Origin: Gymnopus androsaceus JB14
Taxonomy: Eukaryota > Basidiomycota > Agaricomycetes > Agaricales > Omphalotaceae
Assembly (NCBI GenBank): GCA_009733575.1
Contig: ML769553.1
Location: forward strand, 62,001-126,000
DNA length: 64,000 nucleotides
Direction of reading: 5' to 3'
Position numbers and translations under genes: made by a program. Under the pieces are notes generated by a model, which worked only from the letters and a program-made list of their open reading frames with translations, was not told the DNA's origin and did no database searches. Positions 1 through 64,000 of this stretch are shown here, piece by piece; position 1 is the first letter of the stretch; each line of letters opens with the position of its first letter.

Positions 1-2374
1 TATTGAACTTAGCTCCTGATGCCAGACACCAGTCGTCCAGAATTTTCTGTAGGTCATTGAAGTCATCATTTTCTGATAGGTAAACAGTTGTGTCATCGGC
101 AAAAAAAGTTGCAATGAGTCGTTCAAGCTTTCCTGGAATTTCTAGACCTTTCAATTCTGATTTTCTCAGTGCTTCTGCTAGGGGTTCAATTGCTAGATCA
201 AAGAGGAGACAGGAGAGAGGGTCACCTTGTCGAACCCCCCTTGTCACTTTGAAGGGTGTTTTACTGCTAACACCATTGACAAGGACATAGGTGTTTGCAT
301 CCATGTATAGAGCCTTAACAGTGTTTGTAAATTCATCAGGGAACCCATATTTTTGGAGTACTTTCCATAGGTAGTCATGTTTAATTTTGTCATAGGCTTT
401 TTCCTGATCTAGGGCAATGATTACACCATTTTGCTCTTTTGCCTCTGCTAGGTTTATGATGAGTTTGGAGAGCCATATTTGGTTGTATATATGTCTGCCT
501 GGGACAAAGCCAGCTTGTGTTGGGTCAATTAGTTCTGGTGCAGTCTGTGCAAGTTTGATTGTAAGTGCCTTTGACATGATCTTATAGTCTGTGTTTAGGA
601 GTGATATGGGCCTGTAGTTGGCCATCTGTGCTCGGTCATTTTTCTTGTAGAGGGGGCACATCCAACTTTCTGAGAACTTGGTGTTTGGGGCCATACCATT
701 GCACTCAATGTCATTATAGACTATTCTTAAGGTTTGAATAAGGTTGAAGGCTGCTCTGTCATGTGCAATGGCATTTTTGTATCTAGCATGGATCAGTTTC
801 CAGATCTCATAACTGATTCCATCCAGCCCTGGTGCTTTGTAGTTGGCCGAAAGCTTCAATGCATATTCAATATTTTCATCTGTGAGTTTTTCTTTCAGGT
901 TCTGGCAGTGTGGCTCAGAAAGTTTTTTTGTGATATTTCCTAGGATGCGGGCTGTAGTCTGTTCACGGAGTGTTACATCTGGTGGGGTTGGGTCCTTTTG
1001 TAAATTCCCATGGTAGATTCCTAGCATGTCAGCCATTTCTGGTGAGCTTGTTGTATATTCTGGCTGTGGCTCTGGTGCTGCTTCTGGTTCGTTATTTTGT
1101 CTAGCCTGGTTCAGGGGGGGCAGAGTGCCATTTTGGGCATGAACGGTTGATTGTGTTTGGGGTTTCATAAGGCGCTGTATGAGGTCTCTTGGACTTTTCG
1201 ATTTGTTTGCATTTGACCAATACCGGGATATTGTTTCCCCCTGAAGTGCATTTCTTGCTTTGGCCATCACTCTTGTAGTTTTGTGTTTGTGCTTTTCTAG
1301 GGATGCTAGGGCTTCATTTAGCATTGCAGTAGTTATTGCTCGTTCATCCTCAGATAATTCTGGGTCATTGCTGACAATATCAATCTTGGCTTCTAGCTCA
1401 GATATTTTTTTTGTTAAGTGGGGCATCACAATTTTGGAGCGTTTCCTTGCAAGTTCAACAAATCTCTTTTTGAAGTCTGCCCATACTGTTTGGGCATTAT
1501 GGTTTGCATCCCATTCATCCTGGGCTTCTAGGTCCAGGATCATGTTTTCAGCTCTTATTCCTTCTGTTTCAATGAAGGTCATAATAGCCTTGTCATACAT
1601 CAAGTGTGGGGGGGAGATCCATCTGCCCCTCCCTATCACTGGAGCTGTTTCTGAAGTGAACCGTACTGAGACTAAGCTGTGATCAGTATCAACTGCTGTC
1701 TGCTCAATTTTCCATTCAAAGGTATGTTCCATGTCCTGAGCCCGAATATATATTCTATCCAGGCGTGAGTGTCTTAGTCTTTGCCCTGAAATGTTCTGCT
1801 TGAATGTGTACTTTAGGGTGTCTGGGTATGTGTTTGTCCACCCATCTTCTAGTTGTAGTGAACATTTCAAGCTGTCAAAAGAGCTTGTTATTGCAGTAGG
1901 GTCACTGCATGCAGGAAGGCGGTCCAGTGGTTCCTCCACCATGTTCAGGTCTCCAAGTAATATGTTTGGTTTTTTTATCCGCGGGTGTCGATCATAAAAG
2001 TCTTCAATTTTTCCCCAAAATGCAGCATTAGTTGCACTATCAGTGTTTGGTGCATAAACTGCCAAGATTGATATTCGCTCATCATTGTGCCAGTTGGTTT
2101 CAATTATAATTGCATGACCAGCTACAACTTCATACATTTGTATTCCAATGGTATTTGTGATTCTCATATTGAAGACCACGGCTATTCCAGCTTTGTTTCG
2201 TGAGTCTGGGAGTTTAGAGTAGAATATTTTCAAGTCATTTCCATGTATCCGTGTTATTTCATCTCTGCGTTCATCGTCCATGTGGGCTTCCCCTACTACC
2301 AGAACTCCGATCTGCTTCTGCAGCACCATAAGCCGTATATCTGACCATTTATTTCTTGCATCATCAAAGTTCAT
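1..2374 (-). CDS. LINE retrotransposon ORF2 (endonuclease + reverse transcriptase), open at the window edge
   Basis: No stop codon interrupts this minus-strand frame from 2698 to base 1. The first in-frame ATG is at 2374, giving at least 790 codons. The N-terminal half is an exonuclease-endonuclease-phosphatase (APE-type) domain: VVGEAHMDDERR near residue 30, LLGDLNM, SRLDRIY and DHSLVSVRF. The reverse transcriptase follows with YKAPGLDGIS, NYRPISLLNTDYK, IIALDQEKAYD, GVRQGDPLSCLLFD and the catalytic FADD next to the left edge. Such proteins nick genomic DNA and prime reverse transcription there. The absence of stops or frameshifts suggests a young copy. Codons 2375-2698 are also open but have no ATG; they read as a polar linker, so the copy may be 5'-truncated or start upstream. 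No ORF1 was found. The 3' end lies outside the window. A Tad-like clade is my inference from the domain order. Confidence 0.92.
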   Translation of the reverse strand, partial: MNFDDARNKWSDIRLMVLQKQIGVLVVGEAHMDDERRDEITRIHGNDLKIFYSKLPDSRNKAGIAVVFNMRITNTIGIQMYEVVAGHAIIIETNWHNDERISILAVYAPNTDSATNAAFWGKIEDFYDRHPRIKKPNILLGDLNMVEEPLDRLPACSDPTAITSSFDSLKCSLQLEDGWTNTYPDTLKYTFKQNISGQRLRHSRLDRIYIRAQDMEHTFEWKIEQTAVDTDHSLVSVRFTSETAPVIGRGRWISPPHLMYDKAIMTFIETEGIRAENMILDLEAQDEWDANHNAQTVWADFKKRFVELARKRSKIVMPHLTKKISELEAKIDIVSNDPELSEDERAITTAMLNEALASLEKHKHKTTRVMAKARNALQGETISRYWSNANKSKSPRDLIQRLMKPQTQSTVHAQNGTLPPLNQARQNNEPEAAPEPQPEYTTSSPEMADMLGIYHGNLQKDPTPPDVTLREQTTARILGNITKKLSEPHCQNLKEKLTDENIEYALKLSANYKAPGLDGISYEIWKLIHARYKNAIAHDRAAFNLIQTLRIVYNDIECNGMAPNTKFSESWMCPLYKKNDRAQMANYRPISLLNTDYKIMSKALTIKLAQTAPELIDPTQAGFVPGRHIYNQIWLSKLIINLAEAKEQNGVIIALDQEKAYDKIKHDYLWKVLQKYGFPDEFTNTVKALYMDANTYVLVNGVSSKTPFKVTRGVRQGDPLSCLLFDLAIEPLAEALRKSELKGLEIPGKLERLIATFFADDTTVYLSENDDFNDLQKILDDWCLASGAKFN

Positions 2375-2698
2375 TGACCCATGTCCTTTGATGTTGAGGC
2401 CTGCAAACTTGATTGAGGCTTTGGTGTTTTTTGAGCATTTGTGTCGGTTTCGATTCCTGGTTGGGTTTGGGTTATTCTCTCCATTCCGGTTGTGTGATGG
2501 GGCATTTTGTTCATTCAGTGCTGGAGTTTCAGACCGTTCCCTTGGGCCATGTTGACTGGGTACAGGTTGGTTGGAATTGGTATTCCGCTGTCCATTATTT
2601 AGACTTTGGTCATGAGTTATTGTGTCTCGTGAACCAGATGGGACCTGTTGTCCCAGGAAGCGCTTAATTCTTAATCCTCCCTTTCTCGCCACGATGCC

Positions 2699-3966
2699 CT
2701 ACCTAGTCTCTGCGAAAGAACAGTGAATCCGTGAACCTAATTGACGTATTCTCGTTTTTGGACAAGGTCCGCACTACCTACCTTTTCTTCTATACTGACT
2801 GGCTTTTGATCCGGCAGAATTTGCAATGAATCAAGAACGGTTTCTTGTCTAAAGATTTTATAACTCTTCAGCTGGATGACTACGATTGTTTCGCTTGCAT
2901 GGAGATTCAGGATGGAACAGCTAGCCTGGAAGAACAAGTGAGCTCCTGCACTGATTCATCGGAACCCATAGCACGGACCTGCACGGTTCTCTCATTGTAA
3001 TCTCCTTTTAATTCGACAATTCAGTCCCCAAGCGGCAGTCATTGGCGACATGGTACTATCCCTGAAGAAATAATGCACAAGCAGGGGGTACTAATTTCAA
3101 GTTCATTGATGTGACCTCTCTACTCTGCTCGTTTCTTTACTGTTCAAGTTTTCCTCTACCTCGGCCATCCTCTTTCCCTTCCTGAAGGTGTTGAACCTAC
3201 AGTTTATTACTAGTGTTATACTTATACAGCTGACCTATAGTCTCGTCTCCACTGTTACTTTGAGTTTTCAATTGGCTTTTCCCTTTAGGCTTTTACTCAT
3301 GTCACTTCTGTGAACAGGAACAAGACATGTGCGGAAATGGAAGTTGAATGTGGATTTTGATCCGACTCGACATTTGCAGAGGCTTTGTCGATTCATATGT
3401 AGCTACCTTAACTGAACTGGACACCTTCATCTCTCCCCCCCTCTTCCACTTAAGCTGCTTCCTGAATGCCATTTGTAGTCAGCTCTCCTTCAAGATTGAT
3501 TTCTTGCTTAGTATTTGGGCCTTTGCAGAGTCTATCAGGGAACTATGCGGAGAGACCATGTATTTGACACCATTCTTCTGCGCCTCCTGCTTTCTTCCTT
3601 GGGATCTACTAGGTCTTGGCTCTTCAAATGGAGCCTATCCCCTACACATGTCATTTGGTGCTCCTTCATTGAACTCTTCAGACTGGCAACAATTTAGGAT
3701 GAACTGGTTCACTCACTTGCTCGCTTTTCTTCACTTCGAAAGTTCCGGACGGATGCGATGATTTGGGAGTTCAAACTAGCTAGAAAGAACCATTAGTGTG
3801 AGTAGGGTTGCAGTAACCGGTTGTTCTAACCATCATGCAATGACCCTAAAAAATATACATGCGTACATGTGGTGTCCCTCTGGCCAGTCCAATGCCTGTA
3901 CTTGAGTATTTAGACTACTTATTAGCTACATTGTCCAAAATGCTAAGTCATTTGAGGATAATGTTA
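2699..3966. other. Unassigned stretch beside the LINE, possible host-gene remnant
   Basis: No protein family was recognised. On the plus strand 2741-2830 and 2845-2940 contain short open stretches, the second ending at a GTGAGC donor-like site after a run reading DYDCFACMEIQDG. This may be a host exon cut by the LINE, but that is only a suggestion. An open frame at 3348-3761 (137 codons) is compositionally unremarkable and probably spurious. Confidence 0.25.
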
Positions 3967-4061
3967 TGATTCGACCCAGGTTCGAGCTGAGGTCTTCCGT
4001 GTAACAGATAGAAAAGGCAGAGATGTTAGACAGATGCGATAACCAACTTCGGCATCGAACC
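3967..4061 (-). tRNA. tRNA-Val(AAC) with a 22-nt intron
   Basis: Read on the minus strand, the ends pair as a perfect seven-base acceptor stem (GGTTCGA with TCGAATC, one G-U) plus discriminator A. The D arm carries AGTTGGTTA. The five-base anticodon stem TCTGT/ACGGA closes only if about 22 nt (4002-4023) are removed one base 3' of the anticodon, the canonical tRNA intron position. The anticodon at 4025-4027 is AAC. The T stem is CTCAG/CTGGG with loop CTCGAAC, where T54 is replaced by C. One D-stem pair (10-25) is mismatched and the variable loop has 4 nt, so the gene may be slightly degenerate. The spliced length is 73 nt. Confidence 0.72.
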
Positions 4062-4143
4062 ATACTAACAAGCAACAAATCAACCAAGGTTTACAATCAT
4101 CGAATTTGAACAATGAATAATGTTACATTGCATATCATTGGAC

Positions 4144-5194
<1,051 letters not shown>

Positions 5195-5936
5195 CGGAGC
5201 GATGAAGTGGTAGTGAGAGAAAGACGGAAAGCAAGCTGGTTTTATCTGGAATCCAGCCGGAGATCTAGACCGGCCCGCAAGTCGCGAGCGCTCGTCTAGA
5301 GCGAGTCTGCCGTATACGATTCGATTCAGGTTCAAATGCAGATGTGGACTATTAACCGTCTTTCCGCTCTCGACGGTGTTTACCGAACAATTGCTCTCGG
5401 AAGGAGAACTCGATGAAGACGGGACAAGGAATCATCAAGTGATCAAGTTGAAGTCCAAAGGCCATCTCGAGACTACGTATGTTTTCGGTAAGTGAACTGT
5501 TCCTTTGTCAAACTTTTTTGGACCACTCCTTTAACGGAAATGGGACATTTTCGACTTTCATTGAAGTTTTTCTCGAAAGTTTGAAGCTGTCTGAAAATTG
5601 CTGGCACTGAGATGGAACTCTAGTATGGATGATAAAGGCTTCTCTCAATATATCAACGCGACTCTGAACTTCCAAATAAACAGCTTTGACCTATCCAAGA
5701 CCTATCGAAGCAGAAGTTAGCTAAGGTCCGATGTGTTCAAGATCTTCATGCTTTCTCCTTTCCTGATCATATCTATCAATTATCGCTTCAATCATTCGGT
5801 ATAGAATGAATATTTATTTAAGCTCGTTGTCTTGACCGGTCAAAGCTGGTGTCAGCGTCGAATCTGAGTCGGATTCAACCTAATTTGAATGCTCCATATT
5901 ATCTATGCTTACCAAAAGGACTGCGTCTCGAAGCAT
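5195..5936. other. Intergenic region between HEM13 and the reductase gene
   Basis: This presumably holds the HEM13 promoter and the 3' flank of the reductase. On the plus strand about 5345-5490 reads as an exon-like segment (LSEGELDEDGTRNHQ, then LKSKGHLETTYVFG) ending exactly at a GTAAGTG donor. No continuation was found to the right and the family was not recognised. It may be a remnant of a gene or a chance open frame. The rest shows nothing recognisable. Confidence 0.3.
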
Positions 5937-8900
5937 TCAGAGACCCGCATCTATCCAATATCTAACCCATTTCCGTATAATCGTATCATCGAGAGGTTTG
6001 AGAGTCCTTATCCTTTCACTCAACCTCTCAACATTCGTCGTTTGCAATGGAGTTAAACCCGCACTTTCAAAGGTCGTTTCTCCGGATTTCCTGAGAGCAC
6101 TATCTGCACTGGATTGTAGCCGATAGAAATCAAGCAGTTTCACAGCAGGCTAAAACAAACATAAGCATTTGCCACATTCCCCATAAAACGTTATACTCAC
6201 GACAATTTGTGTGTTCGCCTCCGTTGGATGTTTTGCATGCTTCTCGATTGTATCGACCCAATCATGATATGATACAAGCTGAAGGGAATCGGAAGAGAGA
6301 TGCTTTTCCTCAATGAGAGCGGTTCGAATGCTCTGGGCAACATAAGTCCAGGATACTGATTTTGGATGCACAACATTTACAGCTATGGGTACTGGCCCAC
6401 GACTGAAACCGACGTCGAGCAAAGCACTGCATACTGCATCTATTGGTATCCACGAGACAACCTATGAAGGACAGTAAGCGTCGGTAAACTGAAAGGAGAA
6501 AGATATGCGTACGCACCCCAAAGGCATCTGGTAGCACGCCAATACTTAAACTTGATCGGACAAGGATTGGGACCCAGTCGCTCGTTGGCCAAGCACCATT
6601 TGGAGCTCCACCTGCAACCTGACCGATCCGGAATGATGTCGCTTCGAGTCCACTCTTTGCCAGTATCTGTACATACAAATTGGTCAGGGAGATTTATGGG
6701 CCTAACCAACACACGTACCCTTTCAGTAACATATTTACTCTCGCCATAGCCTCCCCCAACGGCGTATTTTGCGTCCATGACAACATGCTCGGGGTATGGA
6801 CCTAGGGTTTTGGCATCCCACGACTGAGTCGACCCAATCGATGATGTGAACAAGAATCGGACTGAGGATGAATGGCGACTAGATCGAGCGAGATTGATTA
6901 GGACTCGGGATCCTTTGACATGCGATTCAAACGATGCAAGTGAGAGATTGAAATCCAGTCTCCAAGCATTGTGAATAACCACAGTCAAATTTTGACGGAG
7001 CTGTTGACTTGGTCAGAGCAAAAAGATCAAAGTAGTCGCAGATGGTACTCACCTCCTTCAAAGTACCCTCAGGCAGGCTGAGATCTTCGTGTGAGGTTTT
7101 TCCGGCTAAAAAGACTAATTTCGGCGACGACAAAAGGGAAATATCGAGGGACTTGTCCTGGAACCGAGCGAGATGTCTCTCATACATTGATGTTTTGGTA
7201 GATGGTCGATTGAGGGTATACACACGGGTTACAGAGTCGTCCAGCAGCAATGACTCTAGCAACTGAGCTCCAAGGTTCCCAGTAGACCCCGTCAGCAACA
7301 CGTATTGCTGTGTCGGATCAACTAGAGCAGGGTGTGGAAGCGGAGCATCTAAACCCTGTGAGTAATTGGAGATCATTTCTTCTATAGATTCTTCGTGACT
7401 CTTTGACACATTCAGAGCAACGGTGCCTTCACTAGGATTGGCGACAACCTTTTCTAGAACGTTTGCAAGCATTGCAATCGTAGGATAGCTGTAGACTATG
7501 TTTTGAGTGATTGTGGATGCAAGGGGGGCGATACCTGAATTCCGAAAAGCACCGACCAGACGGAGACGAAGGATTGTTGCAGAGAGACTTTGGGTGATCG
7601 TTGTTGAGTTGGCCAACGTAAATGTCTGGAAAGACATACCTATCAAGCCCGTGCTCAAATAGATCTGCAGTGATAGCAGGAGCTTCCGCTGAAAGAACGT
7701 CCGAGATTTGACCAACAAGCCAGGGCCGGATGTCAGCTATTTCCCAGCTTTTAGGCGGTTCGATGGAATCGCCTCCAGAGTTTGATTCTACAGTTTCATA
7801 CCTGTACAAAGAACAACAGTGTTGTAATCAAGTTATGCAACGTACATTTGACTTACAAGCTGTCAATCTCAGAGTCATACAGCGCCAGGGCTGCTTTTCT
7901 TGCCACAGTACCTTTTCCCACACGAGGAAGAGGTTTTTGGCGATCGACAACAAGGATCATCTCTTTGAAGATTCTACTGAACGCAGGTGCAACTTTGTTG
8001 GTTTCTTCGATCGTGGGCCTTGAGATGTGTTAAATACAATCGACACGATAAAACCAAGGTCAATTACCAGATCAAATTTCTGAATTTGCTGACTTGTACG
8101 CTATCGTTTACATCGATCTGATAGGCCGGTAAAGGTTCAAGGAGAATTCCTGGCTGGTCTCGCTGCCTTCCAAATATGATTGCTCCACTGACCCTATAAA
8201 GATAATGAGAAGAAGCATTCAGGGAAGGAAATAAAACTCTTACATGGAATTAGCTGAGACGATGGCCTCCATTGGTGCGGGGTCGGTTTTTTCACCGCTC
8301 GAGTGGATGATCACGTCATCGATTCGACCAACACTGGAAGGAATGAGAACATGAAGAGTGCAACAAAATTGTAAGGTGCTCACATTCTCCATAGGCTAGG
8401 AATGGTCGGGTGTGGCTCGAACAAATCTGAGGTTGAATAACCAAGGACGTCCGGGAGGTTCTCGATAGCAACATGGTGAGTCTCAGAAGTCTATCGACAG
8501 CACGGTCAGTCAAAGCTCAGCAATAGTCAATGGACCTACCAAAAACTGAGCCTCGTATGTTCCATCCCCTTGAGCCACCCAGCGAATATCTATCCCTTCC
8601 ATGAACTCGAAATACTGCCACGTCTCGGTGTCCATTCGTAATTTACTAACATGGCCAAATTCTGTCCCACCGTATCCGGAATTAACGGTGACTCCTCGGG
8701 CAATAAGCGAATCGGCAATTCGTGGGGCAAGAGGTCCTCCGCTGTAGGTCTGCACGGCGAATGGTCTCAGAGGCTTAAGGAGCGTACGATTTCAGCAGAG
8801 GAGCTTACCACGAAGCGAAGAGTTCGAAGAAATTCCACAGCATCGTCAGACTGGAACCAAATGTGGAAAAACGTGGGGACTGCTATCATGGCCGAGATTT

Positions 8901-9879
8901 TCACGACTTTGGCAGCATCTAGAACATTCTCAGCTGTTGCTAGTACTGGCACAGCGTCCGGCCTTGTCACTGTAGGTGCAAATACCGCGGTCGTGATAAG
9001 CCCATACAGAGGCATGAGTATTTGGAAACAGAAGGCCATCATGTGGAATGTTGGAAGACCTATAGTACCCATTAAAAGGTTTTCAGAAATAGCTGCGCGC
9101 AACTGGGGTATGTACACTTTATGATATTAATAGTTTATGAGCGAAACATGGAATTGGGCATCACTCACGTAGCGCGGCATCGTTCTTAACAACTTTGTGA
9201 GTAAGTATTATTGGCTTTGGGAGTCCAGTCGATCCTGAGGAGTGGAAGTAAATGCCTTTGTCCAAATCCTCAGGTGAAAATGCTGGGCTGATAGGTGTAA
9301 AAGGGTCCTCTGCAGTCTCTTTCCCGAGGAAGGGGTACGCGTCGTGTAGCGCAGGTGCTTCTTCGATGCTCAGCGCATAAGTTGGATCGAACATTTCTAG
9401 TTCGGCTTTGAGACTATCGACTACACCCTGCAGAGTAGCTTGTGTCGTGATTATTCTATGCGCGGACGACTTTCGAATGAGGTGCAAGAAGGCCGAAGAC
9501 GAGTTCCGTGGGGATATAGGAAACGGCTAAGTCAGAAGATTAGCTGGTGTCGCTATCACGTATCGCATCGCAGCCACACTTACCACTAAGCCAGCCTTCA
9601 TGATACCGACAATTAAAGCAGAGTATACTATAGTATCTATATTAGCGACGATTGCAATAACGTCGCCTCGTAGGGAGTCGCTCGGATAGCTTTCCCGATA
9701 CGATGGGCTGCATGAACGTATTCAAGCATCCTGATTTGGGTGATTCTATTAGAACCAGGCTGGGCATAAACATAGACTGGAAAGTCGGGGTTATGTTCGA
9801 GATTAAAGTCGAGAAGATCAGGCAGGTTCAACTGCGACTTTCCGAGAGAGGGGTGCACTGTTGCGAGAGCGGAAGGCAT
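5937..9879 (-). CDS. Adenylate-forming reductase (adenylation - carrier - thioester reductase), multi-exon
   Basis: The domain order is that of fungal NRPS-like aryl/amino-acid reductases: an AMP-binding domain activates a carboxylic acid, a phosphopantetheinyl carrier holds it as a thioester, and an NAD(P)H-dependent domain releases it reductively. The adenylation domain shows YFHSSGSTGLPKPI (A3), NSGYGGTEFG (A5) and GRIDDVIIHSSGEKTDP (A8). The carrier site is HGLDSLSATIL; its Ser codon is split AG|T by an intron near 7620-7670. The reductase domain has YVLLTGSTGNLGAQLL for cofactor binding, FLFTSSIGS, and GYGESKYVTE with the catalytic Tyr and Lys. At least ten short introns with GT/AG ends join these pieces in phase. 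The ATG at 9879 starts MPSALATVHPSLGKSQLNL; the frame is open to 10077 without another ATG. One missing base near 9680-9684 shifts the frame between KAIR and SDSLRGDV. The substrate is not predictable from what is seen. Confidence 0.88.
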
Positions 9880-10059
9880 TGTTTGAGACAGACGAGGTTG
9901 AGTGTTGCGTTGAGAGAGATCTACTTGTGTATTGATGTATTGTGTATTGTGTGCGAACTCCATTTTATAAGGATCCCAACGGTTCAGCCTTGCTACGAGA
10001 ACGAACGGTGCACATGGGACATCATAGTGGCCGTGGTCCTTATTCTGGACTGGTATGGT

Positions 10060-11090
10060 TGATCCGTATGAAGGCACGCTAGATACGGCCGATCATACGC
10101 GTATGTATAGAACCCCGAGTGCATATCAAACAAAGAGCGGGTTCGATCCGTCCGACTGAGATCCAGGAAGGAAGGAAGGAAGGTTTTATTACACGGCATG
10201 GTCCAAGTGCTGAACGCCGGATCGTCTGGAGATTATCCCAGTGGGGCACTAGCAATTTCGTCTACACCTGAGGCAAGACAACGACGAGCTCACAGCTGCC
10301 TCGGTAGAGACACACTGCTGCCCACTCCAGGTGCCAGATTATATAATTAGATATTATACAGGCAAACTATATCTAACTACTAATGCTATCTACGCTGATA
10401 TTGACTTGGTACATACAATGGACAACTGGCGTAGATCTTTAGGACCTCAGCCTCAAAGCCCCATTTGACTATGCAATTGGATCCATATCAGATCTGAGGA
10501 CAATTAAGGCGATTACACATTTACGGCCCTTTTTCTCGTTCAATTACAGCGCATTCATACGCCAAATATACATACTAGCTTTTCTGCTTCCATACATTTG
10601 TTTAACCATATCATACCTTCATCATGGCGGATAAACATATCAATGAACTAGAGCGTATTAGCCGCGTGTCTCAATTGAAAATGTTTTTGGTTAAGACACC
10701 AAGCTTACGTTTGCTGGTCGGGAAGATGCTCCACGCCCTCCTCCAGTGGTTGATTTTTTATCCAAAACTTTCCTTTTGAGGAACGATTTTTTGAACGCGG
10801 AATACACTCTAATCTGAAGAGGTGAAACGCAAAAAACGACTCCATCCATCAGCAAAACGGCACATGCGTGATCCATATGAAGGCACGCCAAATACAGCCA
10901 TCTTACAGATTTTGGTACGTATGTATAGGACCCCGAGTGCATATCTAACACGATTACACATTTACGGCCATTTTTCTCGTTCAATTATATGGTCAAATAT
11001 ATGTATTTACAGTGCATTCATATACCAGCTTTTTTTTAACCTTCCATACATTTGATTATACCCATATCATACATTCATCATTAAATTACT
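10060..11090. repeat. Diverged direct repeat pair interrupted by a 377-bp insert
   Basis: A segment at 10061-10131 (ATGAAGGCACGC, then CCCCGAGTGCATATC) recurs at 10869-10947. The adjoining segment at 10509-10630 (GATTACACATTTACGGCC, then CATACATTTG and CATATCATAC) recurs at 10949-11082. In the second copy the two segments are contiguous, whereas in the first they are separated by 10132-10508. The first copy therefore carries an insertion, which includes a GGAA microrepeat near 10168. Its identity is unknown; it is probably a relic of a mobile element. Confidence 0.6.
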
Positions 11091-11484
11091 ATAGGTTTAC
11101 TGGATCACTACTACTCCCTACTAGTATATCATTTGGAAACCCAAAAGAGTTGGACCACAAACATGCACTAATGGTGTGAGGTAGTACAATCAATGAAAAT
11201 GATAATAATACTGAATACTCACTACAGATAGTAAAGGCAATTAAGATAATTGCAAAAAGCAATAGTACCTGGAAAAGACAATTATGTTTATTGTTTTGGT
11301 ACACACAATAATCTTAATTGCTTCAGATAATCAATTATGTTAATTGTCTTGTGTTTCAGACAGTTATCTTGATTGTGGCATGGTAGGTATCAATTACTTT
11401 TCTTGCTTTGCTTTAGAATAAATGTAATATGGCTATAAAATAAAGTCTGAGTTCACGTTTGATTAAGAAGAGTCTTGAGAGCCA
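11091..11484. other. AT-rich stretch with no gene
   Basis: There are many AATTGC, AATTAAG and ACAATTATG words around 11220-11390. Similar words recur at 16085-16215 and 19495-19520, suggesting degraded copies of one repeat. Nothing coding is seen. Confidence 0.4.
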
Positions 11485-13206
11485 CATCAGCAAAACCTGG
11501 GTAATGGTCAGCAGCCATAGTGCTCTACAGCACTATGGCTTACTATGAGCTCCTGTGGGATTTCTGAGTGTTCAAACCAACTGTCAAGCATTTGACAGCT
11601 ATCATTCTCTCCCACCAACCATATATAAGAGTCAACACATCCAGGATGTATTCTTGCAACTTCCCCAATTTTTTTCCAAGTCAACACTGAGTTGCAACTT
11701 TGGTTTTGGACATTCTCAGTCCATTTGATGTCTCCAGTATTTTGGTGATGGCTACCACTTACTGTAGTATATGTAAGAACTAGTACTTTAATTATACTAG
11801 TTTCACCACACTATTGTACTATGTGTACTACCATGAGCATACCAATGTTATGTTATAAAATTATGATTATTTTGGTTCAGCGAGTGTTGCTACTGCTGAG
11901 TGAGGAAAGTGATTTCAAAACAAGGATATATTTAGTTTTGAATTGAATGGCTGACAGACAACATGCTGTGAAATATACAATCCATAGCAATCCATAGCTC
12001 TGGACAGATGGGGACCTTGCTATGGGTGCTATGGGTGCTTGTCAGGCCTTGGCTCATTCCAGACACTCCCTGTGCTTGTTAACCACCCACTGATGTTTCC
12101 CACGCTCCATAACCATCTGCGGATACCTCCTGCACTCATTTACCTAAAATGCACATGCTTCCCATGCTTATTTACCATTTATCCTGCCTGCTGGGCACTT
12201 TCTACATGTGATTACCAGTTATCCTGCCTTCTGGGTGCCTCCTCCACTTGATAACCATCCATCAGGCCCTCCCGACGAGCTACACAGCCACCCTAAAGTA
12301 TATAAGTAGACACCCCAAGCTCATGTACCCTAGTCTGTTATTACCACTGTTACCATTGTTTTCTGGTGTCTGAATCTATTCCATTTGCTGTCTCTCTGTT
12401 TTGTCTGATCTGACCAGCTGTGCCTTCCGAGCTCTGTTTGAAGGCCCACTGTCATCTGCATTGATCATGAGGCTCTATCTGTAGATCCCAAATCTACGTC
12501 TGGAGCTCACTGTCTTCAGTATCTGTTTATGACTTTACAACCAAAGCTCCCTGGGAGCTTCCTATTTGGGTTTTGCTACTTCTAGAACCTCTGGCACCAC
12601 CCGCTTTCATGCTATTTCTGTCTGCTTTTACCCTATTCCATCCACTTTCACGCTATTTCTGTCCGCTTTTGCATTATTCCATCTGCTCTCACGGTATTTC
12701 CATCTGCTTTCACCGCATTCCATTCGCTCCCACGCCATTTCCGTCTGCTTCCACCCTATTCCATCCGCTCCCACGCTATTTCTGTCCGCGTTTGCATTAT
12801 TTCCATCTGCATTTGCTGTATTCCACCCGCATTATCCATATTTGGACTTGTTACACCTTTTTGGACCACCCCTTCATCCATATTCCATCCGCTCCGCTTC
12901 CACTCACTTCTGGTTGTCGGACCACAATACTACCCACTTCCTCCTGATTACGTCATCGGGTGGCCTTTACACTGTTCCTTGCACCTCTGAGGCTTGTACT
13001 ATTCCAAACAACACTCATACTATTGTCCAGACCCACCTTACGGCATGGTTACCCCGGGTGGTCGCATTTGGTCTCCACTTACATCTAGGTGCAAGACATT
13101 TGGGATACATTGGTTCAAGATCCATTTTGTGCACCGGGTCTCACAGTGCTATGAGCACTGCACAGAGCTGTCCAGCTCTGTCCAGCTCACACAGGTTTTG
13201 CTGATG
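11485..13206. mobile_element. Non-autonomous CATCAG-end element, interrupted by an LTR
   Basis: The left end CATCAGCAAAACCTGGGT at 11485 is mirrored by the right end CACACAGGTTTTGCTGATG finishing at 13206. Both are flanked by CA (11483-11484 and 13207-13208). Once the LTR at 12040-13145 is removed, about 610 bp remain, and they align along their length with the element at 23935-24588: both carry TTTGACAGCT and GATGGGGACCTTGCTATGG. There is no coding capacity. Confidence 0.85.
12040..13145 (+). mobile_element. Solo LTR, 1106 bp, TSD GTGCT
   Basis: It begins TGTCAGGCCTTGG, ends GGGTCTCACA, and is flanked by a perfect 5-bp duplication GTGCT at 12035-12039 and 13146-13150. A TATATAAG promoter word lies near 12299. 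Pyrimidine-rich degenerate repeats of CTATTTCTGTCYGCTTT type fill 12600-12840. It inserted into the CATCAG-end element. No internal retroelement sequence is present, so it is a solo LTR left by recombination. Confidence 0.9.
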
Positions 13207-13304
13207 CAGGATAATTGATCCTCCCAAGTGCTGTCCCAACTATTCTGCCTCCCAAATAATATTTCTGGCATTTTCTATGATTTTTCTGGTAATTATCAGA
13301 GCTA

Positions 13305-15127
13305 TGATACGCCAATTTTTGGCTAAGGCTAGAACTGCGCAGAACCAATAATCCTAGGTTCTGTTTGTAACAAAACACGGTCAATAAGAGAACTATAGTG
13401 AGCCCGAGCTGATAGTTAAAATCTACCAAGGACCTATTCTACCCAAGAGGTTGCAGAGTAACGGTACGCGCAATGGTACCATACTTAACTTTGTGAATGC
13501 GCCTTGATCAAAGTCCTATGCATGGTATGGTGTAGCGAGGCAAGCTTGTTGGATAACAAGTTGCTGACCAAGGCAGATAAATGAGCCCACATACCAGTTA
13601 TACTAGGCTAGGTCATTGAAGGATATACCCAAGGGATTGAAGTCTTAACGGGGCATCGCTTCCGCAATCAGCTCACCAAGGAGTCTAAATGACACTCAAG
13701 TTTATTAAACCAAGCAAGGTGGTCCGAGATGAGGAAGTACCCTAATGGGTGCCCTCAAAGTGGACGCTTGCTGGAAGATGCCCAGGCAGATAGTTGCAGC
13801 AGTCCAACGCGGCCACATAACCCACTTGCTGTAGCTACTTCTAGAGTATTGAAGGACCAAGGAGTGTTTCTATCCAAGCCTCAGCGTTTTACCGAGATCC
13901 ATATGCTACTAGGCATCTAGACTCGAGACCGCGTGGAACTAGGGATAATAACCAGTCTCCCATTGGCGAGGAAAAACATAGAAATACTTCCAAGGGCTGT
14001 TCTGCTAAAGGAACTGGTTAGCCTTGTAAAAAGGCAAATGACTTGAGTTGATTCGGACCAAAAATCCCAAAAGTGGACCCAATTGAGGAAGACAAATGAA
14101 TGAGGCAGGAAAACATCGAGGCAAAACCATAGTATACACGCATATATGGACATTATTTATCTTTTTCTATTTTACTTACTCTGTTTCATCCTATCTCACT
14201 CAGTTTCTCTCATTTTCCTATTTTCATATATCTTGCTCAGTATATAAGGGTAGCTATTCTATCTTGGAATAACAAGTTAGACTTGATACCTGAAATGCAG
14301 TTCTATCTTAGGACCTGTAGTGATTCGTACACACTCAGACACGTCTGCATTGTCCTCTGCAACCTTTGAAACAGGTGGCCTTCTTGTAACCTCAATAATA
14401 CTGAGGCTGTTCATTCTACTTCCCAGCTATTAAGTCAAGCATTCCTGGTTTTCATCTCGAAGAGAGGTCACATCAGTCTTAGGACTGCAGGTAGAGCCTA
14501 ACATGCACACCTCAATGAGCCTGTTGTTGATTAGGAAAGGTCTTGGACCCAAGTGTTGGCTTGGTCTAGTTTTAGGGAGGAAGCTTCTTGGAGTGTTACC
14601 TAGCTTTACCAACAGATTCTACCTCTTACCTGCTCTTTGCTGAGTGTGTTAAAAACGCCTACTCGAGTGACTTGCACGGCGGTCGTATAAGCTTGTTAGG
14701 TAACTCGCAGGAATCCCTGAGAGTTGGAGTATCATTGTGCAGCGATGTAAAGGCTTCCGAGATATGCAAAGTTGTTTGTTGAGCCGGCGTACTTGACCCG
14801 TGCTTTGGTGTTTCACCGCGGATACGCAAAGTCATTTGTTGAGTCGGTGTACTCAACCTGTGCTTTGGTGTTTGCTTTCCCCTTGATTAGTCCAGCGTAT
14901 TGTTGTACAATAGTTGGCTTTTCAAAACCTCCCTCTAAATATAAGACCTTGTTCATCGCGCACTATCTGTGTCAACTGTCAAGTGCTTTTCTCTTCAAAT
15001 CAATTAGTAGTCGAGGGAAACTTCGACAACCTCCTTCCTTGCATTAAATTAAACCTTTTGGATTGTATCTGATTGGGGTGATTGTTGTTTGGTCGGTTTT
15101 CATACCTAGCACAAATCTAACTCATCA
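13305..15127 (+). mobile_element. LTR family A, copy 1 (1823 bp), TSD GCTA
   Basis: The ends are TGATACGCCAATTTTTGG and CAAATCTAACTCATCA, flanked by GCTA at 13301-13304 and 15128-15131. A TATATAAGG promoter-like word lies near 14239. It contains two tandem units of about 57 bp (TTTGTTGAGYCGG, then TGCTTTGGTGTTT) near 14770-14870. Two further copies are nested at 20807-27400 and 22855-26550. This copy keeps many CpG sites that are TpG or CpA in the others, so it appears youngest. All three have 4-bp duplications. No reverse transcriptase is associated. Confidence 0.88.
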
Positions 15128-15131
15128 GCTA

Positions 15132-16712
15132 ATTGTGCATTTTCATTTTTTTTTTTTCCATTTTGGACCAGGGGAGGCTTGTGACAATCAGATTGACAGA
15201 GAGTTCAGGTGGACTGGAGCGGATAACATAACAATGGGCTAGTGATGCCCACACCTATACAAAAGTCTAAGTTCTCAGCTGATTGCCCCTAGCACATTTA
15301 GTATACTTTGCATGATGTAGTTTTCAGCCGTTGCCATAATCATTGTTGAATAGCTGTAAAAATTCTGAGCAGAATGGTACCAAATAGTAAGTAGTTTGGC
15401 TGAAAATTTGTGAAACTACAGCCAAAATACATAATGGCACAAAATAGGCACCAAACCGCATACGGGCTGTGAACTGCGTACAATCAAAACTCGGTTGATG
15501 GGGTGAAATCAGTGCCTCATAGTATGGCTGATATGTACTTATTTTATTATAACTGTACTACCACAATTACTGCATATCCTTATTAAGTGTAAGTACTACT
15601 GTAGTATTTTGATCAAGTGTTCATCCAGGATAACACATGATGCATTGACACCAACAGTTCATTAGTTCACTGTTACCAATGATGCATGACACAAAACATT
15701 TTGAGTTCATTCACCATCGAGTTGATACTTTTTCAGAGTGAAACATGCAATAAAAGTTTGTTGTGAGCTGGGAAATTGATAATAACCTTCCTTTGATACC
15801 CAATGTGACTGTGTCATGCAAAAAATCCAGCTGCAAATGAACAGAAACAAAGAATTTGATTATTTATGCATGAAATCATGAATTCCGCCCAAGTTCAGAG
15901 GCTCATATGATGCATGATGAATGTGGATTTTAGTTCGGTTCAGAGGTGCCCAAGACGCATGACTGAACACTCAATTGAAATGGTACAGTACTATACTACC
16001 ACTATCACTGTATGCCCATACTAAGTACTAATATGCCTTGCGAGATTGGTTCCGATATGCATAGGAGTGTTAAATTGAATTTTTGTTGTGCAAACAGGTC
16101 AATTAGGGTAATTGTAAAATGCAATAGCTCCGATTTCCGCTGCCTGCCAAATAAATCAATTACCTTGATTGTCTTTGACAATTATGTTTATTGCTTTTAA
16201 CAGTTACAATGGATTATTCTATTTGACAATCCCCTTGTTATGAAACAACCCTTTCCTGATCTAGCAACCTGGTTGTTGTCACAAATGATCACAGTTCACC
16301 AAATAAGCCAAATAAGCAGACATTGAGTATTTCATAAATTTTTCTATTGTGACTTGCTGATTTCTTCAGAATAAGGGGAGTGGGGAAGGGGAGTAGTGAG
16401 AATCAAGAACATTGGCAGCAGCTAGCTAAGTACCTAAACAATGGACTGGTTTGTGAGTGCAAAATATTACAGTGTTTTTGGAAAACCTTGTCCAAATCAA
16501 TCTTGGTGATGGCAATAATTCAATAAATAAACAAAATTCTAAAAAGGGAAACACTCTTCCTGCTGTCAGAAAATCACCAAGTCAGCCTCATATTCTGGTA
16601 GTTGTTGTTCACTGTGCTGGATGTTGCCCAGCACAGTGAGCAAGTACAAAATACTGACTATCCTACCCTTGACCTAGACAAGTAGTCAGCATTGTAACTT
16701 TGTTATGTACTA
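15132..16712. other. Gene-free AT-rich region with degraded repeat ends
   Basis: No coding region was found. Around 16210-16275 the words TTCTATTTGACAATCCCC and AAACAACCC appear. Their reverse complement recurs at 19440-19500 (GGGTTGT, then TTGTCAAATAGAA), so these are two inverted relics of one element family. TACTACTGTAGTA-type palindromic words are frequent near 15590. Confidence 0.45.
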
Positions 16713-17712
16713 CATCAGCAAAAATGCTCTGGGCCCTAGGTTACTAAGAAGTTACCTCAGATATCCTAGGTCCCCCAGGTTTCCTAGGTCTCCTAGGTAA
16801 CCTAGGTTGCCTAGGTCATCCAGGTTTATCCCTTTTTCCTCTGCCTTTTCAGGTTGCCAAGAGTAACCTATGTCAACCTGAGATAGCCTGAGGTAACCTC
16901 AGGTAACCCGAGTAAACCTGAGAGAGCCTGAGGCAGCCTGAGCAACCTGAGGTAACCTAAGGTAGCCTGAGGGTGTCTATCATAAGTAGTAGTGTGCAAA
17001 AAACATCTCAGTTATCTCATTATTCAACTTTCTTTACACTCAGCTTTATTGCTCAACATTGCTCAACTTGTATTATCTTATTAAATTCAGATATTCTTAG
17101 ACTCACTTAAGGTATTCTTATTAACTGAAGCATCTTAGTGTCTCATTGCCTTTGACTTACATCTCGGAACAGCTCACTTAAGTCATTTAGATTCAAGTTT
17201 AAGTGTAGCAAGCTTAGAAGGTAAACTGTTATGTTCTTGATGAATGTGATTTGACCCCATCAACAGGTTTTTGATTGTGCGCAGTTCACAGGCGCCCACG
17301 CGGTTCAGCGCTTATTTAAGCGCCTATTTCGCGCAATTACTTACAACTTTGATCTATAGGTGATTTATCAAGCAAGTGGAATATCTGCTTTTCACTGCAG
17401 GATATCTATATATTTAATAGCTTAAAACCCGAAGTTATTTAGGCTCTTTAGGTTGTATAAAATTAAACCAAGTTTCAGACTGTCTCAGGTTGCCTCAGGC
17501 TCCTCAGGCTTCCTCAGGCTTCCTCAGGTTCACCCATGTTAGCCCTATGGGGTGACTTCAGGGTACCCTAGAGGGTAGCCTTCATTAACCTGAGCTGCCC
17601 TGGTCACCCAGGCTGCCCAGGCTACCCAGGTTACCTGAGGTTGATCTATAGGGTAACCTCAGGTAACCCAGGCTACCTAGGCTACCACAGGCCCAGAGCA
17701 TTTTTGCTGATG
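16713..17712. mobile_element. CATCAG-end element of exactly 1000 bp, TSD TA
   Basis: It starts CATCAGCAAAAATGCTCTGGGCC and ends with the inverse GGCCCAGAGCATTTTTGCTGATG, flanked by TA on both sides (16711-16712, 17713-17714). The subterminal 250 bp at each end are built of short CCTAGG, CCTCAGG and CCAGGT words in many orientations, and the middle is AT-rich. No open frame of note is present. It is a non-autonomous element whose transposase source is not in the window. Confidence 0.85.
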
Positions 17713-17714
17713 TA

Positions 17715-18399
17715 GCATGCTGAGAAGTCCTTAGTATCCAATATACTGTACATAACTTTACAGTTGGATTTTGGTAGTCTACTCTGTGATACTGTTGAGA
17801 TAGGCTGAGACAGCCCAAGGCTGCTGAGATGCTAGGCAAGCTGCCGAAGATGCTTGGATAAGCTGAGATGAACTGTGTACCTACAGGAAGCTACTTGAAT
17901 ACAACTACACATGACTACATAAGGGCAGGTTAGGCCTAGGCCCCCTACTCCATTGTGTGCAGTGGAGGGCATGCAAGGAGCATTCACCATTGAGTTGCAG
18001 TTATACCAAGGGAATTTTTATTGCATTCCTTGTTTAGAATTATATTTATTTATTGAATTTTTATTATTATCACCAAGATTGAAATACACAAGAGGTGTTC
18101 GAAAATTTAAGTGCCCATATAGGAGGGTAGGGAGGGGAGGGGGGCTGAGAGGGCTTAGGACCAAAATGTATAAAGATGGATTACTGTGCAGAATACCCTG
18201 GAATACTTGGTATAGTGTTTAATAAACCCTTTTAGAGGGTTTCAGATTGGCTTTGGTAGGCATTGGAGCTCAAGATTAGGGTCCAAGTCAAGTCCAAGCT
18301 TGCTTTGACCAGACACTGCCACATTTTTGTCCTGTTCATGTCCTGGATGTGATATGAAGGTGAGCTACTTTACTTTGAGATATGATGGATAAGTACTCA
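17715..18399. other. Gene-free spacer with a G-rich tract
   Basis: No family was recognised. A purine tract at about 18121-18152 contains several G runs (GGGTAGGGAGGGGAGGGG). A similar tract lies at 19207-19230 with resembling flanks (AAAATGTATAAAGATG against AAAATATAAGATGATG), so the two are probably diverged copies. Confidence 0.4.
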
Positions 18400-18973
18400 T
18401 GTCATGCCCTGTACCACCTATTTCACTATCTTCAACCCTCTAACCCTCCCGATCCTATGCATAACCTACCCTACCGGCCCGACAACCGCCCGCTAAGTCC
18501 ACTACGTATCTCAGCTACTTCTGTACATGCTTACTACTCACCAATCCCACATCCCGCACGTATATAATCCGTAAACTCCCTTGGAGGATCCCTTGTCTTG
18601 ATATTAACTTGTTTACCTCCCGTATCTCTTGTTTTCTCTCTATTTTCTTATACTCTTGTCAATTCATCTATTTTTCTCAATACACGCTTGTTCTGGCTTC
18701 CGCTTTTCGACTCACGCGTCGACTTGCCTACCAGCAAGCTCATACGACAATCAGACTCGCCGCCGTCGAACTATTCGACGTTGGCTCACACAACTAGACT
18801 CGGAACTCGCATTCGGGAGCTTTGGCATTCCCAATCCACCCGCTTCTCACTACTAGTCTTCGACTAGTCCACCCGCACGCATATTCGATCGCGGATCTCG
18901 CCCGCCTTTTATACTAAAGGCCTCAAGGCTACTTTCAGTACCTTTCCCTAAGACTGTCGACCCCAGTCTTACA
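18400..18973 (+). mobile_element. Solo LTR, 574 bp, TSD ACTCA
   Basis: It starts TGTCATGCCCTG, ends CAGTCTTACA, and is flanked by ACTCA at 18395-18399 and 18974-18978. A TATATAA word lies near 18559. The base composition is richer in C and CpG than the surroundings, suggesting a recent insertion. The short open frames inside it are not genes. Confidence 0.87.
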
Positions 18974-18978
18974 ACTCA

Positions 18979-19647
18979 CTATTATAATAGTATCATATAG
19001 CTTGTAAGTGAATGCTCCAAATCATAAGAAAAGTTAAAGTTACATTGATTCTCTTTCAATTCCTATAAATTCTTTGAGCAATGGGCTTGAAAGTCAAACA
19101 TTGAGAGGGGATTGGGATGGGAGGAATGATGCTGGGCTGATGCGGGGCAATGCTTGCCACAAACTGCTTACATATCATAGGAACTTCCTTCTCATTTTGG
19201 AAGCTAGGGGGGGGGAGGGGGGGGGGGGTCCTTCAACCTTAATAGCAAAATATAAGATGATGTATAAAATTTTTTTTGAAGCACCTCTTAGAAATACAAA
19301 CAATATGTATCATGTAAGAGCTTAGGTACCTAATGCCATCTAGTAAGCACTGAGCAGCAGTAATTGTCACTTTTCAAAAATTACACAAGGACATAAATAT
19401 TTGAAAAAAGCAGAGTCACACTTTAATATGTGTGACAGGGTTGCTAAATAACACTTCAAGAGGGTTGTCCGTTAAGGGGGGTTGTCAAATAGAATGAGAC
19501 AATTATGGTAATTGCCTTTTCTTCCTGTAGTGACTAAAAACCTGCAGAAACTAAATGAGCAGACACATCAACCAATTGACAATGCTAACAACATCAACTA
19601 AACAAGTGTAAAATAAGCTATCAGTGAGCTCAAGTAATGATAATAAC
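18979..19647. other. Gene-free region with a poly-G tract
   Basis: A run of almost only G (two long G blocks separated by one A) occurs at about 19207-19230. Nothing coding was recognised. The inverted relic mentioned at 16210 lies at 19440-19500. Confidence 0.4.
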
Positions 19648-19801
19648 ATCAGAAAAAAAACTGTTTTGGGCCCAGGAGGATCCATGGTTACCTTGTCTTC
19701 TTAGGCAACCTGTGGCAGCCTAGTTGCCCAGGAAAAGGGCAAAACTTTGGACACCTCAGGTATCCTATGTCTTACAGATTGAACTCCAGCTGTGGCAGCA
19801 C
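19648..19801. mobile_element. Truncated CATCAG-end element (left part only)
   Basis: It starts CATCAGAAAAAAAACTGTTTTGGG and aligns with the first 130 bp of the element at 27472, including the shared GGGCAAAACTTTGGACACC. The right half is missing. The next element begins a few bases later. Confidence 0.7.
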
Positions 19802-19803
19802 AG

Positions 19804-19982
19804 CATCAGCAAAACTTGTATTTTTGCTGGAGAAACCCCATTCATTTGAGACATCTCTGGAGCAAGGTACCCTATTCCAGAGACCTCTGGAGATCTCTGG
19901 AAAAAATTGACAGTTTTTTTGACAGCTGTCAAGCTCCAGAGATCTCTGGAGACCTCCAGCGAAAATACAGGTTTTGCTGATG
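19804..19982. mobile_element. CATCAG-end miniature element, 179 bp, TSD AG
   Basis: Inverted ends CATCAGCAAAACTTGTATTT and AAATACAGGTTTTGCTGATG are flanked by AG on both sides. The interior is a further near-palindrome built of CTCCAGAGATCTCTGGAG words. Confidence 0.85.
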
Positions 19983-20005
19983 AGGCCCATATCTAGCCTA
20001 TAGAG

Positions 20006-20251
20006 CATCAGCAAAACCTGTATTTTGCGTTTTAATTCCCACAGCGTTACTTAAAATTCCCAGTGCTTGCCAGTGCTGTCAGAAAAATTAATCATACATT
20101 ATTTCCAAATAAGGTAAGTTTGTGGCCTCTGGGAGCTTCTGGGAGCCCCCTCCTGCATCGGCCGGACCATCTGAGTGCTGGGATGCTGGAGCGCTGGGAA
20201 CTCTGGACAGTTCGTTCAAGCACTGCCTACATCATACAGGTTTTGCTGATG
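20006..20251. mobile_element. CATCAG-end miniature element, 246 bp
   Basis: Inverted ends CATCAGCAAAACCTGTATTT and CATACAGGTTTTGCTGATG. The flanks are AG and TG, so no duplication is evident. It resembles the element at 23637-23922 internally (CCAGTGCTGTCA, GGGAGC and TGCTGG words). Confidence 0.8.
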
Positions 20252-20806
20252 TGAAGTCTAGGATTATGCAAGTAAAGAAAGGTGCACCCAGGAAATACTA
20301 TACATATCTGCAGTTACTCTTGTTTGTCCAATCTTGACAAAAAACCTGAAAAGGTTCCAGCTGTGTGATTGATCATCTTGGCTATTGTTCTTTAGCATTG
20401 AATGTGATTATAAATAGGACAGAAGTGAGAAGGATGAAGAGGAAATAGTAGGAGGCCAAAGAGTGGCATGGTCATTGTGGCTGCATTGGACACTGGATGG
20501 CACCACACATGTCAAAGTTCTCACCCCGGTCAACATCTGGCATGAGCAGTGATCATGAGATACAATGAACGCCCCTTGCAGCCAAACATCTAGTGCATGG
20601 TGTGAAATGACTAGAAACAACCTTGCACCAATTTCCTTGACAGTTTTGCAGGTGTATGGAGGTATGGTACCATACATTCCATACGGGTTCCATACACAGT
20701 TGTGATGTATGGATGCTATGGTGTTGCAAAGTTTCCATACTCAATGTATGGGAACTTCCATACCCTCTCCATATGTGCTTTCCATGCATAATGTTCTGAT
20801 CCATAC
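20252..20806. other. Gene-free spacer
   Basis: No gene was recognised. CCATAC and GTATGG words are frequent at 20650-20800, giving short inverted repeats of unknown meaning. Confidence 0.4.
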
Positions 20807-21564
20807 TGATGAGTTAGATTTGTGCTAGGTATGAAAACCAACCAAACAACAATCACACCAATCAGATTCAATCCAAAAGGTTTAATTTAATGCAAGGAAG
20901 GAGGTTGTCAAAGGTTCCCTTGACTACTAATTGATTCAAAGAGAAAAGCACTCAACAGTAGCACAGGCAGTGCAAATGAATAAGGTTTATATTTGGAGGA
21001 AGGTTTGTGAAAAGCCAACTAACATATGACGATGCACTGAACTAATCAAGGGGGAAAGCAAACACCAAAGCGTGGGTCAATTACACCAACTCAACAAATG
21101 ACTTTGCATTTCTGCACGAACATCGAGGCACGGGTCAAGTATGCCGACTCAAAAAACAACTTTGCGTATCTGAGGTGAAACACCCAAGCATGGGTCAAGT
21201 ACACTGACTCAACAAATGACTTAGCATGAATTGGGAGCCTTTACATTGCCGTGCAATGATACTCCAACTCTCAGGGAATCCTGCAAGTTACCTAACAAGC
21301 TTATATGACCGCCATGCAAGTCACTTGAGTAGGTGTTTTTAACACACAGTGAAGAGTGGGCAAGAGGTAGAATCTGTTGGTAAGCTAGCTAACACTCCAA
21401 GGAGCTTCCTCCCTAAAACTACACCAAGCCAACACTTGGGTCCAAGACCATCCTAATCAACAACGGGCTCATTGAGATGTGCATGTTAGGCTCCACCTGC
21501 AGTCCTAAGACTGATGTGACCTCTCTCTGAGATGCAAACCAGGAATGCTCAACTTAATAGCAAG

Positions 21565-21965
21565 TAGTCATGGGCAAGAATCATGAATCATCAAGGATAC
21601 TCTAGTCATGATCCTTGAAAATGATTCTAGGATAGAGTCATACCACAAAAAAAAGGATCATGACTCTACTCCAGAGTAGAGTTAGAATCACCTGGTTTGG
21701 GACCTAGGATACTCTAGCAAGGATACTCTTAAATACTTGCTATGTGCTGTATATGATGTATTGTGAGTGAAATGTGTCTGAAACATCAATATTGCTACTG
21801 CTGAGGGTTGTATACTAATATTTAATACATCTAATACAACACTTATTGGGTTATTCAATGTTCACTCTAGAGTATCCTTGGATTGATTTGACTCTTGACT
21901 CTAGGTGATCCTATCCTAGCAAAGTGTCAAGAGTCAGATAGAGTCATGATTCTTGCCCATGACTA
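21565..21965. mobile_element. hAT-type miniature element, 401 bp, TSD ATAGCAAG
   Basis: Inverted ends TAGTCATGGGCAAGAATC and GATTCTTGCCCATGACTA lie between perfect 8-bp duplications ATAGCAAG (21557-21564 and 21966-21973). An 8-bp duplication is the hAT signature. The interior is a loose palindrome of ACTCTAG and GATCCT words. There is no transposase. Confidence 0.88.
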
Positions 21966-23636
21966 ATAGCAAGGAAGTAGAATGAATTGCCTCAGTATTA
22001 TTGAGGTTACAAGAAGGCCACCTGTTTCAAAGGTTGTAGAGGATAATGCAGATGCGTCTGAGCATGTACAAATCACTATAGGTCCTAAAATAGAACTGTG
22101 TTTCAGGTATCAAGTCTAACTTGTCATTCCAAGATAGAATAGCTACCCTTATATACTGAGCGAGATATAATAATAGGAAATGAGAGAAACTGAGTGAGAT
22201 ATGATGAAACAGAATAAGTAAATAGGAAAAGATAAATTAATGTCCATATATGCATGTGTACTATGGTTTTGCCTCAATGTTTCTCTGCCTCATTCATTTG
22301 TCTTCCTCAATTGGGTGTTTGGGATTTTGGTCTGAATTGACTCAAGTCATTTGCCTTTTTACAGGACTTGCCAGTTCCTTTAGCAGAACAGCCCTTGGAA
22401 GTATTTTATGTTTTTCCTCACCAATGGGAGACTAGTTATTACTCCTAGTTCCATGCAGTCTCAAGTCTAGATGCCTGGTAGCATATGGATCTCAGTAAAA
22501 CACTAAGGGTTGGATAGAAATTCTCCTTGGTCCTTCTGTGCTTGTGAAGTAGCTACAGCAAGTTGATCATGTAGCCACGTTGGCTTTCCACAACAATCTG
22601 CCTAGGCGCTTTCCAATGAATGTCAAATTTTGAGGGCACCAGTTAAGGCATTTCCCCATCTCAGTCCACCTTGCTTCGTTTAATAAAATTGAGTGTCATG
22701 AAGACTCCTTGGTGAGCTGATTGTGGAAGTGATGCCTCAGTTAAGACTTCAACCCCCTGGGTATATCCTTTGATGACCTAGCCTAGTATAGCTGGTATGT
22801 GGGCTCATTTATCTGCCTCAGTCAGCAACTTGTTATCCAACAAGTTTGCCTTGCTGATACACCAATTTTTCGGCTAAAGCTGAATGTACAGAATTGATAA
22901 TCCTAGATTCTGTATTATACTCAATATGGTTATACGAAGAGTCTATTGTACTCTAGAGATTGCAGAGTGATGGTATGCATTAATGGTATCTCACTTAACT
23001 TTGTGAATACATCTCATTCCAAGTCCTATGCATTGTATGGTGTAGCAAGTCAAGCTTGGTGGATACTGAGTTGATGAGCAAGGCTATTCCGAGCCCACAT
23101 ATAATTATTACTAGGCTAGACAATCAAAGGACATACCCAAGGGATTGAAGTTTCCAAGGCAGCACTTGGTGCAGCCTAATGAGTTGGTTATACAAAATTT
23201 ACAATGTTACTCCTGAGATGAAAACTCCTGACCAGATGAAAGCTTGCCTAGGCAATCTTGTCGCGGAATGTCCGGTAACTCCGGCCCGGAGCTGCTGCAA
23301 TGAATGGAAACACTCACACAATGTCATAATTCTCTTGACTGGAATGATAAAAGCAACATGGATGACAGAATCATCTAGGCAAGCTAAACTCTCCAAGACC
23401 AAATATTGTACTAGCTGGATGCCCAAGGTTCAGTTAGGACTCTGAGGCAAGTGTAATTGATGGTTTGTTTTTGGGTTGCGCATTGCTAGAGGGTGCCGAG
23501 GTATACCTGCTGTGGCATCACCAACGTGGCTACCTGATCAACCTCATCGCAATCACTCTTAGAGCAAGGAATGACTAGGAATAATTGCTGTCCAAGCTTC
23601 AGTATTTTTCTGAGATCCATGTGCTACAAGGCATGA

Positions 23637-23922
23637 CATCAGCAAAACATGTATGATATGGCCAGCTCTTACAAGTGCTGGACAGTGTCTCCAGAGCTCC
23701 AGTGCTCCACCACCCAGATGGTCTGGCCAGTGCTGGCCAGAGCTCCCAGAGGCCTCAAAATTGCCTTATTTGGAAATTAAAATAAAATGTCATATGAGTT
23801 TATATTTTGGACAGCACTGGCAAGTGCTGGCCGGTTCTGGCCAGTGCTGGGGGCTCTGGGAGCGCTGGGAATTTTATGTATTGCTGTCAAAATTAAAATG
23901 CAAAATACAGAGTTTGCTGATA
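23637..23922. mobile_element. CATCAG-end miniature element, about 286 bp
   Basis: The left end CATCAGCAAAACATGTAT and the eroded right end AATACAGAGTTTGCTGATA are imperfect inverses. The interior is rich in GTGCTGG and CCAGAGC words. It sits 12 bp from the next element of the same family, in the same LTR. Confidence 0.72.
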
Positions 23923-23934
23923 ATCCAGGCTTGA

Positions 23935-24588
23935 CATCAGCAAAACCTGGGTGAAGGTCATAGCAGCTATAGCAATCTATAGCAAGTCATAGCAGCCATA
24001 GTGCTATGAAATGCTATGAGCTGCTATGAGTTGCTATGAGCTGCTATGAGATCACCGCGTACTTGAGCCAGCTGTCCACATTTTGACAGCTGTCACTCTC
24101 TTCCATTGATAGTATATAGCATCAACTAGCCGTCGTAACTTCCCCAAGCTCCCTTCCTTCCCTCCCAAATTTCTTTTTTTCCCAAGTTGTTTCTGAGTTG
24201 CTTTGGCTCAGCGTTCTCGGTGAGTTTCATTCAAGCCATTCAATGTCTAATTTAGCATTGCATACTATACTGTAGCTTTATCCATGCTATATACTAGTTA
24301 CCGTAGCTCTGCTTAGGTAGACTATCCTACTATGTACTACTAATCCAATATATATGATTTATTATAATTATTTGGTCCCGCAAGGGAACAATTCCAAAGA
24401 CAACAAAAAAAAATGAATTGAAAGACTGACAGATGATGCAATGATGTGCCGTGAAATGCGAAATCCGTAGCAACCCATAGTGATCCATAGCTCTGGATAG
24501 ATGGGGACCTTGCTATGGGTGCTATGGGTGCTATGAGTGCTGGATAGCGCTATCCAGCGCTGTCCAGTACACCCAGGTTTTGCTGATG
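23935..24588. mobile_element. CATCAG-end element, 654 bp, TSD GA
   Basis: Inverted ends CATCAGCAAAACCTGGGT and ACCCAGGTTTTGCTGATG are flanked by GA on both sides (23933-23934, 24589-24590). It is the uninterrupted homologue of 11485-13206. Subterminal CTATGAGCTG and CATAGCAG words recur. No coding capacity. Confidence 0.9.
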
Positions 24589-24794
24589 GAGTCCACACGG
24601 AACTAGGCATAATGTCTAGCTCGCTATTGGCAAGGCAAAGATGGATATACTTCTGAGGCTGTTCATGGAATGTTTTTGAACACCATAGAACTTCACCGAG
24701 TCATAAATTTGGAGGACATGCAGTTTTTGAGGCAAAAGAAAGTGACTCAAGTTCATCTAGGATGAAATTTCAAGCATTGCCATTCAGAGTTATG

Positions 24795-25477
24795 TGTTAT
24801 GACCCAGCACCACCTGTACTAGGACCCACCAACTTTTCTTGCCAAACCCCACTTATTTGGTTAAACTCATTAACTGTATCCATGTGCACTGATTCATGCA
24901 CAGCTATTGACTCATATTTAACTCACCTATACTCATTAATACTGACTCAGATAAGATCTGACTCATTGACTCATAATTACTCTTTAACTCATAAATGCTC
25001 ATTGACTCACAATTACTTACTTAATCATAATTACTCTTTAACTCATAATTACTCATCTACTCATACTCACTCATATGACTCATTCTCAAAGCTGTAGAAC
25101 ATAGCCACATTCCAGTAGTATAAAAGCCAGAGATACTTACCTGTAACCCCAGCTTGATTATTCTAGGAATATAGTCTTTGAACTACCTTTGGGAACAAAG
25201 GGTCGAGCTCATTATTGTCTCTGACAATAATACCTCTCCATCTCTCTCTCTCTATTCTCTCACACACATTCTGGTTCTGGACTCTTAACTCAACTTATAC
25301 AACCTTGGATTCAGACTCTTGACTTGACTTGCTCACACACATCCCAGGACTCCATACATTTGTAGTAGACTTATTTGCTACAGCAACTACCCCTTGAAGA
25401 CTTAACACTGGAAGTCTTAACCATACAATCACACATTGATAGACACACATAGTTCTCAAAGTAGTTGAGACCTAACA
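24795..25477 (+). mobile_element. Solo LTR, 683 bp, TSD TTATG
   Basis: Ends TGTTATGACCC and GAGACCTAACA are flanked by TTATG at 24790-24794 and 25478-25482. A TATAAAAG promoter word lies near 25118. An imperfect microsatellite of ACTCATAATTACTC type spans 24960-25085. It is inserted into LTR A copy 3. Confidence 0.9.
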
Positions 25478-26630
25478 TTATGGATTTCCCCAAGATTAAG
25501 TGTGCTGAGATGATTTATTGAGGAAGATTATTTATTATTTTAAATTTATGGACATGTCTTGATCTCTTTCATATTATTTCTTTGTTTTAGTATTTTTCCG
25601 AGATGTACCAGTATATGAGGTTAGCTACATTCTATGTGGCAATCCAAGTTAGACTTGAGACCTGAAACACAGTTCTATCTTAGGACCTGTAGTGATTCGT
25701 ACATGCTCAGACATGTCTACATCATCCTCTACAACCTTTGAAATGGGTGGCCTTCTTGTAACCTCAATAATACTGAGGCAATTCATTCTACTTCCCGGCT
25801 ATTAAGTCGAGCATTCCTGGTTTGCATCTCGGAGAGAGGTCACATCAGTCTTAGGAGTGCAGGTGGAGCCTAATGTGCACATCTTGACGAGCCCGTTGTT
25901 GATTAGGAAGGTCTTGGACCCAAGTGTTGGCTTGGTGTAGTTTTAGGGAGGAAGCTCCTTGGAGTGTTAGCTAGCTTACCAACAGATTCTACCTTTTGCC
26001 CACTCTTTACTGTGTGTTAAAAACACCTACTCAAGTGACTTGCATGGCAGTCATATAAGCTTGTTAGGTAACTCGCAGGATTCCCTGAGAGTGGGAGTAT
26101 CATTGCGCAGCAATGTAAAGGCTCCCAATTCATGCTAAGTCATTTGTTGAATTGATGTACTTGACCTGTCCTTGGGTGTTTCACCTCGGATATGCAAAGT
26201 TGTTTGTTGAGTCAGCATACTTGACCTGTGCCTCGGTGTTTGTGTGGATACGCAAAGTTGTTTGTTAAGTCAGCATACTTGACCTGTGCTTTGGTGTTTG
26301 CTTTCCCCCTCAATTAGTTCAGTGCATTGTCATACATTAGTTGGCTTTTCACAACTTTCATCCAATACAAACCTTGTTCATTTGCACCGCCTGTGCCACT
26401 GTTGAGTGCTTTTCTCTTCAAATCAATCAGTAGTCGAGGGAACCTTTGACAACCTCCTTCCTTGCATTAAATTAAACCTTTTGGATTGAATCTGATTGGG
26501 GTGATTGTTGTTTGGTTGGTTTTCATACCTAGCACAAATCTAACTCATCATTGCTACACCATACTGCGCATAGGACTTTGATTGAGGTGCATTCACAAAG
26601 TTAAGTATGGTACCATTACACATACTGTTA

Positions 26631-27243
26631 CAGTATTTAACCAGTCCTTTGGACAGTCAAAATAAAATCTTTTTGTTGAGTGTGCCACAGAGCATATGAT
26701 ATCAAAATAACTATCTAGGATCCTTGGGTAGCATCTGAGCTATGCTGGTGCCAAACCACTTGTACGTAGCCTGCATGTAGCAATGGCAATGGGCAGTGCA
26801 CGGTGACAGCCCTAAAACCAGTGTTTCCGGCTTGTTTAAACAGTGTGACATTTGGCGGGCAATGACGCCGTGACATACATGACATTTGTCACGCTTGGCA
26901 TCACATTTTGTTCACAGGACTTGCAATTCTTTATCTCTTCATGTGAAATTGATATCAGTAGTTCATCTCATTGTTCTTTATAGTGTAGAAAGACTCATAT
27001 GGAAATAGGAAAACATAAGAGCTGTAGGTAGCTCATTCAAATTTTTGATGATATCTCTCCGACACAGTAAAACAACATATAAAATGCCACCAACAGTAAG
27101 AGAGAGCATTTCTGTGGAGAATATTGTGAAATGGACCAATGCACATATAAAAATCCCCTATTAGCCTCCAAGCAGGCCATAAAGCTTGAGAAAATGTAAC
27201 TGTTCAAACAAGTGATCATGTCCAAAGGACTGGTTAAATGCTG
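26631..27243. mobile_element. TA-flanked miniature element (Tc1/mariner-pogo type ends), 613 bp
   Basis: Inverted ends CAGTATTTAACCAGTCC and GGACTGGTTAAATGCTG lie between TA dinucleotides (26629-26630, 27244-27245). Deleting the element restores the LTR A sequence on both sides. CAGT ends with a TA duplication are typical of Tc1/mariner and pogo elements. No open transposase frame is present. Confidence 0.82.
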
Positions 27244-27471
27244 TACTCTGCAACCTCTTGGGTAGAATAGGTCCTCAGTAGATTTTAACTATCAGCTTGG
27301 GCTCACTATAGTTCTCTTATTGACCATGTTTTGTTACAAACAGAACTTAGGATTATTCTTTCTGTGCAGTTCTAGCCTTAGCCAAAAAATTGGTGTATCA
27401 ATACATTGAAATGCACAGTACAGTGCACACAAATAAATGCAATTAAATAATATATATTCCAAGACTACTTA

Positions 27472-27693
27472 CATCAGTAAAAACTGTTTTGAGCCCAGGA
27501 GGACCTGAGGTCTCCTAGGCCTGTTAGGCAACCTGAGGCATCCTAGTTGGCCCAGGAAAAAGGGCAAAACTTTGGACACCTCAGGTATCCTAGTCATCCT
27601 AAGTGTCCTGGGACATCCTGAGACATCCTAGAACATCCTGGGATGTCCTGAGGACCTTGGATCCTCCTGGGCCCAAAACAGTTCTTTCTGATG
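27472..27693. mobile_element. CATCAG-end miniature element, 222 bp
   Basis: Inverted ends CATCAGTAAAAACTGTTTTG and AAAACAGTTCTTTCTGATG. The flanks TA and CT do not match. Tandem CATCCTGGGA-like words fill the centre. Confidence 0.78.
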
Positions 27694-30401
27694 CTGATAG
27701 TTACACAGTATGCTACACCATCTCATGTAATATCAACAGAGAAAACTATCTGTTGCACCATCCAAGTACTCACAAGGAACAAAACCTGCCAGAAAAATGG
27801 AGCTGCAAAAAATAAAAACATTAGCACATGAAACAGTAGGGCAGCAAGAAGAATTTGCACTTGCATTGTGACTAACAACAGGTTTGTTCTAGCTGCTTCG
27901 GAGGTTTGGGCTGAATATGAATATTAACCGAACTGATTATTAGGAAACAAACCAAAAATGAAGAAGAAAATTCACCTTAAATATGTGCCGGTCCACCCCT
28001 CACCTTGTCAATGCCAACACATTCAATCCGAAATTGATATCCATGTGGAGTGGATAGCTGAGCGAGCTGCAGTGTGCCAGCTGCAGAATACGGATGGTTA
28101 TGCATCCAGGAAAGTAGATGGTGAGATGCAAACATACTTGGGTAAAGCGGAAGCAGGATCAATGGCAGCGTCTTCTGACCCTTCTCATCAACCACAAAAC
28201 TGGGTGAAGGTTGATCAATAAATATATCTACCATCTATTGATCATTGCTGGACCAGCCATTGGAAAGTGCTTCAGGGCAGTTTGAGGGCAGTTAAACCTC
28301 GAGAAAATTGGTGTCATTGCTGAATTTGGAGAATTTACTGTCTCAGAATACAGTTTACTAACTGCAGAAGTGATGAAAATGGCTTTTGGTTGGAGTTCCA
28401 ATTAAATGAGCAGAGTTTACATCGAGTTTAGGAAAGAAGGCCAGACACTTATAAGTTAAGTGCCAGTTTAGAAAACCCCCAAACTCATGGACCCCTTCAA
28501 GTCTCATCATTTCTAGTAAAACATAGAAAAGACACATTAATTGAGAGGCAATAAGAGATTGAACAGGTGACACACATTTTGAAAACTCTAAGTCAAGTTT
28601 GCAAGTGGTAGCAAACAGGGAGTCATGTAAAAAAAGTGAAAGAAAAGAGTAAATAGGTCGCAATGCACGTGCAACTATATAGCTAGTTTGAACTTTTGGA
28701 GATTGAAATGACTTTAGGATTCCAAATTTCCTCACAGCCATGCATGGACTGCACCACTGGCTGTTGCAATACCTCCCTACTCAATAATTTGCAATCATGA
28801 AGTTGCACTATGGATAGACTTAGTCAGACATGACCTGTGATGTATGAGATCTCAGTTTGATGCGTGAAAGGACAAAAAGTGCATTGTATGAGTGCCAATA
28901 ACTTCTCCAAGATATAATTGAATTTGAAAGATTGTACAAGAATATATATTAGTAGATTGTACCCTTAAGTATGCTAGAACATTCTATGTAGCATTGCATA
29001 CAATTCCAGGCCTCCCTACACATGTCTGGGAAATTTCTCAAGAGTATGGAAGTTTGCTATGGGTGAGTTTGGATGTATAAGTTTTATACCACCCATACAC
29101 CCCATAGCACTCATACTTTTGTGAAACTGCTGATGGAATAGATGCATTGGCACAACTGGGAGATGTGGTATTGAATAAACCAGCCTTGACCTTGGAGGGT
29201 GAAACAGAGTTTTGAACTTCTTTGTGCCCTTGGGAGAGGGAGAAGCTTCAACTTGGATCTAACAACACAGATTTCAAATGAATTTACATGAAATTTTTTA
29301 AAAAAATATACACCATTGTCAAGGTCCTTGTTGGTTTCCATATAGTCATTGTCACTGCCAATGTCTGCAGAAACATCTGGGTCTTCCTCATCACTGGAAA
29401 TTTTTACAATGTGGCTGGTCTTGACTGGAACTCAAGGGGATCAAAGATTTTTTTTTTATTACACAGGATTGAAATTTTTTTAATGGCCTCAAAGAGTGAA
29501 CCGGCCAACCCTGTGATGTGACAATTGCCTTATTAGGGTGTCAAAGCTGTATATCATGATGTAAGTGTGACATCTGATGTCACCATATGTCCCCTATAGG
29601 TACCAGGTACCAGTCACCTTCATTTCCATACACAACCCATACATTCCCCACTGCTCCAATAGCTCATTGAGCTTAACAAAAGTAGCAGAAACCATGTGAA
29701 AAAAACTTCAAGCCTTCAGAAACCTAGTATTTCAACCAAACCTCACTGACAAAAGGTTGGGTAAAATTTTTTTTTTAGTGGTCTCGCAAGGTGAACCAAC
29801 CAACCACCGGAGTGTACCGGTCCGTAATCCCGGTTCCCCCTTGCTGGCACTAGGAAACAAAGACAATCAGCAAAATATTGAATAAAAAAGTACAATTAGC
29901 TTACTTTGAGTACCAAATGCCTCATTGAAATGGTCCTCATCATGATCATGACAAGATATGGTATGTGGAGAGCCCAGGCACATGTTACTGCCCTCATTAG
30001 CATTGGCATCCCCCTCTTCACCAGAGTCAGCAGCAGTAGCACATTGCTGGCAGCTGGATTACTACAGTAGTGTAAGGCCTCAAAATCAACAAGAAAAAAA
30101 TTTACATTGTTGCTTCTTGTAGTCTTCTGCTACTCAGGAACAGCAATGCAATATTGTTGATCAGAGGAGGTGGATGATCCAGGTATGAAAGACTGTGGAC
30201 CAGGATCAACAGGAATAAGAATTAAGGGAAGTTGAACAGGCAAAGGAAATGCTGCTTGCATTGTGTAATTCTTTGCAGGTCCATCCATCAAGAGCAGGAT
30301 TGCTTTACAATCAAAAAGGTATATTCCTGTCTTTCAAAAAGCTGAAGCAATGGTCATGTTCTTGAATGTAATGCCTTGTGCATATGCATAATGTTTGAGT
30401 A
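27694..30401. other. 2.7 kb without a recognisable gene
   Basis: Open frames here, such as 27977-28234 and 28358-28741 on the minus strand, matched no family I recognise and have a base composition like the surroundings. The stretch is probably decayed transposon sequence. Confidence 0.45.
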
Positions 30402-30748
30402 CATCAGGAAAAAATGGTCTGGGCCCAGGATGACCCCAGGTTACTTAGGCAGCCTAGGCCACCTAGGAATAATGTGAAAACTTTGGGCACCTCAGGTATT
30501 CTAGACCTCCTAAGCCTCCTAGGAATTCTGAGGGTATCCTCAGGTTGCCCCAGGGTGCCCCAGGATGCCTCAGGACAGCCCAGGATGGCCCAGGATGGCA
30601 CCCAGAATGCCTAGGAGGCTTAGGAGGCTTAGGAAGCCTAGGAGGCCTAGGAAACCTGAAGTGTCCAAAGTTTTTGCATTATTCCTAGGTGGCCTAGGCT
30701 GCCTAAGTGACCTGGGGTCATCCTGGGCCCAGATCATTCTTCCTGATG
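30402..30748. mobile_element. CATCAG-end snapback element, 347 bp, TSD TA
   Basis: The two halves are inverse copies over about 95 bp, from CATCAGGAAAAAATGGTCTG through GGGCCCAGGATGACC to AGGAATAATG and ACTTTGG. It is flanked by TA on both sides (30400-30401, 30749-30750). The centre is composed of CCTAGG, GGATGCC and CCAGGATGGC repeats. It is the most symmetrical member of the family. Confidence 0.87.
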
Positions 30749-30784
30749 TAGAATTTATTGTCAATTTGCCCAAGTAATGCAAGC

Positions 30785-31990
30785 CTATTTAAGTATATGC
30801 ATTTGGAAGCATGAGTATCTAAGCAAAATATTACAATGAAGAGCATGCCTTCCAGCTCTTTGCAAGAAGACTGAATACACTGACATCACAAGGCTGTAGA
30901 GCATGTGTTTTATGAGCAGGAAGACAAATAATAAGTATGTGGTGTTCTTCTGCATACTTGCAGAAGTTATAGGTACAGTGAGAATTGTGACCATTGAGGA
31001 TAAGCAAATGATAACTGTTTTTATGGCTACAAAGAGCAGAGGCTGGTTCAAAATCTTTCTTCAACCACATGAATCTCCGTTCCTGATCAGTCTAACCATT
31101 CTCTGAGATCAAATACTCAGTAAAAAGTGGATCCTTTTGAATATTACAGCTGGATGGAGAGCAGAACCGTCCATACATACTGCTTCAAGAATTGTGACAA
31201 GATCTCAAGTGCCAAGCTCAATAGAAATGACTGTTTTCTGATTATGATATTGTTAGGATCATGCAAGAACCGGGACTAGCTGAGGGTTCCCGGATGGAAC
31301 CAAGGTTACCGAAGCTTCGGCTAGCAACTGGAAGGTGATGGATGTTGGTGAAGCTATTAGCAACACCCTCGCCATGCTGTAGTGTCCGATGAGGATGAGC
31401 AAAGTTTAGCGAGACAAGAATTGTTGACGTTGGCTAGCCAACGGTTGACCAAGACAATACTAAGACAAGTGGAAGTTACTTCAGAGAGGATATGGTGTAT
31501 CCAAGATGATATTTAAACTAAGGTACGACAATTGAGTATAACTACTTATATACTGTATCGACCATCAGACCCGAGTAGGTAAAAGACAATAAGTATGTGA
31601 TGCCGGATCGTCCGGCATATAAATATGGAAAGTGTATTTAGTTAAAAGACAAAAAGATAATAGAAACAAAAGAACAATAAGGTGGCCAAGTATGACTGAG
31701 ATATAATCGGCTGATAGTTACCGAGCTGTTGCGCGGAAGCTTTCGGTGGCAAGCCGAAACACCTCAGCTTGCATGGATATAACAGATATACCAGAACTGC
31801 AGTCCATTCCCCAACACCCATCTGAATTCCTTTCTTATCCATATTGTAGATGTTTTCAAGAGGGATCTGATACTGAGCAACAACTTCCTTAAGAATATCA
31901 TAAAGTACAGCTACCGCAGCTGGAGTGAGAGAACTTGCACAACATTCCTGAACTGCTTGGCCTGAAAGCCCCAGGCTGGGCCAAGCCAAG
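30785..31990 (-). pseudogene. pogo-like DDE transposase relic, interrupted by an LTR
   Basis: Before the inserted LTR the minus strand reads YQIPLENIYNMDKKGIQMG, the first catalytic-Asp block of pogo/Tigger transposases. After it come VCMDGSALHPAVIFK, LLILNGHNSHCTYNFC, ICLPAHKTHALQPCDVSVF and AKSWKA, the DDE core. The second catalytic Asp (normally DGHNSH) is Asn, and stops and frameshifts interrupt the reading, so the gene is dead. A short minus-strand frame at 33154-33438 (DPSTEEHMQCALIAIHESG) might be a separated N-terminus; that is uncertain. Confidence 0.75.
31251..31784 (+). mobile_element. Solo LTR, 534 bp, TSD GATAT
   Basis: It starts TGTTAGGATCATGC, ends GCATGGATATAACA, and is flanked by GATAT at 31246-31250 and 31785-31789. 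It splits the pogo-like transposase relic. CpG content is higher than in the surroundings, so it is the more recent insertion. Confidence 0.9.
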
Positions 31991-34900
31991 CTGTGACCTT
32001 TGGCCCAGCCTGAGTTTTGTGAAGCCGTGAGCCAGGGCCTCAGGCCGGGGCTTTTGAGAGTAGTATGAGGATGGTATTTCCTGGAATTTTTGACCTCAAA
32101 AATGCTACTTCCAGTCTTTGAAGCAGCAATTTTTTTCTATTTGACTCAATTTTCTGCCAATCATTTCCTTTTATATTAAATCTCACTTGACCCAGATCTC
32201 GCAACCATATCAACCCAATGCACAGTTTAATTTATACTTACACATCCCAAACTTCAACTATATTACTTACCATTTACTGTGCTACCTTATTTCTTACTCA
32301 TCTACTACTGTGCTGCTGCGGCACAGCTCTATGGCTCCCTTTGACTATATTATTTACTTCTTAATCTTTCCATATATATTCAGTCCTTTAGTATGTAAGC
32401 TAGCCAGATGAACCCATGTGCCCCAGATTCAATATTTTGCAACATGAACCCACTTGTCCTTGGCTGCCATAAAGTCTAGATCTACTTACACTCAATTTAC
32501 CAGCATTAGTCCAAAACGACTTTGTTATTCCCAGTGCTTACCCTGTTTCACTCTGTCTTTATCTGTCATATCTTTCTGCCCAGCGGTTCTTCGTGACGTT
32601 TTCCGATTTCATTCCTACTATTTTCTCAACCCTATCTAATATCCACCTCAGCTACCCAAGGCATTTGCAACGCTTCCTAACAGCAAGACCTCTGACTATT
32701 AAAGTGAGCCTGAAGTGTTGGACAAGGGACAAGGTATGCTTTTGCAGCTTTTGGACAGAGACCAAGCCACTGTCAGTGACTAGTTCCTCACAACACAAGG
32801 TACCAGGCATCACAACTTCCAACTTAGGCAAAGACAAGAATGATGAGTAAAAGAAAAGAAGAATGTATTGAGGACTAGGAGGTACTGCCAAGATTGAAGC
32901 TAAGGACTATGCTACAGCTACAACTACTATATATACTACTGTACAAGTCCTAGACCCATAACCCTATGCCCTGTACATACTGTAACAATGCATGAAACTA
33001 TGAAGTACAACAGTATCAATGTCTGTAGGTAATAAGTGATCATACATGTGTATCCAGCACCGAATGCAGCATCCTAGCATGAGGTGTGATCAAAGTGATT
33101 GAAGGATGATCCAATGATCAAGGATCAAACAATCATACAAGATCATACATGTGTCAATGAACTATAAATGAAACATTAGTAAACAACACAGCCACATGTC
33201 TAAACAAGCGCTCACTTAAGTAAGTGCCAAGATATACAAAGACAAATAGAAGAAACAGATAAGTAATGGTCCATGTGGCATGAGATAAAATAAAGTGTTT
33301 GTAACAGCCACCAGATTCATGGATGGCAATTAGGGCACATTGCATGTGCTCCTCAGTTGAAGGATCATCAAGAGCATTGGCATCAGCACTAGAGATGAGA
33401 GCAGGCATATTTTTGTCAGCATTGGGAGTGTTTGACATGCTGGAAAGTCAAGACAAGGACAAGATGCAGGTTAAAATGGAAAAAAAAAAACTCGGCATCT
33501 TACTCTTGTATAAATATGGTTTCAAATCTCAACCTCGAGTGCATTTTAGATCAAGGTAGGACATAATGGGACCATAGGTTAACGTATCTTGAGCATATGC
33601 AATAGAGTATGTATGTGTAGAAGTGCTGAGGGATTGTAGATGGAAAGGTGATAGGTGGCCCAAAGACTAGCACATTGTGCAAAATGTGCACAATCTAATG
33701 ATTGTAAGGCCTCCGGGCTGTGAGGCTAAGAGGCGGGAAAGGCTGGTATGCAGACAGAGATATAGCAGAAGCTGGATACCAGCTAAGAGCCTTCAAATCC
33801 CACCAAACGTCAACACAACCCAATCTATTGAGTAGAGCAATGTATGTGGCAGGAAGAAGAAGAACTAAGGTTACATAAGCACTGGAATGACAGTTAAGCT
33901 GCCAGTGAATCTATAGCTGTTACAATGATGGAGCAAAGGTAGCATTCAGAGTCAATTATGATGAGAGAGGCAGTGGCAACATACCAGTATCCCCCCCTCC
34001 AGCTAAAACCAATAAATGTTGGGTTTTGGATGGTCATTGAGAGTGATGTTTTTTAGTGCTCACAAACAGTGAGCACAATCCTGAGGACCAAAAAAAATCA
34101 GGGAATTAATTCCAGATACAAGGTATCTCTGAGTACATACCTCATTGATTGCTGAAAGTCTTGAGGCAGTCCAATGTTTCATTAAGTAGGTATGGAGAAC
34201 AATGTTTTGGATCATCAGACATGTTCCAACAAGTGAATGTGGCACATTTTGTACCTACATCTTATTAATAGATAATCAATGGCTTAAGATAAGTGATGGA
34301 TTATCTCTTCAGAGGGTGTAGAAAGGATTGGCTCTGCATGAAAAGGCCAGAGAAGAATGAGTCAACAACACACAATGCACTTTGCAGAAGGAAAGCTTGA
34401 AATAATTAAGAAATTCACAGGTGACCCTGGCAATCATCCATCACTGCTTGATCTTGTCTCCTCCTGCCTCTAGCTCATGTTCAGAGCATTGTCTCATGTT
34501 GGTTTACATCATGGATAACACCAATTTCATTTTGAATGCAATTTACAGTCTCTAGCAAGCAAGTGGCTCACTACCCAGTCTGGCCCACTTCCCAGCGGGC
34601 AATGGTACATTTCAGCCCTTGGAATTCTGAATTTTGGACAGACTCCCAAAAAAACACCTTTCAATTGAGCTCTGAAAGCAATGGTTTCAATGCAAATTGA
34701 ATTCATTTATTTCATCACAAGAACAAAAGTATCTGTTTTGGAGAACCCTTTCAGCTGGTTCCTGAAAGACAATACTGTAGCATTTTGATCACTTTGTAAG
34801 TCACAGGTCACAGGGCATCCAAATTCACTTTTGAGATACCACCATAAACCCTATTCCCGGAAAAAAAAATTCCTGCGGAACATTCTTATCTATGAGCTTG

Positions 34901-35293
34901 CGTAGTATCTTTGCATGGCATTTGCAATTTCTTCACCGCCATCACCTGCTTGTAATCCCATACCTTGCAACTTTATTACTACCTTATTTGCACTACCTGG
35001 CCTTGCCCTAAGGCCTATAATAATGCAGCTCAAGTTCCAACTTGATCCCTCTGTGACGAGTCCTGTGGTCCCTGAAAATCCATCCAGCTTTTGTCTCAAC
35101 TCTTCCTTTCACTCCTGCACCACCATCTATATCTTATGGCAGCTTCAAGTATGATTTATGCCAACCCAAATATGTTGAACAGCAAGTGAGATAAATGGTG
35201 AAATCACATTACTAACCAAGTGTAAGGCTTGAGGAGTGGAACAATTGTGTGAGAGTTTAAGTATTGTCTGAGAGGACAGTAACACAGTATGCA
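31991..35293. other. 3.3 kb without a recognisable gene
   Basis: No convincing coding region or complete element was delimited. The minus-strand frame at 33154-33438 is discussed with the pogo relic. The stretch has the A+T bias and CpG scarcity of decayed repeats. Confidence 0.4.
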
Positions 35294-36170
35294 GTAAGGC
35301 TTTTTAAAAACATACTGATAAGACTTCGTAGAGCTTTTGTAAAGAGCTACGATAACTTCTGGAGCCCCGGGAATATGGCCGGGCAGCTGCTAAAGTCCGG
35401 CCTGGCACCCAGGGCGCTTATCCGGCAGCCCACGGCACCTTCGGCACCCTCCCAAAATGGCAGAGACCATCAAATACTGTTTATCCATAAGTTTTTAAAA
35501 AGATTGTGATAAGGTGATACACCTAGCCCGATGCCCGCCCACTGGCACCTATAGCATAGTGCGCTCACCGGCGCTTATTTCCCGCCCTCCGGCGCTTATT
35601 TTGACAAAAAATGTCGGTGATTAGGCTTGATAAATACTGAAAAAATCATGAAAAATACTGAAAATATTCAGGCAGTGGGAATGCACCCTGTACCGACTTT
35701 AATTTTTGTCACATGATTTGGGACTTGATTTTAGCGCCCACAGGGGCTATTTTGCGGAAAAATCGAAAATTAAGCCTCATAAATCCCGGAAAAATCCTGG
35801 AAAAATTGTAAAAAATGTGGAAAATATTCAGGGATGTATCAGAATCACATGACCCTGGATCTTTTGCAAAAAAAATCCAATAATGGATAATAATCACAAA
35901 AAAATCAGAAATTTCTCATAAAACAGCAGCAGGGGTAGGGATATACACCATACCAAATATGGTTATGATGACATTCTATAGATATGATTAGAGTGGCACT
36001 GTAAAATACGGTCATAGTGGCACTATAAAATATGGTCATGGTGGCATTGTATGAATATGGTTAAAGTGGCACTATATTTACAGTGGCACCAGTATGATTA
36101 CAGTGGCACTATAAAATATGGTCATGCTGGCACTGTATGAGTATGGTTAAAACATTACCATATAAATTAT

Positions 36171-36599
36171 TAGTGTGTGGCCCAGGTATGCTGGGTGAGC
36201 CAGGTTTCCGGGTCAGGTGGCTGTGCTGGGTTGGGTTGGGTCCAGCTCTGCAGACCCAAGACCCACCTGGATCCATCCAGGGTCAAGAATATTTTTTGCG
36301 CATTGATCTCATAGCTGTACTTGATCTTAGTAAATTTGTAGTACCGTACTGTTTTTTTTTGATACAAGAATACCTGAACCCTCAATTATGATGTCATATC
36401 ACAAAAAAAATTCGAGTTCTTTTTGGTTATGATGTCATTATTGGTTTGTATTTCTATATGGGATTCCTGGTGTCTGGGGGAAACTGTAACCTAACCCAAC
36501 CATGAGAAACCCATACCTGTCGAACCAGGTATGGGTATAGCCTTGGCTCCAGGTTGGGTTGATGTTCTGGGCACCCAACCTGACCCGAGTCACACACTA
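36171..36599. mobile_element. hAT-type miniature element, 429 bp, TSD TAAATTAT
   Basis: Ends TAGTGTGTGGCCC and GAGTCACACACTA lie between perfect 8-bp duplications TAAATTAT (36163-36170, 36600-36607). The other foldback arm has a single uninterrupted TAAATTAT at the equivalent place, which proves the insertion. Confidence 0.92.
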
Positions 36600-36624
36600 T
36601 AAATTATGAATACAGTTATGGTAC

Positions 36625-37453
36625 TAAAGATGGGCACGACTCCGGGTCCCGGTTTACCGGGACCTGTGATGCCGGTAACCGGAGGGTGAAACTAGCGACC
36701 TGCAACCGCGTCCTAACCCGTGGGAAACCGGTTAACCGGTACCGGGACTTGCCATGGGTAAACCGGCCGGTACCTGTGTAACCTGCTCATACTAGTATGA
36801 ATACTGATAAAACAAATATTGGTGCTAGTATTAGTACCTGTACTGGTACTATTCAAAAGTATTAATGCTTGTATTAGAATCTAGTGCCAATTTCAGCAGT
36901 AAGTCCTAATACCATTGAGAATTCAATCAGTCTTAGTACAGTATTGCTAGTAATAATACTAAAAACATTCAAGCAATTGCTTTTGACATAGAGATAACAT
37001 CTGTGAGTTACTGTATGTATCCTCACTGCTATTACAGCTGCAACAATGAATTCTGATTCCCCCATTATTACTTATTTGCTAGTAGTAATTAAATTACCAG
37101 TAACAAATATTAGCACTAAAATCTAATACTACTTAGTGCAAGGATACTGCTATTAGAACCTAATATTGGCACCAAATGGGACTAATACTAGTGTAAGTAC
37201 AATATACTAATACAGTGTATCAATAGTATATACTATATTAGTACTTACTACTAATATTTGCACAGATATTGAGACTAAACATTTTGTCCCACAGGTCTGC
37301 CGGTACCGGCCGGTCACCCCAAAAATAAAAATCGCGACCTGCAACCGCATAACCGTGGAACGTACCGGGACCCGCAGGTTAAAAAACCGGCCGGTATTCC
37401 CACAGGTTAACCGGCAGGTACCGGGTCAGGACCCGGAGTCGTGACCATCCTTA
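36625..37453. mobile_element. hAT-type miniature element, 829 bp, TSD TATGGTAC
   Basis: Ends TAAAGATGGGCACGACTCCGG and CCGGAGTCGTGACCATCCTTA lie between 8-bp duplications TATGGTAC (36617-36624, 37454-37461). Subterminal ACCGG and CCGGT palindromes are dense on both sides. The middle is AT-rich with many TAGTACTA and ACTAATAC words. There is no transposase. Confidence 0.9.
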
Positions 37454-38293
37454 TATGGTACTGCCATGTAAATATGGTTATGGAACAGCCACTAGGGATC
37501 TGCACTATAACTGTATAATATGGCTTACAGTTACAGTTATACAGGTACTTGTAATTGTTTGGAGTAAATTCATCCTCAAGGTTTTGGTATCTTTTCTGTT
37601 GTTTTCTATTTTGTATTTTTCCGAAATCCATGAACAGTTGGTTGTAATAGTACAAGAGTACCCAGTCCTGATGATACTATGCATATACTCACACTGAGTT
37701 ATCAGTACTACTCCAATACAGCCATATCATTCTAGTCATAGCAGTACCATAACATATAAAAGTAGGGCTGCAATTAACACAAGTCATATCATGCTTCTGT
37801 ACCAGTATATCACAGTACCTTAGCTGTCAATGTACTTGTGTATCCCAAGTCACCCAAACTCCATCACATGAGTTACCTTTCTGAGTTACAAGTACATTGA
37901 CACTACACTTGCATTGGTATTGTAGTACTGTAACTCTCATAACTCAGACATAAGGCCATATCCTATGTTAGTGAATATACTGGTTAGTTTCATCCATGGT
38001 ACTGAGCTATACTGTACTCATAGTCGATACATGATTGAATAGTTGGTCAAAACCAGTAATGATACTGTAATCTTGCTGTATGAGATACCTGTACAGCAAC
38101 CATATAAATATGGCTGTAAAAAGTGTCCTCAGACACTCTTTACAGTACAATTACAAGTACCTGTATAACTGTAACTGTAAGCCATATCATAAAGTCATAG
38201 TGCGGATCCCTAGTGGCTGTTCCATAACCATGTTAACATGACAGTACCATAACTGTATTTATAATTTATATGGTGATATTTTAACCATATTTA

Positions 38294-38556
38294 CAGTGAC
38301 AGCAAAATCAAACCTGCACCCCAGATTCAGAAACTGCATGTGTCGCCAGCTCTTACCACACAGAAAAAGTTCTCCTCATGTCAACATTAGTAATTTTCAG
38401 GTGAATATGGCCTGTATTCACACCAGGAATAGCATAGAGTACAGTACATAGTTGTAATACTACAGTATTGCCAAAAAAGCAGTACAAAAAAAGTTTAGCG
38501 CCAGGAATGTATGCGGCTCCCAAATCAGGGGTGCAGGTTTGATTTTGCTGTCACTG
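38294..38556. mobile_element. TA-flanked miniature element, 263 bp
   Basis: Inverted ends CAGTGACAGCAAAATCAAAC and GTTTGATTTTGCTGTCACTG continue as a perfect inverse for about 29 bp. TA lies on each side (38292-38293, 38557-38558). It is inserted in the right arm of the foldback and lacks coding capacity. Tc1/mariner-type ends. Confidence 0.88.
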
Positions 38557-39496
38557 TATATGGTGGTACCATAACAATATTCATACAGTGCTACTGTAAG
38601 AATATTTATACAGTGCCACTGTAACCATATTTATATGGTGCCACTGTAAATATAGTGCCACCCTAACCATATTCACACAGTGCCACCACGACCATATTTT
38701 ATAGTGCCACTGTAATCATACTGGTGCCACTGTAAATGTAGTGCCACTCTAACCATGTTCATACAGTGCCACTGTGACCATATTTTACAGTGCCACTCTA
38801 ATCATATTTATAGAATGTCATCATAACCATATTTGGTATGGTGTATATCCCTACCCCTGCTGCTGTTTTATGAGAAATTTCTGATTTTTTTGTGATTATT
38901 ATCCATTATTGGGTTTTTTTTGCAAAAGATCCAGGGTCATGTGATTCTGATACATCCCTGAATATTTTCCACATTTTTTACAATTTTTCCAGGATTTTTC
39001 CGGGATTTATGAGGCCTAATTTTCGATTTTTCCGCAAAATAGCCCCTGTGGGCGCTAAAATCAAGTCCCAAATCATGTGACAAAAATTAAAGTCGGTACA
39101 GGGTGCATTCCCACTGCCTGAATATTTTCAGTATTTTTCATGATTTTTTCAGTATTTATCAAGCCTAATCACCGACATTTTTTGTCAAAATAAGCGCCGG
39201 AGGGCGGGAAATAAGCGCCGGTGAGTGCACTATGCTATAGGTGCCAGTGGGCGGGCATCGGGCTAGGTGTATCACCTTATCACAATCTTTTTAAAAACTT
39301 ATGGATAAACAGTATTTGATGGTATTCTGCCACTTTGGGAGGGTGCCGAAGGTGCCATGGGGTGCCGGATAAGCGCCCTGGGTGCCAGGCCGGATTTTAG
39401 CAGCTGCCCGGCCATATTCCCGGGGCTCCAGAAGTTATCGTAGCTCTTTACAAAAGCTCTACGAAGTCTTATCAACATTTTTTTAAAAGGCTTTAC

Positions 39497-42400
39497 AGCA
39501 TCAGTTGGGTGCTCTGTGTTATGAGAACCGTGGACAAGATGCACTGGCTGAGGCAGGATGATAGGCTGAAATGTTTCTGCAACTGGTGGGGAGCCCCAGT
39601 GACAGCTCGACCCAGCCTGTTCAATGTCTTCATCAGGTTTATACCCACTGACACACCCATAGGATCTGAGATCTACAACAGACTTGAGGTCAGTAGCCAA
39701 CTCAAAGACGGGTCTATTGCAGACATTGCCTGGGCAAAGAAGGAGGACAGGAGGAAGCCTCACCAGAAAACAGCCCATGCCATTGTCTCCTTCAACACCA
39801 GAGAGGCAGCAAACCAGGTAATCCAAAAGGGAATGTCAATTGGTGGAAAATGGGTTTTTGGCCACCGTGACCAGAAAGACCCACAGCGTTTTATGAAGTG
39901 CCAACAATATGGCCACATCACCAGGGAGTGCACATTGGAGAAAGATGTCTGTGGTCAATGCGGGGATGACCATCAAACCAGTGATTGCATGGCGGCAGTT
40001 GAAAACTTCCACTGCACCGTCTGCAAGCAGCACGACCACACCGCAGCTGACAGAAGATGCCTAACACTCTTGCAGAAAATCTGGGAATGCACTCAGCGAA
40101 ACCCAGAGGCAGGGTATAGGTTGTTCATTATGGATCACCTGGACACCTGGATTAGGGACAGCAACTCCACAAACAATTACAACAAGGACTGGAGGGTCAA
40201 GGTACAGAAAGGATATCACAACCACATGAATGTTGTGAAAGGAGGGAATGGAAGAGGCAGGCTTGCTGGGGGAGCCCACAGGGAAGGGAATAGGGATGTT
40301 TCGGGGTGGCAAATTTTGCTGCTCCAAAATTTGCCGTAATGTACAGCAAATTTTGCCGTGCTCCATAGACTTTGCACTACATCATGCCATAAAATTTTGC
40401 CTCTGCCACTGGCAAATTTTGCTGGCCCAAAACATTCCTAGTGGAATAACTAGCACACCACCGACATCCCAGCTATGCACCCAAAGCCAAAGCCAATCTT
40501 GCCCACGAGGCAACAGCAATGCCAGACCATGAACAATTGAAAGCTTCAGCTGGAGACTGCGAACAATTGAAAGCTTCAGCTGGAGACCACGAACAATCAA
40601 AAGCTTCAGCTGGAGACCGCAAACAATCAAAAGCTTCAGCTGGAGACCATGAACAATTGAAAGCTTCCGCTGGAGACCACAGTCCGAGGATCAAAACCGT
40701 AATCATCCTAATGATCACAGTCATCCTTGCATCATTCCAGAAAGACAACAAGGCAGCTGGGAAGATTATGAGGAAGGTAACTACCAACAATGCTCCCAAC
40801 GAGTAACAACAACAGAAATAAATGAAATGATGACAGACTAACCATTACACAGATCAACACTAATAAATCCAGTACAAGTATGCACAGTTTCATCCATGGA
40901 GAAAAGGGCCAGTCCCACATAATAGCCTTTCAAGAACCCTGGATTGACTTCCAGGGAATGACCAGGGCACTTTATCAATACACCACCGTATACCTGACTA
41001 ATCATTTCAGAGACTTCAAGGAGAAGCGAGTGCAGTCAATCTTGATGGTCAATGCATGGATACCCACTGGAAGCTGGACCCAGATACCAATTGACAGCCC
41101 AGATGTAACAGTGATCCAGATAGTGGGGGATTTTGGAACAATCCGCCTTTTCAACATATACAGCAATGGGCATAACAACGAAACTGTAGACAGCATCAGG
41201 AGGTGGAGCAACACAAATGAAGCAAGAGATGCACCTAGAAGACCCATCCACACCATATAGCTGGGGGATTTCAATCGCCATCATCCAATGTGGGACGAGC
41301 CTCGAAACCACCACTTGTTTACCACTCAAAACCTCAACACCGCGGAGCGACTCCTTGCAGCAATTGCAGAACAGGGCCTCTTCATGGCGCTTCCGGAATC
41401 CATCCCTACCCTCAAGTCCTTCACCACAGGAAATTACACCAGAGTTGATAACGTATTTTGCTCAAAACAGATCCTTGAACAAGTAATATGATGTGATACG
41501 ATACCGCATTTTCAACCCACTAACACCAACCACTTCCCAATAGAGACTGTAATAGATGTAGGGATAGAAACAATAGATCAGCACCAGAAAAGGGACTGGA
41601 AAAAGGTGGACTGGCATACCTTTCGAGAGAAGCTGGAGGAGAGACCAAAGACAGTAGCAGAGCCAAAGGAAATAGAGGATGAGGAGGAGTTCAGGGCAAG
41701 GTTGAAGGAGCTGGATGGGGCAATTGTGGAAATAATAGAAGAAGAGGTTCTGATTGTGAAGCCCAGCCCAATGCAGCGAAGATGGTGGACGGGGGAGCTG
41801 ACAAAACTACAACGAATCTGAAACAACTTGGGGGGGAAATCATTCAGAAAGAGGGCGCAGGCCGACCACCTAGTACACGAGGAATACTGGAGGGCTTGAC
41901 AAACTATGTCGGCAGAAATAAAGAAAGCAAAGGTAGAGAAATGGGTGGAATTTTTAACAGAGGCCGATGCAAGCACAATGTGGAAGATAGGATGGATGGT
42001 GGAGGTGGGACCAAGATGGGGGAAAACCAGGATTCCGGAGCTGTTGGTGAGGGAAGGAGGGATCAAGAAAGTGGTTCAGGATAATGCAGGAAAGGTTGAG
42101 GCTTTCAAGCAGGCATTCTTCCCACTGCCACCGGCGTCATCAAATATTCCTGCAAACCCCGTATATCTGCTGCCAGCATGGGAATTTCAACCTCCAACCA
42201 ATCAGCAAATTACTGCCACTTTTAGGAAGATGAAGAACAGCAAGGCAACATGTTCAGGCACATTCCCAAACGACCTCTACAAAGCCATAGCAGCATCCTC
42301 ATCCCATTTCTGGGCCCAATCTACAGGGCTACTTTTACCCTGGGGGTATACCCTGAGGATTGGGCCCTAATTGAAACTCATTCTGTGGAAGCCAGGAAAA

Positions 42401-44850
42401 CCAGACTACAGAATTCCAGGCACTCAATGCCCAATCATCCTCTTTCATGGCCATGCAAGGGCTCTTAATGCCTGCATAGCAGACGAAATTACGCACCAAG
42501 TGGAGATCCTGGGTCTGATTCCACCACAGCAATTTGGAGCACATCCAGGCAGGAATACCACTGATTCAATACATATGATGGTCAACAGCATCAAGGATGC
42601 ATGGAAGAAAGGACAGGTTGCATCTGTACTCTACATGGACGTCAAGGGCATGTTCCCGAGCATTGATCTCCAAATGCTCTATCACAAACTTCAAATGCTA
42701 GGCGTCCCAAACAAGCTGGTGGATTGGCTGGGGAGGAGATATACGAATTGGACCACACAAATGCTATTCGATGATTTTGTTTCTGAGCCAATGAAGGTAG
42801 TCGGAGGGGAGGACCAGGGAGACCTGGCAGTGGGAATTGGATACATCCTCTATGCTGCAGGAATTTTGGGCACGTTTAGGAAGGAAGAGAAGGAAGAGGG
42901 CTTTGGTTTTATGGACAATGTTGCAGCAATGAGGGTAGGTGACAACGTGGAGGAAACTCACAAGGGGCTAGGCAACCTTATGGCAAGAGATGGAGGAGTT
43001 TTGGAGTGGGTGAAGAAACACAACTGCTCATTTGGTATCGACAAATTCAAATTAATAGATTTTACATGGAAAGAGAAAAGGCTAAAGGGGGAACACAGAC
43101 AGTACTCGATACAATAGAGATAGGGGGGAAAAAGACAGTAACACTAGGAAGAAAGGGAAAAGGGGGAATAAAGACAGTTTTGGTAAAGGAGCCAGGAGTT
43201 TGGATTGGCGAATTGGTAGTAGAATTGGAGGATAGTGCGAGGTTTCTGGGAATGGAGATGGACAAGGCCTTATGGTGGAAGGAGCAGCATTCAATAATGG
43301 TGAGGAAGGGGCAGGGATGGCTGGTACAGTTCTGAAGGCTCACAAGGAGGATGAAGGACGGGATGGCGGGATACCATATTTGACAACTCTACAAGTCAAA
43401 GGCCATTCTGCGCATGCTTTATGCAGCGGACATTGCTCTGGCACCACAGCGGAAGCAACGGAAGGGGCAGATGGCGGGAAAAACCCAGGTCTTACAACGG
43501 CTCACCTCCATTCAGTGTCAGGCTGCCATCTTGACTTCAGGAGCAATGTCAATGATGGCAACAGATATACTTAACATCCACACAGCACTAATCCCGCTCG
43601 ACCTTGAAGTGGAAAGGCAGAGACATAGAGCAGTAGTACGGCTGACCACCCTTCCAAATACGCACCCAATTGCTCCGCGAGTCGCTGCAGCTGCCAGAAA
43701 CACACAATGCACCTGCCATCTCTCACTGCTGCATGATCTCATGTGTGCTTACAACTTGAAACCACAGCTTATTGAGATGAAGCAGTCAGTTAGGTTCGAG
43801 TCCAGTTGGGACCCCAAGCTTGAAGTTTGGATTGCGGAAGGGAAGGAAGAGGCACTGAAGATGTTGGAGGAGGACAATGCGGATGTCCAGTGCTTCTCAG
43901 ATGGGTCGGGTTACAAAGGAGGAGTAGGAGCAGCCTCAGTCCTGTTCAGTAACAGTATGGAGAAGGGGGTATTATGCTTTAGGTTGGGCTCAGATCAGGA
44001 CCACAAGGTCTACAAAGGGGAATGCATGGGCCTAAGCTTGGCTCTCCACCAGGCTCTCCAGCAGCAGCTAACCATACAGAAGCTCTCCATCTGGGTAGAC
44101 AACACATTCTCCATCACTGCCACCAACACTCCCGCTACAGGTCCATCCCATTATCTGCTTGATATCTTCCACTCTCTTCTTCTTGAATTCCACCAAGCCC
44201 ACCCGGATGCAACGGTCTGTATTTGCTGGGTACCAGGCCATATAGGAGCTTGGGGGAACAAAAGGGCAGACAAGGAAGCAAAGAGAGCAGCGTCAACACA
44301 GTCAAGCCCCAAAACCAAGCTACCACCACAACTTTGTCAGTCTCTACCCAAGAGCCAAACAGCGGTTGTCTGAGTTTTCAAATGGGAGCTTGACAAGCAC
44401 CACAATTGAACCTGGAAGCAGTCTCCACAGTACAGGAAGTTTAAGTGTATCGACCCATCCACTGCCACAGCTGCCAGTCAAGCTTATTGGAAGCTATCCA
44501 GAAAGCTACTGAGGAAGCTTCTCTCAATCCTCATGCAGCTTTGTACAGGTCACGCTCCACTTCAAAAACATCTATATGCCATCCACCGAGCTGATGAACC
44601 AACCTGCCCATGCTGCAAGCAACATCCGGAGACAGTCTACCATTTTCTCATGGAGTGCCTGGCCCACAAAAACTCGCAAGATTGCCTGAGGAGGAGGATC
44701 AGACAAAGGAATTTCACATACTCGGCGCTTCTCACAACAGTGGAGTCACTAAGGGATTTCTTCCAGTATATAAACGAGACAGGGAGGTTCCGCCACATAG
44801 TTGGGGAACTCCCAGAATGGGGAGCAGAGGAGTAGGAGGGTTCAGAGGAG
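39497..44850 (+). pseudogene. Decayed LINE with ORF1, endonuclease, reverse transcriptase and RNase H
   Basis: ORF1 is open at 39509-40339 and encodes a gag-like protein with zinc-knuckle remnants (KCQQYGHITREC, CGQCGDDHQTSDC). The endonuclease lies at 40880-41490 (IIAFQEPWIDF, LFNIYSNGH, then LGDFNRHHPMWDEP) and is broken by an in-frame TAG at about 41258, just before LGDFNRHH. The reverse transcriptase at about 41900-43100 shows LYMDVKGMFPSID and degenerate EDQGDLAVGIGYILYAAG and GFMDNVA, where Asn replaces the second catalytic Asp. RNase H at 43880-44330 keeps DGSGYKGGVG, YKGECMGLSLAL and CWVPGHIGAWGNKRADKEAK. At least four frame changes separate these blocks. The element is inactive. A C-terminal zinc-ribbon-like stretch (CPCCKQHPETVYHFLMEC) is at 44600-44660. 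Confidence 0.9.
40529..40680 (+). repeat. Five 30-bp tandem repeats in the LINE ORF1 tail
   Basis: Five units of GAACAATYRAAAGCTTCAGC plus TGGAGACCRC encode a ten-residue repeat EQLKASAGDH in an open frame at 40519-40806. Just upstream, 40305-40440 holds four GCAAATTTTGC words in both orientations, possibly a separate small insertion. Confidence 0.85.
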
Positions 44851-45693
44851 ACTCAAACGGAGGTTGTCCCCTTTTTTCTTTCTTTCTATTTATTATTTTC
44901 CATATTATTCACTGCATCTCTCTTATCCTACTACCCATGGCACGGATGATTCACTACATTTACTGCTACCACTACTCCGCTGACCTTGAAGTCCCCCATG
45001 GGATGGGATGCTAAGTTAAGACTATGTTTCCAAGTCGCTAACACCAATCCTTGTATGGGTGATCCAGGCCTATTCAGTGTGCATGTCTGCAACCAGTATC
45101 ACTATCAACAGCAGTAACATTGACAAGAATCCCCCTGCAATGCATAATTATATCTTGAAATTTCTAGGAGATGTTTTTGGACTGTGATAACTGCAAATTC
45201 GGACCTTCCCCCCTCAGTGATTTGTCTTTGCTGATGAGAGTGGAGTTGAGATGACCAGTCTGTTTTGACTCTTGAGTGACTAGGATTTTTCTAGCCTGTA
45301 GTATAATTTGGTATTGTTCAACAGAGCTGAAGGATTCTCTGATGAGTACATACTTACCCGTGATCATTCCCTAACACTAGCACCATAACGTTTGGCATTG
45401 AGAAGACAAATTTATTGGTGGTAGTGATATAACAATGAAATAATTACAATACCTTCTGAGGCTAGCATGAAACAAAGGCCCATGCTCTTGCCATGCTCAT
45501 ATATATATGGTTGGCACTTCCTATATGACCAACTCAAGCATTTGGGATATTGAAGAGGGATCCTGGGTTCAGACTTCATAGAGCATGATGATTGATCAAA
45601 CATAGAGCAATTATTGCTGTTTGCATATAAGTTGGCCAACCCGGAAATTTCACTCTCACAGACTTTTTTTTGTGCTCCAAGCCTTCAGCACTT
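44851..45693. other. Spacer with no gene
   Basis: A pyrimidine-rich stretch at 44870-44900 follows the LINE 3' end, but no poly-A tail is obvious. Nothing else was recognised. Confidence 0.4.
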
Positions 45694-45962
45694 TGTAAGG
45701 ATTTCATCCTTACCCTTGCCTTCACCAACGTTCTGCTTGCTCCATCCCGTTCCCTCGCCCCGCATTAGACTCTCGGACCCTAAAGGATTAACCTTTACAC
45801 CATATACAAAGATTCTGTCTCATTCTGGATTAACTCTACTTACATCTCCTTTATTAAGCTCCTTACTTATATAGTATAAATACTCATGTACTTCCATCAT
45901 TTACCTCGTTGAATCAATGCCGTTACTGGCCGTTCTTGTTCTCACAAACCCGGTTCCTAACA
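45694..45962 (+). mobile_element. Short solo LTR, 269 bp, TSD CACTT
   Basis: It starts TGTAAGGATTTCATCC, ends CCCGGTTCCTAACA, and is flanked by CACTT at 45689-45693 and 45963-45967. A TATATAGTATAAATAC promoter-like stretch lies near 45866. Confidence 0.87.
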
Positions 45963-46234
45963 CACTTTTTGGTCACATCTCAGCAAATACTGTAGCTATT
46001 ACCTTCTAATAAATTGCATTGTAATTGTCTAGTCAAGCCTGAGGTGTGACACTAGAAACATTAAAGATCCGAGTATGTTTATTTTCCAATTATTTGTGAT
46101 ACCATTTGAACGTTCCAGTCATCACCAAGGGGCTCCGGGCCGGAGAATCCTGGCCAAAGATGGGTGAAATCACATTAGCCCTATGAGCCTCTTTCCCTCC
46201 TTAATCCACTTAGAGGGTAAATACAATGTTGTTA

Positions 46235-49200
46235 TCAATCATTCTGTGGGCAAATGAGTATGTAAGTATAGATTAATAGTTATAGATAGGGAACTTTGAA
46301 AACAAAACATTTACCAGAAGGTTATTGAGAACAACATTGAGAAACCACTCTTTCAAATCATCCTCGGACATTGTGTCAAGTTGGGCCAATCCTACAGCAT
46401 TTCCCACAGATTCAGGCCTGGTGGAAGAAAGGTACTTTTGGGCGGATTCCTCTATGGTCTGTATATACAAGCCAATGTATGGCTTGTTCCAGAAGGAATG
46501 AGTTGCAATAATAAGGGTGCCTGAATATTGAGAAGGAGAGTGAGTGGAGAATGACATTGACATGGAAATTGTAGTGAAAGTTCCCAACCTGCATAATAAT
46601 TGAGGCAAACTTGTTTAGAGTAAGAATTATTCTGCAATATTCAGGAAGGAGTAAATAAGAGTATGTGTAGCAAGGGATTGATAACATACTAGTTTGGTTT
46701 GGAGTAAGCCAGTGAAAAGTTTGGCCTGAAGTATTGGAGGTATATAGAAGTATTACAATTGAAGACCAATAGTAAGATAATGATGGACTGACAAGCTAGA
46801 CAATTACATCCCAAAACACATAACATGGGTCAGTAGATGGAAGAGGTAGAGAGCACAGGAAGATGAACTTACATCCTAGAGGTGCATAGGTACCCAGCAT
46901 AGGTCAGTAGGTGGAGGAGGTGACAAGTACAGGAAGATGAACTTACATGCTAGAGAATGCACAGGTACCCAGCATAGGTCAGTAGGTGGAGGGAGTGGCA
47001 AGTACAGGAAGATGAACTTACAACCTAGAGAATGCACAGGTACCCAGCATAGGTCAGTAGGTGGAGGAAGTGGCAAGTACAGGAAGATGAACTTACAAAC
47101 TAGAGAATGCACAGGTACCCAGCATAGGTCAGTAGGTGGAGGAAGTGGCAAGTACAGGAAGATGAACTTACAAACTAGAGAATGCACAGATACCCAGCAT
47201 AGGTCAGTAGGTGGAGGAATAGCAAGTACAGGAAGATGAACTTACACGCTAGAGAATGCACAGATACCCAGCATAGGTCAGTAGGTGGAGGAAGTGGCAA
47301 GTACAGGAAGATGAACTTACATCCTAGAGAATGCACAGGTACCCAGCATAGGTCAGTAGGTAGAGGAAGTGGCAAGTACAGGAAGATGAACTTACACCCT
47401 AGAGAATGCACAGGTACCCAGCATAGGTCAGTAGGTGGAGGAAGTAGCAAGTACAGGAAGATGAACTTACATACTAGAGAATGCACAGGTACCCAGCATA
47501 GGTCAGTAGGTGGAGGAAGTAGCAAGTACAGGAAGATGAACTTACAACCTAGAGAATGCACAGGTACCCAGCATAGGTCAGTAGGTGGAGGAGGTGGCAA
47601 GTACAGGAAGATGAACTTACACCCTAGAGAATACACAGGTACCCAGCATAGGTCAGTAGGTGGAGGAAGTAGCAAGTACAGGAAGATGAACTTACATCCT
47701 AGAGAATGCACAGGTACCCAGCATAGGTCAGTAGGTGGAGGTGGTGGCAAGTACAGGAAGATGAACTTACATGCTAGAGAATACACAGGTACCCAGCATA
47801 GGTCAGTAGGTGGAGGAGGTGGCAAGTACAGGAAGATGAACTTACATGCTAGAGAATACACAGGTACCCAGCATAGGTCAGTAGGTGGAGGAGGTGGCAA
47901 GTACAGGAAGATGAACTTACATCCTAGAGAATACACAGGTACCCAGCATAGGTCAGTAGGTGGATGAGGTGGCAAGTACAGGAAGATGAACTTACAAACT
48001 AGAGAATGCACAGGTACCCAGCATAGGTCAGTAGGTGGAGGAGGTGGCAAGTACAGGAAGATGAACTTACATCCTAGAGAATACACAGGTACCCAGCATA
48101 GGTCAGTAGGTGGATGAGGTGGCAAGTACAGGAAGATGAACTTACAAACTAGAGAATGCACAGGTACCCAGCATAGGTCAGTAGGTGGAGGAGGTGGCAA
48201 GTACAGGAAGATGCTTACATGCTAGAGAATGCACAGGTACCCAGCATAGGTCAGTAGGTGGAGGAAGTGGCAAGTACAGGAAGATGAACTTACAATCTAG
48301 AGAATGCACAGGTACCCAGCATAGGTCAGTAGGTGGAGGAAGTGGCAGGTACAGGAAGATGAACTTACAACCTAGAGAATGCACAGATACCCAGCATAGG
48401 TCAGTAGGTGGAGGAAGTGGCAGGTACAGGAAGATGAACTTACACCCTAGAGAACGCACAGATACCCAGCATAGGTCAGTAGGTGGAGGAAGTAGCAAGT
48501 ACAGGAAGATGAACTTACATCCTAGAGAATGCACAGGTACCCAGCATAGGTCAGTAGGTGAAGGAAGTAGCAAGTACAGGAAGATGAACTTACAACCTAG
48601 AGAATGCACAGGTACCCAGCATAGGTCAGTAGGTGGAGGAAGTAGCAAGTACAGGAAGATGAACTTACAACCTAGAGAATGCACAGGTACCCAGCATAGG
48701 TCAGTAGGTGGAGGAAGTGGGAAGTACAGGAAGATGAACTTACAACCTAGAGAATGCACAGGTACCCAGCATAGGTCAGTAGGTGGAGGAAGTAGCAAGT
48801 ACAGGAAGATGAACTTACAGTCTAGAGAATGCATAGGTACCCAGCATACATCAGTAGGTGGAGGAGGTGACAAGTACAAGAAGATGAACTTACAACCTAG
48901 AGAATGCACAGGTACCCAGCATAGGTCAGTAGGTGGAGGAAGTAGCAAGTACAGGAAGATGAACTTACATCCTAGAGAATACACAGGTACCCAGCATAGG
49001 TCAGTAGGTGGAGGAGGTGGCAAGTACAGAAAGATGAACTTACATCCTAGAGAATGCACAGGTACCCAGCATAGGTCAGTAGGTGGATGAGGTGGCAAGT
49101 CCAGGAAGATGAACTTACATCCTAGAGAATGCACAGGTACCCAGCATAGGTCAGTAGGTGGAGGAGGTGGCAGGTCCAGGAAGATGAACTTACATACTAG

Positions 49201-50918
49201 AGAATGCACAGGTACCCAGCATAGGTCAGCAGGTGGAGGAGGTGGCAAGTACAGGAAGATGAACTTACATGCTAGAGAATGCACAGGTACCCAGCATAGG
49301 TCAGCAGGTGGAGGAGGTGGCAAATCTAGGAAGATGAGCTTACACTCTAGAGAATCATATTCCAATCATTTCCCCCAGGAATTAAGGATAGATCAGTTGC
49401 AGATTGAGAATCCAGGATTCAGGACTTACATTCTGAACAGTGCATCAATATCCACCATTTGTCAAATGGTCTCCTCACAAAATGAAATCTACAAGCTCAC
49501 AAACTATGCAATCCAGGGTTAGGTCAGAACTCTGATCACCTCAGAACCATTGCTTACGCACATGAAAATGTGGAAACCATACTTAGTATATCTTTTAATT
49601 TTTCGGTCATAAATGTATTGAACTGTTGTGGCATTGAGTATTCCAAGGATGGCTGTATTCCACAGTATACATACATTGTTGCCAAGGACCAATTTCTTCA
49701 TTCTACCAATGATTTTAACATTCCATTCTTTTTTTGTTCTGTTAAGACAATCAGTATCCTGTAAGTGTCCAAAATAGTGTTCTACTCTACCATCATACAC
49801 AATGGACCTAATAGCTCTTTTGATGACAAGGTTCAAGTTGCATTGTTGCACAGAAACAAGCAGTAGCTGCAAAACAATGTTATCAATTGCATTTGATGTT
49901 TTTTCAATCAGTTCTGCACACTGTGGCTGTGCTCTTTCAAGCCCTTTTTGCATGTCTGTATAATATCATTTAACCCCCAAATATTTCTTACTTTTGTCAT
50001 TTACACACCTTCCATGAAGATAAATCCCTTAGGTTCAAAACTAGCTTCAAGTTTTACTCGGTCCACCAGGCCCTCCAAGTACTTCTTGACATGATCTGGC
50101 AATTGTTTTTTTATTTCCATGCGATTGATCCCTTTGTCCCTAAGTTCTTTTGTTATTTTGGTCCGCTGTGCATCACATTTTGTAAACACAGTAATCACAG
50201 GAACTACATGATATTATTTCTGTGGAATCAGATGTCTACAAACCAATCTGCTTACCTGAATGAGTTCCTTCTTTGAAGAAATTCATTTCAGTGGGTAACA
50301 ATGGGCGATCCTCATCCACAGGTAAGCATATCCTTGTGTGACAATGTGGACCAGTATTAGGAACATTCAGGAGTATGACAGTCATGGAGCAAAACATACC
50401 AGATGGCATGTAGCTGTTCTTTTAAAGTATTTGCTTCCGACCGGGCTTTGATGAATGCATGAACAGTTTTCATCTCTCCACTTGATCCCGATTCAAAGCC
50501 ACCAGAGTCATGAAAGACAAATCCAGGATTGGCCTCATAAGTGATTTCATTATTTATATCATGGATTCCACGCTGGTGAAATGCTTTGGAACTATTGATC
50601 TCCCAATGAATATTGGACATTCATACCTCCGAGCTGGGCCGAATATCGATCTTGATCAATTGTAGTTATTTATTGCGTTGGCAAAGTAGTTTTGTAGTGA
50701 CACACCTTGTTCCCATTTCTATCATGCACTATAGGTGGATCCTCGGTATTGCACATCATTTGACAAATGGTTGTTTTTCCTGCGTTGGCTCGACCAATGA
50801 CCAGAATCCGAAATTGTCCACACATATTACGAAGTCTAAGTAGTTCATCAGAGTCCATTGGTTCAGTCACTGACTCTGGAGAGGAACGGTGAATGTCTGT
50901 TTGAGTATCGGAAGACAT
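46235..50918 (-). CDS. P-loop GTP-binding protein, multi-exon, containing the intron array
   Basis: Exon 1 (from ATG 50918) reads FRILVIGRANAGKTTICQ, a Walker A/G1 motif. The next exons read ERGIHDINNEI, NPGFVFHDSGGFESGS (G3 region, H-D-S-G-G), KEQLHAIWY, PVITVFTKCDAQ (G4, TKCD), DHVKKYLEGLVDRVKLEA and AELIEKTSNAIDNIVLQLL. This matches a P-loop GTPase family that I know from mushroom genomes; it has no assigned function. Splice joins are in phase, for example GNK-IDIRPSSE-RGIHDI. Downstream the gene enters the 75-bp array. Beyond the array an exon reads TLIIATHSFWNKPYIG, then LDTMSEDDLKEWFLNVVLNNLL, and a last short exon ends at TGA 46235. That this 3' exon belongs to the same gene is inferred from strand, open frame and splice sites, not shown. 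The exon just before the array (about 49430-49520) is weak. Confidence 0.72.
46796..49429 (-). repeat. 75-bp tandem array in which each unit resembles a complete spliceosomal intron (34 junctions)
   Basis: On the minus strand every unit runs GTAAGTTCATCTTCC, then a pyrimidine-rich stretch, CTACTGACC (branch-like), no AG for about 28 nt, then GCATTCTCTAG, 72 nt in all, followed by 3 nt before the next GTAAGT. Regular units cover about 46866-49345. The first intron (from 49429) and the last (ending 46796) share donor and acceptor but differ inside. The 3-nt segment is always NNT and its two N positions vary: GA 9 times, GT 7, CA 5, TT 4, GG 3, TA 2, and CG, AT, AC and AG once each. Elsewhere units differ at a few positions only. 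Because the unit is a multiple of three, both strands hold long open frames of 25-residue repeats, which I regard as by-products. Confidence 0.9.
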
Positions 50919-51741
50919 TACTGAAGTGAAGGAGGCAGTTCAATAGATGGGATATCTAAACCCTAAGATCCCAGGACCTTTATATAACAAAACTGCATAC
51001 CTATTTTTCCTCTCACGTTGCTCCGATATACTGTACAGAATCATCCAATTTGATGACCTATTACTAAGTACTCTGGTGTTTTCATCTCTCTGGAGTATCA
51101 TGGGACTGAGTCAATTGACACCATCCTAGTTCGCAAAAAATGAAAATTACTACTTATTTGTACTTATAGTTTCCTCTCACGTAGCTTTGGGATCGGAAAG
51201 CCTGCTGACCTTCATATAAATATAAATATCAACACTAATACACTCACCTGTGCTAGTGACACTTCACATCACCACATGGTCAGGAGTATCTTGATATAAC
51301 CTTGCCGTAATTTTCCCCATCAACTGCCTAGCACCTGCAACGCTCTCCCTTTAGCATAAAATGGCAATAAACCGATGATCCCAGTTGTAGAGGGGAGTAT
51401 GGCAACACTTTAATGTTTTTATTATCCTCAGATCTGTTGGAGTAAGTACTCCGAACGATACCACACGCTTTGACTTCCCTCTTCTAGTTATGCCTATGTT
51501 TATCCGGCTTCGTGGTTTCGGCTAACCTACGTCGATCGTATGATCGACATATATACCTGACCGACAGATGTTTGCTCCCTCAGTTGTACCGTATATCTTA
51601 CGTCCAACGGTAAGATTTGCTTTATTCACTTTGTTAGGAACAAGTCTAAAAGACTACTTTAAAGTGTAATAAGTAAATAAGTGCGTAAGTATTGAGTTTA
51701 TGCGCAAAAGGGGTCACTTGTGCAGACAATGACTACAAAAA
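50919..51741. other. Upstream region of the GTPase gene, no other gene seen
   Basis: It presumably contains the GTPase promoter. No further coding region was recognised. Confidence 0.35.
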
Positions 51742-51817
51742 TTATACTAAGTTGTTTAACAAGAGTTATAAGACTTCGATTATACTAAGTTGTTTAACAA
51801 GAGTTATAAGACTTCGA
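51742..51817. repeat. Perfect 38-bp tandem duplication
   Basis: A unit beginning TTATACTAAGTTG and ending AGACTTCGA occurs twice back to back (51742-51779, 51780-51817) without a mismatch, indicating a very recent duplication. Confidence 0.9.
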
Positions 51818-52304
51818 TAGTTTGGGCGCTTACCGTGGGAAATTATGCATAAACAGCGCTAAAGAGTCGGGGCAATAATTTGGGCGGGTTGTCAAGTTTT
51901 TTGAACTCTTTTATCGTGCGTATAGGTAAGACTAAAGTACCAAGACACGGGAGATGCAGCAAATATGCACCTCCATTCTATGTAGCGTATGTATCGAGAA
52001 ATGGTGAAGCTACAAGTGTTGGTAGGTATCGGAAGGGTTGTGTAATAAATCGTTGGTCAGGCCCATGGCCTTGAGGTATAGAATAAATAAAACATGAAGC
52101 ATGGAGCATGGAGTGTATCGCGCACGCTGCCCCACTTGAAGTGAGGAAAGGTGTCAGGGCAAAACCAAGTCCACTTTCAGGCGTAACCGCACTGTGGCCA
52201 TTTGGCTCTTGCTGGATCTTGGGCGGCATCTCCAGCATTCCTCGTATGCCAGAGACACCAAAACCCACGCTACCGGCGGCGAAACCGGCGCATCAACACC
52301 TTGG
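51818..52304. other. Unassigned region with an exon-like minus-strand frame
   Basis: The minus strand is open at about 51978-52290 and reads AGFAAGSVGFGVSG, then GMLEMPPKIQQEPNGH and SGLGFALTPFL. The glycine- and alanine-rich start could be a small membrane protein or a chance frame. No family was recognised. Confidence 0.25.
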
Positions 52305-52533
52305 GGCAAGAGGTGTCGAAGATGTTTATCTAGCACACAATCCCACGCCTATCGAGAGGGTACCAAAAAGGAAGGAGTCCAGAGCGAGCTCTTTCGGCAC
52401 CTGGCAACTGACACTGCTTCTGAGCTTTAGCGCTCATTAGCGCTGATGGCCTTGTCTAGGCTCCTTCCTTTTTGGTACCCTCTCGATAGCGTGGGATTGT
52501 GTGCTAGATAAACATCTTCGACACCTCTTGCCT
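52305..52533. repeat. 73-bp inverted repeat (hairpin) with 83-bp loop
   Basis: The left arm 52305-52377 (GGCAAGAGGTGTCGAAG to AAAAAGGAAGGAG) is mirrored at 52461-52533 with one compensated single-base difference. Both arms, read outward to inward, encode ARGVEDVYLAHNP in an open frame, so the arms may derive from a coding exon duplicated in inverted orientation. Confidence 0.85.
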
Positions 52534-52645
52534 TGGGGTTTTGTGTGGACACAGGATAGTTGTAGATGAAATAGGGGAATGTGGGATGGTAGGTGGGGAA
52601 AGTTATGTTGATTATCAAGCTCGAAGTCATCAGGGTCGGCGGGTT

Positions 52646-54571
52646 GTCAAGTAGTGCTTGGAGATTACTATATTGGTTTCAATTCGTCAACCACAGCAAA
52701 ATTCATTCGGGAATTGGAAGTCGTTGGGATTCTAATTGCTAAATGCACAATGCGGGAGCAATGAAGGCCCGGGAGCTCGAGGTCTGCACAAACTTCATGA
52801 ATATTTATGTACTAATATGGAATTAAAATTCGTTGGGATTGATAAATGCACAACGCGGGAGCAATGGATTCTAATAAGCGCGTCGAACATCCTCCCAAAA
52901 AAGCCTCGATAACCTTCCTATAGTAAAGTAACTTAGTGAATTCGCATCCGGCTCGGATTCCTCAGAGTCCAAGCCTCTTATTGCCACGATGGCAAGCCTA
53001 CTTCAGAACTTACTACAGGATGAGTGGTCATTGTCAATACTTACTACATAATGTTAATACTAAAAAAACTAGTGCTCATCGTCGATGCGAGATTAACACG
53101 AAACTGGAACTTCTTTGGCGGCGCTTCGTTTAGCAGCTGGTAGATTCGATGTCGATGTTTAGATTGCCTTGCTGTTGTTTCAAGGGAGCTCATTATCAGT
53201 GCAAGAAGACGACTAGTATGTTGAAAAGATACGCACGAAAGACGACAGCGCACTCCTGGCTGTAGTGGCGATGTCGAGAGCATTCACGCCACTGGCCTCG
53301 CAAGCTTGATTGGCGGGGACATTCTGACACTCGGGAGGTAAGTTTCCAGAGAATCTCAGAGTACATTCATCTACTTACCCCACCGAATGCAGCAATCTTG
53401 CAATAATTCTCGGGATGCGTGGCCGGGCATCTGGTTAGATGTCAATATGACTCGCCCGTGTACAAGGATCAGGCTCTGGTTTCCAACTCACGCGTCTACG
53501 ATCTTGACCTTGATAGTAGTACCTGAGCAAGATCCACTGGTCTCGCCGCTTATAGAGCTGGTGCCTGGAAAGGTTGAAGTAGTTAGTACGGGTTTCCAAA
53601 CCTCTATTTATTAGGATCTTGGAGCTCACATCGGACGTTGAAGCAATGACCACATTGTTCTTCATCGGAGCAGGCAGCTGTAACGCTCCGGTTCAGTCGA
53701 CGAGAATAAGTAAAATTCTGCTTTCATTGGAAACACTTACGACCGACGCAATTGATGCATGAACCAGTTCCCGAACTATAAGTTATCGTCATGCGGGATT
53801 TCAAACAAAAATTAGGGTGTGGACTCGTACCATTTGCTAGCGTCCATCGTTCCGGAACATCTAGCCCCGGTCCACAGAGGAGACAGGTCGCTCATCGCAG
53901 CAGCGAAGGTGTTGGTTCCTTTGGGTGTTGGAGGCAGAGAAACCTAGCATATTGTCATTGAATGAGTAAGTTCAGCGTATCCTTCATTCATTGCGTGAAA
54001 ACTTACCAGCGCACGCGACACCGCTCTGTGAGGAGAACTGTAGGCTCATACGCCCAAATCAACAATGTACATGGAATCAACCAGAAGGAAGAAGGAGCGA
54101 CATACATCATTGAACGTCGTGACGCCAGAAACAGCATTGACAGACTCGGAGGATGCAAAGAACAACCCCAAGAGTGTGATAAAGGTAGCGATACGCGGCA
54201 TTGCTGGTTGATCTTCTTTATTCAAGGTTGATCTGAGGAAATCACTTGGGAAGTTCAGGATACCACATTTCATGTCTTTTTATACATGCGTTTTAAGGTC
54301 AACCCGGAGGTGGCACGCGCCTCAGCCTTCAGCTGAATTTTTCCGGTAAGCATAGTACTACAATAGCACGCGCCTCAGCTTCTCCACAGCGGGCCTTTTT
54401 GCTGAATTTTGCCGGTAAGGTTGGTAGTAAGGGTTGGTAGTAAAAGCTGGTCCTCCCGACATCACGCGCGCCGAAGTTTTGGCTAAATCCCCCATCGAGA
54501 GAAACAATCGACAAAAGAGTACCTGACGGTTGCCCTCCCTAGACCCATCCCCACAAGTAGTTGCCACGCTA
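52646..54571. repeat. Segmental duplication, copy 1 (1926 bp)
   Basis: Nearly identical to 55229-57152 in direct orientation. The left edge is at GTCAAGTA, present in both copies. The right edge, after GTTGCCACGCT, is the start of a CATCAG-family element fragment. Only a handful of base differences were noticed. Confidence 0.92.
53130..54201 (-). CDS. Small secreted double-psi beta-barrel protein, copy 1
   Basis: The ATG at 54201 starts MPRIATFITLLGLFFASSES, a signal peptide. Seven GT/AG introns of about 50-70 nt join GVTTFND-SGVACA-GTNTFAAAMSDLSPLW, TGARCSGTMDASK-CSGTGSCINCVG, ACSDEEQCGHCFNVRC, SGSCSGTTIKVKIVDACPA, HPENYCKIAAFGG, NVPANQACEASGVNALDIA and GNLNIDIESTSC followed by stop at 53130. 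The pattern (aromatic or F-N-D start, CGHCFNV, KIVDACP, ALDIA, many cysteines) fits RlpA/expansin/barwin-like barrels that bind or loosen wall polysaccharides; the function here is inferred. One intron has a GTACTAAC branch site. A TATAAAA box lies about 80 bp upstream (54278-54284). No frameshift is present. Confidence 0.82.
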
Positions 54572-54613
54572 GGTTACCTAGGCTATCCTTGGCCCAGACC
54601 ATTTTTCCTGATG
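54571..54613. mobile_element. Fragment of a CATCAG-family element (right end only)
   Basis: The sequence AGGTTACCTAGGC through GGCCCAGACCATTTTTCCTGATG matches the right ends of 16713-17712 and 30402-30748. It starts exactly where the duplicated segment ends. Confidence 0.75.
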
Positions 54614-55228
54614 GTGTTAGAAATAAAAAATGGAGTTTTAATGATTGTGTAGCCGTTTGACCTCAACTGGGCCCTGAGGCAAACGGGTAAGGTACATGAG
54701 TAACTACATACTGTATTTATACCTGTAAGAATAACTATGTCATAGTGCATATAACAGGAAAGTGGGTACTATGTGAATATCTGTGGCTACTATGCATACA
54801 GTAAAGTGGCTACTGTGAGTATATGCATGGATACTGTGGGTGTATGCACAAATATCTCCTGTGATATCATAAATTCATAAGTATGTTGTAATGTGGGCTA
54901 AAATAGATTTTCCGTAAATTCCAACAGATGGAGTATCTAATTTGCATTTACTGTAAGTATATGTTCACATGCTCACCAGTTTTTTCTCTACAGGTAGTTT
55001 ACAGTACTTACTGCACAGCTGTGGGTAGAAATTGACAAAGTTTGACATCCATTTTCACCCAATCATGGGGCTTTAATCAATTTTAGTATACGTTAAATCA
55101 TGTTTTGTCACTCAATGTACATTTATTATTCTATTATTGGACTTTCTCGTAGTAGAGTATACTAATAGTTTACATATATCTCAATTGATTCAAGCAAGGT
55201 GTTTGCTGCAGCATGCGGCATTTCCCGG
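54614..55228. other. Spacer between the duplicated segments
   Basis: 615 bp, AT-rich, with GTGGGTACT, GTGGCTACT and TATGCATRNA words at 54750-54850. No gene was seen. Confidence 0.4.
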
Positions 55229-57152
55229 GTCAAGTATAGTGCTTGGAGATTACTATATTGGTTTCAATTCGTCAACCACAGCAAAATTCATTCGGGAATT
55301 GGAAGTCGTTGGGATTCTAATTGCTAAATGCACAATGCGGGAGCAATGAAGGCCCGGGAGCTCGAGGTCTGCACAAAATTCATGAATATTTATGTACTAA
55401 TAGGGAATTAAAATTCGTTGGGATTGATAAATGCACAGTACGGGAGCAATGGATTCTAACAAGCGCGTCGGACATCCTCCCAAAAAAGCCTCGATAACCT
55501 TCCTATAGTAAAGTAACTTAGTGAATTCGCATCCGGCTCGGATTCCTCAGAGTCCAAGCCTCTTATTGCCACGATGGCAAGCCTACTTCAGAACTTACTA
55601 CAGGATGAGTGGTCATTGTCAATACTTACTACATAATGTTAATACTAAAAAAACTAGTGCTCATCGTCGATGCGAGATTAACACGAAACTGGAACTTCTT
55701 TGGCGGCGCTTCGTTTAGCAGCTGGTAGATTCGATGTCGATGTTTAGATTGCCTTGCTGTTGTTTCAAGGGAGCTCATTATCAGTGCAAGAAGACGACTA
55801 GTATGTTGAAAAGATACGCACGAAAGACGACAGCGCACTCCTGGCTGTAGTGGCGATGTCGAGAGCATTCACGCCACTGGCCTCGCAAGCTTGATTGGCG
55901 GGGACATTCTGACACTCGGGAGGTAAGTTTCCAGAGAATCTCAGAGTACATTCATCTACTTACCCCACCGAATGCAGCAATCTTGCAATAATTCTCGGGA
56001 TGCGTGGCCGGGCATCTGGTTAGATGTCAATATGACTCGCCCGTGTACAAGGATCAGGCTCTGGTTTCCAACTCACGCGTCTACGATCTTGACCTTGATA
56101 GTAGTACCTGAGCAAGATCCACTGGTCTCGCCGCTTATAGAGCTGGTGCCTGGAAAGGTTGAAGTAGTTAGTACGGGTTTCCAAACCTCTATTTATTAGG
56201 ATCTTGGAGCTCACATCGGACGTTGAAGCAATGACCACATTGTTCTTCATCGGAGCAGGCAGCTGTAACGCTCCGGTTCAGTCGACGAGAATAAGTAAAA
56301 TTCTGCTTTCATTGGAAACACTTACGACCGACGCAATTGATGCATGAACCAGTTCCCGAACTATAAGTTATCGTCATGCGGGATTTCAAACAAAAATTAG
56401 GGTGTGGACTCGTACCATTTGCTAGCGTCCATCGTTCCGGAACATCTAGCCCCGGTCCACAGAGGAGACAGGTCGCTCATCGCAGCAGCGAAGGTGTTGG
56501 TTCCTTGGGTGTTGGAGGCAGAGAAACCTAGCATATTGTCATTGAATGAGTAAGTTCAGCGTATCCTTCATTCATTGCGTGAAAACTTACCAGCGCACGC
56601 GACACCGCTCTGTGAGGAGAACTGTAGGCTCATACGCCCAAATCAACAATGTACATGGAATCAACCAGAAGGAAGAAGGAGCGACATACATCATTGAACG
56701 TCGTGACGCCAGAAACAGCATTGACAGACTCGGAGGATGCAAAGAACAACCCCAAGAGTGTGATAAAGGTAGCGATACGCGGCATTGCTGGTTGATCTTC
56801 TTTATTCAAGGTTGATCTGAGGAAATCACTTGGGAAGTTCAGGATACACATTTCATGTCTTTTTATACATGCGTTTTAAGGTCAACCCGGAGGTGGCACG
56901 CGCCTCAGCCTTCAGCTGAATTTTTCCGGTAAGCATAGTACTACAATAGCACGCGCCTCAGCTTCTCCACAGCGGGCCTTTTTGCTGAATTTTGCCGGTA
57001 AGGTTGGTAGTAAGGGTTGGTAGTAAAAGCTGGTCCTCCCGACATCACGCGCGCCGAAGTTTTGGCTAAATCCCCCATCGAGAGAAACAATCGACAAAAG
57101 AGTACCTGACGGTTGCCCTCCCTAGACCCATCCCCACAAGTAGTTGCCACGC
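55229..57152. repeat. Segmental duplication, copy 2 (1924 bp)
   Basis: Direct copy of 52646-54571. On the right it runs on into sequence not shared with copy 1, starting CTTTCGTTCTTGG, so this copy is probably the original locus. Confidence 0.92.
55715..56785 (-). CDS. Small secreted double-psi beta-barrel protein, copy 2
   Basis: Same gene structure and predicted protein as copy 1, with ATG at 56785 and stop at 55715. The one length difference inside the gene is a single A/T pair next to the acceptor of the second intron (CAAG instead of CAAAG on the coding strand), which leaves the reading frame unchanged and supports that acceptor choice. Promoter and TATA box are retained, so both copies could be expressed. 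A wall-directed secreted role is an inference from the fold. Confidence 0.82.
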
Positions 57153-57365
57153 TCTTTCGTTCTTGGTCATCGATTTGAATTATACATACTGTAATTCGGG
57201 ATGAAAGTGGTGGTTGGTTGGTTGCGGGAGGTTTGCGACTCGGCAGCAGATTTCATCCAAGCTTTCGGATACAGTCAAGTTTCTAGGCGGGGTTGAGAAG
57301 CTTGCGGGTGACCATTCCTCCCATTATCCGTACAATACAAGGATTCTCCGTTCAGCTGAACTTAC

Positions 57366-57551
57366 GCAGCCCGGCTGCGAAAGCCGTTGAGGGGTAAGGA
57401 ACGCGAATTCGAGCCTAATATCACCATGGATGAAATGATAGGTCGCCTCGGTAAAAGCGTCGCTCAACCTCGCTCGTGCTTCTTCCCGCCTGACCTTCAC
57501 CCGTCGTACTTTCCTCAGCACGGGGTCAATCGAGGAGGGTTTTCGCGCCAT
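57366..57551 (-). CDS. Possible first exon of an unrecognised gene
   Basis: An ATG at 57551 opens a basic, charged stretch (MARKPSSIDPVLRKVRR, then ARLSDAFTEATYHFIHG) that runs into a perfect GTAAGT donor at 57360-57365. The rest of the gene should lie between 57360 and the duplicated segment at 57152, but no second exon was found. It may be a truncated gene or a chance frame. Confidence 0.3.
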
Positions 57552-57842
57552 TTATCATGTATCAGTGTATAATGCAGTTCCTGTCAAAATTGAAGGAGAC
57601 GATGATGCGAAGTACAAGGACCTAAGAGAAGAGATATGACAAGATTATTGAGCGGAAGACAGATGGAGAGAAAGAGAGAGAGAGAGATGCGGTAAGCCGC
57701 TGGTCGTAGGCTTGAATATAGAGTAGAGCAAACAAGACGCAAGGAAGATACAAATGTATTGGTATAGTGTACTACAGTTCCGAGGGGTCCTTGAGACTAA
57801 AAGACAGCTGGTAAGAAGGAAAACATCCATACATCAGAGCGA

Positions 57843-58997
57843 TTAGAATAAATCTTCTAGCGTCATTTGTTTCACAATGTCCTGTAAAATAAAGTGAAAA
57901 GTCAGAGATCTGAATAGAGAACGATTGCGTATGATCAAAGTCCACTAATGTCCACTATAAGACCAAGAATAGCACCCGGAAGGAAGCATAATCGCCCTCT
58001 TCCGCTTAAAGAATGGAATGAACAAACGCACCGTATTTGAAACCATCATCGCAAACTCTTCAAAATCCAGCTTTCCATCGCCGTCCTTATCGGCTTCCAT
58101 TATTGTTTTATCTACGATCTGCTGCAGTTGTTGGTCCTGTGAGGATAGAAGATAAATTAGCTCTCTATTGGACAGCTATGCCCGAGCTAGGCTACGGCGT
58201 CTGGCAGGGATGTTTGCGAAGAAGAGGAAGAGATACGCATGGAGGTGTGATGACCGCCCAAGGCGTCCAGAAAGCTCATCGTCCTGGACAGAAAATCCCG
58301 CGTAGGTCAAATTGATAAGTGCCTACCTTCAGATTGTTCCCAACCATCATCTTCAGCACCAGGAAAAGCTCTCCGTTGGATATGTATCCGTCACGATCCA
58401 CATCATACACCTTGAACGCAACTAGAAAACCAAAGGTTAAATCAAGCATCCGGAGAATGGACTGGACGCACATCGTAACTTTTCTTCCCTTCCACCTCGA
58501 CTACTGAAAGCGCTCAAGCCGCCCACGAATTCCTGAAAGTCAACCGTACCTCCACCACTGACATCAAAGATAAGCATCCATGCAGTGAACGAAAACCCGT
58601 ATGCCTTACTCTTCATCGAATATAGCAATCATCCGTGAGGCTAGAGGATTGGAAGCGATTTGAGGAATTCGTAGAAACTCTTCGCGATCTATTGATCCAG
58701 ATCCATCGCTGCAAGATTAAAGCCTAAGCATTGGTAGAAAAGGGCCCGAGTTAACTTGACGGACCTATCCAATTTCATGAATCGTTTCTTCAGTCGCTCC
58801 AACTCTGGCTGAGTGACTGATAAATAGATTGACCAGATATTCGAAAGGGATTCAAAATGTCATTTTCTTGTAATTTGCAACGATTAACGTACAGTTTGAC
58901 CGCCGCTGCATGTCCTCCATGAACTGAGATGCTAACGATCCATTAGACTAGGCCAAAGGCTATTATCCAGCTGGAGCAACGTACGTGATTGACCCAT
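57843..58997 (-). CDS. CNB1: Calcineurin regulatory subunit B, intact
   Basis: The small EF-hand subunit of the Ca2+/calmodulin-dependent phosphatase calcineurin, which activates the catalytic subunit in calcium stress signalling. Splicing about seven introns gives [15 protein letters not shown] (MG start for N-myristoylation), [13 protein letters not shown], then four EF hands: [39 protein letters not shown] and [19 protein letters not shown] ([15 protein letters not shown]), ending [11 protein letters not shown]. All calcium-binding loops keep Asp/Glu at the key positions. No frameshift. The start at 58997 matches the family. It is head to head with MSS1. Confidence 0.95.
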
Positions 58998-59112
58998 GGT
59001 TGTAGTAGATTTTGGATGCTAGTATTCGATGAAAAGTCGATGAGCGCAAAGAACAGGTTCAATAATTGACGCCCAGTTGACACGTGCATTTCCTTTGTTG
59101 CTCTTCCACTGC
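58998..59112. promoter_or_regulatory. 115-bp shared promoter region with a CACGTG E-box
   Basis: The start codons of CNB1 and MSS1 face away from each other across 115 bp, so the two transcripts must share this control region. It contains a palindromic CACGTG at 59081-59086, a binding site for basic helix-loop-helix factors (such as Cbf1-type), and no TATA box. Confidence 0.55.
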
Positions 59113-60986
59113 ATGCACAGTATCATCTCTAGAAATGCTCGCAGCATCTTGAAACAATATCAGTCGAAGAAACTACCCTATAGATGTTGGAATAGTGCTC
59201 GATTCTATGGCAATCTTACCTTGTCAGACGCGCAGAGAAAGACCATCTACGCGCTTTCTACTCCCATGGGAAAAGCAGGAGTCGCTGTAATTAGGGTATC
59301 GGGTCCCGACGCGTCGAAAGTCTGGAAAAATTTGGTCAAATCAAGTTCCAAACGCCCGCCGGAATCCTGGAAGCTTCAACGGTGTAAAATAGTGCATCCT
59401 GAGCGACAGGAAGTATTGGACGATGGTCTTGCTGTGTTCTTCAAATGTTTGTGATGCATCTATCTTCTTATATCTACCGCTGAATCTTTTTTTCCAGCAC
59501 CCAAGTCATTCACAACCGAGGACGTATTGGAACTACATATCCATTCCGGCAGGGCCATTATATCTTCAGTCCTGAATGCATTAGCTTCTCTGCCTTTTTG
59601 TAGACCAGCAGAGGCCGGCGAATTTACGAGACGAGCATTCCAGGGTGGAAGACTAGATCTAACGCAGGTAGAGGGTCTCAAGGATCTGATTGATGCGGAG
59701 ACAGAGAGTCAGCGACGGATAGCTCTTCAAGCAGCTGGTGTGGGTGAGCATTTCTTTCTTCTCAGAGTGCCGAACTAACGAACGGAACAGGGCGCATCCC
59801 GAGCTCAATTCGAACATTTGAGATCGGAGATTATACATTGTTTGGCCATGGTCGAAGCCTTGATCGATTTCGGTGAAGGTGAAGACTTGGAAGAAGGTGT
59901 CTTTGAGCAAGGTACGTATCATGTTCTATAAGGATGAAATCGTTCTGAGTATGAGGCAGCCAGAACCAAAGCAATTCAGCTTAATGAAACAATTCAAAAA
60001 CACCTCAATGATGGTCGACGCGGTGAAATCATCCGGACTGGTCTACGTCTCGCCATTTTCGGGCCCCCGAATGCTGGTAAAAGCAGCTTGCTCAATTTCT
60101 TGGGTGAATATCGTTCTTGTTTGTTGGAAAAACCCCGTTAACAATGTATATGATAGCTCAAAGGGAGGCTGCTATTGTTACTCCCGTTCCTGGAACCACT
60201 CGAGATATCCTCGAATTATCGCTGGACATTGCTGGATTACCACTGATTGTGGCAGATACAGCAGGTCTTCGTGCTACCGATGATCTCGTTGAAAGCATTG
60301 GAATCGAGCGGGCAAAAAACATGCAAGTCGTCAAAATGTGTCGCAAGCGTTTGCTAACCTATCTGACCAGTGTTCAAGCCTCCAATGTGTCCTTATGTGT
60401 TCTGTCTCTATCCGAAATATACGATGCATCCACTTCTACGTTCCACGTCCCGTCATCGGTGAAAGATCTCGTTAACGCAGAGACCTGTTTTCTCCTCAAC
60501 AAATCCGACCTTCTCTCAACACAACCTTCCGAAGACGATATTCGAAGTGTTTTAGGCCCATATGCCTGGACTGTTAGTCTTGGGACGGGGCAGGGTACGG
60601 TCGAGTTTTTGAGTCAATTCGCTGTGATGTTAAAGCAAAGGTGAGAATATTCATCATAGACTGTCTGCTTTGAAAGACTAACCCTATGTTCAGATACGAC
60701 ACCGATGATACTCAAGCGTCCAGTCCACTTATAACCCATGCTCGGCACCGAACGCACTTGACTTCCGCGTCGCAGTTCATAAACTCGTTCCTGCAATATT
60801 GTCGGTGTCTTCCTTATAAATTTGGCGTTCCTATTCTCACTCGGTTGCACTTTAGCTTCTCAGGACATTGTTCTCGGTGCCGAAGAGCTTCGTTACGCCG
60901 CTCAGGCTGTTGGCAAGATCAGTGGACTCATTGATGTGGAAGACGTGCTTGATGCAGTATTCAGGAATTTTTGTATAGGAAAGTGA
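59113..60986 (+). CDS. MSS1: Mitochondrial tRNA modification GTPase (MnmE/TrmE family)
   Basis: It works with the MTO1/GidA homologue to modify the wobble uridine of mitochondrial tRNAs. The ATG at 59113 starts a basic targeting sequence ([20 protein letters not shown]). The formyl-THF-binding N domain follows ([58 protein letters not shown]). The GTPase domain has [12 protein letters not shown] (G1), PVPGTTRD (G2), DTAGLR (G3) and NKSD (G4). The protein ends with the catalytic-tail motif FCIGK. Exons read 59113-59446, 59498-59739, 59791-59911, 59960-60103 and 60157 onward, with later introns after LKQR and after FLQY. A further short intron near 60320-60365 is possible. No frameshift was found. 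Confidence 0.93.
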
Positions 60987-61239
60987 ATGTGACAATTGAG
61001 AATGGTATTACAATTCCCGACGCGTGAGTCATATGCGCCTTATGGGCCTTGCCTTATTTACTCATCCCGTCGCTGCTGCAGTGCCCTGACGGGCATCGTT
61101 TCCCGTTCCCGCCCTTGGCGAATTGATTTTTACCGCGTCCCAGCGCCAGTGTGGCGCATCAAAACATGAGGCGCGTGATCAATGAGACATACCTATTTAA
61201 AATGGGACCCTTTCGTCTTGCTTCTAAACAACAACGCCC
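60987..61239. other. Spacer between MSS1 and the ankyrin gene
   Basis: A TATTTAAA word at about 61192 lies 45 bp before the next ATG and may be its TATA element. The rest is unremarkable. Confidence 0.4.
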
Positions 61240-64000
61240 ATGCCTCAAAACTCTGAAGCTCAAGCATTTCTGAATCGCGTTCTCGCTCTACCCAAGGGAC
61301 CCGGAGTCTCGCTAGAGAGCGTTTTACAACCTTCTCTCGATGATGAGGCTGTTCTTCGTCGCCTTTTCGCGACTGAGCGAGATAATACCCGCTTGAAGGA
61401 TCCTCATGTTGGTCTCGTAGACGTGTTCGACGCTCCGCCTGATATTAGGACCATTCGCGCGCGCGTTGTCGAAGGACGAGGACGACCTCAACGCCAAGTA
61501 TGTGATGCCCCTCTCCGAGCAGGACCGTAAACCAGAAGGCGCACCATGCATGGTACCCTCTTTCGAGCAATTTCAGAAGAATTGGGCGGTGTTCAGCGAA
61601 GGTTCGCTTTCTCAATTGCTGGACTGGAATAACGTCGTCGCGGCGGGCGGGTCTGTGTTAGCTTGTTTGGTGCCATTGCCGGAAGAAGCGACAATCTCGA
61701 AGAGGGCGATTAGGAAATACTATCATAGCTCAGCGTACCCGACTTCGGATGTGGATTTGTTTCTATGGGGACTTACTCCAGAACAGGTTTGTTTCTGTGT
61801 GATTCAAAAAATATATGTACCAGCCCTGATTGTGTTCGGTGTAGGCCGAAGCAAAGATTATCAAAATATATGAAGCTGTGAGGGATTCAGTTCCTTGGGA
61901 TGTAACTTGTGTACGAACTAAACACACCGTGTCTATTCATTGTGCGTTATCTTCACCTGCTATCCTATTCCAAACGATCTGACATCTCACCCTAGCTCAA
62001 TACCCCTACCGATCTGTTCAAATTGTTCTCAGACTCTATACCTCCCCAGCTGAAATTCTCGCTGGATTCGACATCGATGCACCTTGCTGTGCCTATGATG
62101 GATCTCACGTCTGGGCCAACCCTCGAGCCATCGTCGCGCTTATGCGTCAGTGCAACACGGTCGACGTTACCCGACGTTCTCCTTCCTACGAAGTACGCCT
62201 CACAAAATATTCTTCACGCGCATTCGAGGTGCACGTCCAAACCTCTCTCGTCCCGATGTAGACCCGACGATTTACGAGCGTTCCATTGTGCGCGTTGAAG
62301 GACTTGCGCGACTATTGGTTTTCGAGAAGCTCAAAGATGCGATTAGTCGGGAAAAGTTTTTGCAGTCTAGGAGAACATTGAGAGGAAGGCCAAATGCTGA
62401 TACTGTTCCATATTATGTTAGGAGGAAGCGAGCTTTGAAGGGTGATTTGAAGAATGAGACTGCGATTGGAGGATTGGAGATGAATGATTATGATGTAGTA
62501 TCGTTACATATCCCGTATGGGCCTGGTTGGGATGCGAGGAAGGTTGACAAGTTGGTGTATCAGACGGTGAGTATTTTTTTTCTTTTCTTTTATTTTGAAT
62601 CATCTTTTTTTCTAAATGCATTTGGTTGGTTGCTTGCAGGATCTTGGTATGAACTGTATGTATATGTCTTTTGGTGGTGTATCACAACGTTTATGCCGAT
62701 CTTTAGCTCCATTTAACCCGAAAAATAAGAATCGTCGACTGCATCGTCATCCGGCTTTCTTTGGGACTATCGAAGAATGCATGGACGATTGTTGTGAGGT
62801 ATGATCATGTCTCTCTGTTACATTCTTTGCGCGATTTGAATCAACAAAATCTTTATCTAGCACTGTCCCCCGCCAGTCGACGAAGGATGAGCGTAAACTG
62901 CAAGACGAAGAAGATAAGCAATATATTCGGGGTAGAATCGCGTACGTACTTTCCTTCCAGCTTTTCTCTTCCGCCTAAGTAATCACCGACTGCTTGCTTA
63001 GTTTCGTTAAAGAAGACCCTGGTCGCCAATCTCTCTCTGGCTCATTCAACCCGATTGATGATACCGAATGGAGCGCTCAAGTATATATCGGACCTACAGA
63101 GAAGTTCTTCAAGGCTATCGTTCACTTCGGATCGAGCTAGCGTCGCTCGAATGATTGCTGAGGGTATCGATGTGAACCGTCGGGATCACGTTGGACGTAT
63201 GCCTCTCCACGTCGCCGTCCTCGCAAAGGCAGAAGATATCGCGATGCGACTTGATTGATGCCGGGGCAAGGATCACGTCGAGGCTAGGCGGAAGGCAAGA
63301 CTGCGTTGCATTGTGCAGCGCAGTTGGACCAGCTGAAAGGTGGTGAAGAAGCTACTGGAGCAGAGTCAGAAAAATGCTGTGCTGTTGAAAAAGGAGGACG
63401 CGGATGGGGATGGGGATGGAGATGGAGATGTGGAGATGAAGGATGCTGCTGCGAAGAACTCGTCCGAGGATGATTGGAGTTCCGGAGATGATGGAGTGGT
63501 GTCTATGGAGGAGGATGAAGATGGGGATGGGGATGATGAAGATGAGGAGATGGATGAGGATGATGATGATGATGATGATGGAGATGAGGAAGGCGGCGGC
63601 CGAAAGAAAAAGTCGAAGAAGCCTTCCGAACCTCCTCAAACACCAGCTGATTCGAGTGCTCTCCCTGAAGACGACTCGGGCGAACCCGACGTCTTTGATA
63701 TCAATTCCCCGGATTGGGACCTCTGCTTCACCCCACTCTCATATGCCATCCTCAACGCTTCCATTCCTGTCATCGACGCTCTTCTACTCGCGGGCGCAGA
63801 CCCACACCTCGTTTCCACTGCTTCATACTATAACGCTCCGAAACTTGCATCCTCTCTTGTTGACAATGTACGATCCAGACGAAGATCACGCCTGCCTCGT
63901 TATTGAAAGGCTTCTTAAAGCCGGAGCAGTGAGCTCTGCTGCTGACCAAGACGTTTTGACGATCTTCCACAGAATGGTCGCAGCAGGGAAGACGAAGCAG
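61240..64000 (+). pseudogene. Large ankyrin-repeat protein gene broken by about eight one-base frameshifts, runs off the right edge
   Basis: The blocks match an ankyrin protein family known to me from basidiomycetes: RLKDPHVGLVDVFDAP, KDEDDLNAKYVMPLSEQD, SEGSLSQLLDWNNVVAAGGS, YPTSDVDLFLWGLTPEQ, AYDGSHVWANPRAIVALMRQ, RRTLRGRPN, LHIPYGPGWDARKVDKLVYQT and RRLHRHPAFFGTIEECMDDCCE. Ankyrin units follow (DVNRRDHVGRMPLHVAVLAKA, LHCAAQLDQL, LSYAILNASIPVIDALLLAGADP) around a very acidic linker at 63390-63600 (Asp/Gly and Asp/Glu runs). GT/AG introns are intact. Frame changes by single-base indels fall near 61470, 62235, 62886, 63122, 63249, 63290, 63339 and 63868. Either the gene is a young pseudogene or the assembly is poor here. 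The function of the family is unknown. Confidence 0.85.

Follow-up and report, generated by a model that had tools for sequence, protein, structure and literature searches.

In Gymnopus androsaceus JB14, a leaf-litter mushroom, a GTPase gene contains 37 consecutive exons of only 3 nt, which are split by 36 introns (minus strand, 49503-46793 of the 64,000-nt stretch analysed here, hereafter the window). The array is probably a coding tract of one-codon exons, whose introns would be removed one after another and whose codons would write a variable stretch rich in Asp, Tyr and Leu. Such arrays are recurrent: at least 22 are present in this genome, 14 loci in GTPase genes and 8 in a second gene family of no assigned name.

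Structure of the Array in the GTPase Gene

The features of the window locus are listed in Table 1 together with the arrays of types B to E.

Table 1. Features of the GTPase gene in the window, and array types found elsewhere in the genome
Feature	Location	Strand	Basis
Eight 5' exons of the GTPase gene (span 49562..50918)	50918-50706, 50650-50627, 50572-50400, 50332-50256, 50203-50009, 49955-49791, 49738-49675, 49622-49562	minus	Exon limits, translation, paralogue alignment, C824 model
Microexon 1 (TTT), non-repeat introns on both sides	49501..49503	minus	Paralogue alignment and translation
Microexon 2 (AAT), non-repeat introns on both sides	49430..49432	minus	Paralogue alignment and translation
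Tandem array: 34 microexons, AGT (49346-49344) to GAT (46875-46873), with intervening introns of 70-72 nt	46873..49346	minus	Tandem Repeats Finder, junction splitting
Last microexon (CTT), 3' of a diverged 77-nt unit, donor GTCAGT, then a non-repeat intron	46793..46795	minus
3' exons: 46725-46690 (AKLFTGLLQTKL), 46631-46589, 46520-46315, 46243-46235 with stop	46235..46725	minus	C824 paralogue as guide
Type B, 64 bp	C425 (58 kept units)
Type C, 70 bp	C514 (40 kept units), C497 (27), C200 (10)
Type D, 76 bp	C137 (37 kept units, and a reversed piece of 4), C161 (40), C72 (33), C331 (35)
Type E, 71 bp	C82 (38 and 9 kept units), C267 (35, 7 and 9), C152 (32), C765 (17), C7 (14)

Among the 36 introns, 30 are 72 nt long, and the other six are 68, 83, 70, 71, 71 and 77 nt. 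Tandem Repeats Finder reports a period of 75 with 33.8 copies, 94% matches and 0% indels at 46824-49355, and 33 units are kept after the mismatch filter described below. This agrees with an earlier note on this DNA, which counted about 33 units of 75 bp. Splitting the minus strand at CTAG-NNN-GTAAG yields 34 junctions, with the donor GTAAGT in 32 and GTAAGC in two. In the 33 filtered units, the intron is 72 nt in 30, 71 nt in two and 70 nt in one, and the exon is 3 nt in all 33, so that the 72-nt intron and the 3-nt distance from one acceptor to the next donor are as the note described them. In the common unit, as it also claimed, AG is absent between the putative branch site CTGAC and the terminal CTAG. 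Junction splitting, unit alignment and the C824 gene model support the reading that a whole intron has been amplified in tandem within a GTPase gene, in the sense of the gene. As a description of the unit this is incomplete: each unit consists of an intron and a hypervariable codon, which is in phase 0 with the flanking exons of the copies modelled.

The codons of the window, in order, are FNSHYDDDVTVVVDGVIHFDFDHHDGVYGDRFFVHDL. The 3-nt exon has the form NNT with a hypervariable NN. Neither this form nor the recurrence of the architecture across the genome was part of the earlier note. The three microexons that lie beside non-repeat introns, the first two and the last, are NNT too.

When the window was scanned for chains of consecutive non-stop 3-nt exons spaced 45-110 nt apart, a chain of 36 was found on the minus strand versus 1 on the plus strand, and the maximum in five Markov-resampled windows was 2. 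Odd donors break such chains, and several arrays are therefore understated by the scan; the window count rises from 36 to 37 once the last donor (GTCAG) is allowed.

Based on the alignment with paralogues, exon 7 of the window copy is one base short and exon 8 has one extra base, which creates in-frame stops. The window copy may be a pseudogene or contain assembly errors, and the case leans also on the other copies. A reading of the window copy in another phase, with hydrophobic codons, was rejected because the paralogue alignment shows it to be an artefact of the indel.

Arrays Elsewhere in the Genome

Further arrays were located by a generic pattern, at paralogue loci and by unit searches. 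The 22 loci are a lower bound, because searches with known units cannot count other types. Type A is seen at six loci, with related units at C9, C43/C440, C111, C297 and C824. We treat C43 and C440 as parts of a single array split by the assembly, since the two contig ends agree in their series of units and codons. The array at C514 interrupts the assembly too. Types A to D are all in GTPase genes, with the array on the strand of the gene. The type E loci belong to the other gene family, as all seven of them besides C82 are matched by fragments of the C82 gene on the strand of the array, L033 only weakly. Three fragments of the C82 protein have no Pfam match.

In local alignments of the five consensus introns, B is related to C over 32 nt with a score of 44, which was reached by none of 500 shuffles. 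The comparison of A with E gives P 0.04 before correction, and the remaining pairs give 0.1 or more. As B and C are the sole related pair, the arrays represent four unrelated intron lineages. The array that the earlier note described in a single gene is thus real, and wider than it supposed, extending to at least 21 other loci, to three further introns of unrelated sequence and to another family of genes.

Searches of the genome with the units retrieve almost only array copies, in the two gene families, apart from weak single matches such as one at C587. Seven GTPase paralogues that have no array (L020-L022 and L027-L030) give chains of only 1 or 2 in the chain scan. In the paralogue L017, the array site is occupied by a run of N. 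Array lengths range from 7 to 58 kept units, and the intron modes of the array pieces from 61 to 76 nt. The periods of 64, 70, 71, 76 and 79 bp exclude read-through coding.

Splice Signals, Exon Length and Reading Frame

The tests below use 621 kept units in 24 array pieces, assigned by wraparound alignment. Rows with more than 14 intron mismatches (type A) or with mismatches above 24% of the unit length (other types) were dropped, so that flanking sequence, units at array ends and one inserted element are excluded. At C43, 18 of the 27 filtered units were also left out, since they overlap C440 or lie at a poor contig end.

The donor is GT in 608 units and GC in six, and the acceptor is AG in 603. 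Mismatches per site are 1.2% at the donor and 1.9% at the acceptor versus 5.9% in the intron body (Fisher p 1e-16 and 9e-12, with units that are not independent of one another). Together with GTAAGT in 32 of the 34 window donors, these values support the earlier claim that the splice signals are kept in register. By eye, a motif CTGAC or CTAAC, which resembles the branch-site consensus, is seen in types A, D and E, and a weaker TTGAT or TTGAC in types B and C. With GT or GC donors, AG acceptors, a branch-like motif and a short length, the array introns show the pattern of U2-type spliceosomal introns.

Of the 621 kept units, 606 have an exon of 3 nt, and the other 15 have one of 2, 4 or 5 nt. 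Per nucleotide, the exon length is not better protected than the intron length: 15 of 621 exons deviate (0.0081), versus 160 of 621 introns that are off the mode of their array (0.0037). Three 2-nt exons are found in C72. Exons of 2, 4 or 5 nt would disrupt the copies that contain them, unless they stem from errors in the assembly. No deviating exon occurs among the units kept from, among others, the window, C824, C9, C297, C514, C161, C331, C82 (both arrays) and C7.

No stop codon is found among the 606 three-nucleotide exons. When third bases were shuffled within arrays for 486 codons (types A to D and one type E array), 6.4 stops were expected and the probability of none was 0.0005. Unit duplication inflates this test, and C514 is the only array in which it is significant alone (P 0.006). 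In the other frames (469 codons), 148 stops are seen when reading starts from the third base, and only one when it starts from the second base. Stops alone thus do not distinguish phase 0 from the frame that starts at the second base; the flanking exons do.

Codon Variability and Intron Sameness

In the 33 window units, the mean pairwise difference is 0.05 at the non-signal intron positions and 0.62, 0.64 and 0 at codon positions 1, 2 and 3. The window introns are thus about 95% alike, and no other of the 75 positions in the unit varies as much as codon positions 1 and 2. At C9, C43/C440, C111, C297 and C824, the difference is 0.09-0.20 in the introns, 0.56-0.75 at codon positions 1 and 2, and 0-0.26 at position 3. 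In 18 of the 24 array pieces, the top two positions by variability are the first two of the codon; this does not hold for C43, C514, C497, C200, the 4-unit piece of C137 and C267 (L032). Even where two units have identical introns (1019 pairs, 839 of them from C425 and C72), the codon is different in 643 and the same in 376.

Substitutions relative to the modal base comprise 1250 transitions and 639 transversions in the introns, versus 170 and 442 at codon positions 1 and 2. Saturation may contribute to the ratio at the codon positions. The third base over the 606 codons is T in 532, A in 43, G in 28 and C in three. In type E, TGG accounts for 19 of the 27 G-ending codons and TGT is seen once, which indicates that the third base moves where this alters the residue. 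The residues of the tract are Asp (26%), Tyr (13%), Leu (11%), Phe (7%) and His (6%), and all 19 Trp are in type E.

Host Genes and Homologues

In the C824 gene, the frame stays open across eight exons 5' of the array (972 nt, phase 0) and across four exons 3' of it up to the stop, so that the array is bounded by phase 0 on both sides. In the C297 gene, five exons 5' of the array and four exons 3' of it are open. By eye, phase 0 is also seen at C425 (WFPQFV and SIYL before the array, AGSPPKARQLTQLCI after it), at C82 (..LQESK before, GFQYDDADPFDKVPPSKTEPAFC after) and, on the upstream side, at C72 (..MPFWRW and GL). Three deposited models of array genes were compared, and each ends before or at the array. 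The sole Pfam domain above the cutoff in the C824 protein is PF01926 MMR_HSR1 (E 5.5e-05).

The host GTPase has 813 homologues at E <= 0.001 across Agaricomycetes. The array site falls in a loop in homologues. A readable tail is present in 10 of the best 120 of these 813, and the other 110 are without such a tail. Among the 10 is P0008, a protein of 458 aa from a 1,727-nt contig, in which a low-complexity insert of 51 residues, partly rich in Tyr, His and Glu, occupies the site of the C425 array between flanks that match C425. P0008 was read without introns and its contig is probably cDNA. By eye, P0079 has the run YDDDDLLLLLDGLL at the site, P0081 of Mycena metata has DDDDDDLLLGFFGRRDDD, and the runs are rich in Trp, Leu and Glu in P0011 and in Arg, Pro and Asp in P0084. 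In five of the 10, no obvious run is seen by eye at the site. A homologue search with the C-terminal part and the loop returned none at E <= 1, and one with residues 262-458 of P0008 returned P0008 itself only.

Alternative Explanations

The earlier note had also named, as a possibility, excision of the array as a single long intron through the outermost sites. If it were excised in this way, or in a few large steps, the 3-nt pieces would be absent from the mRNA and non-coding. The outer donor and acceptor do exist, their direct join is likewise in frame, and the exon length has no special protection, all as expected from such excision. The codon pattern is nevertheless left unexplained: non-coding pieces have no reason to be free of stops in all 606 codons, or to have third bases that follow the encoded residue. 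Nor does a single long intron account for inner splice dinucleotides that are better kept than the intron bodies, for a 3-nt phase 0 spacer common to four intron lineages, or for the low-complexity insert of P0008. We therefore regard it as unlikely. The tandem and homogenised arrays, and the broken appearance of the window copy, might instead suggest an ordinary minisatellite that spread with its host genes, with splice-like motifs as relics and the two variable bases as a mutation hotspot. Several findings make this highly improbable: the same spacer recurs in each of the four intron lineages and in both families of genes, the signals are maintained, three microexons beside non-repeat introns are NNT as well, and transversions prevail at the two bases whereas transitions prevail in the introns.

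A different origin, compatible with coding, is that an ordinary exon existed first and an introner-like element was then inserted between every codon. Young, near-identical introns next to diverse codons fit this order of events. Insertion should, however, also produce exons 6, 9 and 12 nt long as well as other phases, whereas nearly all kept exons are 3 nt and the rest are 2, 4 or 5; the tandem order of the units and the confinement of the arrays seen to two gene families also argue against it, and such an origin is very unlikely. Finally, the plus strand of the window array contains open frames of up to 301 codons and could be thought to code for a repeat protein with 25 codons per unit. These frames are interrupted in the window, and the periods elsewhere are not divisible by 3, which refutes this for the family and leaves it a negligible chance overall.

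Putative Mechanism

If the array is a coding tract, as seems probable, each unit would comprise one short spliceosomal intron and one codon, and each donor would pair with the acceptor that follows it at a distance of about 60-75 nt. Short introns that carry a donor, a branch-like site and an acceptor would be recognised by intron definition. Adjacent introns are only 3 nt apart, and complexes could hardly sit on both at once, so removal would be sequential or alternate. Each removal would lengthen the exon by three bases and place it next to a donor again, a ratchet of one codon per round. In an intact copy, about 35-60 residues would be added in frame after the ..WFPH.. exon and ahead of the helical part that comes next. 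This tract may serve as a variable binding or scaffold loop. Since any set of units can be skipped in frame, variable isoforms are likely.

Exchange of whole units would let arrays grow and shrink with the frame kept, and could explain both the array lengths and the homogeneous introns. While exchange homogenises the introns, selection for diverse residues would keep the codons different. To account for the codon diversity, either such diversifying selection would have to counter homogenisation, as is described for the hnwd WD40 repeats (PMC2873952), or two bases would have to be the target of a mutator; we know of no precedent for the latter.

Comparison with Known Systems

Several known systems share parts of this architecture; they are compared here as described in excerpts of the cited papers. 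The micro-exon genes of Schistosoma mansoni code for secreted proteins with 10-20 exons of 3-81 bp and introns of 100 to about 5,000 bp (PMC10526429). Like the arrays, they contain many tiny in-frame exons that automatic annotation misses, and they are alternatively spliced (PMC10526429). Very short exons in multiples of 3 are found here in 606 of 621 units; the long introns of micro-exon genes are not, the modes being 61-76 nt. Here each exon is one codon, the introns of about 60-76 nt are near-identical and in tandem, and the genes are otherwise ordinary. The bicycle and megacycle genes of aphids contain many small exons, almost all in phase 2, with more than 100 microexons in megacycle (PMC9168663). 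Many small exons of a single phase are thus common to both, but the aphid exons are larger and in phase 2, and near-identical tandem introns were not found in the excerpt of that report (PMC9168663).

Introners and fungal introner-like elements are near-identical introns that multiplied recently and dispersed to unrelated genes by transposition-like insertion (PMC9860276, PMC4457414). The arrays are in contrast tandem within a gene, each intron copy is accompanied by a codon, and dispersal to unrelated genes is not seen in the unit searches beyond the weak single matches. Exons even smaller than these can be spliced, also in a fungus: one-nucleotide exons are described in Fusarium CYP621A (PMC12940212) and Arabidopsis (PMC4674806), as single isolated exons rather than as arrays.

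In the hnwd/het-e WD40 repeats of Podospora, exchange homogenises the repeats while a few codons (7, 9, 25, 27) diversify, and the whole repeat is coding (PMC2873952). The arrays likewise consist of homogenised repeats with few hypervariable codon positions, although only 3 of about 75 bases code. The NLR and WD40 domains of hnwd proteins are not seen above the Pfam cutoff in the C824 protein, which has MMR_HSR1 only. By analogy with these repeats, it can be tentatively speculated, with somewhat less than even confidence, that the arrays are a diversity-generating design that serves recognition. One codon per repeat would be variable, the intron would be a long homologous spacer for recombining single residues in frame, and skipping would yield a repertoire of isoforms. 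Such a design would have arisen at least twice, in the GTPases and in the unrelated family.

Small exons (micro-exon and bicycle genes), multiplied introns (introners) and homogenised repeats with free codons (hnwd) are each known, and no system compared, as far as the excerpts describe it, combines all three. The architecture was not found in the open-licence literature searched for small exons, microexon arrays and repeated introns. We are aware of no description of a gene in which part of a protein is encoded codon by codon between near-identical introns. If splicing is confirmed, these arrays would be an extreme of exon density and offer a natural system in which to test sequential splicing of exons as short as 3 nt. 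They would also present introns as a scaffold for codon-level evolution, and reveal a class of variable proteins that gene finders have overlooked.

Other Features of the Window

Three further features are found in the window outside the array. The two ORFs look like a non-LTR retrotransposon's RNase H end.

Further features of the window
Feature	Position in window	Strand	Remark
ORFs of 329 and 141 aa	43384–44835	+	
Perfect 38-bp tandem duplication	51741–51818		the GTPase gene starts some 0.8 kb downstream
30-bp repeat, 5.2 copies, 87% matches	40524–40680		

Array Hosts, Insertion and Unit Variation

The type E arrays are borne by an unnamed gene family (L031–L038), whose protein reads MSS..IPPVTSLSGPHQLF.GAHDFQ..TFQVASGDI... 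A Pfam search with three fragments of this protein returned no match.

The assembly is interrupted at arrays. The end of contig C43 (L010) and the start of contig C440 (L013) both lie inside one array, and the array site of C514 (L017) is a run of N. In the array of contig C111, one unit carries an insert of about 490 bp (L011:4905–5397). By eye, the insert ends in apparent short inverted termini, AGGGGTG.. and ..CACCCCT. It is probably a small DNA transposon.

Donors with GC in place of GT are seen in some units of L009 and L013, and in total in six of the 621 units across all arrays. The introns of types B (L015, on contig C425) and C (L016, L018, and L019) have 32 nt in common, while the remainder is different. 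The founding of a new array may therefore involve rearrangement of units.
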